Translations under genes and position numbers: made by a program
Assembly (NCBI GenBank): GCA_003279015.1
Contig: QCBV01000003.1
Span: 124,001-188,000 of the forward strand
Direction: 5' to 3'
DNA from: Prochlorococcus sp. AG-347-J19
GTDB lineage: Bacteria; Cyanobacteriota; Cyanobacteriia; PCC-6307; Cyanobiaceae
DNA: 64,000 bases
Notes under the pieces: model-generated
Database searches by the model: none
What the model was told of the DNA's origin: nothing
The model's input: the letters and a program-made list of their open reading frames with translations, nothing else
Shown: positions 1 through 64,000 of the stretch, piece after piece
Layout of the letters: each line of letters begins with the position of its first letter
Position numbering within the stretch: the first letter of the stretch is position 1

Positions 1-1
1 C

Positions 2-190
2 CGATTCGAATTTTTAAGCGACAATATAGTAATGTGCATATTTACACTAGGTTCAAAATTTACTTATAAAGGGACACCTAATGATGACTTACCAACAGTT
101 ACGTCAATTTTTAAAAAAGTAAATAATGTTTGGAAAATTCACTGGATGCAAAGATCTACAGGAAATTCTGATTTATCTTTATGGGATTAG
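2..190 (+). CDS. NTF2-like/SnoaL-fold protein, C-terminal fragment
   Basis: The reading frame is open from base 2 to the TAG at 188-190, giving 62 residues; the start lies outside the window. The end (..VNNVWKIHWMQRSTGNSD..) resembles the last strands of NTF2-like (DUF4440/SnoaL) proteins, where a W-K-I-x-W/H-x-Q strand is typical. Family membership is inferred from a short fragment and no function is proposed. The next small ORF starts inside its last codons. Confidence 0.5.
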   Translation, partial: RFEFLSDNIVMCIFTLGSKFTYKGTPNDDLPTVTSIFKKVNNVWKIHWMQRSTGNSDLSLWD

Positions 191-270
191 CAAAGTTAAT
201 AGCCCTTTTAATGGTGCTACTACTTGTAGGTAGTTCTTTTGTTGGTTTAATTTATTATTTTATAAAATAA
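181..270 (+). CDS. Predicted 29-residue single-span membrane peptide
   Basis: ATG to TAA, 29 codons. The ATG overlaps the end of the preceding gene in another frame. Residues 2-27 are almost all hydrophobic (..LIALLMVLLLVGSSFVGLIYYF..), ending in a lysine, so it would be one membrane helix with almost no soluble part. Such mini-proteins are common in Prochlorococcus, often bound to photosynthetic complexes, but this one matches no PetN, PetG or Psb/Psa peptide I recognise. Confidence 0.4.
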   Translation: MGLAKLIALLMVLLLVGSSFVGLIYYFIK

Positions 271-349
271 ATACATCAAATAAAGAATACATAGTAACTA
301 TTCCTTTTTTAGATAACCATTTCTCCTTTTTTGCTAAGTAATTTGATTT

Positions 350-424
350 TCATGTAAAAATAAAAACTTTAGACAGACTAACGCCAATATCTAAAGCTAA
401 TAAAGCAATTAGTAACTTACTCAT
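350..424 (-). CDS. Possible 24-residue peptide
   Basis: Minus-strand ATG at 424 to TGA at 350-352. It starts with a hydrophobic stretch (MSKLLIALLALDIGVSLSKV). The start codon overlaps the stop of the 18-codon ORF before it (ATGA), an arrangement also seen in clear operons of this window. There is no family match; the call rests on coupling and hydrophobicity only. Confidence 0.25.
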   Translation of the reverse strand: MSKLLIALLALDIGVSLSKVFIFT

Positions 425-477
425 TTTTTAGAACTCTCAACTATTTTTTTGTAAAGTTCTTCTGAAATAGGTTTCAT
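421..477 (-). CDS. Possible 18-residue peptide
   Basis: Minus-strand ATG at 477 to TGA at 421-423, sequence MKPISEELYKKIVESSKK, with AAAAGG a few bases before the ATG. It is charged and probably helical, and overlaps the next ORF by ATGA. It may be a real micro-ORF or a leader for 350-424. It is very short, so confidence is low. Confidence 0.22.
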   Translation of the reverse strand: MKPISEELYKKIVESSKK

Positions 478-668
478 AACCTTTTAAAATCTAATTACAA
501 ATTAGTTATTTTAAAATTAATTTCTCGTTACTAAATATACGAATATATGAATTTTTAAATAGGCAAAAAATATCTTCACAATAAGTTTTTCTTATAACGT
601 ATTAATAAATACTTAATCCAAAAACCTCTATAAATGTCAAAACTTTTTTAAAAAAGAAATAAGAAATA

Positions 669-770
669 TTATTTCAAGTAAATAGATCCTCTATAAGTAA
701 GCTTTATCAACTTTTCTTCTTGTTTTCTACAATATACGAATGACTTTCCATTAAAATACATGTTTACCAT
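669..770 (-). CDS. 33-residue peptide behind a pseudoknot leader
   Basis: Minus-strand ATG at 770 to TAA at 669-671. A clear ribosome site (AGGAG, plus-strand 778-782) sits 7 nt before the ATG. The peptide is soluble-looking, with a basic middle and the C-terminal motif IKLTYRGSIY, reminiscent of the LTYRG core of DUF4278. The upstream RNA at 788-853 fits the downstream-peptide/glutamine-II riboswitch class, which precedes short peptide genes in marine picocyanobacteria. Function is unknown; the context suggests control by glutamine. Confidence 0.55.
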   Translation of the reverse strand: MVNMYFNGKSFVYCRKQEEKLIKLTYRGSIYLK

Positions 771-787
771 GTTGCAGCTCCTAAACT

Positions 788-853
788 TGCTCAAGTCCCC
801 GTCCTATGGCTTGAGTCGTACTGCGGTCTATCAAATGGTAGATCGGACGATTT
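788..853 (-). ncRNA. Putative downstream-peptide (glutamine-II) riboswitch
   Basis: On the minus strand, CGTCC (849-845) pairs with GGACG (804-800), and CTCAAG (815-810) pairs with CTTGAG (795-790), in the interleaved order of an H-type pseudoknot. An imperfect hairpin lies at about 844-825. The opening ATCGTCC, the internal GAC-x-GCAGTA block and the closing AGGACG resemble what I remember of the glnA/downstream-peptide consensus (AUCGUUC, GACGGAAGUA, AGGAACG). The last pairing strand ends about 8 nt before the AGGAG site of the 33-codon gene, so folding could block translation. A covariance-model search would settle it. Confidence 0.55.
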
Positions 854-906
854 TGTAGTATTCACTACAATCTATTTATAAAGTATTTATACTTAGATGT
901 CAACAA

Positions 907-1053
907 TTAATAGAAACTATACTTCAATTTAAAATTAGATTCTGCTCTCAGAAACTCCCTAAAAAGAATATAAAACATATAACTACGAGTAACTCCCATA
1001 AAAACTGAAACAAATGCCAGAACCACACAAATAGGGCAATGCGGGAATCCCAT
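907..1053 (-). CDS. Hypothetical 48-residue hydrophobic protein
   Basis: Minus-strand ATG at 1053 to TAA at 907-909. The ATG overlaps the stop of the upstream ORF (TAATG), suggesting translational coupling. Residues 8-32 are hydrophobic with two cysteines near the N terminus (MGFPHCPICVV) and a following basic, soluble tail. There is no family match. A 69-codon ORF on the opposite strand at 1039-1248 competes; I prefer this pair because of the coupling. Confidence 0.35.
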   Translation of the reverse strand: MGFPHCPICVVLAFVSVFMGVTRSYMFYILFREFLRAESNFKLKYSFY

Positions 1054-1226
1054 TATTTATTTTCCAAAATAAATTTCAATTCAGCCTCTGCATTAAGAAT
1101 ATCGATTCTTCTCTTAAGTAATTTAAAAAATTTAATTATTTTTTTCAAAATTAAACCTTCTTTAGGCATCATTAATAATATTATTCTAAGAATGAATATA
1201 TCAATGAGCAAAAATACTGAATCCAT
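1053..1226 (-). CDS. Hypothetical 57-residue membrane-anchored protein
   Basis: Minus-strand ATG at 1226 to TAA at 1053-1055. A hydrophobic N-terminal helix (residues 4-20, ..FLLIDIFILRIILLMM) is followed by a basic stretch (..KKIIKFFKLLKRR..) and a charged C-terminal helix. It forms a TAATG-coupled pair with 907-1053. No family is recognised. Confidence 0.35.
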   Translation of the reverse strand: MDSVFLLIDIFILRIILLMMPKEGLILKKIIKFFKLLKRRIDILNAEAELKFILENK

Positions 1227-1564
1227 TGATATAACAATAGTTTTGTAGCAAAATTATACAATTAACAACACCAACATATTCTCATATAATCTTAATCAAT
1301 AAAGGCTAATTCAGAATCAAATATAATAACTGGTGACTTATTTACCTTGCAGTTCTATTTTTCTTTTGCTAGAAAATTGAGCGGGTAAAGTCCATTACTC
1401 CAGGAGGATTTAGTCCGCTGCCAAAATCCTGAGAGTGCAAATTTCTGAGTTAATAATATGCAACTATGCTTTGTAAGGGAAATATCTTGATTGCTTAATA
1501 AATTTATTTTGTATATTGCTATTACAAAAACTATTAGTTTATTTAAATTAGTTGCTAAATACTC
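1227..1564. other. Intergenic 338 bp with a pseudoknot-capable segment
   Basis: No convincing gene. On the plus strand AGCGG (1380-1384) can pair with CCGCT (1415-1419), and AGGATTT (1405-1411) with AAATCCT (1424-1430), interleaved as an H-type pseudoknot; GTAA/TTAC (1385-1388, 1395-1398) can form a small inner stem. A 10-codon ORF follows at 1458-1490. It could be a second small riboswitch-like RNA, but I recognise no named class. Confidence 0.3.
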
Positions 1565-1684
1565 ATGGAGAAAGCTTTAGTAAATTTCTTTTACTTGTTA
1601 TTAATAAGATCAGCCGAATCTCATTATGGAGAATCATTTGTGTCTGTAAAAGTTCCATCTAATTCAATCAAAAGTTTTTCTTGA
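1565..1684 (+). CDS. Small protein of the SAES-YG paralogue family (39 aa)
   Basis: ATG to TGA, 39 codons. It begins MEKALVNFFYLLLIRSAES and continues HYGES. A 35-codon paralogue lies at 12,636-12,743 (MEKSFLNFIYWILVKSAES, then YYGDS), about 11 kb away. Conservation of the N-terminal hydrophobic helix and the SAES-x-YG-[ED]-S turn, with divergent tails, argues that both are translated. The likely structure is an N-terminal membrane helix with a short polar tail. Function unknown. Confidence 0.55.
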   Translation: MEKALVNFFYLLLIRSAESHYGESFVSVKVPSNSIKSFS

Positions 1685-1830
1685 TTTTAGAAAGTTTTTA
1701 ATAGTTAAATTAATAGCTTTCTGAAAAATTGAATAACTAATTTGAGTTAAGTTGGTTAATTATCTCTATTGCAAATAAAGATAAGGTTGTTAATCTTGCA
1801 CTTAAAGAAGAAACTTAATTCCTTAAACTC

Positions 1831-2040
1831 ATGAAATTTGATCATCTAAATTTCAATGAAGATGATGGCCTCTTGTCAATAGAAGATTTAAGGGCTTTAC
1901 GTCTTCGAAAAAAGAAAATTGAAAGTGATAAGAAAGCCAGAAAGTATATCCTGGATATAAATCAAAGATATAGAAAAATGAGTACTCGCAAAAGTAATAA
2001 CTTTTTAAGGAATATGAACCCTTTTAAAAAGGCCGCATAA
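1831..2040 (+). CDS. Hypothetical basic 69-residue protein
   Basis: ATG to TAA. An acidic start (MKFDHLNFNEDDGLLSIEDL) is followed by a strongly basic helical region rich in K and R (residues 23-55) and no membrane segment. The composition suggests nucleic-acid binding or a partner-binding helix, which is inference only. A terminator-like hairpin follows at 2127-2154. Confidence 0.5.
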   Translation: MKFDHLNFNEDDGLLSIEDLRALRLRKKKIESDKKARKYILDINQRYRKMSTRKSNNFLRNMNPFKKAA

Positions 2041-2126
2041 ATTGTTAATCTCGATTTTGTTAATTTGTTTAACTTGGCAACTTTCAGAGTAAGATTTTAA
2101 TGGTGTTTCTTTGGAAGAGTTTCACC

Positions 2127-2154
2127 AAGAGGGGTCAATTTTTGGCCCCTTCTT
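2127..2154 (+). terminator. Terminator-like hairpin
   Basis: GGGG and CCCC arms (AAGAGGGG .. CCCCTTCTT) enclose a T-rich loop, about 90 bases after the stop of 1831-2040. The T tract is short, so it may be a weak terminator or a transcript-end stabiliser. Confidence 0.4.
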
Positions 2155-2260
2155 TGCGGAGATATTTTTTAATTGAAACTCGTTATAAAATAAAAGTAAC
2201 ACTTTCCTAGAAGACGAAAGTGACGTAAATCTTTTGTTTAAAGTTTTTTATTACCACTTA

Positions 2261-2368
2261 ATGAAAACTTTATTTCTTCAACTAAATACTCTTAATAAAA
2301 AAAACAAAAGTTTTAGCTTATGGATTATTTCCCATAATTTATTGAATTTTTTCATTTACTATTTTTAA
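2261..2368 (+). CDS. Hypothetical 35-residue peptide
   Basis: ATG to TAA. The stop overlaps the start of the next gene (TAATG at 2366-2370). The sequence has a polar N-terminal half and an aromatic, hydrophobic C-terminal half (..LLNFFIYYF). Support comes from the coupling to the better-supported 67-residue gene; it may act as a translated leader. Confidence 0.35.
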   Translation: MKTLFLQLNTLNKKNKSFSLWIISHNLLNFFIYYF

Positions 2369-2571
2369 TGGCTTCTCCTACAAGTTGGGAATTCTACAAA
2401 GAAGTTGAAACTAAGATTTTATGGGTCAATATTTGTACCCACAATTTAGAAGGAGCAGCTATTTCAATCAATAAATGGTGGAAGACAAGATATCCAGAAT
2501 ACAAAATCAGAATAGTTTCTAAAAAAGAATTTGAAGTTGTAAAAATGCAAGCTGAGAAAAAGGAGCAATAA
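2368..2571 (+). CDS. Hypothetical 67-residue protein, WEFYKEVETKIL type
   Basis: ATG to TAA. Small, soluble and tryptophan-rich, with the N-terminal block SWEFYKEVETKILWVNI and a central NKWWKTRYPEYKIRIVSKKEF; coding character is good. I believe similar short proteins occur in other Prochlorococcus genomes, but I assign no function. It is coupled to the ORF before it by TAATG. Confidence 0.6.
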   Translation: MASPTSWEFYKEVETKILWVNICTHNLEGAAISINKWWKTRYPEYKIRIVSKKEFEVVKMQAEKKEQ

Positions 2572-2647
2572 AATTATTCTTTGGTAAATATTGATGCTGA
2601 ATATTTAATTTTTGCAGCTATTATAAAATCATTAAATTAATAAAAAA

Positions 2648-2803
2648 ATGAACTCTGCATTTGCAAAAGTCTCAAATTTGAAAGTTAACAGAACTTCTAA
2701 AATGGCTATTACTCTCGCATCATCAACTTTCTTTTTGTATGCATTGGGTCAAGCACCAATTTTTAAAAATATACTTGCAGGTGCCTTCTCTTGCTCTGGC
2801 TAA
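2648..2803 (+). CDS. Hypothetical 51-residue protein with one hydrophobic segment
   Basis: ATG to TAA. A polar start is followed by a hydrophobic stretch (residues 19-36, MAITLASSTFFLYALGQA) and a small Gly/Ala/Ser-rich end containing a cysteine. It could be a single-span or exported peptide. A strong terminator follows 70 bases downstream, consistent with its being the last gene of a short transcript. Confidence 0.45.
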   Translation: MNSAFAKVSNLKVNRTSKMAITLASSTFFLYALGQAPIFKNILAGAFSCSG

Positions 2804-2872
2804 ATAAAATACCTTTTTTTAAGAGAGACTAAAAAGCTAAAATAGACAGTGATTTACAGTCGATCTAAACTT

Positions 2873-2895
2873 AGAGGGATAAACCCCTCTTTTTT
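2873..2895 (+). terminator. Rho-independent terminator, repeat copy 1
   Basis: AGAGGG, loop ATAAAC, CCCTCT, then a run of T: a textbook intrinsic terminator. The 20 bases before it (TTTACAGTCGATCTAAAC) are nearly repeated before another terminator at 14,281-14,306, so hairpin and lead-in form a shared element. Confidence 0.75.
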
Positions 2896-2955
2896 AATGT
2901 TTAATAGATTTATTGCTGAAAAGATAATGACTCTTCTTATTTCTCTTTTCAGCTT

Positions 2956-3072
2956 ATGAATATTTCCCCGCACCTATTAATTGATGCTGTGATATTAAGC
3001 GCTGCCCTTACGATAACTTTGGTATTAAGAGCAAAAGGTAATGCTGCCAGAAAAGAAAAAGAAAATAAATGA
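2956..3072 (+). CDS. Small membrane protein of the 2956-3432 cluster (38 aa)
   Basis: ATG to TGA. Hydrophobic residues 6-25 (..LLIDAVILSAALTITLVL) are followed by a highly charged C-terminal tail (RAKGNAARKEKENK). The stop overlaps the next ATG (ATGA at 3069-3072). It is the first of three coupled single-span peptides, probably one operon. No family recognised. Confidence 0.55.
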   Translation: MNISPHLLIDAVILSAALTITLVLRAKGNAARKEKENK

Positions 3073-3209
3073 TTAATAAAGCAGAAGAAAAAGAATTTAA
3101 AAAACCTAAATTACATAGATTTTGGAACTTTCTTATTTATGGAAGTTCCATTGCTATTGGAGTTTTCTTAGTTTATTTATATTCTGCTTATGTCTTTATA
3201 AATAAATGA
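3069..3209 (+). CDS. Small membrane protein of the 2956-3432 cluster (46 aa)
   Basis: ATG to TGA, overlapping both neighbours by ATGA. A charged N-terminal third (MINKAEEKEFKKPKLHRF) is followed by one membrane helix (residues 19-41, ..FLIYGSSIAIGVFLVYLY..). The basic flank suggests a cytoplasmic N terminus. It may assemble with the adjacent single-span peptides; function unknown. Confidence 0.55.
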   Translation: MINKAEEKEFKKPKLHRFWNFLIYGSSIAIGVFLVYLYSAYVFINK

Positions 3210-3301
3210 CGCACATGTACGGCATAGCGATTACTTATGGGGTTGTGAGTCTTTTATTGCTTGGTGGGTTTGCATACTTTACTTTTAAAATTAAACGCTA
3301 A
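3206..3301 (+). CDS. Small membrane protein of the 2956-3432 cluster (31 aa)
   Basis: ATG to TAA, overlapping the previous stop by ATGA. It is nearly all one helix (..ITYGVVSLLLLGGFAYFTF) ending in KIKR. Three consecutive coupled one-helix peptides are unlikely to arise by chance, which supports all three. The size resembles photosystem or cytochrome b6f subunits, but no motif of those families is present. Confidence 0.5.
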   Translation: MTHMYGIAITYGVVSLLLLGGFAYFTFKIKR

Positions 3302-3318
3302 TTTTTATATCATCTGCA

Positions 3319-3432
3319 ATGAAAGATTTCTTAGATAAATTTTTTGATTTATGTAGAGAATATCAAAAAGAAATTCCACCTCAGAAGATGGCTATTATTT
3401 TAAGAGAATATGCAGATAAATTAGATGAATGA
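3319..3432 (+). CDS. Hypothetical 37-residue helical protein
   Basis: ATG to TGA, 17 bases after the three membrane peptides. It is soluble and amphipathic, with the blocks DKFFDLCREYQKEIPPQK and LREYADKLDE, one cysteine and a P-P turn between two helices. It probably belongs to the same transcript; no function assigned. Confidence 0.5.
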   Translation: MKDFLDKFFDLCREYQKEIPPQKMAIILREYADKLDE

Positions 3433-3574
3433 TAGCTACTGGCGAACGTGAGAAGGTATTTAGAGAATATAATTTCTAAGCAAAAATTTATACAAATTTT
3501 TTTAAATTTGGAATAATTTTTTTGAAGATATTTTCCTTGAATTATTTATAATTTGAGATTTTTTTGATCCTTAA

Positions 3575-3653
3575 TCCGTACAATTTTGTTCCTCTAACCG
3601 CACACATAAAACTTGAAATCTACCATTTAAATGAATTAGAACATAGGTGTAGT
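3575..3653 (+). repeat. 79-bp upstream element, copy A
   Basis: Aligns without gaps to 15,761-15,839. Shared blocks are TCCGTAC, TGTTCCTC, AACCGCACACAT near the left end and TTAGAACA..AG..GTAGT at the right end; by eye about two thirds of positions agree. It ends about 15 bases before the ATG at 3669. The conserved blocks do not keep a common reading frame, so a promoter/5' UTR or small RNA is more likely than coding sequence. Confidence 0.55.
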
Positions 3654-3668
3654 CAAAGGGTAAGTCTT

Positions 3669-3821
3669 ATGGCACTAAATGACACATTTACTATCCAAGA
3701 AATTAATTTGGATCAAAAAGACCTTTCATATTCCAATAAGCTCAAAGAAATTGAAGCTTATTGGAATAAAGAATGTGCTGAACATCCGAGTAACAACCAT
3801 TGCAAGATTTTTTGTGATTAA
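3669..3821 (+). CDS. Small cysteine-motif protein, NKEC family (50 aa)
   Basis: ATG at 3669 to TAA. The frame is open back to a TTG at 3564, but that extension coincides with the non-coding 79-bp element, so the internal ATG (preceded by AAAGGG) is chosen. The C terminus has the pattern NKEC-x3-P-x4-C-x3-C, shared with the neighbouring gene at 4024-4170. The three cysteines could bind metal or form disulfides. Function unknown. Confidence 0.6.
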   Translation: MALNDTFTIQEINLDQKDLSYSNKLKEIEAYWNKECAEHPSNNHCKIFCD

Positions 3822-3906
3822 AACTTTAATTTTTAGGTATTCTTACGCTTGATTTTTACATAATACCCGTACTATAGAATAATCAGATAGAAAGGAGGCT
3901 AAGCAA

Positions 3907-4008
3907 ATGACTAATTTAGGTATAGAAATTTTATTTTGGACAATTTTAATTTCATATCTGGGATTAAGGTTTTCTCAAACTTGGAATGGATTCAAAAAAC
4001 AGTATTAA
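3907..4008 (+). CDS. Hypothetical 33-residue membrane peptide
   Basis: ATG to TAA, preceded by an unusually strong ribosome site (AAAGGAGG, 3892-3899). Residues 5-21 form a hydrophobic helix (..IEILFWTILISYLGL), followed by a polar tail ending KKQY. A -10-like TATAGAAT lies about 30 bases upstream. It is followed 15 bases later by the NKEC-family gene, so the two are probably co-transcribed. Confidence 0.5.
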   Translation: MTNLGIEILFWTILISYLGLRFSQTWNGFKKQY

Positions 4009-4023
4009 TTAGGAGAATAGAAA

Positions 4024-4170
4024 ATGAAACTACAAACTCAGTTCACGGTTCCAAAAAAAGAATTAAAAGATCTTGATTATGTTAAGAAAGTAGATTTCTT
4101 AGAAGAAACTTTAAATAAAGAATGTATGGATTATCCAAATCAAGAAGATTGCTTGGTTTGTTGCAATTAG
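4024..4170 (+). CDS. Small cysteine-motif protein, NKEC family (48 aa)
   Basis: ATG to TAG, with AGGAG about 10 bases upstream. The C-terminal 18 residues (NKECMDYPNQEDCLVCCN) align without gaps to the end of the protein at 3669-3821, keeping NKEC, the proline and two cysteines. Together the pair defines a small paralogous family; a metal or redox role is only a guess. Confidence 0.6.
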   Translation: MKLQTQFTVPKKELKDLDYVKKVDFLEETLNKECMDYPNQEDCLVCCN

Positions 4171-4249
4171 AAATCAAAAAATAGCTGTTTTTTAAAAGTA
4201 AATAAATTTTTATTAGTATTTATAAATTTTCTAAAAGGGAGTTAGCACT

Positions 4250-4768
4250 ATGGAATTAAGATTCTTCCCAATAAATATTTTTAGAGAGACTCCAAAAGTC
4301 ACATTCTTTGATGCAGGCATAGATAGTTCTAATGGTTCTGATGTTGTGATTCATTCTGGGGAAGCTATATCTCCTCCAGATGATTTAAAAGATGAGCAAT
4401 ATTACGTTCACTATCATCAAATTGACCACAATTTAGTTATCACCGGAGAAAGGAAATTTGTTTTAATAAATCCTTCCTGGGATGAACCTCATCATGTGAT
4501 TTATTTAAATAGATCTATGGGAGCATTAGAAATTCCTAGAGGAACTTATCACAGATCAATCTCAGGGAAAGAAGGAAGTATTGTTTTAAACCAACCCAAA
4601 AGAGATGAATTTTTTGATCCTGCTAAAGAATTTATCCCTCAAAAATTAGACAAAATTAATTTAATTAAGGCAAGAAAAAGTCCGCCTGTTTATTGGATTT
4701 ACGAAAATAAAAAAATCAAAAGAATAAATTTTAATCCTCTAGAAAGAAAAGTTAAAACTCTTGTTTGA
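4250..4768 (+). CDS. Cupin-like protein (172 aa)
   Basis: ATG to TGA. The centre (HYHQIDHNLVITGERKFVLI, then ..EPHHVIYLNRSMGALEIPRGTYHRSISG) looks like a cupin barrel: paired histidines, a strand with the E-R-K-F-V-L-I pattern, then a P-R-G-T-x-H-R turn in the position of the second cupin motif. The histidines could hold a metal. It is next to a LOG-family gene, with only one base between stop and start. The enzyme activity cannot be told from the sequence. Confidence 0.55.
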   Translation: MELRFFPINIFRETPKVTFFDAGIDSSNGSDVVIHSGEAISPPDDLKDEQYYVHYHQIDHNLVITGERKFVLINPSWDEPHHVIYLNRSMGALEIPRGTYHRSISGKEGSIVLNQPKRDEFFDPAKEFIPQKLDKINLIKARKSPPVYWIYENKKIKRINFNPLERKVKTLV

Positions 4769-4769
4769 A

Positions 4770-5624
4770 ATGAAAAAACATTTATCCCCTAGTAATAATC
4801 TAAAAAACCTGAATTTAATTATTAATTCTGATACTTATAAATTGGCTCACAAAGATATTGGTTTACTTAGTCGAAATGAAATGCGTGGAGTCAGAATGCT
4901 TCTTGAAATTACTAAACCAGATTTAATCCTTGAAGAAAATAAAATTCTTTCAACCATAATTATTTTTGGAGGAGCAAGCATTACAGAAGAATCAAATACA
5001 AAAAAGAGAATTGAAAATATAGAAGAGTTAATTAAAAAAAATCATAAATCGATACTTTTAAAACGAAATATAAATAGATTAAAAAATTTACTTCTAATGA
5101 GTCATTACTATGAATCCGCAAGGGAGTTTTCTAAACTTGCTTCAATTAATAATCAAAATAAAAACTGTAATTCTCACGTGATTGTGACAGGGGGTGGGCC
5201 TGGAATTATGGAAGCTGCTAATAGAGGTGCATTTGAAGCAAATTGTAAATCTATAGGGTTAAATATCAGTCTTCCTAATGAGCAAATCCCCAACTCTTTT
5301 ATAACGCCAGGTCTTTGCTTTAAGTTTAATTATTTTGCATTAAGAAAGATCCATTTTGTCATGCGATCAGTCGCTGCTGTATTTTTCCCTGGAGGTTTTG
5401 GAACGCTAGATGAATTATTTGAACTATTGACACTTTGTCAAACAGGAATGAAAACTAAAATCCCAATCATACTTTTTGGTAGAGAGTACTGGAATAAGAT
5501 AATTAACTTTGATTATCTAGCTGATCTTGGATTGATTGAAGATAAACATTTAAATCTTTTCCAATATGCAGATACTGCATCAGAAGCATGGGAAATAATC
5601 AAATCATCAAAAATCTCAGCTTAA
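4770..5624 (+). CDS. LOG-family protein (TIGR00730-like Rossmann protein, 284 aa)
   Basis: The frame opens at TTG 4761, but the ATG at 4770, one base after the upstream stop, is preferred. It contains the family signatures GGGPGIMEAANRGAFE and PGGFGTLDELFE, the latter being the nucleotide-binding and catalytic PGGxGTxxE motif. LOG proteins cleave nucleoside 5'-monophosphates (cytokinin riboside phosphates in plants and some bacteria) to base and ribose phosphate; many were once called lysine decarboxylases. The family is secure, the physiological substrate is not. Confidence 0.82.
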   Translation: MKKHLSPSNNLKNLNLIINSDTYKLAHKDIGLLSRNEMRGVRMLLEITKPDLILEENKILSTIIIFGGASITEESNTKKRIENIEELIKKNHKSILLKRNINRLKNLLLMSHYYESAREFSKLASINNQNKNCNSHVIVTGGGPGIMEAANRGAFEANCKSIGLNISLPNEQIPNSFITPGLCFKFNYFALRKIHFVMRSVAAVFFPGGFGTLDELFELLTLCQTGMKTKIPIILFGREYWNKIINFDYLADLGLIEDKHLNLFQYADTASEAWEIIKSSKISA

Positions 5625-5652
5625 AAGTAAGCTAATTATTTTTAAATAACTT

Positions 5653-5970
5653 TTAATTACTTAATTTGTAGTTTGTTTTAACAGTTTTTATTATTGAATC
5701 TTGTGGTTCTTCACTTGGGAAACAATTAATAATCCTATATTTGCCTCCTTTTTTATCAGTCTCAACAACTGTAAATTCAACGTATTTACCAATTCCATCT
5801 CTTAAATCCTTGACTTCAGTATTTATTATTTCTTCTTTATCATTTTCAGTGATACGAGATTTACCTCCGCAACTTATTAAGGCGTTCCCCTCAGTGAGAA
5901 AAAAATCTTTGTCATTACTGCAAGAAGATAGGAAAGATAATGAGACTATTATTAGTATAAAATTTTTCAT
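5653..5970 (-). CDS. Putative lipoprotein (105 aa)
   Basis: Minus-strand ATG at 5970 to TAA. A short basic start and hydrophobic core end in the lipobox FLSSC (Cys17), so the mature protein would be lipid-anchored outside the cytoplasmic membrane. The rest is small and charged, with one cysteine pair candidate. It lies about 110 bases downstream of the Rieske gene on the same strand but is probably separate from the operon. Confidence 0.6.
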   Translation of the reverse strand: MKNFILIIVSLSFLSSCSNDKDFFLTEGNALISCGGKSRITENDKEEIINTEVKDLRDGIGKYVEFTVVETDKKGGKYRIINCFPSEEPQDSIIKTVKTNYKLSN

Positions 5971-6083
5971 AATTAACTATTTTACTTAACTACATTATCA
6001 ATGAAGCATATTAAATATAAAGTTAAATCCCTACCAAATTAAAAATTTAATTAATAATATCAGTGCACTAAATAGAAATTATG

Positions 6084-7106
6084 TTAGAAAGAAATGCCCG
6101 ATGAATTTAGAAAATCTTTATAAATATTTTGCCAGTGTAGAATCCTTTGTTCAAGTCTATTAGGTGGACCAAGTTTAAAATTTTCCAGATAAGACTTATG
6201 AACTGATTCAACAATAACTTTATCTTCCCCAAGAAATTCTAATATACTTTTTTTCCAATTTTCTAAATCATTTTCACATAAAGAATCTGAGGCTAATTTA
6301 ATTTCAATAATACACTGATCAATATTTTTAGGAAGATAATTTATTAAAACAATACCTTTACCAGGCCAGATTATTAGATGGGTCCATGGAAGTAGTCCAA
6401 AGGTATATAGATTTCCCTCACTGCTAAGAGGGGTAACAAGTACATTACAAAATTCACTGAAGAAATACCTGTAGTTTTTAATTGGACCTTGTTCTCTATG
6501 TAGGGTATCTTTATGAGCTATTGCCACATGATAATCATCCAGTGTATTATCATGAGCAATTTTCCAATTGCAATTTAAGGTATCTGAAAATTCAGAAAAA
6601 ATGCTGTAATTCATATCCCATTCATCATTACATTTTCTTCCAACAAGCTCAATTTGATCATCTATAGATATTGGTTTTTTACTAAAATTAATCCAAATTA
6701 AAGGTCCATTGATTAAAGAGTTAACTTTTTCTAAAAAATAATCCTCTATTTCTATTTTTGTCTCAAAATCATACTTTAATGGCAACGTTTTAAGTTTGCC
6801 AAAACTATCAAAAGTCCAGCCATGGTAAGGACAAAAAATATTTTTAGAAGAATTTAATTTTGTTTTTGGCAAACACAATTTTGACCCACGATGAGGGCAT
6901 CTATTTTTAAAAACAGTTATTAAATTATTTTCTGAACGCGAGATTAATAATGATTGATTAAAGAATTTTTTTTCCAATATTTCGCCAGGTTTGATTTCTC
7001 CAATAAAAATCAATGGGTGCCAATAATTTTTTGAATAGTTATCTAATTCAAGTTCAAAAATTTTTTGATCGTTATAAAGCCAAGTAGGCAAAAAGCTAGT
7101 TGACAT
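6084..7106 (-). CDS. Rieske [2Fe-2S] non-heme iron oxygenase (340 aa)
   Basis: The Rieske centre is C70-x-H72 (NRCPHRG) with C92-x2-H95 (FCPYHGW). The C-terminal catalytic domain carries the mononuclear iron pattern D-x2-H-x4-H in TLDDYHVAIAHKDTLH. Such proteins add or remove groups using O2 and electrons from a ferredoxin or reductase. The start overlaps the ABC ATPase stop by one base (TAATG), making it the last gene of the guanidine-hydrolase-type operon. It is like CAO/PaO-type oxygenases in outline, but the context suggests a small nitrogen compound as substrate. Activity unknown. Confidence 0.8.
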   Translation of the reverse strand: MSTSFLPTWLYNDQKIFELELDNYSKNYWHPLIFIGEIKPGEILEKKFFNQSLLISRSENNLITVFKNRCPHRGSKLCLPKTKLNSSKNIFCPYHGWTFDSFGKLKTLPLKYDFETKIEIEDYFLEKVNSLINGPLIWINFSKKPISIDDQIELVGRKCNDEWDMNYSIFSEFSDTLNCNWKIAHDNTLDDYHVAIAHKDTLHREQGPIKNYRYFFSEFCNVLVTPLSSEGNLYTFGLLPWTHLIIWPGKGIVLINYLPKNIDQCIIEIKLASDSLCENDLENWKKSILEFLGEDKVIVESVHKSYLENFKLGPPNRLEQRILHWQNIYKDFLNSSGISF

Positions 7107-7870
7107 TATTTATTTTTTTGGAGGCCTCTTAAAAAATCAGATAATTCATATCTTAATTTTGCAAAATCCGAATCAAGTTTCAATTTATCTAAATCTCCTT
7201 TTTGTAGATCTACCCTAACTTCTTTTATGATTCTTCCAGGATTAGGTGCCAAAATACATATTTGCTGAGAGAGTGCTAATGCTTCTTCAATATCATGGGT
7301 TATAAGTAAAACTGTCAATGAAGTTTTTTTCCATAATTCATAGAGAAATTTCTGCATAGATTCTCTTATCTGTAAGTCCAATGCTCCAAAAGGTTCATCT
7401 AAAAGTAGGATTTTAGGGTTAGTTGCTAGAGCTCTTGCAATTGCAATCCTTTGTTGCATTCCTCCAGATAATTCTTTTGGATACTTGTTCCCAGAATCCT
7501 GAAGACCTACTACTTCTAATAAATAAGATGTCCTATATTTTATTTCTTTCAACTTGTAAGAATTTAAATTCATTCCAAATGCAATATTCTCAGATGCAGT
7601 GAGCCAAGGGAAAAGACTATATTTCTGAAAAACCATCCCTCTATCCAATCCCGGTCCACTAACTATTTTCCCATCTACTTTTACGTTCCCTTTAGATGGA
7701 CTCTCAAGCCCAGCAATAATCCTCAATATAGTACTTTTACCTGATCCAGAGCTCCCAACAAGAGTTTTAAACTCCCCAGAACTTATTGAAAAGCTTATTC
7801 CATCAATTGCCTTTTTTCTATTTGAACCTTCCCCAAAATATTTTGAAATATTATTAACATCTAATTTCAT
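7106..7870 (-). CDS. ABC transporter ATPase, SsuB/NrtD/TauB type (254 aa)
   Basis: Walker A GSSGSGKST, signature LSGGMQQR and Walker B ILLLDEPFGALD are all visible, with the nearby switch histidine (LLITHD). It belongs to the nitrate/taurine/sulfonate-type importer class and would power the permease encoded directly upstream (adjacent, no gap). Context with the substrate-binding protein, HypAB and the ureohydrolase suggests import of guanidine or a guanidino compound. Confidence 0.88.
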   Translation of the reverse strand: MKLDVNNISKYFGEGSNRKKAIDGISFSISSGEFKTLVGSSGSGKSTILRIIAGLESPSKGNVKVDGKIVSGPGLDRGMVFQKYSLFPWLTASENIAFGMNLNSYKLKEIKYRTSYLLEVVGLQDSGNKYPKELSGGMQQRIAIARALATNPKILLLDEPFGALDLQIRESMQKFLYELWKKTSLTVLLITHDIEEALALSQQICILAPNPGRIIKEVRVDLQKGDLDKLKLDSDFAKLRYELSDFLRGLQKNK

Positions 7871-8689
7871 TTAAACTGCCCATTTACATGTACGTCTAAG
7901 TAGCAATCTAAAACTCATATCCAAAGCAAATCCTATTAATCCAAGAACTATTAATTCTGCAAATATTTGATCTGTTCGAAAAAATCTTTGAGCCAATTGA
8001 ATCCTTTTACCTAAACCAACTTCTGCTGCAATTAACTCTGCAACAATTACTAAATTCCATGAAGTTGCAATATTAATTCTTAAAGTATCAATAATACTTG
8101 GCAATGAATATCTAGCTATTACTCTGATCAATAAATCTTTTGTATTACCTCCTAAAGTAAGCGTTGTTTCAATGAGTTCTTTGGGTACAAATTTTACTGA
8201 ATCCATAACCATCAAAACATTAAAGTAAACGGTACCAATGAAAATTAAAGCAATTTTTGGAGCCTCTTCAATTCCTAAATAAATAATAAGCAAAGGAGAA
8301 AAAGCAGCGGCAGGCATATACCTAAGCATTGCAATTAATGGTTCACATAACGCACAAAAAGAAGGGAATGAACCCATTAAAATTCCTAAAGGAATTGAAA
8401 AAATTGTTGCAATTATAAAACCAGCAAATACCCTACCAGTACTTGCAAAAATATCTTCAAATAATATTCCACTTTCAGCCATATCCAAAAGAGAATAAAA
8501 GACCGCTAACGGTGATGGTAAAAACATTTCACTTACAAGTTTTAATTGACAAACTAATGCCCAAATTAAAAGTGGAAGCAAAAGTGAGGTTATTTGAAGA
8601 AATATTTTATTTAATTTTTTCGGTTCACTACCAAATGAAAAGAGGGATAAAAAATATTTATCCCTCTTGATTAATTTCGAACTAACCAT
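7871..8689 (-). CDS. ABC transporter permease, SsuC type (272 aa)
   Basis: A polytopic membrane protein with about six helices and the BPD_transp_1 coupling-loop region (..ELIETTLTLGGNTKDLLIRV). The N-terminal 30 residues are cytoplasmic and basic. It sits between the substrate-binding protein (17-base gap) and the ATPase. The type is clear, the transported substrate is inferred from the operon. Confidence 0.87.
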   Translation of the reverse strand: MVSSKLIKRDKYFLSLFSFGSEPKKLNKIFLQITSLLLPLLIWALVCQLKLVSEMFLPSPLAVFYSLLDMAESGILFEDIFASTGRVFAGFIIATIFSIPLGILMGSFPSFCALCEPLIAMLRYMPAAAFSPLLIIYLGIEEAPKIALIFIGTVYFNVLMVMDSVKFVPKELIETTLTLGGNTKDLLIRVIARYSLPSIIDTLRINIATSWNLVIVAELIAAEVGLGKRIQLAQRFFRTDQIFAELIVLGLIGFALDMSFRLLLRRTCKWAV

Positions 8690-8705
8690 TTTAATTTTGT
8701 ATTAA

Positions 8706-9704
8706 TTAACTGATGTTTTTAACGAACGAAGAGTCAAATAATTTACCCATATCTGGTTTTTCAGGAATAAATCCTACCTTGACCATAAAGTCTGCCATCT
8801 GTTTGGCTGCATAAGGCATATGTTTCATACCGAACCCATCACTAAAAGCTTCTAAATTTTCTTCCAAAGAAAAGAACCTAGTTCCACCTTTGTATTGTTT
8901 GTATTCGCGTGTTGGGATCCCAGCTCGCTTTGCCATGATCTTTTCAGATTTTCTTGGATTTTTTTCCATGAATTCTCTTACATCCCACCATGTTTTAACA
9001 ATTTTTTGAACATCATCTGGTCTTTCAGAAATCAAATCTCCGCTTACAGCTAATAAATCTGGGATTGCACCGGGATAATCTTTTGAACTAGCAATAACTC
9101 TTGCTCCAGGCCTCTTCATTGCAGTTCCTGTAAATGGAGGGAATGCACCAACTGCATCAACTTTTCCTGCTGCGAATGCAGTTGCAGCCTGATCAGTTGG
9201 GAGACCTTTAATAATGACATCATCTCGAGTTAATCCAACATCATTCAGAGCTAAAACAAGTAAAAAATCATCCACAACACCTTCTTCTACTGCAACTGTT
9301 TTACCTTTTAGATCAGCAACACTTTTAATTGATTTATCTGCAATTATTTGGTCATTCCCTGCAGAATTATCATTAACTAAAACAACTACTTCCCCTCCAT
9401 TCTCTCCTGGCAAGAACGAAATAGTATCATTAAGAGTCTGCGAATTTCCATCAATTTTACCAGCAGCAAAAGTTTCCATAGATTGAACATATCCATCAAA
9501 CCATTTCATCTGAACATTAACTCCATTCTTTTCAAACATTTTTTGATCAACAGCTATTGCCCAAGGCCACCATCCTGCCCAGTTACTGTATCCCAAAGTG
9601 ATTGGTTCACCTTTTGGAGCTGCAGGACTTGATAGTGTACTCAATGAAATCGCTAATATTAGAGCAAGCAAAGAGGCAACAAAAACTCTCAATTTTTTAA
9701 ACAT
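8706..9704 (-). CDS. ABC transporter substrate-binding protein, NMT1/SsuA-like (332 aa)
   Basis: A signal peptide (residues 1-28, ..VASLLALILAISLSTLSSPA) precedes an NMT1-like domain beginning ITLGYSNWAGWWPWAIAVDQ. The many tryptophans near the N terminus (NWAGWWPW) could form an aromatic cage for a cation, which would suit guanidinium; this is inference. It matches by type and position the binding protein of the Synechocystis sll1077-sll1082 locus as I remember it. A gap of 100 bases separates it from hypB. Confidence 0.85.
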   Translation of the reverse strand: MFKKLRVFVASLLALILAISLSTLSSPAAPKGEPITLGYSNWAGWWPWAIAVDQKMFEKNGVNVQMKWFDGYVQSMETFAAGKIDGNSQTLNDTISFLPGENGGEVVVLVNDNSAGNDQIIADKSIKSVADLKGKTVAVEEGVVDDFLLVLALNDVGLTRDDVIIKGLPTDQAATAFAAGKVDAVGAFPPFTGTAMKRPGARVIASSKDYPGAIPDLLAVSGDLISERPDDVQKIVKTWWDVREFMEKNPRKSEKIMAKRAGIPTREYKQYKGGTRFFSLEENLEAFSDGFGMKHMPYAAKQMADFMVKVGFIPEKPDMGKLFDSSFVKNIS

Positions 9705-9804
9705 TTTTGAAAAAAAATTTTACGTACTATCAATACTTAAGAAAAAGTAAATCTAAAGTTGTAATGACTGATACTTTTAAGAGATTACTCTTACTTAATC
9801 AATA

Positions 9805-10488
9805 TTAATTATTTTTAAATTTCTGAATCTTTTTACTAATCCAATCTTGCCATAAATCAAATCCAGACTTGTTTATCGAAGAAATTTCTATCACATCTGC
9901 CTTCGGATTAGTTGAAGCTATGTTCGATTTTAATTCGTTAATATCAAAATTCAAATGGGGTAACAAATCAACTTTAGTTATCAAAATTAAATCTGCTTCT
10001 CTAAACATTATTGGATATTTTAAAGGTTTATCCTCACCTTCGGTAATACTTAAAAGCGCAACTTTAAAATGTTCTCCAATCTCAAATTCTGCAGGACACA
10101 CTAAATTTCCTACATTTTCCACTAACAAAATATCTAGTGAATCAGGATTTATTTTTTTCTCAAGTAATTTCAAACCTCCACTAACCATATTTGCATCGAG
10201 ATGGCATGCTCTTCCAGTTGTGATTGGCACTACTGGAATATTTAATTTTTCTAATCTTTCCGCATCAAGATTAGTGGTCATATCACCCTCTAAAACAGCA
10301 CTGTGAAATTTTTTTGAAAGATCTTCTAAAGTTATTTCAAGTAATCTCGTTTTTCCTGCTCCTGGACTGCTCATTATGTTCAAGCAAAGTAAATTATAAT
10401 TATTAAACTTAACTTTATTTTTCTCTGCTTGATGACTATTTTGATGAAGAATATTTAATTCAATTTTGTCTGAAATTGGTAAATGCAT
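9805..10488 (-). CDS. hypB: HypB-type nickel-insertion GTPase (227 aa)
   Basis: A SIMIBI-class GTPase: P-loop SSPGAGKT (residues 40-47), the family block LLVENVGNLVCPAEFEIGEH and the guanine motif TKVD. The N terminus lacks the metal-rich CxxCGC/His stretch of some HypB proteins. HypB normally delivers nickel to [NiFe]-hydrogenase with HypA, but no hydrogenase gene is in the window. The neighbouring GdmH-type hydrolase is the likely client, as for HypB2 in Synechocystis. Probably co-transcribed with hypA (40-base gap). Confidence 0.87.
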   Translation of the reverse strand: MHLPISDKIELNILHQNSHQAEKNKVKFNNYNLLCLNIMSSPGAGKTRLLEITLEDLSKKFHSAVLEGDMTTNLDAERLEKLNIPVVPITTGRACHLDANMVSGGLKLLEKKINPDSLDILLVENVGNLVCPAEFEIGEHFKVALLSITEGEDKPLKYPIMFREADLILITKVDLLPHLNFDINELKSNIASTNPKADVIEISSINKSGFDLWQDWISKKIQKFKNN

Positions 10489-10528
10489 TTATATTTGAAA
10501 ATACTTTTTTATTCTAGATACTTAATTT

Positions 10529-10885
10529 CTACTTTTCTTTAAAATCAATAGATGCGATTTTTAATTCCCTCCCACTAATAATTTCCTCTAAATTAAAATT
10601 GCAACATGGAGATTTATATCCATTCTCTTTCTTTGGAAAATATAATCTATTGCATTTAGAGCATTTCCCTTCAAAAGGTATTGTCTCAATAGTAATCTGA
10701 GAGGAATCTAACCAAGAACCTAAGACTGCTGCATTAAAAGTATTTATTAATGATATTGGTTCTACGCAAGTAAATTCCCCAATTTTAAGATTAATCTTTT
10801 CAACAACTATTTTTTTTTTATTTTTTTTCTCTGCCCACTCTTCCATGGAAAGAATAAGGCATTTTGTCATATCTACTTCATGCAC
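10529..10885 (-). CDS. hypA: HypA-type nickel chaperone (118 aa)
   Basis: Starts MHEVDMTKC; the Met1-His2-Glu3 start is the nickel-binding site of HypA. A zinc site follows with CSKC and a downstream CC pair (..KSPCCNF). Length is normal for HypA. It begins 6 bases after the stop of the ureohydrolase gene. With HypB it should load nickel into the hydrolase. Confidence 0.88.
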   Translation of the reverse strand: MHEVDMTKCLILSMEEWAEKKNKKKIVVEKINLKIGEFTCVEPISLINTFNAAVLGSWLDSSQITIETIPFEGKCSKCNRLYFPKKENGYKSPCCNFNLEEIISGRELKIASIDFKEK

Positions 10886-10891
10886 GAAAAT

Positions 10892-12082
10892 CTATCTCCA
10901 TTTTTGATCAACTGACATATTACATTTATCTGAAATCCATTCTGGTTTAGATTGTCTTGGTAGCTGACCGCTTACTACAAGATGTGCAATAGAATCACAA
11001 ATAACTCTAGTAGCTAATAGAGCTGTCATATCGCTTACATCATACGGAGGCGAAACCTCAACAAGCTCAATTCCACATACATTAACTTTTCTGATAATGT
11101 ACTCCAAAAGTTTTAATGCCTCTCGAGGTAATAAACCCCCAGGTTCAGGCCAACCAGTTCCAGGGACAAATCCAGCATCAATACAATCAATATCAAAAGA
11201 AATATATACACAGTCAGTTCCATCCGTAGCTTTTTCAATAGCAAAATCAGCGGCCTCTTTTAATCCCATTTCACAGATATCAGTAACTGTTAAAACATTT
11301 GTACTTCGTTCCCTGCAAATTTTCACTCCTTCTCTTGGTACTTGCCAACCTCCAATTCCTAATTGAACAAGATTTTTTGCAGGTGCATTTTTCATATTAG
11401 TTGCATGAAACCATGGACAGGTATGCATTCTTTCATCTAAATCTGTTTCTTGAGTATCTACATGTCTATCAAAGTGAATGATCCCTACTTTTTTATCTCC
11501 TAAGTGGCGACAAACTCCTCTAACTGTGGGAAAACCTATTGAATGATCTCCACCTAAAATAATTGGAAATGCACCACTAGCAAAAATATGAGCAACCCCC
11601 TTTGAAATTTGATCAAAACTTTTTTCATTATTAGCTGGAATTGTAAAAATATCTCCTACATCACAAATAGATATCTGCTCTCTCAGATCCACTCCCATTT
11701 CGTAATTGTAAGGAGTATAGAGAGCAGAAATTTTTCTAATTCCTTGAGGTCCGAATCTTGTCCCTGGTCTATAAGTAGTTCCAGAATCATGAGGAACACC
11801 AACGATCGCAACATCATAACTTCCCACTTCATTTACATTTTCAACATATGGAGCTTTCATGAAAGTGTTGATACCTGCAAAATGGGGTAATTCTCCTCTT
11901 GAAAATGTAGATATATTTCTATCGACAATACTTTTTGCTCCTTCTAAACCATATTCCTTTGCTCGGGCAACCTCCTTTTCCCACCCTTTAAGAGGTAATT
12001 TTGATTCTTTTTCTAAAGCATCCATTCCTTCGCTGGGATGCTTCCTTATAAAGTTTTGATTTTCAGATGATTCAGTAGTCAC
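10892..12082 (-). CDS. gdmH: Guanidine hydrolase (GdmH)-type ureohydrolase (396 aa)
   Basis: Arginase/agmatinase fold with metal motifs GGDHS (177-181), HFDRHVD (203-209) and SFDIDCID (295-302). The second motif reads D-R-H-x-D where agmatinases have D-A-H-x-D, and an N-terminal extension of about 85 residues precedes the core. These traits, together with the hypA-hypB-ABC transporter order, match the nickel enzyme GdmH (Synechocystis Sll1077), which splits guanidine into urea and ammonia; such genes are often annotated agmatinase/speB. The start is GTG at 12,082. First gene of the operon; no guanidine riboswitch was seen upstream. Confidence 0.82.
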   Translation of the reverse strand: MTTESSENQNFIRKHPSEGMDALEKESKLPLKGWEKEVARAKEYGLEGAKSIVDRNISTFSRGELPHFAGINTFMKAPYVENVNEVGSYDVAIVGVPHDSGTTYRPGTRFGPQGIRKISALYTPYNYEMGVDLREQISICDVGDIFTIPANNEKSFDQISKGVAHIFASGAFPIILGGDHSIGFPTVRGVCRHLGDKKVGIIHFDRHVDTQETDLDERMHTCPWFHATNMKNAPAKNLVQLGIGGWQVPREGVKICRERSTNVLTVTDICEMGLKEAADFAIEKATDGTDCVYISFDIDCIDAGFVPGTGWPEPGGLLPREALKLLEYIIRKVNVCGIELVEVSPPYDVSDMTALLATRVICDSIAHLVVSGQLPRQSKPEWISDKCNMSVDQKWR

Positions 12083-12216
12083 AAATTAAAAATTCTTTTT
12101 GCACTTATTTCAATATTGTCAATAAAAATAAAAATGAACCATAAACTTGCTTTAAAAGATTCTTATTTAAACATTGTTAAATAACTATTTGCAAAAATAA
12201 AATACATAACTCTATT

Positions 12217-12236
12217 AATAAAAAGCCAGCTGGCTT
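12217..12236 (-). terminator. Intrinsic terminator (perfect palindrome)
   Basis: The 14-base palindrome AAGCCAGCTGGCTT (12,223-12,236) is followed on the minus strand by TTTTTATT. It would end the transcript of the small gene at 12,295-12,411 and isolate the guanidine operon. Confidence 0.6.
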
Positions 12237-12294
12237 AATTACAAAAGTATTTAAAATATTTAATAACGGAATAAATGATAGAAGAAGTAATAAG

Positions 12295-12411
12295 TTAAAA
12301 AGTATTAGATATTTTATTTTTCACATTTTCAATTTTATTGATTAATTCATCTAACCATTCTGTATTATTTTGCTCTTGTCTTTTATGGCTTTGACTTTTT
12401 TGAGTACTCAT
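12295..12411 (-). CDS. Small WLD-LIN family protein (38 aa)
   Basis: Minus-strand ATG at 12,411 to TAA. Polar N terminus (MSTQKSQSHKRQEQ), then NNTEWLDELINKIENVKNK. The block NT-x-WLD-x-LIN-x-[IL]E is shared with genes at 13,213-13,320 (minus) and 15,865-16,002 (plus), defining a three-member family of short, soluble, helical proteins. Function unknown; conservation of the core with divergent N termini supports translation. Confidence 0.6.
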   Translation of the reverse strand: MSTQKSQSHKRQEQNNTEWLDELINKIENVKNKISNTF

Positions 12412-12635
12412 AAATTTCTTTTATTAAGATTGTCCATTTAATATATCTTTTGAACTTACAGGAATCAATAAGACATATTACCAAATCAGTTGATAAGACA
12501 AGCTTTAGTAACATTTCATACAAACCTAACCAACACTAATTAACTAAGAAAATTTAAATCTCTTCAGTTAAGTATTTTCTACGATGTTTTTATTTTAAAT
12601 TCTGATTTGAATTAGGAAAGGGTATAGATATTTCT

Positions 12636-12743
12636 ATGGAAAAATCATTTCTAAATTTCATTTATTGGATCTTGGTAAAGTCAGCTGAAAGTTACTACGG
12701 AGATTCATTAAAAACAGAAGTACCCTATACACCTTATTTTTAG
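12636..12743 (+). CDS. Small protein of the SAES-YG paralogue family (35 aa)
   Basis: ATG to TAG; paralogue of 1565-1684 (see there). It shares MEK, an aromatic hydrophobic helix and SAES-x-YG-D-S. An 11-bp hairpin follows the stop (12,767-12,794). Confidence 0.55.
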   Translation: MEKSFLNFIYWILVKSAESYYGDSLKTEVPYTPYF

Positions 12744-12766
12744 TTTTGGTGGACTTTAACTTTTAA

Positions 12767-12794
12767 TAATAGATCTCTAGTTTGAGATCTATTA
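12767..12794. terminator. Perfect 11-bp hairpin between convergent genes
   Basis: TAATAGATCTC and GAGATCTATTA flank a 6-base loop, between the convergent ORFs ending at 12,743 and 12,811. The U tract is weak, so it may be a bidirectional terminator or 3'-end stabiliser. Confidence 0.45.
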
Positions 12795-12810
12795 GTTTGG
12801 AAGTAATTTA

Positions 12811-12969
12811 TCAAAAAACACAATATGGGTTAGTTATAGATTCACTACAAAATAATCTCTTGTGTTGAATTTCTTTTACTGATTGTGAATAAATTTTAGC
12901 GGTAAGGATCGCTCCAAAATTAACTAAAACTACAATTAGAAGTAGTAGCTCAATTGCGAGGTTGGTCAT
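12811..12969 (-). CDS. Hypothetical 52-residue membrane peptide
   Basis: Minus-strand ATG at 12,969 to TGA, with a strong AAGGAGGG ribosome site upstream. Residues 3-24 form a hydrophobic helix (..IELLLLIVVLVNFGAILTA), followed by a polar tail with two cysteines (FCSES, NPYCVF). Probably membrane-anchored; no family recognised. Confidence 0.55.
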   Translation of the reverse strand: MTNLAIELLLLIVVLVNFGAILTAKIYSQSVKEIQHKRLFCSESITNPYCVF

Positions 12970-13045
12970 AAGATTACCCTCCTTAAATCTATATAAAAAC
13001 TCTATAAGTTCAAAATAGGTATTGAATAGAGTTTAAATTCCTATT

Positions 13046-13210
13046 TTAGCCATCGAGATTCTCTGGTAATAATCTAGGTTCACAATTTTCGACGCATTCT
13101 TCTAGAGACTTTTCAGTATTACTTTTAATTTCGCAACTGCGAAGACAATCATAAAAGGCATACTTGGGATCTAATTCATTTTTGAATTGTTTATTTCTAA
13201 ATGTATTCAT
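13046..13210 (-). CDS. Hypothetical 54-residue cysteine-pattern protein
   Basis: Minus-strand ATG at 13,210 to TAA. It carries two CxxxC pairs (DCLRSC and ECVENC) about 16 residues apart, the layout of twin-CxxxC helical hairpins that form disulfides or bind a metal. It starts 2 bases after the stop of the WLD-LIN gene at 13,213-13,320, so the two are an operon. Function not assigned. Confidence 0.6.
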   Translation of the reverse strand: MNTFRNKQFKNELDPKYAFYDCLRSCEIKSNTEKSLEECVENCEPRLLPENLDG

Positions 13211-13212
13211 GA

Positions 13213-13320
13213 TCAAACTCCCTTTGATTTTTTTTCAAGTTGATTAATTAATTTATCCAACCAAAGAGTGTTGTTGATCTTTTTTGTGTCTTTAAAGTAT
13301 TTCGTTTTGAACGTACTCAT
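13213..13320 (-). CDS. Small WLD-LIN family protein (35 aa)
   Basis: Minus-strand ATG at 13,320 to TGA. The core NNTLWLDKLINQLEKKSKG is shared with its two paralogues at 12,295-12,411 and 15,865-16,002. It begins MST like the copy at 12,295. It is immediately upstream of the twin-CxxxC protein gene. Confidence 0.6.
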   Translation of the reverse strand: MSTFKTKYFKDTKKINNTLWLDKLINQLEKKSKGV

Positions 13321-13507
13321 GTAGTTATCCCTCAATCAGTGGGTCCAACATAGGGGGGCTTATTGAAATTTCCTAGAGCAAAAATACTGATTGTGAATAT
13401 AGTGAAATATTTAAAACTGATTAATTTATAATTTATATATTAGGTATTACAACTCTTGATTCTTGTATATAACTCATACTAAATAATTTCTAAAAAGAAG
13501 GTTAATT

Positions 13508-13678
13508 ATGACTTACGGAAATCTAATTAAAAATAAAATTCAACATGTATTTAGTAGTTTGTTTGATTCGTTATCAATTGAGAGAAAACTAACTGATGCT
13601 CAAATGGAATGTATGCAATTCGGTATTTGTGATTATGCCCCAAGACAAGTTAAGGAAGTTCCCTTTTTTCATTATTAA
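13508..13678 (+). CDS. Hypothetical 56-residue protein
   Basis: ATG to TAA, with AGAAGG about 10 bases upstream. It is helical and soluble, with a C-terminal block AQMECMQFGICDYAPRQV containing two cysteines seven residues apart. Coding character is good; no family recognised. Confidence 0.5.
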   Translation: MTYGNLIKNKIQHVFSSLFDSLSIERKLTDAQMECMQFGICDYAPRQVKEVPFFHY

Positions 13679-13705
13679 TTTGAATCCATTTTAAAGCAAG
13701 GGTAA

Positions 13706-14020
13706 TTAGCTCCTCCTCACCCAATCAGGAGATCCACTAAACCAATCAGCAAGATCATCATTTTTGGGATCAAAATGATTCTCAGTTTCTAAGCCATCAA
13801 GGCCTAGATTCTGGATGAGCCCATTTATTCCATCTGATTTTTGCTTACCATATCTCCTCAAGCTATTAGCTTTCTTAAGCCATGTCCATATAGTTGAATT
13901 ATGTTTTGCAAGCTTTTCTAAATAAATTCTTTCTTCCAATGCTACAGGTTCATCTAATGAAATCCTCTTTACAATATCCTTAATTTTTAAACGAGTCTTG
14001 TTGGTTAGAAACATATTCAT
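13706..14020 (-). CDS. Hypothetical conserved-type protein (104 aa)
   Basis: Minus-strand ATG at 14,020; a second Met two codons later is an alternative. The N-terminal half is helical and basic (..DIVKRISLDEPVALEERIYL), the middle has IWTWLKKANSLRRYGKQK, and the acidic end is tryptophan-rich (DDLADWFSGSPDWVRRS). I believe similar proteins occur across marine picocyanobacteria. The A-L-E-E-R-x-Y-L-x-K pattern suggests a helical protein-interaction domain; no function known to me. Confidence 0.65.
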   Translation of the reverse strand: MNMFLTNKTRLKIKDIVKRISLDEPVALEERIYLEKLAKHNSTIWTWLKKANSLRRYGKQKSDGINGLIQNLGLDGLETENHFDPKNDDLADWFSGSPDWVRRS

Positions 14021-14280
14021 AAAAGAAGTTAATGTTTTATAAAAGTTTTTTTTATGAATGTCTTGTCAATCTTTATTTCAAGAAAAAGTATTTTTTAGAG
14101 GCTTTTCAAGGACAAATATATGTATTTAGCAACAGGTACATTTATTTGGTAAAAAAGACTACTTAATTTGATTTATATAACTTATACATAAACAACTCCT
14201 ATATAAGTTTCTCTACTTAATTTAAGATTTAATTTATAAAATTGAATAAGGAAATTTTACATTTACAATCAATCTAAACC

Positions 14281-14306
14281 AAGAGGAACATAACCCTCTT
14301 TTTTTT
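14281..14306 (+). terminator. Rho-independent terminator, repeat copy 2
   Basis: AAGAGG / CCTCTT hairpin followed by eight or more T. The lead-in TTTACAATCAATCTAAAC (14,262-14,279) differs by two bases from that of the terminator at 2873-2895. No gene ends just upstream on this strand, so a short transcript may end here. Confidence 0.7.
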
Positions 14307-14307
14307 G

Positions 14308-14481
14308 ATGAGAAACAAATTTAAAAGATCAGCTTTTTTTGATATGTCTGATGACCTTTTCTATCGAATATCATTAATAGGATTTTTAGTTGTTTTTAGC
14401 TCAATGGTATTTTTCCTAACGAAATATAGAGAAAAAAAAGTTAATAATATAAGCCAGATTTCCATAACTGAACAAATTTAA
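14308..14481 (+). CDS. Hypothetical 57-residue single-span membrane protein
   Basis: ATG to TAA. A basic N terminus (MRNKFKRSAFF), a membrane helix (residues 21-42, ..ISLIGFLVVFSSMVFFLT) and a polar tail. The ATG is 2-3 bases after the T run of a terminator hairpin, so its transcription would need readthrough or a promoter in that element. It precedes a larger membrane protein by 14 bases. Confidence 0.5.
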   Translation: MRNKFKRSAFFDMSDDLFYRISLIGFLVVFSSMVFFLTKYREKKVNNISQISITEQI

Positions 14482-14495
14482 TTTTTAAAGCAGTA

Positions 14496-14852
14496 ATGCA
14501 AAGATTTATAATTTCACCGTTATTTGCTTTATCTAAGTTTTTTATAAATATTTACGGAATATTTTTAAAGTTTTTTCTTCAATTAAATGGTGGTTATTGG
14601 TCAAGAATTGGTTTAGCCGAAAATATTACAGAGGAAAGAATAAAAAAAAGAAGATTTTATATCCTGCCTTTTTATATTCTTCTAGCTTTATTGTTTGGAT
14701 TACTATCTGCTCTATATTGGTATTTTGTTATTCTCTATGTGCCACTTTCAATAGAAAAATATTTAAGTCCATTGAATAACAATATTGCTTTAATAATTGC
14801 TTTTGCTACTTTCTTTGGTTGGCTTTATATTCTTTGTAAAACAAACAAATAA
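14496..14852 (+). CDS. Hypothetical membrane protein (118 aa)
   Basis: ATG to TAA. An N-terminal amphipathic region (..ALSKFFINIYGIFLKFF) is followed by a charged stretch (ITEERIKKRRF) and two membrane helices (about 55-78 and 96-112). Strongly aromatic. Probably forms a unit with 14,308-14,481. No family recognised. Confidence 0.55.
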   Translation: MQRFIISPLFALSKFFINIYGIFLKFFLQLNGGYWSRIGLAENITEERIKKRRFYILPFYILLALLFGLLSALYWYFVILYVPLSIEKYLSPLNNNIALIIAFATFFGWLYILCKTNK

Positions 14853-15237
14853 AATGCTTACTTAGAGATGATGTGGTCCGCGGATTAAAGATTTAATTAA
14901 TCATGATTAAATCATTCTTAAGGATTCATGCAAAATATTTACGACCGATTATTTTAAATTTACGACAGTTCTGGTGATCGACTCGACCAAGGTTGACCAA
15001 CTAGATCTTCACTAATCCATGGTCTGCAACACCAAGGTAAATTAACTTATCTAACCTTTACGGTAAGAAAGTTAAGTGATCAGAAATTAATCTTTCGGGA
15101 TTAATTCTGAACTATCTTAAAAATAAAGTCGTTTGTAAAGCATGAAGAAGTGAGTAATCACTTTTACATTCAAAACTAATTTCTAAGAAAATTCTTAATC
15201 TGATTATTAAATAGATCTCCTTTCTGTCGTCACCATT
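14853..15237. ncRNA. Structured intergenic region, possible ncRNA or broken gene
   Basis: 385 bases without a canonical ORF but with several hairpins: GATTTAAT/ATTAAATC (about 14,890-14,913), CAGAA..TTAATC with TTTC loop (15,081-15,109) and AAGTGA/TCACTT (about 15,148-15,163). On the minus strand (15,030 down to 14,950) an open frame reads LPWCCRPWISEDLVGQPW followed by SSRSPELS, but it has no start codon and an in-frame TAA just upstream. It is either a remnant of a Pro/Trp-rich peptide gene or a structured RNA. Confidence 0.35.
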
Positions 15238-15267
15238 TAAAAAAGACCTGTAAAAGGGTCTTTTTTT
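15238..15267. terminator. Bidirectional intrinsic terminator
   Basis: GACC / GGTC stem extended by A and T runs (AAAAAAGACC .. GGGTCTTTTTTT). The tracts suit both strands, ending a plus-strand transcript from 14,853-15,237 and the minus-strand gene at 15,319. Confidence 0.7.
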
Positions 15268-15318
15268 ATGTCTTAAATTTTATTTATTCACTTTTAATCC
15301 ACAAATAATTAAATATTT

Positions 15319-15450
15319 TTATCTCGCTCTTTCGCGATCAGTTAATGCTTTTTCAAAAGTAAAAAAGAAAGTACAAATGCTATTCAATGCAACCAACAAA
15401 AGAACTACTGATCTTCCATGTTGATTTAATTGAAGTGATCTTTGAGTCAT
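15319..15450 (-). CDS. Hypothetical 43-residue membrane protein
   Basis: Minus-strand ATG at 15,450 to TAA. The start MTQRSLQLNQHGRSVVLLLV runs into a hydrophobic helix (..VALNSICTFFFTF) and a charged end (EKALTDRERAR). The low-repetition sequence with a clean topology looks like a real small membrane protein. It is followed by the bidirectional terminator and lies 4 bases after the end of the gene at 15,455. Confidence 0.6.
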   Translation of the reverse strand: MTQRSLQLNQHGRSVVLLLVALNSICTFFFTFEKALTDRERAR

Positions 15451-15454
15451 ACTT

Positions 15455-15637
15455 TTAATAATCTTCATTGTAATCGGATGGACTACCGGTTAAAGAACAA
15501 ACAACTGATTCCTCTTTTTTCATTTCTTTTATTTCCATTATTGGTCTGCCCATTTTCTTAAGAACATCTATATCTTCTTTAGTCTGACAGCGAGCAATTA
15601 TGTTTCCTTTTTGATCAAAGCAACTGTAGTAAGTCAT
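15455..15637 (-). CDS. Hypothetical 60-residue protein, MTYYSCFDQKGN type
   Basis: Minus-strand ATG at 15,637 to TAA. A compact beta-rich N terminus (YYSCFDQKGNIIARCQT) has two cysteines; the middle is helical (KEDIDVLKKMGRP) and the end polar. Probably co-transcribed with 15,319-15,450. I believe homologues exist in other marine picocyanobacteria; function unknown. Confidence 0.62.
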   Translation of the reverse strand: MTYYSCFDQKGNIIARCQTKEDIDVLKKMGRPIMEIKEMKKEESVVCSLTGSPSDYNEDY

Positions 15638-15660
15638 TTTATTAAATACAATTTAAAGTT

Positions 15661-15708
15661 CATGGTTGATTTCAGTTGCAGCAATGCAACCGACTCATGA
15701 CAACCATG
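15661..15708. ncRNA. Nested hairpin with a GNRA loop
   Basis: Outer arms CATGGTTG (15,661-15,668) and CAACCATG (15,701-15,708); inner hairpin GTTGCA-GCAA-TGCAAC (15,675-15,690) whose loop is a GNRA tetraloop on the plus strand. It lies between a minus-strand gene start and the 79-bp element. It could be a 5' UTR structure of either flanking gene. Confidence 0.35.
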
Positions 15709-15760
15709 TTTCTAATTTAGGTCAGCCATAGATTTAAATGGCTAAAAAAACATACCTCTT

Positions 15761-15839
15761 TCCGTACCTAAATGTTCCTCAAACCGCACACATTAGATAC
15801 GCAGTGTTTTAGTCAAATCATTTAGAACAAAGAGGTAGT
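15761..15839 (+). repeat. 79-bp upstream element, copy B
   Basis: Gap-free match to 3575-3653 with the same blocks (TCCGTAC, TGTTCCTC, AACCGCACACAT, TTAGAACA). It ends just before a 12-codon ORF (15,843-15,881) and the WLD-LIN gene at 15,865. The downstream genes of the two copies are unrelated, so the element is likely regulatory or an RNA in its own right. Confidence 0.55.
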
Positions 15840-15864
15840 TAAATGAACATACAAAGGAGAATTT

Positions 15865-16002
15865 ATGAGTGGAGATTTTGAGACTCTTGAAATTAATCAA
15901 CCAAAAATTAAATATTTAAAACCAGAAGATAATACAAAATGGTTAGACAAATTAATTAATAATATTGAGGACATGAAGAAGAAGATATCAAAAGATTCTT
16001 AG
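15865..16002 (+). CDS. WLD-LIN family protein (45 aa)
   Basis: ATG to TAG, with AAGGAG 5 bases upstream. The N terminus differs from its paralogues, but NTKWLDKLINNIEDMKKKIS matches the cores at 12,295-12,411 and 13,213-13,320. The 79-bp element lies directly upstream, and a 12-codon ORF overlaps its start in another frame and could tune translation. Confidence 0.6.
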   Translation: MSGDFETLEINQPKIKYLKPEDNTKWLDKLINNIEDMKKKISKDS

Positions 16003-16138
16003 AAATTTAAGAAAGAAACTTTTTTATTTGACCTTTAGTTTGAATGAAAAGAAATTCAAAAAAGAATTTAAATTTTGTATTTAAGGTAACCGCTTTTTTG
16101 TGAGCATTATTCAGAATAAGAGTCCGACTATTTTTTTT

Positions 16139-16282
16139 ATGCAAAAAAATTTAGATGAAAATTCTTATGATAAAAGAATTGAAAATATAGAAAAAGGAAA
16201 ATCTTATTTAAAAAGTAATGGATTTTTTAAATCAAAATCTAATCTATTCGAAGACATACAAAGATTTATCTATAAAAGGTAA
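16139..16282 (+). CDS. Hypothetical 47-residue basic protein
   Basis: ATG at 16,139 to TAA; the frame is open back to a GTG at 16,100, which is the alternative start. Lysine-rich and helical, no membrane segment. No match recognised; coding status uncertain. Confidence 0.4.
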   Translation: MQKNLDENSYDKRIENIEKGKSYLKSNGFFKSKSNLFEDIQRFIYKR

Positions 16283-16400
16283 TTTAAAAAATATTTTTTA
16301 CTTTTGATTAATTAAATCTCTCCATAAGCAAGCCATCACATAAAAGAAAGAAAGACTTGAAAAGGTAAAGAGAAAAAAAGAATGGGTCAATTTTCTATAA

Positions 16401-16505
16401 CTAAATTAGACCAAATAATCCTGCAGTAAAACCAACAGCCGAAAAGAATGTGAACTCAATCAAATCTCTTGGGGCAGAGTTCATAAATAAACCGATTTGA
16501 GTCAT
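16401..16505 (-). CDS. Hypothetical 34-residue membrane peptide
   Basis: Minus-strand ATG at 16,505 to TAG. A short start (MTQIGLFMNSAPRDLIEF) is followed by a hydrophobic, small-residue-rich segment (TFFSAVGFTAGLFGLI). It sits 4 bases after the stop of the next gene and is probably on the same transcript. It lacks the Hli motif. Confidence 0.45.
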   Translation of the reverse strand: MTQIGLFMNSAPRDLIEFTFFSAVGFTAGLFGLI

Positions 16506-16509
16506 GATT

Positions 16510-16704
16510 TTATGACTTGAGAGAATCTTTTAAATCAAACTTTTCAGCTTTTTCAATTTGACACTCAGTATCATCTTCAGCACATTTGATTTCAGCTTTT
16601 TTGTTCATGTGGCTACTACAACCGCCTGCTATAACTGGTAAACCGGTCGTAGCCGTAAAACCAGTTAAACATGCAAAAGCTATATAAGGAAAAAGTCTTT
16701 TCAT
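16510..16704 (-). CDS. Small exported protein with lipobox-like signal (64 aa)
   Basis: Minus-strand ATG at 16,704 to TAG. The signal sequence (MKRLFPYIAFACLTGFTATTG) is followed by VIAGGCSS, a possible lipobox (Cys29), then a charged mature part with CAEDDTEC. Probably exported or lipid-anchored; the two distal cysteines may pair. Its start overlaps the stop of the ORF at 16,701-16,793. Confidence 0.6.
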   Translation of the reverse strand: MKRLFPYIAFACLTGFTATTGLPVIAGGCSSHMNKKAEIKCAEDDTECQIEKAEKFDLKDSLKS

Positions 16705-16793
16705 TTAATTGTTACTTTATGTAAACTTATTATGTTACATAAAAAGCTCAAGTGTGAGTAGCTGATAATTCGCGTGCACCCCATACCAATCAT
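16701..16793 (-). CDS. Possible 30-residue upstream peptide, M-x-GMG type
   Basis: Minus-strand ATG at 16,793 to TGA, overlapping the next start (ATGA). It begins MIGMGCTRIISYSHL; another 30-codon ORF at 17,453-17,545 begins MGGMGVHRTVLHRIY. It may be a translated leader of the exported protein. Low evidence on its own. Confidence 0.3.
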   Translation of the reverse strand: MIGMGCTRIISYSHLSFLCNIISLHKVTIK

Positions 16794-16905
16794 CTAAAGT
16801 GATTGAGCAAACCTATGAGTTTTATATTTATCTGAGTATTTTTACTTATATGTTGAGTTGAAGACTTTAAATAATTAATGTTTGTTTTGGGTTTATATAT
16901 AAGTC

Positions 16906-17061
16906 ATGGATAAAGAACATTTAATTGATTTAATATCTAATAGCATTATTTCTGAGATTAAAGATCTCGAAATTAATGAGGAAAAATTGATTGCAAATAA
17001 TTATTTAAATAATCTGAATTTAAATCAGCTTAGAATAATTTCTAAAGAATTTATTTTGTAA
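16906..17061 (+). CDS. Hypothetical 51-residue acidic/helical protein
   Basis: ATG to TAA. Begins MDKEHLIDLISNSIISEIKD and continues with Leu/Ile/Asn-rich helical sequence (..NNYLNNLNLNQLRII..). Soluble; the regular leucine spacing suggests a helical pair. No family recognised. Confidence 0.45.
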   Translation: MDKEHLIDLISNSIISEIKDLEINEEKLIANNYLNNLNLNQLRIISKEFIL

Positions 17062-17139
17062 TTTTTATTGAATATTTATTTAAATAAATTAGATTTTCTT
17101 TACTATCATTTGAATTTTAATAAGTTAATACCTTTTAAT

Positions 17140-17325
17140 ATGAATGATTCAGAAGAATTTAAACCTAGCCTTAAACAAATAAATGAGGATATCAGACCTA
17201 CATGGGAAGATATCAAAAAACAATCAGAGGTTTTAGTTAACAAACTTGGTTGCCCTAGATCATTTGTAGGAGGAATGCTTCATGCAATAGCAAGCGACTT
17301 CTCTGATATGAAAACTTGGGAATAA
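17140..17325 (+). CDS. Hypothetical 61-residue protein
   Basis: The frame is open from TTG 17,068, but the ATG at 17,140 (MNDSEEFKPSLKQINEDIR) is the better start, as the upstream part is low-complexity and AT-rich. The C-terminal NKLGCPRSFVGGMLHAIASD looks like a conserved core. Soluble, small, function unknown. The next ORF starts on the base after its stop. Confidence 0.55.
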   Translation: MNDSEEFKPSLKQINEDIRPTWEDIKKQSEVLVNKLGCPRSFVGGMLHAIASDFSDMKTWE

Positions 17326-17475
17326 ATGAAAAACTTATTACTTACACCACTTTTCAAACTATTCAAAAAAAGTACTTTCCTCTTATCACTAAATCAAAAC
17401 TCGTGCCCTGTTTTAGATGCTGAAGACATAAAAAAGCAAGAACAGAAAGAAGCTATTGAAAGGTTGTACCCGTAA
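17326..17475 (+). CDS. Hypothetical 49-residue protein
   Basis: ATG immediately after the previous TAA. A basic hydrophobic start (MKNLLLTPLFKLFKKSTFLL) is followed by an acidic helical end (AEDIKKQEQKEAIERLYP). The adjacency suggests co-translation with the 61-residue gene. Its last 23 bases overlap an opposite-strand ORF. Confidence 0.45.
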   Translation: MKNLLLTPLFKLFKKSTFLLSLNQNSCPVLDAEDIKKQEQKEAIERLYP

Positions 17476-17545
17476 ACTTATAACAGAAATGTATCAGATC
17501 ATATATACGATGCAGCACGGTCCTATGCACCCCCATGCCACCCAT
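17453..17545 (-). CDS. Possible 30-residue peptide, RTVLHRIYDLIHFCY type
   Basis: Minus-strand ATG at 17,545 to TAG. It reads MGGMGVHRTVLHRIYDLIHF, then CYK and a short tail. From memory, similar RTVLHxIYDLIxFCYG peptides recur in marine picocyanobacteria; this cannot be checked here. Overlaps the end of the plus-strand gene. Confidence 0.35.
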   Translation of the reverse strand: MGGMGVHRTVLHRIYDLIHFCYKFTGTTFQ

Positions 17546-17641
17546 TACTTTCCTAAATTGTTACTTTGATGGATAATAAACATATAAAAAAATCTGATTC
17601 TAGCAAAATTCTAGCAGATAAATTCCTTCAATTCCCTTGAT

Positions 17642-18100
17642 ATGACTGAAGAAAATTTTTGGCTAATGAAAAGTGAGCCTGATGCTTACAGCATAGATAC
17701 TTTAAAAAATGACGATGTAACTTTATGGGATGGAATAAGAAATTATCAGGCTCGAAATTTTATGAGAAAAATGAATAAAGGAGATCAAGTTTTTTTCTAT
17801 CATTCGAACTGTAAACCCCCAGGTATTGTTGGACTCATGGAGGTAATAGATCTAAATATTGTTGATCCTACTCAATTTGATAAAGATTCAAAATATTTTG
17901 ATCCAAAATCTAAACCTGATAATCCGAGATGGGATTGTGTAAAAGTAAAATATAAATTTAAGTCAAATAAGATTTTAAGTTTACCTGAGTTAAAAATTTT
18001 ATTTAATGAGGATGAATTATTAGTCGTAAAAAAAGGGAATAGATTATCTATATTACCTGTAAGAAATGATGTGGCCAATATACTTCTAGAAAAAATATAA
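17642..18100 (+). CDS. EVE-domain protein (152 aa)
   Basis: The sequence FWLMKSEPDAYSIDTL, LWDGIRNYQARNFMRKMNKG and FFYHSNCKPPGIVG is the signature of the EVE domain (PUA-like superfamily, as in human THYN1). EVE proteins bind modified bases in DNA or RNA; family length is about 150 residues, so this is the complete domain. Convergent with the DUF2811 gene, 6 bases apart. Confidence 0.88.
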   Translation: MTEENFWLMKSEPDAYSIDTLKNDDVTLWDGIRNYQARNFMRKMNKGDQVFFYHSNCKPPGIVGLMEVIDLNIVDPTQFDKDSKYFDPKSKPDNPRWDCVKVKYKFKSNKILSLPELKILFNEDELLVVKKGNRLSILPVRNDVANILLEKI

Positions 18101-18106
18101 AAAATT

Positions 18107-18358
18107 TTAATCCTTAAAATTCATTGAAAACATATTTCCGATGTATAGTCTCGTTAAATCCCTATTTTGAAATCCTTTTTGCATCAAAAATCCTGCAATA
18201 GCAGCTTGCAATATTCTGTATTGATCCCAATTAGGATGCTCCTCAACAAATTCTTTCATTGCCTTTTGAAGATTTTCTTGAAGTTCGCATTTTAAGCTAA
18301 TTACTTCATCTTTCTGATTTAAAACTATTTTATCTACATCGTAATTTAACTCTTTCAT
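18107..18358 (-). CDS. DUF2811 protein (83 aa)
   Basis: Contains the family core ELQENLQKAMKEFVEEHPNW and AAIAGFLMQKGFQNRDLTRLY. DUF2811 is a small cyanobacterial family of unknown function. Minus-strand ATG at 18,358; a 312-base gap lies upstream. Confidence 0.78.
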   Translation of the reverse strand: MKELNYDVDKIVLNQKDEVISLKCELQENLQKAMKEFVEEHPNWDQYRILQAAIAGFLMQKGFQNRDLTRLYIGNMFSMNFKD

Positions 18359-18670
18359 ATTAAAAAATTTGTTGGAATTTAAATCTACAAGAACTAGTTT
18401 TCTTTAAAATCACTAAATCGTCAACATGTATTAATAAGAAACTGTCTCAATTAATAGAATCATGAGAATATTGTAATCGCAATGGTTATAAAGGAAAACG
18501 ATTTTTGAAAAATAAATTTTACTTAAATATTAAAGATTGATATAAAATCATGAGTTTTCCACATACTTTAGTTCAATAGTTAATTTTACAAAATTAGTTG
18601 TGGAAAAGTTGTGAAAAAGATTTTTGAGAACGGGGAAATATTTTGCATAATTTCCAATTTTATTTATTTT
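18359..18670. other. Intergenic 312 bp with DnaA-box-like sites
   Basis: No gene. TTTTCCACA at 18,555-18,563 (plus), its inverse TGTGGAAAA at 18,599-18,607 and TTGTGAAAA at 18,609-18,617 resemble DnaA boxes (TTWTNCACA). Three in about 63 bases of AT-rich DNA may bind DnaA or may be chance. Confidence 0.35.
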
Positions 18671-19042
18671 TTAATCCATTGATTCCCACATGTTTTTTAT
18701 TTCATAAAATAAATTTTTTGCTATTGGTATCGGCCAATACATTTCGAAAGATCTAGTTAGATCTTGACTTTCAAAAACGAACCTTAAACTCCATTGATCT
18801 TTTTTACCCTCTAACTCAATATACCAAGGCATTTTTTCCAACTCTAAAGTAATAAACTCCTCATCCATGAGTTCGTTACTTAAAACTGAAAGTTGTTCAT
18901 TAATTTTTAGAAGTAGAAGATAAAGTAAATGAAACTCACTTTTTTGTAACTCAATTGACCAATTATCAACTCCTATCAAAAAACAAAATTTACCTTTCTT
19001 GAAATCTTTAAGTAATCTCCATCTTTTTTGGTTTTTTACCAA
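18671..19042 (-). CDS. DUF1818 protein (123 aa)
   Basis: Shows the family layout: W-R-L near the start, NWSIELQKSEFHLLYLLL, LMDEEFITLELEKMPWYIEL and a final block SFEMYWPIP. DUF1818 is confined to cyanobacteria and plastid-bearing lineages and has no settled function. It starts 2 bases after the stop of rpoZ; both are on the minus strand and probably co-transcribed. Confidence 0.78.
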   Translation of the reverse strand: MVKNQKRWRLLKDFKKGKFCFLIGVDNWSIELQKSEFHLLYLLLLKINEQLSVLSNELMDEEFITLELEKMPWYIELEGKKDQWSLRFVFESQDLTRSFEMYWPIPIAKNLFYEIKNMWESMD

Positions 19043-19044
19043 AA

Positions 19045-19281
19045 TTAACCTGGAAGTAAATCTGGTTGGTCTTGTTCGTCGCTGAGTTCGATAATTGACC
19101 TTTGAACAGGTTTGATAGTTGACTCCTCCAATAGTCCATCAAAATCATCAAAACGTCTTTGTTTAGCTCTGAAAGCAATTTTAACTGTAGTTAAGTATCT
19201 GTTAGTTGATTTTCTTATTAAACTCTCCCCTCTTTTGGCCAGATCATTAGAATCAATCCCTGTATTATTTGATATGTTCAT
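19045..19281 (-). CDS. rpoZ: RNA polymerase omega subunit (78 aa)
   Basis: The cyanobacterial omega signature is visible: [20 protein letters not shown] followed by [10 protein letters not shown] and an acidic tail. Omega binds RpoC-type subunits and helps assemble the polymerase. Normal length for the group. Transcribed away from the divergent Hsp70-like gene, 96 bases apart. Confidence 0.88.
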
Positions 19282-19377
19282 TTAAAAATTTTTATTATAA
19301 AGTATATCTTACAGTTTACTAGGCAGATTCAAAACATAAATTACAAAATGCACTTAATTGATTCCTAAAAATTTAAC

Positions 19378-20946
19378 ATGGAAAAAATTTTATCTGGAAC
19401 GCTTGCTATTGATTTGGGTAATACTAATACAGTAGTAGCTTTTCAGGATCAAAAAGATATAAATTGTGTTTTAGTTGAAATACCAAATATTACATCATCT
19501 CCAGGAGTTATCCCTACAGCGGTTTGGTTCGAAGAACCTTCAAAAATTTTAAAAATTGGCATTAGTGCCTTGAAGATGAAAGATGATTCTAATTCAGATT
19601 TGTTTTTTCATTCGAATTTTAAAAGATTAATTGGAAATCCTAGTGAAAAAATTTACCAAAAAAATATTTTAAAACCTAGTGAGTGTGGAGAAAAATTTTT
19701 CAAATTTTTGTGGGCAGAAATTCCAAAAAAATATGAAATCAAGAGACTTATTTTGACTGCCCCTATTGATACTTACAAAGGTTATAGAGAATGGTTAGTT
19801 AACCTATGTGGGGAATTATCAGTAGATGAAATTGCACTAGTTGATGAGCCTACTGCTGCAAGTTTAGGAATTGATGTCCCTTTTGGCTCCAAAATAATGA
19901 CATTAGATATTGGAGGAAGCACAATAGATATGAATATAGTAAAAATACAAGGAGGAGAAGGAAAGTCAGGCCCAATAGCCGAACTATTAAAATTCAAAGG
20001 AAATGACGTTAGCTCAATTTCAAAACAAAAAATAAGATGTGCTGAAATAATTAGTAAAACAGGCTCAAAGATTGGTGGAAAAGATATTGATCAATGGATC
20101 GTTAATCACTTTATTAAAGATAATAAATATGCAATTAATCTTTTAAAAGCTGAAGAAATAAAATGTAAACTTAGCTCATCTACAATTAAATATGAAGAGA
20201 AATATCCCACAAAATTATTGACTGAGGGATTTCAAGAAAAAGACTTTTACCTGAGTAAAGAAATATTTGAGAGAATTATTATTGAGAATAATCTCCTTAA
20301 TCATCTTAATTCCTTACTAAAAGAATTATTAAATGAAGCAAGAGGGAAATTTTGCACAGTAGACGACTTAAGTGCGATTATTTTGGTTGGAGGGGGAACT
20401 CAAATACCACTTATTAAAGAATGGATAACGAAAAAGATCTCAAAAGTTGAAATAATGTCTCCTCCTCCTATTGAATCAATAGCTTTAGGCGCTTTAGCAA
20501 TGACCCCAGGTGTAAAAATTAAAGACATCTTAAATAAAGGATTATCTATACGATTATTAAATAAAAGAGAACAAAAACACTTCTGGCATCCTATTTTTTG
20601 CAAAGGTCAAACATGGCCAACTGAAAACCCATTTAAACTGATCCTTCAAGCAAGTAAAAATAATCAGAAAATTTTTGAAATTATTATTGGAGAAACAAAA
20701 AAAGAAAGAGAATATGATGTTGTTTTTGAAAATGGATTACCAAAGTTATCAGAGGTTCAAAATGAAGAAGAAATTATAAAATGGGATAAAAAACCGCTCA
20801 AAATCAAACTAAATAATGAAACTGATCTTGGGAAAGACAACTTAAAACTTTTCTTCAAAATCACCAAAAAAGCTGATTTATTGGTTAAATGTTTTGATAT
20901 TAATGATGAATTTTTAGGGGAATATAATTTAGGTAATATCTTCTAA
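19378..20946 (+). CDS. Hsp70-like ATPase (522 aa)
   Basis: The actin-like ATPase motifs of Hsp70 are present: phosphate 1 AIDLGNTNTVVAFQ, phosphate 2 MTLDIGGSTIDM and adenosine IILVGGGTQIPLIKEW, plus LVDEPTAASLGID. The C-terminal part (from about residue 390) is short and unlike the DnaK substrate domain, and the protein is about 110 residues shorter than DnaK. It is therefore an Hsp70 relative, not the main DnaK. Clients unknown. Confidence 0.8.
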   Translation: MEKILSGTLAIDLGNTNTVVAFQDQKDINCVLVEIPNITSSPGVIPTAVWFEEPSKILKIGISALKMKDDSNSDLFFHSNFKRLIGNPSEKIYQKNILKPSECGEKFFKFLWAEIPKKYEIKRLILTAPIDTYKGYREWLVNLCGELSVDEIALVDEPTAASLGIDVPFGSKIMTLDIGGSTIDMNIVKIQGGEGKSGPIAELLKFKGNDVSSISKQKIRCAEIISKTGSKIGGKDIDQWIVNHFIKDNKYAINLLKAEEIKCKLSSSTIKYEEKYPTKLLTEGFQEKDFYLSKEIFERIIIENNLLNHLNSLLKELLNEARGKFCTVDDLSAIILVGGGTQIPLIKEWITKKISKVEIMSPPPIESIALGALAMTPGVKIKDILNKGLSIRLLNKREQKHFWHPIFCKGQTWPTENPFKLILQASKNNQKIFEIIIGETKKEREYDVVFENGLPKLSEVQNEEEIIKWDKKPLKIKLNNETDLGKDNLKLFFKITKKADLLVKCFDINDEFLGEYNLGNIF

Positions 20947-20953
20947 ACACATG

Positions 20954-21490
20954 CTAATCAAGAAAAACTCCTTCTTCATTATCAACATTATTTAAACGTA
21001 AACTAATGTTTTCATTTTTACTAGTTGGAACTTTTTTGCCGCAAAAATCAGGTTGAATTGGTAATTCTCTATGACCCCTATCTATCATTACTAACAACAA
21101 TATTCTTTTAGGTCTGCCCCATGAATATAAAGAATCCATTGCAGCTCTAATTGTTCTCCCTGTAAAGATTACATCATCTATCAAGAGAATATCTTGTTTC
21201 TCAATAGGAGTTGGAATATCAGTTGCTTTTATTAGTCTAGTTCCAACCCTATTTTGATCATCTCTATAAAAAGTTGGATCAATTACTCCTTTTCTTATTT
21301 TTAAACCTGTCATACGGAATAATTCTTTTTCTATAACTTCGGCGAGATCAATTCCTCTAGTAGGAATTCCAACTAAAAGAAGGTTATCCAAGTTATTAAC
21401 TTTTTCAATGATTTCGGAAGTTAATCGTGAAAGGGTTTTTCTAAGCTCTACTTCAGAAAGTATTACGATCCTTTTAGCTTTTTTGGACAT
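20954..21490 (-). CDS. pyrR: PyrR: pyr operon regulator / uracil phosphoribosyltransferase (178 aa)
   Basis: PRPP-binding motif LLIDDVIFTGRTIRAAMD and the region LVGIPTRGIDLAE identify PyrR. The frame opens 45 bases upstream (21,535), but MSKKAKRIVIL at 21,490 matches the usual start. It makes UMP from uracil and PRPP; RNA-binding attenuation is known in Bacillus, less sure in cyanobacteria. Convergent with the Hsp70-like gene. Confidence 0.85.
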   Translation of the reverse strand: MSKKAKRIVILSEVELRKTLSRLTSEIIEKVNNLDNLLLVGIPTRGIDLAEVIEKELFRMTGLKIRKGVIDPTFYRDDQNRVGTRLIKATDIPTPIEKQDILLIDDVIFTGRTIRAAMDSLYSWGRPKRILLLVMIDRGHRELPIQPDFCGKKVPTSKNENISLRLNNVDNEEGVFLD

Positions 21491-21625
21491 GATTTTTAAA
21501 TAAATAAAATTCGTTAAATTTCCATAAATTAGCAAAAGCTAACTATTTTAAATATAAATTGTTAAAGAGCAGCATTTGCAGCTAAATTTAAGATTGGATC
21601 ACTTAACAATACATTTGATCTAGAT

Positions 21626-23248
21626 ATGCCAATGAATAGCAGCAAAAATATAAATAGGTTAAGTGTTCCTCAAAGCCCTGTAGTTCTTGCAATATTAGAT
21701 GGATGGGGATATAGAGAAGATATTACTGATAATGCTATAAAAAGTGGCCATACACCAATAATGGACTCACTATGGCATGCATATCCTCACACTCTAATAA
21801 GCGCAAGTGGATCGGATGTAGGCCTCCCAGAAGGTCAAATGGGAAATTCAGAGGTAGGGCACCTTACGATTGGCTCGGGACGAATAATCCAACAAGAACT
21901 TGTAAGGATTTCAAATGTTGTAAAAAATAATCAATTAGGTATTGTTCCTGAGTTAAAGAAGATTGCTGTTTCATTAAAGAAAAAAAATTCTACATTGCAT
22001 ATCATGGGATTATGTTCAGATGGGGGAGTACATAGTCATATTGACCATTTATTAGGTTTAATTAAATGGGCGTCAGATAATGGGATTAAAAAAGTAGCAA
22101 TTCATATCATTACTGATGGAAGAGATACTCCAGCGAAAAGTGCATCCAAATATATCAATCAAATAGAATCATGGATAAAAAAATTCAAAGTAGGTGAATT
22201 AGCCTCAATATGCGGAAGATACTGGATAATGGATAGGAATCTTTTATGGGACAGAACAGAAAAAGCATATTCTAATTTGACGGATCCAAGTATTAAAGTT
22301 TCAAATATTTCTGCTCAAGATTACATAAAAAAAAGTTATGACAAAGCTATTACCGATGAATTTATTGAGCCCATTCGAATGTCTGAAAACTATCTTAAAG
22401 ATGGAGATAGTTTAATTTGTTTTAATTTTCGTCCTGATAGAGCAAGACAAATTATCAAAGCCCTTTCAGATAAGGAATTCTCAGATTTTGAAAGAAAAAT
22501 TTTTCCAAATCTAGATTTAATTACTTTTACTCAATATGACACAAACTTTCCTGTTAAAGTGGCATTTCCACCTGAATCTCTTAATAATTTTATCGGCCAA
22601 ATAGTTTCAGAAAATGGACTCAAACAATACAGAACAGCAGAAACAGAAAAATATCCTCACGTTACATATTTTTTTAATGGAGGAGTAGAAATTCCTTTAC
22701 CCGGTGAAGAAAGACACTTAATACCATCTCCAAGAGTAGCAACTTATGATATGAAACCAGAAATGTCAGCTGAAGAATTAACTAATAGTTGCTCTAAAGC
22801 AATTAAAAGTGGAAACTATGCATTTGTTGTAATCAATTTTGCTAATCCTGATATGGTTGGTCATACAGGCAATATGAATGCAACAATTAAAGCTATTGAG
22901 ACAGTAGATAAATGTATAGGTCAAATAGTAAATGCTACTGGAGAAATGGGTGGAAGTATTCTTATAACAGCTGATCATGGTAACGCAGAGGTAATGAAAG
23001 GACCTTCAGGAGAGCCATGGACCGCACATACTATAAATAAGGTTCCATTAATTTTTATTGAAGGCGAAAAAAGAAAGATTCCGAATATGGGAAATGATAT
23101 TTATTTAAGGGATAATGCAGGATTAGCAGATATTGCACCAACTTTATTACAATTACTAAACCTCCCAATTCCAAAAGAAATGACAGGAAAATCTCTAATC
23201 AAAGAAATTGAGTTAAAAGGTTATAATAAAGTCGTACAACACGTCTAG
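21626..23248 (+). CDS. gpmI: 2,3-bisphosphoglycerate-independent phosphoglycerate mutase (540 aa)
   Basis: Alkaline-phosphatase fold with metal and nucleophile motifs: [21 protein letters not shown] (Ser75), ITDGRDT and [10 protein letters not shown]. It converts 3-phosphoglycerate to 2-phosphoglycerate in glycolysis, with manganese. Length is slightly above the usual 510 residues, largely from the first 15. Divergent from pyrR; secG follows 20 bases later. Confidence 0.92.
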
Positions 23249-23268
23249 AGTTAATAGGTTTTTGAGCA

Positions 23269-23496
23269 ATGGTTCAAATTTTTAGTTGGATATGGGTATT
23301 TTCTGGGATACTTCTTATACTTTTAGTTTTACTTCATAGTCCCAAAGGTGATGGAATGGGAGGAATAGCTGCTAGTGGAAGCTCAATGTTCAATAGCGCA
23401 AGTAGTGCAGAAGCATCTCTCAATAAAGTAACTTGGACTTTTTTATTCATATTTTTGTCTCTTGCAATTATCCTCAGTGCTGGCTGGATTTCATAA
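23269..23496 (+). CDS. secG: Preprotein translocase subunit SecG (75 aa)
   Basis: Two membrane helices (about 5-20 and 52-71) flank the conserved loop LLHSPKGDGMGGIAASGSSM, the SecG signature. It assists SecYE translocation. Followed by a strong bidirectional terminator before the convergent groEL. Confidence 0.9.
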   Translation: MVQIFSWIWVFSGILLILLVLLHSPKGDGMGGIAASGSSMFNSASSAEASLNKVTWTFLFIFLSLAIILSAGWIS

Positions 23497-23507
23497 AGTT
23501 CGAATAA

Positions 23508-23537
23508 AAAAAGGATCATTAATAAATGATCCCTTTA
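23508..23537. terminator. Bidirectional intrinsic terminator, secG/groEL
   Basis: AAAGGATCATT / AATGATCC(C)TTT with a four-base AATA loop and A/T tracts on both sides, in the 72-base gap between convergent secG and groEL. Confidence 0.75.
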
Positions 23538-23568
23538 ACTAGAAGTTATATTATTAACTAATATTTAG

Positions 23569-25209
<1,641 letters not shown>

Positions 25210-25258
25210 TTAGGCAGCAATTTAGTAATAAGTTTTAATAATTTTTGAAACAAATATA

Positions 25259-25570
25259 TTAGCCTACTACAGCTAAAATATCTTTTTCGGAGAGCAAGAC
25301 ATATTCATCTCCTCCCAATTTAATGTCTGTTCCAGCATATTTGCTGTATAAGACTTTATCGCCAATACTCACTTCAGGAGTTTGTCGAGAACCATCGTCA
25401 TTGAGTTTCCCAGGACCTACCTGAGCTACTTCTCCAACTTGTGGTTTTTCCTTGGCTGTATCAGGCAAAAGTATGCCCCCAGCAGTTTTTTCCTCAGATG
25501 CGGAAACTTTAATAAATATTCTATCTCCCAGTGGTTTTACTGTAGAGACTGTAAGTGAAACAGCTGCCAT
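25259..25570 (-). CDS. groES: Co-chaperonin GroES (103 aa)
   Basis: Contains [20 protein letters not shown] (mobile-loop region), VGPGK and the dome and C-terminal motif [12 protein letters not shown]. First gene of the groES-groEL operon. Its upstream region holds the inverted-repeat-bounded structure at 25,650-25,749. Confidence 0.96.
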
Positions 25571-25649
25571 AGATTAATGGAGGATCATGATTGAGACGCT
25601 TTGCGTCATAAAAAAGGAAAGAGAAATTCTCGATCCGTATCATCAACAA

Positions 25650-25749
25650 CATAATCCGCGAAGCAGCAATTAAACCATACTTCAACTGTGCGGGTGGCCG
25701 AACCCATTTAACGAATCTACCCATGAGATGGTAGTATTTTCGGATTATG
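25650..25749. ncRNA. Candidate structured RNA closed by a 9-bp inverted repeat
   Basis: CATAATCCG (25,650-25,658) and CGGATTATG (25,741-25,749) are perfect inverse copies 100 bases apart, enclosing GGGT/ACCC (25,692-25,705) and TACC/GGTA hairpins. This would fold as a three-way junction. It lies between divergent groES and atpB and could be a small RNA, a groES leader, or a promoter-proximal cruciform. It resembles no RNA class I can name. Confidence 0.4.
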
Positions 25750-25786
25750 AGCTGTTAAAAATCAGCTATTCATTTCCAATTAATAA

Positions 25787-27250
<1,464 letters not shown>

Positions 27251-27289
27251 ATATCAAACATATTATTTAACCTTCAAAAATTTAAATTA

Positions 27290-27694
27290 ATGGCAATTTC
27301 TCTAAAAGTTTTAGCTCCTAATAAAAATGTTTATCAAGGTGAAGCTGAAGAAGTAATCCTTCCAAGCACTACTGGACAATTGGGTGTACTACCTGGACAT
27401 ATTTCTTTAGTTACGGCTATTGATATCGGTGTTTTAAGGTTAAGAATGAATTCACAGTGGAAATCAATCGCCTTGATGGGGGGCTTCGCTGAAATCGAAT
27501 CAGATGAAGTCATAGTTTTAGTAAACAATGCAGAAATTGGTTCTGAAATCAATGTTCAAAATGCTGAACAAGATCTTAAAGAAGCAAAAATAGCAATAAG
27601 TAAATTTTCCGAAAATGAAAAAAATCCAGAAAAAATAAAAGCCTTGAAAGAAATTTCAAAGGCTGAGGCAAGGATCCAAGCTGCAAAAAATTAG
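27290..27694 (+). CDS. atpC: ATP synthase subunit epsilon (134 aa)
   Basis: The N-terminal beta-sandwich is typical ([36 protein letters not shown]) and is followed by the two-helix C-terminal domain that restrains ATP hydrolysis. It is 39 bases after atpB. Confidence 0.95.
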
Positions 27695-27697
27695 TTT

Positions 27698-28165
27698 TTA
27701 AGCAGTTCCACAAAAAGTAACTTCAGGAAACTTTAGTTTTGCTTCTTCTAATTTTTTTGTTTTTCCCTCTTCTTGCCAATAATTTATTACTTCTGTAGCT
27801 TTATTCAATATTTCAACTCTCTCATTATCCGTAATCCAACCTTTATTCTCTAATTCACTTTTTAGTTTTTCCCAAGCATCATCTCTTGGCCAAAAATAAT
27901 AAGCAGTTAGAGGGCTTGGACCTCCCCCTACAATTTGATCAACAGCTAGGGCAACATTATCAGGCAACCACAATACTTTAATAATGAATCTCCCTTCGTC
28001 AGGTTTAGGTGTATATCCCGTGGGTACTCCATCCTCATCAATAGTGGCAGCTGCCAATACAGCAGAAGCACCCATCATTCCTGAATTAGGAGCAGAATTT
28101 TTAGATTTTTGGGGATCACTGTTTTTTTCTATTGAATTTTGATTTAACTGATCTGATGGAGTCAT
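27698..28165 (-). CDS. Plastid-specific ribosomal protein 3 homologue, PSRP-3/Ycf65 (155 aa)
   Basis: Core [37 protein letters not shown] and [13 protein letters not shown] match PSRP-3/Ycf65, a small-subunit ribosomal protein of cyanobacteria and chloroplasts. It has an extra polar N-terminal region of about 60 residues, which is probably disordered. Convergent with atpC, 3 bases apart. Confidence 0.85.
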
Positions 28166-28269
28166 TCACTTATTTACGTTCAATAAATAATTTATCAGTT
28201 TATGGTCACATTTTGATTAATTTATTCAAAATTTCTCGATTTTAGTTAATGAACTCTCTAAACGAAATT

Positions 28270-28428
28270 TTATTTATCATGAGAAACTTGATAAAAATCA
28301 TAAATGGTAGCCTCCAATGAATCCCAAAGATCTTTAGGGATATCATTTTCTTCTGCAAACATTCCTAGCTGGCTAGCTAAACCTCTTGCTTGAGAGAGTT
28401 TGGAATCATATGAATCTGACTTATTCAT
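28270..28428 (-). CDS. Hypothetical 52-residue helical protein
   Basis: Minus-strand ATG at 28,428 to TAA. Acidic and helical, reading ..SKLSQARGLASQLGMFAEEN then DIPKDLWDSLEATIYDFY. No cysteines or membrane segment. It lies between the PSRP-3 and pepP genes on the same strand. The regular core supports a real gene; function unknown. Confidence 0.55.
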   Translation of the reverse strand: MNKSDSYDSKLSQARGLASQLGMFAEENDIPKDLWDSLEATIYDFYQVSHDK

Positions 28429-28482
28429 TATTTAAACTTCAAACTTTATAAAAATAAATCTATTAACTAGATAAGTCAAATT

Positions 28483-29808
28483 TTAAAATTCTAAATCAGA
28501 AATTTCTTTAAGGGCAGAAATACTTAAAACTTCTGGGTTTGTATCTTTGACAAGGACATCATCTTCAATTCTAATACCAATGCCTTTCCATTTTTCATCA
28601 ATATTAGGTTGTCCCTCAGGGACTGGGATCCTATCACTTATATAAATTCCAGGTTCTACCGTAAGAATCATTCCATTCTGTAAAGGCACTTCATAATCCC
28701 CCATTCTATATGCTCCAACATCATGAACATCTAAGCCGAGCCAATGTCCAGTTCTATGCATGTAAAGATGTTTATATGATTGATTCTCAATTATCTCCTC
28801 AGTACTGCCCGACAATAAACCAATTTCTTTTAATCCTTCTATTAAAATTTTTAAAGCAACATTATGGACAGTGCTGGAATTTGATCCAGCTATAGCACTT
28901 TTAATTGCAGTTTTCTGAGCATTCAATACAATTTCATAGATAACTTTTTGCTCTTTAGAAAATTTTCCACATATTGGTATAGTTCGTGTTATGTCTCCAT
29001 TGTAATAATCTGTTAATGAGCAGCCTGCATCTACCAACAATAAATCTCCATTTTTCAAAGGTGAGTTATTTGATGTGTAATGCAAAATACATGCATTATC
29101 TCCCGAAGCAACAATAGAATTATAAGCAGGTCCTCTTGCCCCTTTTTCTAAAAAGAATCCCTCAAGCAGACCTTGAATTTGCCTTTCATTTTTCTTAGAT
29201 GATATAGATGCTCTAACAAGTTCATGAGCTTCTGCTGAAATTTTTATAGCCTTTCTCATCCTATTAATTTCAAATTCACTTTTAATTAATCTCATCTCGT
29301 TTAAATAAATTTCTGGAGATTTTATAGAACTTGTGCCAATTCCCAATCTTGAGCGATTTTCAAGTTGTTTTGAGAAAATCTCCAGTACTATTTTTTCTAT
29401 TGATAAATGCTTACCGATCGAAAAAACAAGCTCATCAGAACCATTAATATAATCAGGGAGTAAATCTCTTAGTTCACTTATTGAGTGAGCCTTATCAGCC
29501 TTAAACTCTTTTTCAGCACCTTCTAAACCCCATCTGAAGCCATGCCACACTTCGCTGATAACATCTTTTGGAGCAACGAACAAAATAAATCTCTCACCCT
29601 TTGGTTTATGCGAAAGGAAAAGAGCTACAGCATCCGGTTCATCAAAACCAGTTAAATACCAAAAATTACTATCTTGTCTGAAAGGATATTCACAATCTGC
29701 ATGATGCTTGACAAGATTTGCTCCTGGGATAATAGCAGCCTTTCCACCTAATTTATCTAGAAAAATTTTTCTTCTTTCTTCAAAAACTTTATTGTTAGGT
29801 TTAAGCAT
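28483..29808 (-). CDS. pepP: Xaa-Pro aminopeptidase, PepP type (441 aa)
   Basis: An N-terminal creatinase-like domain (FRQDSNFWYLTGFDEPDAVA) and a pita-bread C-terminal domain with the dimetal ligands in LLLVDAGCSLTDYYNGDITR, HRTGHWLGLDVHD, TVEPGIY and IRIEDDV. It removes an N-terminal residue before proline. Length fits PepP. Confidence 0.9.
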   Translation of the reverse strand: MLKPNNKVFEERRKIFLDKLGGKAAIIPGANLVKHHADCEYPFRQDSNFWYLTGFDEPDAVALFLSHKPKGERFILFVAPKDVISEVWHGFRWGLEGAEKEFKADKAHSISELRDLLPDYINGSDELVFSIGKHLSIEKIVLEIFSKQLENRSRLGIGTSSIKSPEIYLNEMRLIKSEFEINRMRKAIKISAEAHELVRASISSKKNERQIQGLLEGFFLEKGARGPAYNSIVASGDNACILHYTSNNSPLKNGDLLLVDAGCSLTDYYNGDITRTIPICGKFSKEQKVIYEIVLNAQKTAIKSAIAGSNSSTVHNVALKILIEGLKEIGLLSGSTEEIIENQSYKHLYMHRTGHWLGLDVHDVGAYRMGDYEVPLQNGMILTVEPGIYISDRIPVPEGQPNIDEKWKGIGIRIEDDVLVKDTNPEVLSISALKEISDLEF

Positions 29809-29882
29809 AAATCGTGTATTGGCGTGTTTTAAAAAAAAATGGAAGAATGAATTAAAACAGATTTAGTATTTAATCTATCTTA

Positions 29883-30860
29883 ATGGAACCAAGTGTTTAC
29901 GGTTTAATTCTACTTATATTGATAATTCTAGTTGGGTCAGCATGTTGTTCGGGAGTAGAAGCCGCTTTTTTAGCTGTAAATTCACTTAGAATTTTAGAAA
30001 TAGCCTCAAGACAGAAACCTAAAAGTTCTGCTAATCAACTCCTTAAACTTAGAAAACACCTAGGTAGGACATTAACTGTAATTACAATTACCAATAATGG
30101 ATTTAACATAATTGGAAGCCTTATTTTAGGAGTATACGGTGCATTGGTAATTAATAGTAATTATGGCTTAACCCTTTTTTCAATTGTTTTTTATATATTG
30201 GTTGTTTTAGTTGGAGAAGTACTACCCAAAGCTCTTGGCACAAGATTTTCAGTACAAATTGCATTATTATCCGTTCCAATTCTGAGAATATTAAATACCT
30301 TAATGAGGCCATTCCTAATATTAATAGAGCAAATATTTCCAGTCATCACTGCAGAAAACGAAATTTCAACTGATGAAGAGGAAATTAGACAAATGGCAAA
30401 AATTGGAAGTCAGAAAGGTTTGATAGAAGCTGATGAGGCAGCAATGATATTTAAGGTTTTTCAATTAAATGATTTAAAAGCTAAAGATTTAATGATTCCT
30501 AGGGTATCAGCTCCTTGTCTTGATGGATCTTCGAATCTTGATGAAATCTCCAAACTCATAATGTCAGATAGCTCCCCATGGTGGGTTATTTTGGGAGATA
30601 AAGTTGACAAAATACAAGGGGTAGTAAAACGTGAAAATATCTTAGCAGAATTAACTAAGGGGGAAAATAAAAAGTTATTATCAGAAATTTGCGAACCTGT
30701 AGACTATATTCCCGAAATGATTAAGGCAGATCAATTATTAACAAGATTTGACAAGAATCATAAAGGAGTGAAAGTAGTAGTAGATGAATTTGGGGGATTC
30801 GTGGGAATTATTGGTGCAGAAGCTGTTTTGTCTGTATTAGCTGGTTGGTGGAAAAAATAA
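29883..30860 (+). CDS. CNNM-domain (DUF21) membrane protein with CBS pair (325 aa)
   Basis: Three to four membrane helices in the first 150 residues form the CNNM/DUF21 domain (ACCSGVEAAFLAVNSLR; VLVGEVLPKALGTRFS), followed by a paired CBS region (MIPRVSAPCLDG..; GVVKRENILAEL..; VDEFGGFVGIIG). The family, formerly called hemolysins, is linked to magnesium or divalent-cation homeostasis. It lacks the CorC_HlyC domain. Three bases before the GTPase gene. Confidence 0.83.
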   Translation: MEPSVYGLILLILIILVGSACCSGVEAAFLAVNSLRILEIASRQKPKSSANQLLKLRKHLGRTLTVITITNNGFNIIGSLILGVYGALVINSNYGLTLFSIVFYILVVLVGEVLPKALGTRFSVQIALLSVPILRILNTLMRPFLILIEQIFPVITAENEISTDEEEIRQMAKIGSQKGLIEADEAAMIFKVFQLNDLKAKDLMIPRVSAPCLDGSSNLDEISKLIMSDSSPWWVILGDKVDKIQGVVKRENILAELTKGENKKLLSEICEPVDYIPEMIKADQLLTRFDKNHKGVKVVVDEFGGFVGIIGAEAVLSVLAGWWKK

Positions 30861-30863
30861 ATT

Positions 30864-32105
30864 ATGAAAGAATTGAAAATTAGTAAAAATTATTTACTTT
30901 TAAAGAAATGGTGGGAGACCATAGATCTTACCAATTATGAAAAAAGCTTTTTTAATAGAGAAATAGTTTTTTTTAATCAACAACTTTTTAGACTCAAAGA
31001 AAAAAAAATTCGAATTGGCATATATGGAAAATCAGGCGTAGGGAAATCCACTGTTTTGAATTCTTTATTAAAAAAAGAGATATTCAAAACAGATATTATT
31101 AATGGATCGACGAAAGAGATACAAACCGAAGAAGTGACTCTTAAAGATTCAACACTCAAAAGTATAGAGTTTCTTGATTCACCAGGATTTGATTACTGCA
31201 ATATTAAATTTCCTGAAAAAATATATTCACGTATAAATAATTCAGATCTTATTTTATTTGTAGTCTCAGGAGATATAAATAGAAATGAGTTAAACGAAAT
31301 CAGCTCCTTTATAAAAGATGGAAAAAAAATTATTATAATTTTAAATAAAATCGATCTATATAATAAAAATGAATTAAAAGAAATAATTGAAAATATAAAG
31401 TTTAAACTTCCTAAAACTTTAGATATTCCAATAATTATTAATAATAAAAACAATCTTAAAGATTATATAAGAAAATTAATAAATCAATATGGAGACATAT
31501 TGTTAATAATTAATTCTCTTCAATTAGCTGACAAATTGTTTCTGCGAGTAAAAGAGCAAAGATTAAAAAAAAGGCAGAAATTAGCCCAGTCAACTATTGG
31601 TAAATTTTCTACTATAAAAGCATCAGCAGTAGCTCTAAATCCCTTTATTTTTTTTGATGTTGCTGGTAGTTTTGCACTAGATACTGCATTAATTAGCGAA
31701 TTAAGTAAGATTTACGGCTTAAAGTTGAAAGGTGAATCTTCAAGAAAAATATTTCAAAATATATCCATTAATAATTTATTTTTGGGAGTCACTCAAGTCG
31801 GCGTCAATACCTCTTTCAACCTTATTAAGAAAGTAATTTTATTAACAGCACCTTTCACTAACGGACTTTCATTATTACCATATGGACCCATAGCAATTAT
31901 TCAAGCAGCAATCGCAGTGCAATCTACAAAAATTTTAGGGAAATTAGCAGCAAAAGAGATATTTATAAGAAGTAAAGCTCCTTTTATAGAACCAGCTACT
32001 ATGATCCAAAATATGACCTTTAATGACCCAGAGATTTTTAACCACTTAAATATTTATTTTTCAAATAGAAATTTAAATAATAATTTTATTAGCATTCTGC
32101 CTTAA
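30864..32105 (+). CDS. Era-like GTPase with a membrane-associated C-terminal domain (413 aa)
   Basis: G1 is GIYGKSGVGKST (residues 52-63), G3 is DSPGFD and G4 is LNKIDLY. The C-terminal half (..KLAQSTIGKFSTIKASAVAL.., NPFIFFDVAGSFALDTALI) is of the DUF697/YcjF-like hydrophobic type seen in membrane-associated GTPases. The start is ATG 3 bases after the CBS gene. The cellular role is unknown; followed by nadD after 7 bases. Confidence 0.75.
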   Translation: MKELKISKNYLLLKKWWETIDLTNYEKSFFNREIVFFNQQLFRLKEKKIRIGIYGKSGVGKSTVLNSLLKKEIFKTDIINGSTKEIQTEEVTLKDSTLKSIEFLDSPGFDYCNIKFPEKIYSRINNSDLILFVVSGDINRNELNEISSFIKDGKKIIIILNKIDLYNKNELKEIIENIKFKLPKTLDIPIIINNKNNLKDYIRKLINQYGDILLIINSLQLADKLFLRVKEQRLKKRQKLAQSTIGKFSTIKASAVALNPFIFFDVAGSFALDTALISELSKIYGLKLKGESSRKIFQNISINNLFLGVTQVGVNTSFNLIKKVILLTAPFTNGLSLLPYGPIAIIQAAIAVQSTKILGKLAAKEIFIRSKAPFIEPATMIQNMTFNDPEIFNHLNIYFSNRNLNNNFISILP

Positions 32106-32112
32106 AACTTAA

Positions 32113-32691
32113 ATGGGAAAAAGAATTGCTTTATTTGGTACCAGTGCAGATCCACCTACCATTGGACATAAAAGAATACTGGAAGAATTATCCAAAATAT
32201 ATGATTTTACAATTGCTTATGTTAGTAACAACCCCAACAAAAATCACAAAGAGGATATCTCAATTCGTGGCCATTTATTAAAAACTCTTATTGAAGATTT
32301 AGATGATCCTAAGATTTTATTTAATCAAAGTGTAAGTAGCCAATGGGCAGTAAAGTCAATTAAAAAATGTAAAAGAATTTATGAATTAAATGATTTAGAT
32401 TTTGTTATTGGGAGCGATTTAATTAAAGATATTTTCTATTGGAAAGATTTTGATAAAATTACTCATGAGGTTAGTTTTTTAGTAATTTTAAGAGAGGGAT
32501 ATCCTGTTGAATCAAATACTCTTAAAATGTTAGAAACTCATAAAGTGAACTTTAAGATTTCAACCATCAAAATCCCAAACATTTCAAGTTCTAAGCTAAG
32601 GTCAAATTTTAATTATTCTAATTTACCAACTTCATTAATAGATATTGTTAAAAAGAATAATTTATATGAATCCACTAAATTAGTAGAATGA
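32113..32691 (+). CDS. nadD: Nicotinate-nucleotide adenylyltransferase (192 aa)
   Basis: The nucleotidyltransferase motif ALFGTSADPPTIGHKRIL (the G/T-xx-P-xH/GH site) and a C-terminal IPNISSSKLRSNF (ISSTxIR-like) identify NadD. It makes nicotinate adenine dinucleotide, the substrate of NadE encoded directly downstream with a 4-base overlap. Confidence 0.85.
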   Translation: MGKRIALFGTSADPPTIGHKRILEELSKIYDFTIAYVSNNPNKNHKEDISIRGHLLKTLIEDLDDPKILFNQSVSSQWAVKSIKKCKRIYELNDLDFVIGSDLIKDIFYWKDFDKITHEVSFLVILREGYPVESNTLKMLETHKVNFKISTIKIPNISSSKLRSNFNYSNLPTSLIDIVKKNNLYESTKLVE

Positions 32692-34385
32692 AGTTTTTAC
32701 TTGCTCAAATTAATCCAGTTGTCGGTGATTTAGAGGGTAATGCAAAAAAAATACTTTCTACTGCTTCGAAAGCAAGCTCAACTTCTGCTGATTTAGTTCT
32801 TACTCCAGAATTATCACTATGGGGGTATCCAGCGAACGACCTACTTCTAAAAAAAAATTTAATCAAAAATCAATATCAAATTCTTGACCAATTAGCCTTA
32901 GATATTAATAAAAAATATGGAAACTTGAGCATCGCAGTTGGGATAGCTGAGATAATAAATGATTCTTTTTTCCCAAATCTTTATAATTCAATTGCATTGC
33001 TTGAGCGCGGTGAGTGGAAAATAATTGCTCGTAAAATTATTCTTCCCACCTATGAAGTATTTGATGAGAAAAGATACTTTAGATCAGAAGAAAAAGTTTC
33101 CGTATTAACAAAAGAAATTAATAATAAAACTTGGCGACTTGGCTTTACTATATGTGAAGATTTATGGGTCAACAAAAATATAGAAGGTAGAGGCATTCAT
33201 AAAAAGAATCCTATTTTTGATTTAAAGAAAAAAAAAGTTGACATCTTAGTGAACTTATCGGCCTCCCCATATACTTTCAAAAAGTTAGAACTAAGATCCA
33301 AAGTTTCCAGTTTTGCTGCTCAATATCTTCAAGTACCGCTGATATATGTAAACCAGATTGGAGCAAACGATAATTTAATTTTTGATGGAAATAGTTTTAT
33401 TCTTAATAAAAATGGATCTAAAATTAAGCAATTAAAATCTTTTTCAGAAGACCTATCCAGTTGGGACATTGAGCAAACAAAACCACAAAAAAATAAATTT
33501 GAAAAGTCTGAGATGTCATCGATTTTTGATGCATTAGTCCTTGGGGTAAGGGATTATGCTCAAAAATGCGGGTTTAGAACAGCCTTAATTGGACTAAGTG
33601 GTGGAATTGATTCAGCACTAGTTTCAGCCATTGCGACAGCTGCTCTTGGCAGTAATAATATTTATTGCGTCTCAATGCCCTCTAAGTGGAGCTCATCCCA
33701 TTCAAAAAGTGATGCAAAAGATTTAGCGAGAAGATTAAAAATAAATTTCAATAGCATCCCAATTGAAAATTTGATGAGCTCTTTTGAAGAATCTTTTATA
33801 AATACTATATCTTTCGAGATGGCTGAAATAACAAATCAAAATATTCAATCAAGAATCAGAGGAACGCTTCTGATGGCTTTAGCAAATCAAGAAAAGCATT
33901 TATTACTTTCAACAGGAAATAAGTCAGAGTTAGCTGTAGGATATTGCACACTTTATGGTGATATGAACGGGGGATTATCGGTAATTGGGGATTTATATAA
34001 AACTAATGTTTTTAAATTATGCAATTGGCTTGATAGTGAAGAGTCAATTAATCATAGAAAATCATATATGTTAGATACTAGTGTAGATTTAATTGGAAAA
34101 AATATACGTACGAAAGCTCCAAGTGCCGAATTAGGTCCTGATCAATTAGATACTGATTCTCTCCCGCCTTATTCTATTTTAGATAATATTCTTAAAGGAA
34201 TTATTGAAGAGAAAAAAGATTTACTACAGCTAGAGGAAGATGGTTATAAAAAAGATTTGATTTTAAAAATTATCTCACTCATAAAAAAAGCTGAATTCAA
34301 AAGAAAGCAGGCTCCTCCAATCCTAAAACTGAGCAGCCAATCATTAGGAAGTGACTGGAGAGTTCCCATAGCAATATCTTATTAA
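32688..34385 (+). CDS. nadE: Glutamine-dependent NAD synthetase (565 aa)
   Basis: Two domains: an N-terminal nitrilase-type glutaminase with triad E41 (TPELSLWGYP), K116 (ARKIILPTY) and C156 (TICEDLW), and a C-terminal ammonia-dependent synthetase with P-loop SGGIDS (304-309). It finishes NAD synthesis using glutamine. Overlaps nadD by 4 bases and the convergent DUF3326 gene by 4. Confidence 0.93.
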   Translation: MKFLLAQINPVVGDLEGNAKKILSTASKASSTSADLVLTPELSLWGYPANDLLLKKNLIKNQYQILDQLALDINKKYGNLSIAVGIAEIINDSFFPNLYNSIALLERGEWKIIARKIILPTYEVFDEKRYFRSEEKVSVLTKEINNKTWRLGFTICEDLWVNKNIEGRGIHKKNPIFDLKKKKVDILVNLSASPYTFKKLELRSKVSSFAAQYLQVPLIYVNQIGANDNLIFDGNSFILNKNGSKIKQLKSFSEDLSSWDIEQTKPQKNKFEKSEMSSIFDALVLGVRDYAQKCGFRTALIGLSGGIDSALVSAIATAALGSNNIYCVSMPSKWSSSHSKSDAKDLARRLKINFNSIPIENLMSSFEESFINTISFEMAEITNQNIQSRIRGTLLMALANQEKHLLLSTGNKSELAVGYCTLYGDMNGGLSVIGDLYKTNVFKLCNWLDSEESINHRKSYMLDTSVDLIGKNIRTKAPSAELGPDQLDTDSLPPYSILDNILKGIIEEKKDLLQLEEDGYKKDLILKIISLIKKAEFKRKQAPPILKLSSQSLGSDWRVPIAISY

Positions 34386-35440
34386 TCACGATAAAAACAC
34401 TGTTGGATTTTTTTTAAAGGCCGTTTAACTGAATCAAGATTGATACCTTTTTTGATAGCAAGAATTATGCCTGCAGCTTCTAAGTAATTATCCACTTCAA
34501 AAAGATTGGGATAATCATAAAACTCATTTGTCACTTTTAATGTATTTTGATTTTTTACAGAGATAATATTTAAACCTTTTTCAATCCCTGCTAGTACTGC
34601 TTCTCCACCTAGTGCTCCATTAGGAACAACAATAGATTCAATCTGATCAGGGTGTAGTGAGATTGATTCATTTTTAGCAGGCAATTCAACAATGTCAGGT
34701 GCATTGCTTAACCCAATCAGTACTGAGGGTAAAAAGGTGAATCCTATTTCTTCTGCAGCTGCACGAGGATCTAAGTTTTCATTCAATTCAATTGGATTTA
34801 AAGCAGGTGCGTGAGCACAGGGAACTTTTAAAAATTTGCTAATTAAATGACTAATAACTGCTTCGACTCCAGAAATAGGATCAACCCCTTTCCCCTCTCG
34901 ATAGATATTTGTCTCTAAAGAATCTGAATCATCTGGAAATTTTGTCACAATTGCTATTGCCGTAACTCCTTTTTCTATTAAACATTTTCCAGCATCAATT
35001 AGAGCATCAGGATTTTCAATTGTGCCACAACTGATTTTTGAAGAATCAGGATCAATAACTATGTTTAATGGCTTTTTTGTAATCACATAAGAATGAATAT
35101 TAATACCTAAAGTAGAAACACATGCATCAGCAACTTGTAAATGTCTCACTAATATTTCTTTTTCAATGGCTGAATCAAAAATTATTCCAATTTTCTGTTG
35201 CTTTACCCTTTTTAAACCGATTTCTCCTTTGGCAAGTCGGTCTAAACTATAACCCTCAACATAAAAAATATTTTTATCTTTTTCAGAAAGAGTGCCGCCA
35301 TTCATAACATTTGGATGAGTAATTAAACATCCACTTGCCGATGCTAATAATTTAGCGGTTGGAAGTGCATCCCCAGCAAAACCTCCTACTTCACAACCAA
35401 TACCAGTTGGAACAATAAATATTGTTGGTGAATTTTCCAT
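34382..35440 (-). CDS. DUF3326 protein (352 aa)
   Basis: Matches the DUF3326 layout: VPTGIGCEVGGFAGDALPTA, GCLITHPNVMNGGTL, and ALGGEAVLAGIEKG. The glycine-rich segments suggest a nucleotide- or substrate-binding fold. It is common in cyanobacteria and has no assigned function known to me. A full-length, single gene, with the ferredoxin pair upstream. Confidence 0.75.
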   Translation of the reverse strand: MENSPTIFIVPTGIGCEVGGFAGDALPTAKLLASASGCLITHPNVMNGGTLSEKDKNIFYVEGYSLDRLAKGEIGLKRVKQQKIGIIFDSAIEKEILVRHLQVADACVSTLGINIHSYVITKKPLNIVIDPDSSKISCGTIENPDALIDAGKCLIEKGVTAIAIVTKFPDDSDSLETNIYREGKGVDPISGVEAVISHLISKFLKVPCAHAPALNPIELNENLDPRAAAEEIGFTFLPSVLIGLSNAPDIVELPAKNESISLHPDQIESIVVPNGALGGEAVLAGIEKGLNIISVKNQNTLKVTNEFYDYPNLFEVDNYLEAAGIILAIKKGINLDSVKRPLKKIQQCFYRD

Positions 35441-35467
35441 TATTAAAAATATTTCAATTTATATTTT

Positions 35468-35659
35468 TTAATTAGCTAAGACAGCTTTAATTTTAAGTTT
35501 TTTTGTTCCAAAAGAGTCAATAGAATTTTGAATATCAACAATTGACCATCGAATTAAATCACCTTTTTTCTCTAAATTTGCAATGATAAATTTCCTTAAA
35601 TTTTTTAATTTTATTGAAACTGGCCAATCTAAATAATAATCAACTGAACTTAATTTCAT
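35468..35659 (-). CDS. Hypothetical 63-residue protein beside ferredoxin
   Basis: Begins MKLSSVDYYLDWPVSIKLKN and continues with a basic helix, then a beta-like end (KKLKIKAVLAN). The start overlaps the end of the upstream ferredoxin gene by 4 bases (ATGA), so it is translated with it. I believe similar proteins are conserved in Prochlorococcus; function unknown. Confidence 0.6.
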   Translation of the reverse strand: MKLSSVDYYLDWPVSIKLKNLRKFIIANLEKKGDLIRWSIVDIQNSIDSFGTKKLKIKAVLAN

Positions 35660-35982
35660 TTTTGATATTTACCAAATTGATCATTATATAAATCATCTTC
35701 GACATCTTTACCAATAACAATATTCAAATCTGACTTAGGATATGCCACACATAAGAGTGCAAAGCCCTTTTCCCTTAAATCATCATTTAATCCCATCGCA
35801 TCCTCTTGATCTACAGATCCCTCCAATATCATTGATGCACAATCTGTACAAACTCCTGAACAACAACTACTGGGCAAATCTATTCCATTCTTTTTTGCCG
35901 CTGAAATAATATCTTGATCATCAGAACATAAAAAACTAAAAGTCTTTTGCTCAAATTGAACTTTGATATTGTATTCAGGCAT
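35656..35982 (-). CDS. Plant-type [2Fe-2S] ferredoxin (108 aa)
   Basis: Cluster ligands C40-x4-C45-x2-C48 with C78 (spacing x29) sit in LPSSCCSGVCTDCASM and ALLCVAYP. It should shuttle electrons near PSI-linked or other reductases. It is one of several ferredoxins expected in such genomes; the partner is unknown. Not similar to the bacterial-type ferredoxin at 60,461. Confidence 0.88.
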   Translation of the reverse strand: MPEYNIKVQFEQKTFSFLCSDDQDIISAAKKNGIDLPSSCCSGVCTDCASMILEGSVDQEDAMGLNDDLREKGFALLCVAYPKSDLNIVIGKDVEDDLYNDQFGKYQK

Positions 35983-35998
35983 ATCCTAAATCTAATTA

Positions 35999-36949
35999 CT
36001 AAACTGCTGAACCTCCTACAACTTCTAATATTTCTTGAGTAATAGCTGCTTGTCTAGCTTTGTTATAGGTTAGATTCAAAGTACTTGCTAATTCTTTTGC
36101 ATTATCACTCGCATTATTCATCGCGGTCATCCTGCAAGCAAGTTCTGAAGCTGCTGACTCTTGAAGAGCTCTTAGTACCTGATTCTGTAAATATAATGGT
36201 AATAACGAATCTAATAGTTGATCAGGACTTTGTTCAAAAACAATATCTGATGGTAATTTCTCTGAATCACTTTTTTCAATATTTGATTTTTCAACAAGTA
36301 ACTTACTATCTTTTGTAGTCAACCTAAAAATTTCATCGTTTTCCTCAGCAATTCCTTGAGGGTCGAGTGGCAATAGTGTTTGAACAACAGGCGCGCAGCT
36401 AACTAGAGTAATGAATTTCGTGTAAATAATTTCCACCCTATCAGAATTTTCTGAAAGAAATTCAGCTAAAATCTCATTTGTAACTCCTTCGGAGTCCTTG
36501 ACTGTGGGTACCTGTTCTAGTTCTTTGAAAGTACTTTTAATTACATATCTATCCTTTCTATTTTGAAAATATCCAATAGCTTTCTTCCCTACCAAAATTA
36601 AATTTGGCTGATAACCTTGTTTGACTAATTCTGCATATCTTATTTCTACCTTTTTTATAATATTTGTGTTGTAACCACCGCATAAACCTCTATCCGCAGT
36701 TATACAAACCAAGGAGATACTCTTTACTTCTCTCTTGGATAATAGAGGAGAGTCGACAGCCTCAAATTGTACTCTAGATTGAATATTTTCTAAGACTCGT
36801 GCAAGTTTATCTGCAAAAGGTCTACTTTTAAGAACTTGATCTTGAGCTCTCCTAACTTTTGCAGCTGCAACAAGTCTCATAGCCTCCGTTATTTTTCTTG
36901 TATTTTTAACGGAAACGATTCGATCTCTAATCTCTTTAAGATTTGCCAT
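35999..36949 (-). CDS. atpG: ATP synthase subunit gamma (316 aa)
   Basis: Central stalk subunit with the termini [20 protein letters not shown] and [20 protein letters not shown], and the conserved [16 protein letters not shown]. Last gene of the minus-strand atp operon. Length is typical of cyanobacterial gamma. Confidence 0.96.
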
Positions 36950-36967
36950 AGTATCTCCTAAATAAAT

Positions 36968-38497
<1,530 letters not shown>

Positions 38498-38515
38498 TTA
38501 AGGTTGATTTAAAAG

Positions 38516-39058
38516 TTACTTGGAAAGAGATAAGCCAAGTTTTCTTATTTGTGAAGCAAGAGAAGCATCAATTACTTTTGATCCTACACTGGCGACGAAA
38601 CCACCAATAAGAGATGGGTCGATTTTAGTTACAAGTTCTAATTTTTCTGTTCCAGCAATATTGATGATTTTTTTGGTAATTAAACCTTTCTGTTCATCAG
38701 TAAGCTCGACTGCAGAAGTAACAGTTGCCAAAGCAATATTACTATTTTCTCGGTAAATCTCTAAAAACCTATTAAGAATTGAAGTAAGGATTCCAATTCT
38801 TTGCCTATCGGCTAATAATTTTAAGAAATTCAGTAAAGAAGAATTTACCTTATTTGAAAAAATTTCAACAATGACTTTCTTCTTAGCATCTGTTTCTAAA
38901 ATGGGAGAGGATAGTGCCTTCTCCAATTCAGGGGAATCATTTATTAATTCCAAGAGTTGTTTAACCTCAGAAACCATCTCTTCAGTTTGCGAATTTTCAT
39001 TCACAACTTGAAGTAATGCCTCTGCGTATGGTGTAGTAACTGAATTTAAAAGTGGCAT
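38516..39058 (-). CDS. atpD: ATP synthase subunit delta (180 aa)
   Basis: OSCP-type peripheral stalk protein: YAEALLQVV, ADRQRIGIL and VTKIDPSLIGGFVASVGSKV. Starts on the last base of the b subunit gene (TAATG overlap). Confidence 0.93.
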   Translation of the reverse strand: MPLLNSVTTPYAEALLQVVNENSQTEEMVSEVKQLLELINDSPELEKALSSPILETDAKKKVIVEIFSNKVNSSLLNFLKLLADRQRIGILTSILNRFLEIYRENSNIALATVTSAVELTDEQKGLITKKIINIAGTEKLELVTKIDPSLIGGFVASVGSKVIDASLASQIRKLGLSLSK

Positions 39059-39570
39059 TAGTTCACCTCAATATTGTTAATTGATTGAGTTACCAAATTT
39101 TCTTGTGTTGTTTTATCAAGTCGATTTGGGAGAGAATCTAAAGCTTTCTTAATTGCCAGTTCAACAGCTTCTTTTCGAAGTTGAGAAATTGCTCTGGATG
39201 CTTCAGAGCTCTCATCAGAGATTGCACTTTGTTTAATTCGTGCCATCTCCTCTATCGCTTTTTTCTCACTTTCCATTCTGATTGATTCAGATCTTTTAAG
39301 GGAATCTGCTTTTATTTGAGAAGCTTTTTCTTCTGCTGAAGATAAATCTTTCTTCGCCTTTTCTAAAGCTTGAGTTGCATTTAGGAGTCGATCTTCAGCA
39401 TCTTTTAATTCAAGAAGGATTCCTTCTCTCCTTTTTTGAAGCATTTTACCTAGGAAACCAGGCAAAAATTTATAAAGACCGAAAACTACTACAGCCCAAT
39501 TAAGGATGTTAGTTTCGAATAAATTGAAGTTCAATCCAAAACCTTCTGTAGCTAAAAGAGTTAAATTCAT
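39058..39570 (-). CDS. atpF: ATP synthase subunit b (170 aa)
   Basis: An N-terminal membrane helix (..[20 protein letters not shown]) and a long helical coiled-coil stalk. Overlaps b-prime by 4 bases upstream and delta by 1 downstream. Confidence 0.92.
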
Positions 39571-40028
39571 TTTTCTAGAATCAATCTATTAACAATAAGT
39601 TCGCTTAAATCATCAGCCTGTTTAGAAAGTTGATCACGAGCAGCAGACGTCTGACTTTCAATTTCTAGTCTTGCTTTTTCTTTTGAAGCATTTGCTTCAT
39701 TATTAGCAAGTTCTAGTGCTTCTTTATAGAGCTTGTCAGACTCATTCTCAGCTTCGCTCACAATTCTTTGGGCTTCTGTACGAGCACTTTGAAGCTGAGT
39801 TAATAAATCAGCTTCTAATTTTTTAACCTCAGAAAGTTTATTTTTGGCCTCAATAATATTATTACTTACAAACTTTTCTCTTTTTTCTACAACATTGCCA
39901 ACAGGCTTAAAAAAGAGAGAATTTAATATGTAAGTAAGTGCAACTACTTGTATCGCCATTAGTGGCAAAGTGGCATTTATATCAAATAATCCACCTTCTG
40001 TAGCACCAAAAAAATTAAAGGCCAACAT
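39567..40028 (-). CDS. atpF2: ATP synthase subunit b-prime (153 aa)
   Basis: The second, cyanobacterial/plastid-type b subunit. It has a membrane helix (..[20 protein letters not shown]) and a coiled coil that dimerises with b. Confidence 0.9.
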
Positions 40029-40097
40029 ATCTTTTAGTTGAAGTTAAAAAATTAAATTTAAATATTGCTAATAAAGAATTAGAAGCAATATTAACTT

Positions 40098-40361
<264 letters not shown>

Positions 40362-40422
40362 TTAATACTTTTGATAATCTTTGTTGTCATACACGCTTGG
40401 ACATCCTTTGTTGTAAGAATGG

Positions 40423-40442
40423 GTCTGATTTTTCAGACCTAC
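40423..40442 (-). promoter_or_regulatory. Hairpin in the a-c intergenic gap
   Basis: GGTCTGA, a TTTT loop, TCAGACC (plus-strand view) is a perfect 7-bp stem inside the 162-base gap before atpH. It could be a processing or attenuation site that raises the c-subunit dose. Confidence 0.35.
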
Positions 40443-40505
40443 GCGATAGATATTTTGCCAGATTACAGACCCTTTGTAAAAGCGTCTGAATGTATTAGAA
40501 GACAG

Positions 40506-41231
40506 CTAATGATGTTCTTCAACAGCTTCTCCAATGTAGTAGGCCGCTAGAGTTGCAAAAATCAATGCCTGAATTGCACTAGTAAATAATCCTAGGAACA
40601 TAACAGGTATTGGGAGAATTAGCGGAACTAAAAAGACTAGAACACCAACAACAAGTTCATCAGCCAAAATATTTCCAAATAGCCTGAAAGAGAGTGATAA
40701 AGGTTTCGTAAAGTCCTCTAGAATTTTGAAAGGAAGCATTATAGGAGTTGGGTGAACATAATATTCGAAGTATCTCCAACCCTTATTGCTTAAACCTGCA
40801 TAGAAATAAGAAAGTGAAACCAATAAAGCCAAGGCTATAGTTGTATTAATATCTGCAGTAGGTGCTCCTAGTTCTCCACTTGGTAACTTAATCAATCTCC
40901 AAGGAATTAAAGCTCCTCCCCAATTACTAACAAAGACGAATAAAAATAAAGTACCTATAAATGGCATCCAATCTCTATATACTTTTTCACCTATTTGTGT
41001 CCTAGCAAGATCTCTTATGTAATCCCAAAGGAACTCAAGCAGGTTTTGAAGGCCTTTAGGATCATTTTCCATTTTTTTAGTCCCTAAAGAAATAAAAACT
41101 AATAACGCTCCTAATAAAATCCAAGATGTTAAAAATACCTGCCCGTGAAGTCTGATATTTCCAATTTGCCAATAAAGATGTTGACCAACTTCTAATGCTG
41201 CAAAATTTGTTAGCAAGGAATTAAAAAACAT
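40506..41231 (-). CDS. atpI: ATP synthase subunit a (241 aa)
   Basis: Polytopic FO subunit. The conserved arginine region [19 protein letters not shown] carries the essential Arg. Also [16 protein letters not shown]. It forms the proton channel with the c ring. Confidence 0.95.
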
Positions 41232-41253
41232 TTGTTTTGAATAAAAAATTTAA

Positions 41254-41730
41254 TTAAGAACGTGAAAAATAAAGAATGAGTGAAGGCTTATAAATGAAAA
41301 AACCTATCATCGCAGGAAAAATATCCAATGATCCTAGCTTGCTGGCAAAAATAAAGAGGCAAACTGGAACTAATAGTTGCAATTTTGATACACCTGATGA
41401 TTCTTTACCAAGTTTCCCTATACTTTTGGCAAGCAAACGTAGGTAAAAAATGCCGGCAATTGCACCTATAAAAATACTAAAACCAAAAGTAAAACCTAGA
41501 AAAATCCCAGTTATTGATGCTAATAAAATAGAAACAATAAAAGTAATTCCAAAAATTGTTAATTGCAATTTTGTGTATTCATCATTTTGGGAAAGAAAAT
41601 GATCTATTTGATTGGCAATGCCAGATTTACTTTCTTTGATGATCGAATTATTCAGGGATTGAGGAAATTGAACATTCTCATTAGAAGGATGCTCAAGTTT
41701 TTTTCTATTTGAGTCCACTGCTGTGAACAT
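41254..41730 (-). CDS. atp1: ATP synthase subunit I / AtpI-like protein (158 aa)
   Basis: Four probable helices after a 50-residue polar N terminus (..LTIFGITFIVSILLASITGI..; ..LLVPVCLFIFASKLGSL). First gene of the operon. Its assembly or magnesium role in the family is not settled. ATG at 41,730; promoter probably in the 265-base gap upstream. Confidence 0.8.
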   Translation of the reverse strand: MFTAVDSNRKKLEHPSNENVQFPQSLNNSIIKESKSGIANQIDHFLSQNDEYTKLQLTIFGITFIVSILLASITGIFLGFTFGFSIFIGAIAGIFYLRLLAKSIGKLGKESSGVSKLQLLVPVCLFIFASKLGSLDIFPAMIGFFIYKPSLILYFSRS

Positions 41731-41995
41731 AGTTTAGAAACTCCTCTGAATGGTTTTAAGTAAGTATATAAACTCACGGAATCTATCACGGAGAGGTGCC
41801 TTTTAGCTAGTTTTTTTTTATAAAAAATTAATTCTTAAGATTTAATATGAATCTATGGGCCATTTTTTACTTTATTCTTCAAAATAAAATTTATGAAAAG
41901 TCATCTTATTCATTGCGTTAACACTTTAAAACGTTAATAAAAGACTTGGCAAAATATCAATTAAACGTCTCAATAGTAAATATACATCTAAAAAA

Positions 41996-43231
41996 TTGGA
42001 GATAAGTCAAGAAAAAATAAAATATAAAAGAATTTCTAAAAGAAAAAAAACCTTTAGTTCTAATTACAAAAAAAATTTCAACAATTTAACAGAGTCTATA
42101 TTTCCCTTACCTTGGACGATATGGCCTTATGAAGCAAAAATCCTCATTGTCATAATTGGAATTTGGTCAATATTAGGAATATGCATACTAGGATCATCAA
42201 GTTGGTGGGTGGCTAGTAGGGAAATGGGAAATTGGGCTTACTTCTTAAAAAAACAAATCATTTGGACAATTCCAGCAATTGGTTTATTTTATTTCGTACT
42301 TAATACAAACATTAGAAATCTTTTAAAGTTTTCAAGAATTATTTTTTATATTTTATTATTTTTGATTTTCCTTACCAATCTTACTGGAATTACAGTTAAT
42401 GGATCTTCAAGATGGCTAGTGATTGGCAATTTACGTTTGCAGCCATCTGAGTTAATTAAACCTTTTCTAATTCTAGAAGCTTCTAATCTTTTCGCACATT
42501 GGAACTTAGTAAAGAATGATAAAAAATTAATTTCAATTATAACCTTTGGTTTATTAATTTTATTAATACTTAAACAGCCCAATTTAAGTACTGCATCATT
42601 AACTGGAATTCTTCTTTGGGTAATGGGTTTATGTGGAGGAGTAAAACTTAGCTCTCTTTGCTCATTTGCTTCAATAGGATTAATTACTGGATGTATCAGC
42701 ATCTTTAATAACGAATATCAAAAACTGAGAGTTACTTCATTTATAAATCCTTGGAAAGATCAACAAGAGAATGGATTTCAATTGGTTCAAAGTTTATTAG
42801 CTATAGGTTCAGGTGGTCTATTTGGCCAAGGTTTTGGACTGTCGATACAAAAATTACAGTATCTGCCGTTCATGTATACAGATTTTATTTTTGCCATTTT
42901 TGCGGAAGAATTTGGTTTATTGGGGTGTACTTTATTCTTAGGATTTTTAGTAGTATTTTCTTATATAAGCCTAAGAATTAGTCTTAAGTGCAGGAACAAC
43001 TATACAAAATTAGTTGCTATCGGATGTGGTGTGTTGTTGACAGGTCAATCAATAATGCATATTGCTGTAGCAACAGGTTCAATGCCTACTACAGGGTTAC
43101 CACTACCTTTCATTAGTTATGGTGGCAATTCATTAATAGCGTCTTTTTTTATTGCAGGGATGTTAGTTAGATGTTCATTAGAGTCAACAGGATTCATTGG
43201 TATGATTAGTACACGAAAGACTCTTAATTAG
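41996..43231 (+). CDS. ftsW: FtsW/RodA/SpoVE-family glycosyltransferase (411 aa)
   Basis: About ten membrane helices with family motifs NGSSRWLVIGNLRLQPSELI and GGLFGQGFGLSIQKLQYLPF, TDFIFAIFAEEFGLLG and TGLPLPFISYGGNS. It polymerises peptidoglycan glycan chains at the division site. The start is TTG at 41,996; no upstream ATG is in frame, so the first residues are uncertain. FtsW rather than RodA is inferred. Confidence 0.82.
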   Translation: MEISQEKIKYKRISKRKKTFSSNYKKNFNNLTESIFPLPWTIWPYEAKILIVIIGIWSILGICILGSSSWWVASREMGNWAYFLKKQIIWTIPAIGLFYFVLNTNIRNLLKFSRIIFYILLFLIFLTNLTGITVNGSSRWLVIGNLRLQPSELIKPFLILEASNLFAHWNLVKNDKKLISIITFGLLILLILKQPNLSTASLTGILLWVMGLCGGVKLSSLCSFASIGLITGCISIFNNEYQKLRVTSFINPWKDQQENGFQLVQSLLAIGSGGLFGQGFGLSIQKLQYLPFMYTDFIFAIFAEEFGLLGCTLFLGFLVVFSYISLRISLKCRNNYTKLVAIGCGVLLTGQSIMHIAVATGSMPTTGLPLPFISYGGNSLIASFFIAGMLVRCSLESTGFIGMISTRKTLN

Positions 43232-43313
43232 TTAAAATTTAAAGGAATAAATTCAAGCTATCGAATCATTAAATTTAGTTATTTCAGAGTTATCTCAAAA
43301 GGGTAATCTGCTT

Positions 43314-43970
43314 ATGCAGAATGGTCTTAATAGCCCAGGTCCATTTACTATATTTTTGGTTTTCAGCGCAGGACTTTTAACAAGTCTTGGGCCATGTTCA
43401 TTATCATTACTTCCAGTGACAATTGCTTATATAGGCGGAACAGAGAAAAATAAATTTAAACTTATTAGTTTTTCAGGAGGTGTAGTTTTTTCGCTTGTCA
43501 CACTGGGTGCTGCGAGTGGATTCTTAGGAAAAATATATGGGCAAATTCCATCTTATTACACTTCATTTGTTGCCCTAATAGCAATAATAATGGGTTTAAA
43601 TTTATTAGGAATTCTAAAGTTTCAGTTTCCGAATGGACCTGATATAAAAATAATTGAAGATAAAATACCAACATTTATAGCACCTTTTGCCATAGGGACT
43701 ACTTTTGGACTAGCTTCTTCACCCTGCATTACTCCAGTTTTAGCAACTCTTTTGGCTTGGGTATCGCAAGCTAAAAACCCCATAATATCTATTATTTTTT
43801 TATTTTTCTTTGGGATAGGACAAGTAACTCCATTAATCATTGCAGGAGCTACTGCAGAAAACTTAAAGCAATTTTTAGCTCTTAGAAAATTTAGTCAAAT
43901 AATTCCGACTTTAAGTGGGATATTTTTAGTTTCCCTAGGGTTATTAAATTTATTTTCAAATTGGATTTAA
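43314..43970 (+). CDS. ccdA: Cytochrome c biogenesis protein CcdA (218 aa)
   Basis: Six helices with two redox cysteines, in SLGPCSLSLLPVTIAY and LASSPCITPVLATLLAW. CcdA carries reducing equivalents across the membrane for haem attachment. The next gene, ccs1, starts on the base after its stop. Confidence 0.9.
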   Translation: MQNGLNSPGPFTIFLVFSAGLLTSLGPCSLSLLPVTIAYIGGTEKNKFKLISFSGGVVFSLVTLGAASGFLGKIYGQIPSYYTSFVALIAIIMGLNLLGILKFQFPNGPDIKIIEDKIPTFIAPFAIGTTFGLASSPCITPVLATLLAWVSQAKNPIISIIFLFFFGIGQVTPLIIAGATAENLKQFLALRKFSQIIPTLSGIFLVSLGLLNLFSNWI

Positions 43971-45257
43971 ATGATTATTTTTAAGAACCTAATTTTAAAA
44001 ATATCAAGTTTAAGATTCGCTATATCGCTGATAATCTTCATTGCTATTGCCAGTGGAATAGGTACTTTTATACCTCAAGGTAGTAATAATAAATTCTATA
44101 TTGATAATTTTGATAGAGCTCCCATTTTTGGATTTTTAGATGGAGAAAAAGTCTTAAAACTTCAATTGGATCATATATATACAAGCTTTTGGTTTTTATT
44201 TACATTAATTCTTCTTTGCATTTCTCTGGCAGCTTGTAGTTTCAGGAGACAAATTCCTTCATTAAAAGCTTCATTAAAATGGATTGAATATAAGAGCGAA
44301 AAAAAATTTAGCAAACTGCAACTAACCACAAGTCATCCAATCAATCAAGATGGAGAACATATATCAAAAGTAGATTTATTACTTAAAAAAAAAGGATGGA
44401 AAACATACAAGTTTAATAGTCATATTTCTGCAAGAAAGGGGTTAATTGGGAAAATCGGTCCTTTAGTTGTACATATCGGATTAATAATCTTACTTATAGG
44501 TTCAGCATATGGAAGTCTTACAAGTCAATCAAAAGAACAATATTTACTGCCTGGAGAAACTTTAGATCTTGTTAATGAGAGCACAGACTCTAAAGCCAAT
44601 GTAAAATTAATCGATTTTTCTATAGAACGTGAAAGTGATGGTGTGCCCAAACAGTTTATTTCAAAATTAAATTTCTCTTCTGAAGATTTAAATTTAAATG
44701 AAATAAAAACAACCAAAGTTAATCACCCAATCAGGTTTAAAGGATTAACTATTTATCAAGCAGATTGGGCAATATCAAATGTTGTTTTAGAAATAGATAA
44801 TATCCTGTATCAATTACAATTAAGGGAGATTCCAGAAATCGGTAATCAAGTTTGGGGAGTTTTAGTTGAATTAGGATCTGAGACAAAAAAAAATTTCCTC
44901 TTAACAATAGATAATGAAAATGGTCCACTTAAAATTGCGAATATAGAAAATTTTTCCGGGAATAATCTCTATATCAATGACGATCCTTTAGAAGTTAACT
45001 CTTCAAAAGTATCTCTGAAAAAAATAATCCCCAGCAGTGGATTAATAATTAAAAATGATCCGTCTATACCATTTATTTACTTTTCCTTTATCTTAATAAT
45101 TTTTGGAACAATAATAAGTCTTATACCAACTAACCAATTATGGATTCTGGTAAATAAAGAATCACAAAAGTTATCTATTGGAGGCCTTAGCAATAAAAAT
45201 CTAGTTGGTTTTAAAAAAGAATTTTTTAAATTATCAGACGAAATAAAAAATTTTTAA
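43971..45257 (+). CDS. ccs1: Cytochrome c biogenesis protein Ccs1/ResB (428 aa)
   Basis: Helices near residues 13-28, 70-90 and 165-180 with a large lumenal domain, plus the conserved [22 protein letters not shown] and [18 protein letters not shown]. With CcsA it forms the System II haem lyase. Ends overlapping convergent queF by 4 bases. Confidence 0.88.
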
Positions 45258-45664
45258 TTTCTTTTCTGCCCACTAAAAATATCTAACTGCATAGAAACAT
45301 TCCCTCTTGGGTTAAATGCAGCATTTAAATGTATCCAGTGAGGTGAACCTTCATTCACTAAATCATCCATAATTCTATTCACAACTTCCTCATGTGATAT
45401 TTTTATATCCCTAAAATTATTAATATAAAGCTTTAAAGACTTCAACTCATAGACTTTCAAATTAGGTTGATAAATAATATTTAGCTTTGCAAAATCTGGA
45501 TAACCAGAAAAGGGGCACTTACATGTAAATTCAGGTAACTGAACAGAAATTTCATAAATTCTTTTCTTATTTGGATTATCGAAACAAATTATTTTTGATT
45601 CTTCAATAATTCTCTCACCATATAGCGGTCTTTGAGTCGAATCTTCTAATTTAGCTGTATTCAT
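45254..45664 (-). CDS. queF: NADPH-dependent 7-cyano-7-deazaguanine reductase QueF (136 aa)
   Basis: Type I QueF: the active Cys in [14 protein letters not shown], the specificity motif [15 protein letters not shown] and the C-terminal [12 protein letters not shown]. It makes preQ1 for queuosine in tRNA. Confidence 0.88.
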
Positions 45665-45787
45665 TTTTAGTAGAACTTTTTTACTAAACCTATATAAAAA
45701 CTATATATAAAGATAAAAATTCGCAAAAGTATCAACAAATCTAAGTATTACAATTGACTAAGTCAAAAGATGTTAAATCTTATTTTT

Positions 45788-45801
45788 GTATCAAAAATAA
45801 C
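45788..45801 (+). promoter_or_regulatory. NtcA-like site before glnB region
   Basis: GTAtcaaaaatAAC matches the NtcA consensus GTA-N8-TAC at five of six fixed bases. A -10-like TATAT lies about 25 bases downstream, near the normal spacing. glnB is a known NtcA target in cyanobacteria. The match is not perfect. Confidence 0.35.
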
Positions 45802-45853
45802 ATTCATAATGTCCGCCAAAGGGTTTATATGTGTTTAGTTCGATTAAAAATTA

Positions 45854-46099
45854 ATGGACATTTGTTTGATAACTATCGATAACAACTTAAATAAATCCCT
45901 TCAACCAAAAACTGCAATTGGAATGTTATGGCTTCAAACACACTTTGAGAATGATCAGTGGGAAGCGTTGTCAAATAGTACAGTAATAATTTCTGAAGAA
46001 AATTCCCAACTATTAATTGAAGACGCCAAGAATGCAGGCCTTAATGTTGAATGTTTTTCTGATATTTCAATGTTGGATGTTTTCCCAAAAAACAATTAA
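45854..46099 (+). CDS. Hypothetical 81-residue protein upstream of glnB
   Basis: ATG to TAA, starting MDICLITIDNNLNKSLQPKT. It is compact, alpha/beta-like, with a regular mixture of hydrophobic strands and helices. It is 24 bases before glnB on the same strand, suggesting co-expression and perhaps a role in nitrogen status. No family recognised. Confidence 0.65.
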   Translation: MDICLITIDNNLNKSLQPKTAIGMLWLQTHFENDQWEALSNSTVIISEENSQLLIEDAKNAGLNVECFSDISMLDVFPKNN

Positions 46100-46462
<363 letters not shown>

Positions 46463-46463
46463 T

Positions 46464-47276
46464 TCAAAGAGTTTCTTTTACTAAATTTTGTATATATTCA
46501 CTATTAATACTTTTATTAGATTGACTTCCTAAGGTCATCCAAGCTAGATATTCATGATTCCCAGCAGGACCTACCAGCGGAGAAGCTATCAAATTCTTTA
46601 TATTCCATTGGAAATTCTTAGCAGCATAGATAACAGACTCTATAGCCTCAGTATGGAATTTAGGATTGCGAACAACACCTCCTTTACTGACTTTATCTTT
46701 ACCTACTTCAAATTGGGGTTTAATTAAAAATATTCCCTCAATACAATCACCTTCTAAAAGATTACCAATAGATTTAAAAACTAACTTTAATGAAATAAAA
46801 GACAAATCAGCAACAACAAAATTTGGTAATTCATTACTTCTAGATAAAAGATCATTAGGTTTTAAATTTCGAATATTAGTTCGTTCAAAAAGTATAACTT
46901 TTGGGTTATTTCTAATCTTCCATGCAGTTTGTCCATAACCAACATCTATCCCATAAACTAACTTTGCGCCTTGTTGCAATAAGCAATCAGTAAATCCCCC
47001 AGTAGAGATTCCTGCGTCAATACATATTTTGTCTTTTACTTTAATTTCAAGTTTTTTAAATGCCTCCAATAATTTTTCACCGCCCCTTGATACAAACATA
47101 GGCGCGGAATCAATAAAAAACTCAGATCCAATTAATACTTGTTGTCCAGGTTTATCCAATACTTTCCCATTGATATCTCTAACCTTGCCAGCAAGAATTA
47201 AACCTTGGGCTTTTTGACGAGTTTCACATAAACCTTTATTTAGAAGATAAAGATCTAATCTACTTTTTTTAATCAT
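46464..47276 (-). CDS. tlyA: TlyA-type 2'-O-ribose methyltransferase (270 aa)
   Basis: An N-terminal S4 domain (RLDLYLLNKGLCETRQKAQG) and FtsJ-like SAM domain (CIDAGISTGGFTDCLLQQGA, VVADLSFISL). The family methylates 16S/23S rRNA ribose. Normal length. The genus-specific target is not known. Confidence 0.85.
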   Translation of the reverse strand: MIKKSRLDLYLLNKGLCETRQKAQGLILAGKVRDINGKVLDKPGQQVLIGSEFFIDSAPMFVSRGGEKLLEAFKKLEIKVKDKICIDAGISTGGFTDCLLQQGAKLVYGIDVGYGQTAWKIRNNPKVILFERTNIRNLKPNDLLSRSNELPNFVVADLSFISLKLVFKSIGNLLEGDCIEGIFLIKPQFEVGKDKVSKGGVVRNPKFHTEAIESVIYAAKNFQWNIKNLIASPLVGPAGNHEYLAWMTLGSQSNKSINSEYIQNLVKETL

Positions 47277-47377
47277 ATATTAATCAATAAAAAAAGACTG
47301 AATAATGAACTTCTATAAAATTAAGATCCAAATTCTTTAATACCTTTCAATTTTAAATAAGAACTAAAAAATTACCC

Positions 47378-47506
47378 ATGATTAACGAAGGAATATATGC
47401 AAACATTTTTATATTTAAACTTTTTTTATTAGCCAGAAAAATGTTACATAGGAAAATAATAATCAGTCAAATATGTTCAATGGCAAGTACATCTTTAAAG
47501 GAGTAG
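47378..47506 (+). CDS. Possible 42-residue ORF
   Basis: ATG to TAG in the gap before purB. Basic and hydrophobic (..ANIFIFKLFLLARKMLHRKI). It has no match and is AT-rich; the 280-base gap also has to carry the purB promoter. Confidence 0.2.
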   Translation: MINEGIYANIFIFKLFLLARKMLHRKIIISQICSMASTSLKE

Positions 47507-47557
47507 GGCAATAATTCGATTTTGTTATAAAGTTTAAATTGATAATAAATAAAAATT

Positions 47558-48853
47558 GTGATCGAGCGTTACACATTACCCGAAATGGGGAAAATCTGGA
47601 CTGAAAGCGCAAAATTCCAGAGTTGGCTTAAGGTTGAAATAGCTGCATGTGAAGCAAATTTTTCCCTCGGGAAAATCCCTGAGAGTGCCATCAAAGAGAT
47701 ACGTTCAAATGCAAAGTTTGATGAATCTAGAATTACAGAAATTGAGAAAGAAGTTAAACATGATGTTATAGCATTTCTTACAAGCGTTAATGAATTTGTA
47801 GGAGATTCAGGAAGATACATACATGTTGGCATGACCAGTAGTGATGTACTTGATACTGGCTTATCTCTTCAGTTAGTAAATTCTTGCGTATTGTTATTAG
47901 AAGAAATTGAGAACCTAGAAAATGAGGTCAGATTATTAGCAAGGAAGCATAAAAATACATTAATGATTGGCAGATCTCATGCAATTCATGGGGAGCCAAT
48001 TTCCTTCGGTTTTAAACTTGCTGGATGGTTAGCAGAAATAATAAGGAACAAAAAAAGATTGTTAACTCTGAAAGATTCTGTAGCAATTGGACAAATAAGT
48101 GGTGCAATGGGAACTTACGCTAATACGAATCCTAAAGTAGAACAAATAACTTGTGATTTACTCGGCTTAAAACCTGATACAGCAAGCACGCAGGTTATAT
48201 CGAGAGATAGACATGCAGAATATGTCCAAACTATTGCACTAGTTGGCGCGTCTTTAGATAGATTCGCAACTGAAATAAGAAATTTACAAAGAACTGATGT
48301 TTTAGAAGTTGAGGAGGGCTTTACAAAAGGGCAAAAAGGAAGTTCTGCCATGCCTCATAAAAGAAATCCTATTCGAAGTGAAAGAGTAAGCGGTTTAGCA
48401 AGAATTTTGAGGAGTCATGTCTTAACAGCACTGGAAAATGTTCCACTTTGGCACGAAAGAGATATAAGCCATAGTTCAAATGAACGAATCATGTTACCAG
48501 ACGTATCAATCTGTTTGCATTTTATGCTCAGGGAAATGAATGATATAGTGTGCAATTTGGAAGTTTATCCAAAAAATATGCTCAAAAATTTAAATATATA
48601 TGGTGGCGTAATCTTTAGTCAGAAAGTTTTACTTTTGCTTGTAGAGAAGGGCCTATCTAGAGAAAAGGCTTATAGCTTAGTACAAAAAAATGCTCATAAG
48701 GCCTGGAATACTCATAATGGAAATTTCAAACAAAATATAGAGAGAGATAATGAAATAATGGATTTTATTGATAAAAGTGAATTAGAAGAATGTTTTAACC
48801 CTTCAATTCATCTCAATAATTTAAGTGTAATATGGGAGAAGTTAGGTATCTAG
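47558..48853 (+). CDS. purB: Adenylosuccinate lyase (431 aa)
   Basis: Fumarase-superfamily signature GSSAMPHKRNP and HVGMTSSDVLDTGLS. It acts twice in purine synthesis, releasing fumarate. The start is GTG at 47,558 (VIERYTLPEMGKIW). Confidence 0.95.
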   Translation: MIERYTLPEMGKIWTESAKFQSWLKVEIAACEANFSLGKIPESAIKEIRSNAKFDESRITEIEKEVKHDVIAFLTSVNEFVGDSGRYIHVGMTSSDVLDTGLSLQLVNSCVLLLEEIENLENEVRLLARKHKNTLMIGRSHAIHGEPISFGFKLAGWLAEIIRNKKRLLTLKDSVAIGQISGAMGTYANTNPKVEQITCDLLGLKPDTASTQVISRDRHAEYVQTIALVGASLDRFATEIRNLQRTDVLEVEEGFTKGQKGSSAMPHKRNPIRSERVSGLARILRSHVLTALENVPLWHERDISHSSNERIMLPDVSICLHFMLREMNDIVCNLEVYPKNMLKNLNIYGGVIFSQKVLLLLVEKGLSREKAYSLVQKNAHKAWNTHNGNFKQNIERDNEIMDFIDKSELEECFNPSIHLNNLSVIWEKLGI

Positions 48854-48901
48854 GATTACTGAAAACCTTATCTAAATTAAACCAGTGTTTTCAGAGGAAT
48901 A

Positions 48902-50287
48902 ATGACAAAAAACTTTAGGATTGAAAAAGATAGCATGGGAACAATAGAGGTCCCCATGGAAGCTTTGTGGGGTGCTCAAACCCAAAGATCAATTATAAAT
49001 TTTTCTATTGGAGAAGAATCAATTCCAATTGAGTTAATTTATTCACTCACCCTCATAAAAAAAGCTGCTTCAATTGCAAATTTCAATTTAGGTTTAATAG
49101 ATAAAAGGAAAAAAGATTTGATTGTAGAGGCATGTACGGAAATACTTGATGGGCTTCACGATTCACAGTTTCCCTTAAAGGTTTGGCAAACAGGTAGTGG
49201 CACGCAAACAAATATGAATGTTAACGAGGTAATTTCAAATATTGCAGCTTTAAAGACTAATTCAGAGCTTGGTAGTCATAAACCAATTCATCCGAATGAT
49301 GATGTAAATAAATCTCAGTCAACTAATGACACTTTTCCTGCTGCTATTCAAATATCTGTTGTTAATGAAATAATCAAAAATTTAGTTCCAACGATCAGAG
49401 AACTTACTATGATCCTTGATAAAAAAAGTGAAGAATGGAAAGACCTTATAAAGATAGGAAGAACCCATTTTCAAGATGCAGTTCCCCTTACTTTTGGGCA
49501 AGAAATATCAGGATGGTCGGAGCAACTTAAAGATGCTGAGAATGCAATTATTATGAGTTTGAATGAATTATATTTCTTACCTCTGGGAGGAACTGCAGTT
49601 GGTACAGGGATTAATTGTCCAAAAGGATTTTGTGAAGAGTCTATAAAATCAATTTCCGATGATACGAATCTAATTTTCTATAAATCAAAAAATAATTTTT
49701 CTATCATGGCATCGCATGATCGTCTAGCTCAAGTAATGAGTCAGATAAAAATATTAGCAGGTGCATTATTTAAAATTTCAAATGATATAAAAATTCTATC
49801 TTCTGGTCCAAGAACAGGAATATATGAACTAATTATTCCTCAAAATGAACCTGGAAGTTCTATCATGCCGGGCAAAGTGAATCCAACTCAATGCGAAGCC
49901 TTATCAATGGTTTGCACTCAGATAATGGGTCTTGAATATGCAGTTTCAATGGCAAATTCTAGCGGCACTTTACAGATGAATGAATATAAGCCTCTTATTG
50001 GATTTAATATTCTCACAAGTTTAAAATTACTTAAAAATGTAATAGAAAACTTCAGAATAAAATTAGTTGATGGGATGGAACCTAATCAAAAGAAAATAAA
50101 GTTAAATCTAGAAAATTCACTAATGTTGGTTACAGCCATAGTGCCAAAAGTTGGTTATGAAAAAGCAGCAGAAATTGCAAACCTTGCCTTCAAAGAATCA
50201 TTAAATTTAAAAGAGGCAACGATTAAATTAGGTTATTTAAACGAAGATGAATTTGATGAAGCAATGAATATCAATTCAATGATTTGA
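48902..50287 (+). CDS. fumC: Class II fumarase (461 aa)
   Basis: Signature GSSIMPGKVNPTQCEA, TGSGTQTNMNVNEVI and the catalytic IGRTHFQDAVP region. It hydrates fumarate to malate, including the fumarate made by PurB next door. Convergent with the helicase, 10 bases apart. Confidence 0.95.
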   Translation: MTKNFRIEKDSMGTIEVPMEALWGAQTQRSIINFSIGEESIPIELIYSLTLIKKAASIANFNLGLIDKRKKDLIVEACTEILDGLHDSQFPLKVWQTGSGTQTNMNVNEVISNIAALKTNSELGSHKPIHPNDDVNKSQSTNDTFPAAIQISVVNEIIKNLVPTIRELTMILDKKSEEWKDLIKIGRTHFQDAVPLTFGQEISGWSEQLKDAENAIIMSLNELYFLPLGGTAVGTGINCPKGFCEESIKSISDDTNLIFYKSKNNFSIMASHDRLAQVMSQIKILAGALFKISNDIKILSSGPRTGIYELIIPQNEPGSSIMPGKVNPTQCEALSMVCTQIMGLEYAVSMANSSGTLQMNEYKPLIGFNILTSLKLLKNVIENFRIKLVDGMEPNQKKIKLNLENSLMLVTAIVPKVGYEKAAEIANLAFKESLNLKEATIKLGYLNEDEFDEAMNINSMI

Positions 50288-50297
50288 TTAAAAAAAT

Positions 50298-53024
50298 TTA
50301 AAAATTATTGTCAATTCTTTTTGTTGCAGGATTAATATCTTCAGAGACTTTTATAAGATCATTAGATTCAGAAACAGGAAAACGATTAATTGCTTTTAAT
50401 GCTAGCTTAGCTTTGCTTTTTAATTTATTACTAACACCAATACAGTATTGCACTTGAGAAAGGACATCAATTGATCTTCTAATAATCCTCACTACATCAC
50501 CTTCGTCTAATGAAGTATTAAAAACCAAATCTTTCCATTTTTTTCCTCTTGCCCATTCAGAAATAATTCCAGTCAACTCTATTTCTAAATAGATAGGAAT
50601 TTCAATATGAAACTTATTTTGTTGAAAAGAGACTAATTTTCTTAAACCATCTAATTCATTAAAAACATCTATTACCTTTAAAGAAGGCTTGAAATTACAC
50701 CAAAGATTAGGCCTCCTTACATCAACACATATAGCTTGAATAATTGCAGCTAACTCAGGAGGATCTAAATCGTCTAAATAACCACTTACTAAAACAAGGC
50801 CAATCCATAATTCATTTTCACTTCTTATTGCACCAACTGTTTGTCCAACTTCTGTCAATTCCAAATCATTTAAACAACCAAAATGATTCAAAATTTTAAT
50901 CAAATCAGTAAAAGTTCTCCAGTTATGATTTTCTTTATCCTCAAGAATTTTTTTTCTAATATTTATTTCTTGTTCAACATCAATAATTCTTTTTCTATAT
51001 TTCTTTAATTTCTTGGAGTCTCCAAATCTATGTGCAGGATGATTAGTAACTTTTTCTTCTAAATTATTAATTTGTTGCTTTTGTGCCAAAACTTCCGTTG
51101 TCAAATCATATTGTGGAGTTTGTAAATCATTTTTTTTAGAAACTTCTAAAATTCTATCCGCATAACACTGCGACATATGATCTCCCCTGAATACCTCTCC
51201 AGAAAAATACATCTTTGGCACTTCAAGTCCTAAGACATCAATTGCACCCAAATCATTAAAAATACTTACTATGTATGAGGGTTTTATAAGAATAAATAAA
51301 TTATCAATTGTCAAACACAATAAACTCTTAATTTTTTGGGATTCATATATTTTCTTACAAATTAATCCGGGAACAATTTTTCTTTTAATTTGGGGAGCTT
51401 TGATTGAAATTAAGCTTCCATCTTTAATATATGGAAGTGCATTGGTTATCTCTTCTGATAATTTTTCTGCTGATTGTTTTTCTAAAATTTTCAAGAGTCT
51501 TCTCTCTTCTTTAAGACGATTTTTTAACTTTTCGTATGCATCAAAATCTTTCCATGAAACATTAGATGTAATTTTTTTTAACTCAATTAAATCCTTATCT
51601 AAATTTTCAAGAATTATATTCTCACCTGATGATTCACCTAAATATAAAAAACTACCAAAACTTCTTTTAATTAATTCTTTAGACTTCTCTAAAGTATAAC
51701 TTTGTAAAAGATTAAGAACCATTCCATAGCTTGGAGTGAATTGACTTTCTAAAGCATTTGGTTTGCTTATAGCCAGTGCACTCGCTTCTTTGGCACCTTC
51801 AAATCTTGTTTGTAATGTAACAACATATCCCTGGGTATCTTTTCCTCTTCTTCCAGCTCTTCCTGACATTTGCAAAAATTCACTGCTAAATAATAATCTA
51901 TGACCATCTTCTGTCCTTTTTGATAAAGAAGAAATAACAGTTGTTCTTGCGGGCATATTTATTCCTGCAGCAAGAGTTTCAGTTGCAAAAACAACTTTTA
52001 TTAAACCTTGCTGAAATAATTCCTCAACCAATTCTTTCCATGCAGGCAATAATCCAGCATGATGAGATGCAATACCGCGTTTTAATGCCTCGCATTGAGA
52101 TTTATCTTTAATTGCTTCCTGATTATTTTTAAGATAAACATCTAATTTTTGGGATATCATATTTGCTTCTGAATAACTCACTAAAGTTAAATCTTTTATA
52201 TTCTCAATAGCCTTGTCGCATGCTCTTCTACTAAAAATAAAATAAATAGCTGGCAACATATTCCGTTCAGCTAGTTTCGAGATCACAAAGCCAATTGAGG
52301 GAGACTTTGGTTGCATTATCCTGCCCACTTTTCCTCTTATTTTCTGCCCTTTAGGAGCTCTCCAAATCTTACAGTTTGGATGAATTCCATTACCTTTATT
52401 ATTTAAAAGTGGATGGAGGCCTTTAACACTACAAAAAATAAAATCAAGTGGGACTGGTCTCTTATCACTATTAATTAGTACTGTGGGGCCATGAACTTTT
52501 TCTATCCAATTTTGCAATTGATCTGCATTGGCAATTGTTGCTGATAAAGCTATTATTTGAGTTCTAGTAGGGCAATGGATTATAGTTTCTTCCCAAACTG
52601 TACCTCTTTGGGGGTCATTCATATAATGACATTCATCAAGAATTACAGATTCTAAATTTTCTAAGGGATCATCAGATTCATCAAAATCGCCATAAAGCAT
52701 GTTCCTAAAAATCTCCGTCGTCATGACTAAGATTGGAGCTTCTCTATTTATGCTTATATCTCCAGTTAAAAGACCAACTTTATTCTCACCATATTGATTA
52801 GCAAAATCTCTAAACTTTTGGTTTGATAAGGCCTTTAAAGGTGTTGTATAAAAAACTCTGCTGTCATGAGATAAGCCTCTATATATAGCAAATTCACCTA
52901 TCAATGTTTTACCCGAACCTGTTGGTGCTGTTAAAACGACAGAATTTCCGCTATTAATAGCTCGTATTGCTTCTAATTGGAAATCATCTAGTGGAAAGGG
53001 GAAATATTCCTCTAAATTAAGCAA
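50298..53024 (-). CDS. Ski2/Mtr4-like DExH-box RNA helicase (908 aa)
   Basis: Walker A TAPTGSGKT (33-40 region), DECH (130-133), ALSATIANADQLQNW, and motif VI QMSGRAGRRGKD. The C-terminal region (DSHCT-like, ..QLVSFQQNKFHIEIPIYLEI) fits Ski2-type helicases such as cyanobacterial CrhR-unrelated large helicases. Probably unwinds RNA or assists RNA turnover. Cellular target unknown. Confidence 0.87.
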   Translation of the reverse strand: MLNLEEYFPFPLDDFQLEAIRAINSGNSVVLTAPTGSGKTLIGEFAIYRGLSHDSRVFYTTPLKALSNQKFRDFANQYGENKVGLLTGDISINREAPILVMTTEIFRNMLYGDFDESDDPLENLESVILDECHYMNDPQRGTVWEETIIHCPTRTQIIALSATIANADQLQNWIEKVHGPTVLINSDKRPVPLDFIFCSVKGLHPLLNNKGNGIHPNCKIWRAPKGQKIRGKVGRIMQPKSPSIGFVISKLAERNMLPAIYFIFSRRACDKAIENIKDLTLVSYSEANMISQKLDVYLKNNQEAIKDKSQCEALKRGIASHHAGLLPAWKELVEELFQQGLIKVVFATETLAAGINMPARTTVISSLSKRTEDGHRLLFSSEFLQMSGRAGRRGKDTQGYVVTLQTRFEGAKEASALAISKPNALESQFTPSYGMVLNLLQSYTLEKSKELIKRSFGSFLYLGESSGENIILENLDKDLIELKKITSNVSWKDFDAYEKLKNRLKEERRLLKILEKQSAEKLSEEITNALPYIKDGSLISIKAPQIKRKIVPGLICKKIYESQKIKSLLCLTIDNLFILIKPSYIVSIFNDLGAIDVLGLEVPKMYFSGEVFRGDHMSQCYADRILEVSKKNDLQTPQYDLTTEVLAQKQQINNLEEKVTNHPAHRFGDSKKLKKYRKRIIDVEQEINIRKKILEDKENHNWRTFTDLIKILNHFGCLNDLELTEVGQTVGAIRSENELWIGLVLVSGYLDDLDPPELAAIIQAICVDVRRPNLWCNFKPSLKVIDVFNELDGLRKLVSFQQNKFHIEIPIYLEIELTGIISEWARGKKWKDLVFNTSLDEGDVVRIIRRSIDVLSQVQYCIGVSNKLKSKAKLALKAINRFPVSESNDLIKVSEDINPATKRIDNNF

Positions 53025-53163
53025 TAATTGTGATTGAAGAGAGGATGAGTTAACTTCTTAATATATGATCTATATAGATATTAATAAACAAAAAATACCT
53101 TGCAAACTTTAATAGTAAATCTAAATCTTTTTAATTAAATCCACTATATTTTATTTTACTAAA

Positions 53164-54303
53164 ATGAAAAAAATAAAAATTCCAAAAAATAGAATCCGTA
53201 AATTAAAAACATTTTCTTTAGGTAAAAAATCCTTCGAACTTCTAAGTTTAAATTCGCAAAATAAAAAACTTATTGACTTATGCAGTAATGATTATTTTGG
53301 ATTAAGCAGGGACAAGGATTTAATAAAAGCTGCTTATGAAATAAGCTTGTTAGAAGGCATTGGTTCAGGAAGCTCTAGGTTTATTACAGGTTCAAGACCA
53401 ATACATAAATTATTAGAAACAGAACTTGCCAAGTGGCTTGATCAAGAGAAAGTATTACTTTTCCCAAGCGGATTTCAAGCAAATATAGCCGCTATCCAGG
53501 CTTTAGCAAACAGAAATAGTATCGTAATAGCAGATAAATTGATCCATAACTCTTTATTGGTTGGAGTCAAAGCTGCTCAAGCAAAACTAGTTCGATTCTC
53601 ACACAATAATTTAAAAGATTTAGAAGATAAAATTATTAAATCTAACCCCACAAAAAATTCCATTTTAGTTGTTGTTGAATCTCTTTATAGCATGGAGGGA
53701 TCAATTGCTCCGCTCAGAGAAATAACGGAAATTTGCAAAAAAAATAGTGTTCAATTATTAGTTGACGAAGCTCATGCAATTGGGATCTTGGGCCCTGAAG
53801 GCAGGGGTTTAAGTTTTAATTGTCGTTCAGATATAACTATGATTACTGGAACTTTTGGAAAAGCATTTGGAAGCGGTGGAGCTTTCATAGCTTCCAATTC
53901 AGAAATTGGAGAATATCTTATCCAAACAAGTGGTGCATTTAGGTATACAACCGCACTTGCACCATCTTTGGCTGCTGGGGCACTAGAAGGTTTAAAAAAA
54001 ATTTTAGAAAATAAAGAATGGGGTAATGATTTGTTATCTTCTGCGAATGTATGGAAAGATGAAATTATTAAAAATTTTAGTTTTCCAGTTCAGGGAGATT
54101 CTCACATTTTATCAATTATTGTTGGCCAAGAAGAGAAAGCAATTTATCTACAAAAATATCTCGAAGAAAATGGGTTTTTAGCAATTGCGATAAGACCTCC
54201 AACTGTTCCAGTGGGGCAATCAAGAATCAGAATAACAATACGAAGAAACTTAGATTTTAATCTGCTAAATAATTTTATTGCAGTATTAAAAGAGTTTAAA
54301 TGA
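53164..54303 (+). CDS. bioF: 8-amino-7-oxononanoate synthase (379 aa)
   Basis: PLP-dependent alpha-oxoamine synthase: LCSNDYFGLS, LVDEAHAIGILGPEGRG and PLP lysine in TGTFGKAFGSGGAF. It condenses pimeloyl-ACP with alanine. First gene of the biotin operon; overlaps the next by 4 bases. Confidence 0.93.
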   Translation: MKKIKIPKNRIRKLKTFSLGKKSFELLSLNSQNKKLIDLCSNDYFGLSRDKDLIKAAYEISLLEGIGSGSSRFITGSRPIHKLLETELAKWLDQEKVLLFPSGFQANIAAIQALANRNSIVIADKLIHNSLLVGVKAAQAKLVRFSHNNLKDLEDKIIKSNPTKNSILVVVESLYSMEGSIAPLREITEICKKNSVQLLVDEAHAIGILGPEGRGLSFNCRSDITMITGTFGKAFGSGGAFIASNSEIGEYLIQTSGAFRYTTALAPSLAAGALEGLKKILENKEWGNDLLSSANVWKDEIIKNFSFPVQGDSHILSIIVGQEEKAIYLQKYLEENGFLAIAIRPPTVPVGQSRIRITIRRNLDFNLLNNFIAVLKEFK

Positions 54304-55004
54304 AACAAATTATTACTCAACATGGGTGGGGACTAAATAAATATTTCTGGGATGATTATAAAGTTGATTTTTTAAATAATAATTGGCATTGGCAAGATAA
54401 TGAAAGGGGCTATTTTTCGACAAATAATTATCAAGCAAAATGGATTAAAAGCGAATCTAAAAAAGAAATCAGAATGACTTTATGCCATTCATTTGGTTTT
54501 CATTTAATGCCAAAAAAAATTTTAAAAGAAGCAACTCATATTGTTCTTATAAATTCTTTTAATAATTTTCTTCCTTTAAGTAATAATAGAAACTTTATTT
54601 TGAGGTCTCTAAAAAGAATGGAAACAAAAATCATAAAAGATGAAACTAAGGATATGTTGAAAGAATTTATATATAGATCATTTATGCCAAATCATATGAA
54701 TAATAGTTTTAAAAATATCTTTCATAAAAGTCTAGAGAGTTTAAATAAAACTCTTCTTTTAAGTGATTTAAAAGAACTTTACATCAATAGAGATTTCCCA
54801 TTATTTTTAAGAAAAGATTGCAAAATTATTTTTATAAAATCAGAAAATGATTTGATTCTTGACAAAGAATCAAATAATAACTTTTTAGATTCCTTAAATA
54901 AAACACTTGAAAGGAAGCCAATTTTAATTAAATTAGCTCAACAGGGTCATTGCTTGAATAATTTAAATTTTTACGAGATCTTACGTAATACCCTTAACGA
55001 TTGA
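54300..55004 (+). CDS. BioK/BioH-like pimeloyl-ACP methyl ester esterase (234 aa)
   Basis: An alpha/beta hydrolase shape: the nucleophile Ser in LCHSFGFHL (C-x-S-x-G rather than G-x-S-x-G), an acid candidate in KSENDLIL and a late His in QQGHCLN. It sits between bioF and bioC, the position of the gatekeeper esterase (BioK in marine cyanobacteria). The non-canonical elbow and the context together make this the likely BioK, but identity is inferred. Confidence 0.75.
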   Translation: MKQIITQHGWGLNKYFWDDYKVDFLNNNWHWQDNERGYFSTNNYQAKWIKSESKKEIRMTLCHSFGFHLMPKKILKEATHIVLINSFNNFLPLSNNRNFILRSLKRMETKIIKDETKDMLKEFIYRSFMPNHMNNSFKNIFHKSLESLNKTLLLSDLKELYINRDFPLFLRKDCKIIFIKSENDLILDKESNNNFLDSLNKTLERKPILIKLAQQGHCLNNLNFYEILRNTLND

Positions 55005-55005
55005 A

Positions 55006-55764
55006 ATGGATAGTAAAAAGTGGAATGAGAAAATACAAAATAATTTCAATGATGCTGCATATCGGTATTTAGAGCATTCAAATATTCAGAAATTTTTTGC
55101 AAAAAAGATTGTTCATCTTATCAAAGAATTAAATCCCCAAAAAAAAGGTGAATGGATAGATCTTGGATCAGGACCAGGACTATTAGCGGATGAAATAGAA
55201 AAAATTTCTTCCCAAAAAGTATCCAGAATTGATTTCAGCAAGAAAATGCTTCTTGAGAATAAATTATCTAGAAAAAAAATTTTATGGGATTTGAATAATG
55301 ATTTACCTTCTGAAATAAATAACTGTTCTCTATTAACATCTAACTTTTGCATACATTGGTTAAACAACCCAGAAAAGATAATAAAAAATTGGTTTAGTAA
55401 ATTAAGACCTGGAGGTTTTTTAATCATTTCATATCCAACAAAAGATTGTTTTCCTGAATGGAAAGATACTTGTAAAAAAATTGATATTGAATATAGTGGT
55501 CTTAATTTCCTTTGCTCTAAAGAATTATTAAAAGATTTCAAATCAACTGAAATACATTATTCAAAACAGTTTAATTATCTTGAAAATTTTGAAGATGTAT
55601 ATAAACTTTTTAGAAGCATTAAAAATGTAGGCGCACAATCAACAAAATGTAAACGCAAAACAGTGAAAGAGTTAAAGGAAATTCAAAAGTTTTGGCCAAA
55701 GAATTACAATAATACAGTGAACCTTTTATGGCAAATTGAGATTCAAATCATAAAGAAATTATGA
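55006..55764 (+). CDS. bioC: Malonyl-ACP O-methyltransferase (252 aa)
   Basis: SAM motif DLGSGPGLLADEI and the IHWLNNPEK motif typical of BioC. It methylates malonyl-ACP, priming pimelate synthesis. Starts one base after the esterase stop and overlaps bioD by 4 bases. Confidence 0.85.
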   Translation: MDSKKWNEKIQNNFNDAAYRYLEHSNIQKFFAKKIVHLIKELNPQKKGEWIDLGSGPGLLADEIEKISSQKVSRIDFSKKMLLENKLSRKKILWDLNNDLPSEINNCSLLTSNFCIHWLNNPEKIIKNWFSKLRPGGFLIISYPTKDCFPEWKDTCKKIDIEYSGLNFLCSKELLKDFKSTEIHYSKQFNYLENFEDVYKLFRSIKNVGAQSTKCKRKTVKELKEIQKFWPKNYNNTVNLLWQIEIQIIKKL

Positions 55765-56426
55765 GTAGTCACAAAAATATTTTCAAATTTATAATTTGTG
55801 GAACAGATACTGATATTGGGAAAACTTTAATAAGCTCTTTTTTCGTTAAAGGATTAAATTCCTTTTATTGGAAACCTATTCAAAGTGGGATTGAATCGCA
55901 AACTGATAGTCAAACTGTTGAAAAACTTGCACAAGTAAGTAAAGAGAAAATAATCAAAGAAGCTTATGTCTTTACAAAACCTCTTTCTCCGCATTGGGCT
56001 GCTGAAATAGATCAAAAAGCTATTAACTTTGACAAGTTGAGATTGCCAAAAGTGCAAGGCTCACTAATTATAGAAACTGCAGGTGGATTAATGGTTCCAA
56101 TAACACGCAATTTTTTGCAAATAGATCAAATAAAAGAATGGAATCTTCCAGTAATACTTGTATGTAAGAGCTCACTTGGCACTCTTAACCATACCCTGCT
56201 CAGTATTGAGGCCTTAAAACGAAGAAATATTGAGATTTTAGGTTTAGTAGTCAATGGCGAAAAACACCTAGATAATCCAAAAACTCTAGTTGATTTTAGT
56301 GGTATTCCTTTAATTGCTGAATTTCCTTACATCAAAAAAATGGACTCAAATAATTTAGATATACTATGGAAAGAACTAGACATCAAGAATAAGTTGATCT
56401 CACTATTAAACTCAAAAATAAGTTAA
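55761..56426 (+). CDS. bioD: Dethiobiotin synthetase (221 aa)
   Basis: P-loop CGTDTDIGKTLISS and IIETAGGLMVPITRNFLQID are BioD motifs. It closes the ureido ring using CO2 and ATP. bioA follows on the next base. Confidence 0.92.
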   Translation: MSSHKNIFKFIICGTDTDIGKTLISSFFVKGLNSFYWKPIQSGIESQTDSQTVEKLAQVSKEKIIKEAYVFTKPLSPHWAAEIDQKAINFDKLRLPKVQGSLIIETAGGLMVPITRNFLQIDQIKEWNLPVILVCKSSLGTLNHTLLSIEALKRRNIEILGLVVNGEKHLDNPKTLVDFSGIPLIAEFPYIKKMDSNNLDILWKELDIKNKLISLLNSKIS

Positions 56427-57728
56427 ATGAAATCTTTGGATTCAAAAACTCCAAATCAAGATTGGCACCCAAATATTTGGCCACCTTTTACGCAAATCAA
56501 TAAAAGTAAACCGCAGATAGAAGTAACTCATGGTAAAGATGCCCTCCTATTTACTAAAGATCCTAAAAAAGAACTAATAGATGCAATTAGTAGTTGGTGG
56601 GTAACTCTTCATGGTCATAGTAACGAATATATTGCAGATGCCATTTTTGATCAATCAAAAAAACTTGAGCAAGTTATATTTGCTGATTTCTTACATCCAC
56701 AGGCAAAAAAATTAGCGGAAAGACTTAGTGAATTAACAAAACTAGAAAGATTATTCTTTTCTGATAACGGTTCTACTGCAGTGGAAGTCGCTTTAAAAAT
56801 CGCCTTCCAATCATGGCAAAATAGAGGAGAGACAAGAACTCAAATAGTAGCTTTTGATGGCGCCTATCATGGTGATACATTTGGCGCAATGGCTTTAGGT
56901 GAAAGAAATATTTTTAATGAGAATTTCGATAATCTTATGTTCCCAGTTAGAAGAGTCCCATGGCCTTCAACTTGGATGAACGATGAAGAAGTAGAAAATA
57001 AAGAAAAAAAGGCGATCCAAAAATTAGAAACTCTACTTAAAACTCCCACAGTTGCAGTAATCCTTGAGCCACTTGTTCAAGGGGCAGGAGGGATGAATAT
57101 GGTTAGGCCTCAGTTTATAAAAAAAGTTTCAGAAATTATAAAAAATAATAATTCTTTATTAATTGCCGATGAAGTATTGACTGGGTTTGGAAGGTGTGGA
57201 ACCCTTTTTGCTTTTCAAAAGGCAAAAATCATTCCTGATTTAATAAGTATTTCAAAAGGTTTAACTGGTGGATTTTTACCGATGGGAATAACTTTATGCA
57301 AAGAAAAAATTTTTCAATCCTTTATTGATGATTCCCCAAGAAAAACTTTTTGGCATGGACATAGTTTTACTGCTAATCCTTTAGGTTGTGCTGCAGCAAA
57401 CGCTAGCCTTGATTTATTAGAAAAAGAACCACAAAAATACCTTTCATTTGAAGAAAAACATTTATCTCATTTAATTAAATTTAAAAACTTACCTTATATA
57501 AAGAAGGTAAGGGTATCCGGCACAATTGCTGCCTTCGATTTAGATATTGGGAACAAAAAAGGTTATTTCAATAATATTGGGAAAGAAATAAAGAGTCTTG
57601 CAATGGAGCAAGGTTTATTCATTAGGCCCCTCGGGAATGTTATTTACCTCTTGCCGCCTCTTTGTATAAAAGATGATCAATTGGGGAAAAGTTACTGGAT
57701 AATAAGGAAAATCTTAGACAATCTTTAG
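56427..57728 (+). CDS. bioA: DAPA aminotransferase (433 aa)
   Basis: Class III PLP aminotransferase with DEVLTGFGRCGTLFAFQ, the PLP lysine in SISKGLTGGFLPMG, and SSWWVTLHGHSN. It uses SAM or lysine to convert KAPA to DAPA. Last gene of the operon; bioB is not in the window. Confidence 0.93.
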   Translation: MKSLDSKTPNQDWHPNIWPPFTQINKSKPQIEVTHGKDALLFTKDPKKELIDAISSWWVTLHGHSNEYIADAIFDQSKKLEQVIFADFLHPQAKKLAERLSELTKLERLFFSDNGSTAVEVALKIAFQSWQNRGETRTQIVAFDGAYHGDTFGAMALGERNIFNENFDNLMFPVRRVPWPSTWMNDEEVENKEKKAIQKLETLLKTPTVAVILEPLVQGAGGMNMVRPQFIKKVSEIIKNNNSLLIADEVLTGFGRCGTLFAFQKAKIIPDLISISKGLTGGFLPMGITLCKEKIFQSFIDDSPRKTFWHGHSFTANPLGCAAANASLDLLEKEPQKYLSFEEKHLSHLIKFKNLPYIKKVRVSGTIAAFDLDIGNKKGYFNNIGKEIKSLAMEQGLFIRPLGNVIYLLPPLCIKDDQLGKSYWIIRKILDNL

Positions 57729-57736
57729 ATAAAAGT

Positions 57737-57994
57737 TTAAGGTCCCTGCAATATTGCATTTTCCACATCTTCTCTATTAATGCAGTAGGAAAATAGTCTT
57801 TTAGTTTCTTCTCCTTCACTTTCCCATATAACACTTAAATCTTCTTGTTCAAAAATAATAGTTGCATTCCAATTTGAAAGTAACAGATACCATTTAGATG
57901 GATTATTAATATCCTTCACAGCACCTAAATCAGTTAGCCACAATTCCAATGATTGCAGTGAATTTTGATTGATAGGTTTTTTAGAGGGATTCAC
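57737..57994 (-). CDS. DUF3143 protein (85 aa)
   Basis: LELWLTDLGA near the start, WYLLLSNWNATIIFE and the ending YCINREDVENAILQGP match DUF3143, a small cyanobacterial family. Convergent with bioA, 8 bases apart. It is next to a J-domain gene on the same strand, so it may belong to that transcript. Confidence 0.75.
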   Translation of the reverse strand: MNPSKKPINQNSLQSLELWLTDLGAVKDINNPSKWYLLLSNWNATIIFEQEDLSVIWESEGEETKRLFSYCINREDVENAILQGP

Positions 57995-58010
57995 AGACTT
58001 TTTTAAAAAA

Positions 58011-58451
58011 TTATTTAATTAGCCAAAGCGGTATTGTCTCTAATTCTTTTCCAGTAAAAGAAGCAATAAAAATTGAACCAATTAAACTTATAGAAATGAT
58101 GATAATTAAAAGAAACAACGAAAACAATTCTCCATTCGAAAAAGGTCTTCTGTTTCCTATTAAATTTTGATTATTAGAATCGATTACTAAATTATTTAAA
58201 ACGTTAGTATTATTTGTAATCCTAGAGTTTTCTTTTAGTTTATCATCATATATTTTCCTTAAATTACTATTATTTAAATGTTCATAAGCTTCAAGAACTT
58301 CTTGAAATTTACTTTTAGCAACTTCTATTTCTAATGAAGTTGTATCGGGATGCAACTCAATAGAAAGTTTACAAAATGCCTTTCTTAATTCATGATTAGA
58401 TGCATTTTCATTTACACCTAAAATTTTGTAATAGGAAGTTTCCCCTTTCAA
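58011..58451 (-). CDS. J-domain protein with a C-terminal membrane helix (146 aa)
   Basis: DnaJ domain at residues 5-68 with the HPD motif (ELHPDTTS), then a 40-residue polar linker and one helix (..LFLLIIIISISLIGSIFIA). It would recruit an Hsp70 partner at a membrane. Not the full DnaJ: no Gly/Phe or zinc regions. Confidence 0.85.
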   Translation of the reverse strand: MKGETSYYKILGVNENASNHELRKAFCKLSIELHPDTTSLEIEVAKSKFQEVLEAYEHLNNSNLRKIYDDKLKENSRITNNTNVLNNLVIDSNNQNLIGNRRPFSNGELFSLFLLIIIISISLIGSIFIASFTGKELETIPLWLIK

Positions 58452-58513
58452 AATAATCTTTTATTAATATTGTAATTCTAATAAATTTTTACTAAATAGA
58501 ATGTATTTAATGG

Positions 58514-59254
58514 ATGGTTAAAATTCATATTTATAACGAAATGAAAAAACAAAACATTCCAGAAGAAATTCTTTCCTTAATAACTGAAGAAGAAATAAAT
58601 TTATTTCAAGAGTTACAAATTAAAATTAAAGAATTAAATAATAAAACCAATCTCACAAGATTAACTGATGGTGATGATTATTGGGTATCTCAAGTTTTTG
58701 ATAGCATTTGGCCATTCAAAGCTTTTACGAATATTAATTTTGATAATAAAAAATTTTTAGATATTGGATCAGGCTGTGGCTTCCCAGGTTTAGCTTATGC
58801 AATAACTCATCCTAAATCTGAGATATACCTAATTGATTCTTTGAAAAAGAAAACAGATGCAATAAAAATTTTAGTTGAGCAGATCAATTTCAAAAACAAT
58901 ATTCATGTAATCAATGATCGTGTTGAGAATTTAGCCCACCAATCGTCAATGAGAAATAATTTTAATATTGCAACAACTAGAGCGGTTAGTAATCCATCAA
59001 CAGTTTCTGAATATATACTACCAATGTTAAAAAAAGAAGGGTTTGGAGTTTTATATTGTGGCAAATGGACGAATCAAGAAAGCAAAAATCTAGATAAAAC
59101 TTTAGAAATATTAGAAGGGAAAGTTAAAGATAAAAAAGAGATACTTTTACCAAGAAATAAAGGCACCCGAAATATTATTCTTATTCAACCAAAGAATTTT
59201 TGTCCTGAAATTTACCCAAGAAAAGTTGGCAAACCTGAAAAAAATCCATTATGA
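58514..59254 (+). CDS. rsmG: 16S rRNA (guanine-N7) methyltransferase RsmG (246 aa)
   Basis: SAM site FLDIGSGCGFPGLAYAI and TTRAVSNPSTVSEYIL. It methylates G527 of 16S rRNA. ATG 58,514 is used, but an in-frame ATG at 58,541 (MKKQNIPEEI) may be the true start. Convergent with the aldo/keto reductase, 2 bases apart. Confidence 0.88.
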   Translation: MVKIHIYNEMKKQNIPEEILSLITEEEINLFQELQIKIKELNNKTNLTRLTDGDDYWVSQVFDSIWPFKAFTNINFDNKKFLDIGSGCGFPGLAYAITHPKSEIYLIDSLKKKTDAIKILVEQINFKNNIHVINDRVENLAHQSSMRNNFNIATTRAVSNPSTVSEYILPMLKKEGFGVLYCGKWTNQESKNLDKTLEILEGKVKDKKEILLPRNKGTRNIILIQPKNFCPEIYPRKVGKPEKNPL

Positions 59255-59256
59255 AA

Positions 59257-60450
59257 TTATTTTCTTGATAATCTTTTAGCATTCTTATCGCCAAACTTTT
59301 CTTTTAAATTTCTCAATTTTTTTATAACTTTTTTTGGATTTATATGACCTTCTAATACTTTCAATAATTGCCCTTCAGAAACATCTACATCTAGTAAATT
59401 CGCATTGAATCCTGGGAACCAGTGGCTTCCATTACCAAGCAATTGATATCTAGCTCTTGCATATCCTTCCATACCCAACCAATCAATTAAATTTGAAAGC
59501 CAAAGCAGAACAGGAATATTAATATTTCCCGGAGTATATTCCCAACTTGGTAAATTTCTATTCCAATTTTGATGCCACTTTAAACCTAAGGAATTGATTG
59601 ATTCTTGCCTTAATTTGTTAATTATCTTAGGCACATACTTCTCAGATTCTGATAACAACGAGACAGCTTCTAAATGCAGAGCAAAATCTGTCTCTTTTGC
59701 AATACCGACACTCAAAGTATGGACATTTTGATTTCTTAAGCAAAAAAGATCATTAAAAACTATAGGATGAAGTGGTTTACAAAATTCCAACATTTTTCTT
59801 GAGGGAGTATGAAGATGCCCCCCTTTATCAGTGGGACTTATTATGAAAACCCCAAGATCATGCTTATTGGCTAAATTAATAACCTTTGTATTTTCCTGAT
59901 TAATGAAATACCAGTGCAAATTTACATAATCAAATAAGTTTGTTGATATGGCCTTTTCAATCAGTGAAGATTTTCCATGTGTTGAAAATCCAATAGATCC
60001 AATTAAATTTTCTTTTTGAAAATTCCTCAAAATATCAATGCAACCTCCATCTCGAATAGCCTGATGTAAATGTTCAGCAGTATTGATACCATGTATTGCT
60101 AACAAATCAATTTTTTTAACTTTCAATTTTTCAATGCTAGATAATACATCTCGCTCAAAAATTTCTGGATCACTATTTGGTGGAATCTTTGTTTGGATTA
60201 TATTTGGGATTTTCTTAGTATTCTTAAAACACATCCCTAATTGCACCTCAGAAGTTCCATAGTACTTGGCGGTTTCTACATGACTTAAGCCATATTGTGT
60301 TGCAAGATCTAATATATTTTCTACTTTATTTTGTTCTTCGTATGAAACCTCAGCAAAATCTAATTGATCCCAACTTTTTTGAAACCTCATACCACCTAAA
60401 GATAAAACAGGAATCTTCAGATTGGTTCTACCAAATCTACGGTATTGCAT
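59257..60450 (-). CDS. Aldo/keto reductase (397 aa)
   Basis: MQYRRFGRTNLKIPVLSLGG and HVETAKYYGTSEVQLG set the (beta/alpha)8 fold of the family. The catalytic Tyr is in AKYYGTSE, the Lys in QTKIPPNS and the His position in LAIHGINT. The C-terminal 120 residues are extra and lack the cysteine ferredoxin motif of fused family members; the ferredoxin encoded next to it may serve instead. NAD(P)H use is expected. Confidence 0.82.
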   Translation of the reverse strand: MQYRRFGRTNLKIPVLSLGGMRFQKSWDQLDFAEVSYEEQNKVENILDLATQYGLSHVETAKYYGTSEVQLGMCFKNTKKIPNIIQTKIPPNSDPEIFERDVLSSIEKLKVKKIDLLAIHGINTAEHLHQAIRDGGCIDILRNFQKENLIGSIGFSTHGKSSLIEKAISTNLFDYVNLHWYFINQENTKVINLANKHDLGVFIISPTDKGGHLHTPSRKMLEFCKPLHPIVFNDLFCLRNQNVHTLSVGIAKETDFALHLEAVSLLSESEKYVPKIINKLRQESINSLGLKWHQNWNRNLPSWEYTPGNINIPVLLWLSNLIDWLGMEGYARARYQLLGNGSHWFPGFNANLLDVDVSEGQLLKVLEGHINPKKVIKKLRNLKEKFGDKNAKRLSRK

Positions 60451-60460
60451 CTTTTTGATA

Positions 60461-60820
60461 TTAGTGCTTATTCATTCTCGGTGGCTTTCCAAATGTTTGA
60501 AACATATCCCTATCGAGACTATTCTCTAAATCATCTAATTCTTCAAATTTGACCCAATGAATACAATCAACAGGGCATGTATCTATTGCTTCTTGTATGA
60601 CATCAGAACTATCTCCATCTTGCCTAATAGCTCGACTTCTACCATGAAATTCATCAACAGTGAAAGTATTCGAAGCGACGTGGACACAGTACTGACAACC
60701 AATACACTTTGCTTCATCAACCCATACAGCTTTTTCAGCTAACTTACCACCCAAAACGGGCTCATAGCCTGTAATATCAATATCTTCTTCAATATTATGA
60801 AATGGATCGGTAAAATCCAT
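60461..60820 (-). CDS. Bacterial-type 4Fe-4S ferredoxin (119 aa)
   Basis: Ligands C39-x2-C42-x2-C45 and C82 (ECs in AKCIGCQYCVH and DTCPVDCIHW). It is a single-cluster ferredoxin with about 30 extra N-terminal residues. It is 9 bases before (upstream of) the Ycf35-type gene on the same strand and probably co-transcribed. Confidence 0.85.
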   Translation of the reverse strand: MDFTDPFHNIEEDIDITGYEPVLGGKLAEKAVWVDEAKCIGCQYCVHVASNTFTVDEFHGRSRAIRQDGDSSDVIQEAIDTCPVDCIHWVKFEELDDLENSLDRDMFQTFGKPPRMNKH

Positions 60821-60829
60821 ATCTTGACA

Positions 60830-61222
60830 TTAGTTTTCCCACTTGGTTAAGACCAATTCAATAGACCCATCATTTTTATTTTTTTGCTCTACGATTTGAT
60901 ATCCATCTTCTTGTGTTTTAGAAATGATTGTTTGGTAAGCATACATTTGTGTAACTTTTGAGATAAATCTTTCTACTGGAATCTCAAATTTCCATAGATC
61001 AAGGTCAGTAACTAATTCATATGCATTAGAATTGTTATCCCATTTAAATCCAACTTGGGTATCGCCAGGTAAATTCATACTTATATCAACGGCTGTGAAT
61101 TGACCTTTATATCCTTTTACAAACTTTTCTTCTTGATTAATACTATAACCGAAATGATTTAAAGCCTTAATCAATGGCTCTGCTTCTTTGAGCTGGGTTT
61201 TAATTGTACTAAAATGTGACAT
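60830..61222 (-). CDS. DUF1257 / Ycf35-like protein (130 aa)
   Basis: MSHFSTIKTQLKEAEPLIKA and NHFGYSIN fit Ycf35 (DUF1257), encoded in red-lineage plastids and cyanobacteria with unknown function. It overlaps the DUF2997 gene by 14 bases (61,209-61,222). Confidence 0.8.
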   Translation of the reverse strand: MSHFSTIKTQLKEAEPLIKALNHFGYSINQEEKFVKGYKGQFTAVDISMNLPGDTQVGFKWDNNSNAYELVTDLDLWKFEIPVERFISKVTQMYAYQTIISKTQEDGYQIVEQKNKNDGSIELVLTKWEN

Positions 61223-61433
61223 TAGATTCGTTATTTAATTGTGTTAAGTTTTCACTTTGATTAGAGATGAAAGCATCAGAAGTTTTATTCTTAACTGTTA
61301 CTTTACCGAGAGCGTCTTCGAGATTTTTTGTAGCTTCATTACATGAATTACCAGTAAATCCCTCAACAGTCTCTTCAACTCTTCCGTCTTGATGAATTTT
61401 GAATCTCAATGTTTTTTGAGGCATTAAATTCAA
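61209..61433 (-). CDS. DUF2997 protein (74 aa)
   Basis: QKTLRFKIHQDGRVEETVEG and GNSCNEATKNLEDALGKV match DUF2997, regularly next to the Ycf35/DUF1257 gene in cyanobacteria. Function unknown. First gene of the DUF2997-Ycf35-ferredoxin cluster. Confidence 0.78.
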   Translation of the reverse strand: MNLMPQKTLRFKIHQDGRVEETVEGFTGNSCNEATKNLEDALGKVTVKNKTSDAFISNQSENLTQLNNESNVTF

Positions 61434-61572
61434 GTACTAAGTACTTTTACTTTATATAGAATAACGAAAATATTTTGTTTCAGTTGGTACAAGTTAATTA
61501 ATTTTAATTTTTATATTGAATATCTGATAAATAAATTAGTTATCTGGTGTTCTTGTAAAAAAATTAAGATTT

Positions 61573-62346
61573 TTAATTATAAAAACCCTGCATCCCCATT
61601 GAATCAAGGGCAGTTTTTGCTTCTTCCATAACAGATGGCTCTTTATCGAAGAGGGCTATCTTAGTACATTCATCAACAAAACTCTCTTGGAATGTATTGT
61701 TTAATTTTTCGTACAACCTACATAATGACCAAATACAATTACTTCTTACACCTGATTCATTATCTATTTTTAGGCTTATTAATAATTGTTCGGCTGCTAA
61801 TTGAGCGTTCTCAAAAGAAATATTTCCAATTTCAGCTAAAGAACTTGATGACCACAACCTTACTGCAGCTACATCATTCTTCAAAGCATTTATCAATGGC
61901 TCTAAGACAATTTGATTATCATAATTAGCTAAGCTCCATGCCGTCGCTCTTCTGACATAAGCATTATCGTCAGTCTTCAACAGACTGACAAGTTTTTGGA
62001 CTGCGCTAGGACATGGATTACGCCCTAAAGCATATACCGCACTCATTCTCTCAACAGGACAAGGTTGATCAAGTAATGGTAATAAAAGCGGAAAAGATCT
62101 TTGATCTCTATATTCACAAAATATTCTTAAACCCTGTATTCTTTCTTCTCTGTCACCTTCAAGCATTTTTAAAGCTTCATTACACTCTTGAGTTATATTT
62201 AAACCTTTTGAAAACGAATCTTCATCAATCTGATCTAGAGGATCTATTTCGATCTCTAAAGCTAATTCTCTGGCCAAAACATCTGGATCAACTGCGATTT
62301 CAGCTAAGCTTTCATTATTAGGATCTTTATTTTTTGTCATTTTCAA
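61573..62346 (-). CDS. HEAT-repeat protein (257 aa)
   Basis: Three to four helical repeats with the pattern SVRRATAWSLANY / DNEAAVRLWSSSSLAEIG-like (residues about 95-220), preceded by an acidic N terminus. It is related to PBS-lyase-type HEAT proteins (CpcE-like), but Prochlorococcus has no phycobilisome, so a scaffold role is more likely than bilin lyase. Confidence 0.75.
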   Translation of the reverse strand: MKMTKNKDPNNESLAEIAVDPDVLARELALEIEIDPLDQIDEDSFSKGLNITQECNEALKMLEGDREERIQGLRIFCEYRDQRSFPLLLPLLDQPCPVERMSAVYALGRNPCPSAVQKLVSLLKTDDNAYVRRATAWSLANYDNQIVLEPLINALKNDVAAVRLWSSSSLAEIGNISFENAQLAAEQLLISLKIDNESGVRSNCIWSLCRLYEKLNNTFQESFVDECTKIALFDKEPSVMEEAKTALDSMGMQGFYN

Positions 62347-62358
62347 AAACTAAAAATA

Positions 62359-62490
62359 TTAATTTAGGGGGGCAGGGGACATCATATCTCCTGGTAACCA
62401 AATTCTTGCGCTAACTGCAAAGAAAGCAATCCCAAAAAGTGCTACGATAGCAAAAGGTAAAATTTTTGTCTTGATAAAACCCAAAGATTC
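62359..62490 (-). CDS. Small membrane protein, start uncertain (about 43 aa)
   Basis: The minus-strand frame is open from above 62,500 to the TAA at 62,359-62,361. From Glu at 62,490 it reads ESLGFIKTKILPFAIVALFG, a membrane helix, and ends ARIWLPGDMMSPAPLN. There is no in-frame ATG; the nearest ATG is one base out of frame (ATGAATCTT). Either a rare start is used or the start has shifted. The clean C-terminal pattern argues for a real gene. Confidence 0.4.
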   Translation of the reverse strand, partial: ESLGFIKTKILPFAIVALFGIAFFAVSARIWLPGDMMSPAPLN

Positions 62491-62552
62491 ATAATTAATT
62501 AAAACAATAATAACGTGTTTAAGAGAGTTTTAAAAATTAATCCTATTAAATG

Positions 62553-63611
<1,059 letters not shown>

Positions 63612-63627
63612 TTAAATCAAATCTATC

Positions 63628-63798
<171 letters not shown>

Positions 63799-63833
63799 CT
63801 ATTCTACTAACTAATTATGGTAATAGATAATAT

Positions 63834-64000
<167 letters not shown>

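Follow-up and report, generated by a model that had tools for sequence, protein, structure and literature searches.

Two short stretches of non-coding DNA in the window, that is, in the whole stretch of 64,000 nucleotides of Prochlorococcus sp. AG-347-J19 analysed here, resemble each other closely, and each lies shortly 5' of a short open reading frame (ORF) on the plus strand. This raises the question of what the shared sequence is: a site acting as DNA, an element acting as RNA, a coding sequence, or a trace of duplication.

The two copies in the window

The initial annotation had aligned positions 3575-3653 (copy A) with positions 15761-15839 (copy B), and the match is real. The gapless alignment has 55 of 79 positions identical (70%), whereas the next-best gapless 79-mer against copy A, anywhere in the window and on either strand, reaches 40/79, and the background of such matches has a mean of 22.3 (sd 4.0). 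The window contains exactly two occurrences of the 21-mer TGTTCCTCWAACCGCACACAT, which never appears in 100 dinucleotide-preserving shuffles with up to three mismatches tolerated, and AACCGCACACAT is confined to copies A and B across the whole 1.59-Mb genome. The boundaries had to be corrected: the 79-bp match stands, but the conserved unit begins about 10 bases further 5', at 3566 and 15752, and the list of shared blocks had missed a further half-site of the repeat, most of which falls in this added 5' part. The features are collected in Table 1.

Table 1. Parts of the element and neighbouring features in the window
Feature	Position	Strand	Remark
Copy A, half-site 1, CCTTAATCCGTAC	3569..3581	+	sequence; 98% pairwise identity in 40 sampled orthologues
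Copy A, half-site 2, CCTCTAACCGCAC	3591..3603	+	exactly 22 bp 3' of half-site 1
Copy A, downstream block, TTAGAACATAGGTGTAG	3636..3652	+	candidate core promoter
Short ORF of the NKEC family, 50 aa, MALNDTFTIQEIN...YWNKECAEHPSNNHCKIFCD	3669..3821	+	begins with ATG; kept at the same distance at ~75 orthologous loci
Second conserved dyad, ATGGTTG...CAACCAT	15660..15707		upstream of copy B
Copy B, half-site 1, CCTCTTTCCGTAC	15755..15767	+	
Copy B, half-site 2, CCTCAAACCGCAC	15777..15789	+	exactly 22 bp 3' of half-site 1
Copy B, downstream block, TTAGAACAAAGAGGTAG	15822..15838	+	candidate core promoter
Short ORF, 45 aa, MSGDFETLEINQPKIKYLKPEDNTKWLDKLINN...	15865..16002	+	begins with ATG; kept 3' of copy B at ~40 loci

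The initial annotation had called the two downstream genes unrelated, and no homology of the B ORF to the NKEC profile is detectable (hhalign probability 0.1%). None of the tested proteins, the A and B ORFs included, passed the Pfam or NCBIfam thresholds.

Architecture of the element

The element precedes nine families of ORFs, designated A to I. In all of them its core is CCTYWAWCCGTAY arranged as a tandem direct repeat, i.e., two near-identical 13-letter words with an exact 22-bp period. A second block, TTAGAACATAGNNGTAG, lies at a fixed distance 3' of the repeat and is followed by the start codon of a short ORF. The identity between half-sites averages 0.65 at an offset of 22, compared with 0.18-0.38 at each of the remaining offsets between 10 and 33, and 22 gives the highest value in each of the nine families. 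Between families, identity is 0.75-0.76 in the half-sites, 0.51 in the spacer, and 0.35-0.37, near background, in the flanks and middle. Within families, the repeats are 89-99% identical, compared with 38-77% for the far upstream flank; in families A and B the 7-nt spacer is also 94-99% conserved.

The spacing to the second block falls into two classes. In families A, B, C, D, E, and I, the hexamer TAGAAC starts 24-26 nt 3' of the 47-nt repeat core and the ATG mostly follows 54-68 nt past the core, and the sequence between the core and TAGAAC has diverged between families. In families F, G, and H, an equivalent TAGGAC or GAGGAC is found 11-12 nt past the core, and this hexamer and the ATG are both closer to the repeats by about 11-13 nt. 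This shift is suggestive in being roughly one helical turn, although it comes from three related families only.

At nearly all intact sites a short ORF starts 45-68 nt 3' of the repeats, and a few orphan copies have no ORF downstream. Orphan copies lacking an intact short ORF were seen at loci L180, L183, L310, L314, L316, L325, and L334; some of these are near other copies in the same variable region, and the orphans suggest gain and loss of cassettes.

Such cassettes also bear on another explanation of the repeated sequence, namely, recent duplication of one island cassette, comprising the intergenic region and the ORF, with little selection on the element itself. In line with this, a further upstream segment of ~90 nt is common to copies B, C, F, and H and to several orphan copies, and several of the ORFs (A, C, F, H, and I) are homologous. 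However, A, D, and E have nothing obvious in common with B beyond the repeat and the second block, and the D and E proteins are unlike NKEC and are encoded on contigs other than that of the window. Since the repeats are conserved far above their flanks, as described above, the explanation is already contradicted and we consider it improbable.

The conserved dyad upstream of copy B, which contains an inner GTTGCA/TGCAAC hairpin, lies in a segment common to copies C, F, and H and to several orphan copies in relatives. It was not seen upstream of A, D, and E. The divergent small ORF 15455-15637(-) starts about 20 nt from the dyad, which could be a separate operator or a hairpin.

Distribution among genomes

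The initial annotation had named a lack of further copies in related genomes as counting against its reading, but such copies are plentiful. An exact pattern of the element is present in 21 of 60 related genomes, all of the same genus, and in a species-level collection at least 117 contigs carry orthologues, nearly all titled Prochlorococcus and a few titled Synechococcaceae. Copies A and B are conserved as separate orthologous groups, the former followed by an NKEC-type ORF and the latter by an ORF beginning MSGDFETLEIN, at a nearly constant distance.

Two profiles were used to extend the search. The first (R1), built from the sequence of A, B, and a third type, was run over 251 genomes of the family, where its full-length matches are confined to the same genus; in 58 other genera the best match is partial, with an E-value of 0.003, which is expected by chance because so many genomes were scanned. 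The window's own genome (G000) contains four sites: A, B, G000:C4:142768-142853(-), and G000:C8:94468-94554(-), the last two in front of ORFs of 61 aa (family D) and 45 aa (family E), respectively. The second profile (R2), 47 nt long and covering the repeats alone, finds strong sites in 38 of 39 Prochlorococcus genomes of the same genus, mostly 2-9 per genome. The sole exception, G315 (97% complete), has only a chance-level match, and is a useful comparison for finding the regulator. Outside the genus, in a 39-genome sample of the family covering 27 other genera, R2 gave nothing better than E = 0.14. The element is thus restricted to this Prochlorococcus genus, with no convincing copy in the other Cyanobiaceae genera sampled.

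Among viral sequences, the 21-mer had no match in IMG/VR; one half-site used alone matched 67 contigs, mostly GC-rich, none of which contained a genuine tandem repeat. In two of these contigs a CCGYA word occurs nearby, which is not a tandem repeat.

The downstream ORFs

The ORFs of families A, C, F, H, and I form one small family with a protein of cyanophage P-TIM68 (MKL..FTI...YW.KEC...P.N.HC). In the phage (L401, 1201-1356), the NKEC homologue lies between a heat-shock-protein gene and a DNA polymerase region, and the repeat was not seen in the 190 nt 5' of it. Within the window, a second NKEC-family ORF, MKLQTQFTVPKKELKDL..., is located at 4024-4170(+), shortly 3' of copy A, with no repeat before it. 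Since a relative of this ORF in genome G015 (L180) is preceded by the repeat, the element may have been lost at 4024-4170 or gained in G015.

The family D protein matches PHROG 8866 (E = 1.9e-6) and belongs to a family present in 13 of 31 sampled Cyanobiaceae genera. Phages P-HM1 and MED4-213 carry relatives immediately 5' of the plastoquinol oxidase gene; the homologue occupies 1192-1353 of L402 and L403, and its end overlaps the start of this terminal oxidase gene. Family D may correspond to Syn_n060, a short peptide described from the Red Sea as widely distributed and highly expressed (PMC5069720). In one other genus, g79, the D orthologues are without the 22-bp repeat. Another tandem word, TTCGGT, is found there (L384-L386) in two copies 23 bp apart, about 60-90 nt 5' of the D orthologue; because it occurs once per genome in 4 of 5 genomes, it was rejected as a regulon of g79.

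A probable operator and promoter module

What has to be explained is thus a tandem repeat with a 22-bp period, at a fixed spacing to a second block and an ATG, that recurs before unrelated ORFs and is restricted to one genus. A shared cis-regulatory element in front of unrelated short genes is well supported, and in outline the shared regulator or promoter of the initial annotation is borne out by the occurrence of the same repeat before nine ORF families. We consider, with a probability of roughly 65%, that the element is a transcription-factor operator and promoter module of a lineage-specific regulon of proteins of about 45-61 aa. As in a regulon, the conserved site is found at a fixed place 5' of several genes in many genomes, and two short motifs at fixed spacing with diverged sequence between them would be typical of an operator and a core promoter.

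In this module, a DNA-binding protein would occupy the two near-identical half-sites CCTYWAWCCGTAY head-to-tail, as direct-repeat sites two turns apart suggest; being 22 bp apart, the half-sites would lie on about the same face of the helix. The bound protein would be placed 5' of a weak core promoter, of which TTAGAACATAGNNGTAG would be the conserved part with TAGAAC in the -10 position, and, as an activator, would turn on a ~20-nt leader and a single ORF of 45-61 aa. Four things are inferred here: action of the element as DNA, an activator as the bound protein, TAGAAC as a -10 hexamer, and a single regulator for all sites. Some observations speak against this reading. TAGAAC lacks the T that is usual at the last position of a -10 hexamer, a promoter scan found no sigma-70-like pair in the right place, and the conservation of the spacer in families A and B exceeds what a simple operator of two half-sites needs.

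RNA and peptide alternatives

The repeats might lie within a 5' UTR of ~100 nt as an unstructured RNA element, recognized either by an RNA-binding protein with a tandem site or by a small RNA acting in trans. The unit as a whole is in sense orientation and leads into the ATG, and in families A and B it is conserved nearly unbroken from the repeats to the ORF; moreover, family A has a TATAAT-like word ~15-20 bases 5' of the repeats, and a conserved AT-rich block immediately precedes them in families D and E. However, the families share no -10-like block at a fixed distance 5' of the repeats, and the promoter scan gave none just 5' of them. In addition, a search of the genome on both strands for exact matches of CCTYWAACCG beyond the four repeat sites returned only two, both outside repeat pairs and at least one of them apparently inside coding sequence, so that the genome offers no evident small RNA complementary to all 10 nt. 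We regard this alternative as unlikely, though deserving of some weight.

A structured RNA, such as a riboswitch or a small-RNA gene, fares considerably worse. Here TGTTC would pair with GAACA and ACCTCTTT with AAAGAGGT. Copy B does fold better than its shuffles (z -2.3), and in an alignment of 11 sequences the covariation score was reached by only 5 of 500 shuffles. However, 95% of the shuffles of copy A fold better than copy A itself, at least 6 of the 7 pairs of the outer stem are present in only 1 of 178 sites from all families, and an intact inner stem is found in 93 of the 178; this stem is broken without compensation in D and E, where GTGC or GTAC stands opposite an unchanged GAAC. The consensus fold energy is no better than the level of column shuffles in families A, B, C, E, and I and in the pooled families; it is slightly better in family H (z -1.4), and the value in family D (z -3.4) is due to one 4-bp GUGC/GUAC hairpin inside half-site 2. 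Rfam, at both gathering and permissive thresholds, gave no match to the element. The structured reading is therefore largely refuted, and the small RNA of the initial annotation is not supported. The case against RNA structure is strong but not absolute, because covariation in the small alignment exceeded that of most shuffles.

A conserved upstream short peptide (a leader ORF, ...PY..VPQTAHI), with conservation at the protein level, is suggested by the fact that most copies in one frame read L-[FY]-P-Y...V-P-[QL]-T-[AV]-H and that copy B contains an ATG (MAKKTYLFPYLNVPQTAHIRYAVF). This reading has the least to recommend it and was rejected. In family F, no start codon (ATG, GTG, or TTG) lies between the repeat and the in-frame stop that precedes it; in families C and D, CAA is replaced by TAA and yet the sequence past this stop is still conserved; and the two half-sites fall in different frames, 22 being no multiple of 3. 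The frame shift and the TAA in C and D indicate that the constraint is on nucleotides rather than on a peptide.

Candidate regulators and known systems

Sites of AraC-type activators have long half-sites in head-to-tail order, ~21 bp apart. The element resembles them in having long head-to-tail half-sites about two helical turns apart, 5' of a putative weak promoter. Nevertheless, no AraC-type HTH_18 protein (PF12833) was found in the window's genome (96% complete), compared with 9 positives among 14 control genomes, and an AraC-family operator was accordingly rejected.

RpaB binds HLR1, which consists of two (G/T)TTACA(T/A)(T/A) repeats 2 bp apart. HLR1 is likewise a direct repeat, bound by an OmpR-type response regulator in cyanobacteria, but its sequence and spacing are unlike those of the element. 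The window's genome encodes five OmpR-type regulators. Four of them are shared and, since they are also found in picocyanobacterial genera without the element, are weaker candidates. The fifth is variable, and from its sequence we take it to be PhoB-like. Genomes G301 and G326 have four OmpR-type regulators without this PhoB-like fifth and keep 3 and 2 matches to the repeat model, respectively, three being full-length in G301 with the R1 profile. PhoB (SphR) is therefore not required and was rejected as the necessary factor. That neither an AraC-type nor the PhoB-like protein accounts for the sites counts against the operator reading.

The site of this regulator, the cyanobacterial Pho box, has the form CTTAACCT, with 8-bp repeats, 3-bp linkers, and an 11-bp period (PMC1906773). 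The element resembles it in its tandem direct repeats 5' of the targets, and its CTYWAWCC is similar to CTTAACC. However, its period is 22 bp and not 11 (half-site identity is 0.29 at offset 11), its half-site extends into CCGTAY, it persists without a PhoB-like regulator, and no phosphate gene was seen among its targets. The cyanobacterial LexA box, AGTACWNWTGTACT (PMC3091678), contains similar GTAC/GTWC words, but it is a 14-bp palindrome-type site rather than a 22-bp direct repeat, and identity with it was rejected, as the element does not match its consensus.

Two further classes of conserved non-coding elements in marine picocyanobacteria are the Glutamine-II riboswitch (Downstream-peptide motif, RF01704), which also lies 5' of short ORFs, and the Yfr small RNAs of Prochlorococcus (PMC2518516). 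The element differs from both in having neither an Rfam match nor a supported structure. The window itself contains a Glutamine-II riboswitch aptamer at 790-852(-) (59 bits) and an ATPC RNA motif (RF01067, 90 bits) at 40392-40480(-).

Biological significance

A literature search of incomplete coverage found no published description of the regulatory motif, which is real and apparently new to the literature, and which would mark out a regulon of tiny genes specific to the lineage. For Prochlorococcus, whose cells are among the most abundant photosynthetic cells of the ocean, only a few regulators are known and few regulons have been described, and its numerous tiny genes without known function are hard to study singly. 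Through an operator motif present at mostly 2-9 strong sites per genome, several such genes can be grouped under one probable regulator, for which the motif provides a defined DNA bait. Some of the encoded proteins have relatives in cyanophages, in one case next to a plastoquinol oxidase gene, and the regulon may therefore be connected with light stress or infection. As a tentative extension, which we think rather doubtful, there could be a global regulon of the Prochlorococcus lineage in which a lineage-specific regulator, acting through 22-bp tandem repeats, would control fast-evolving tiny proteins in a programme of response to light stress or phage.
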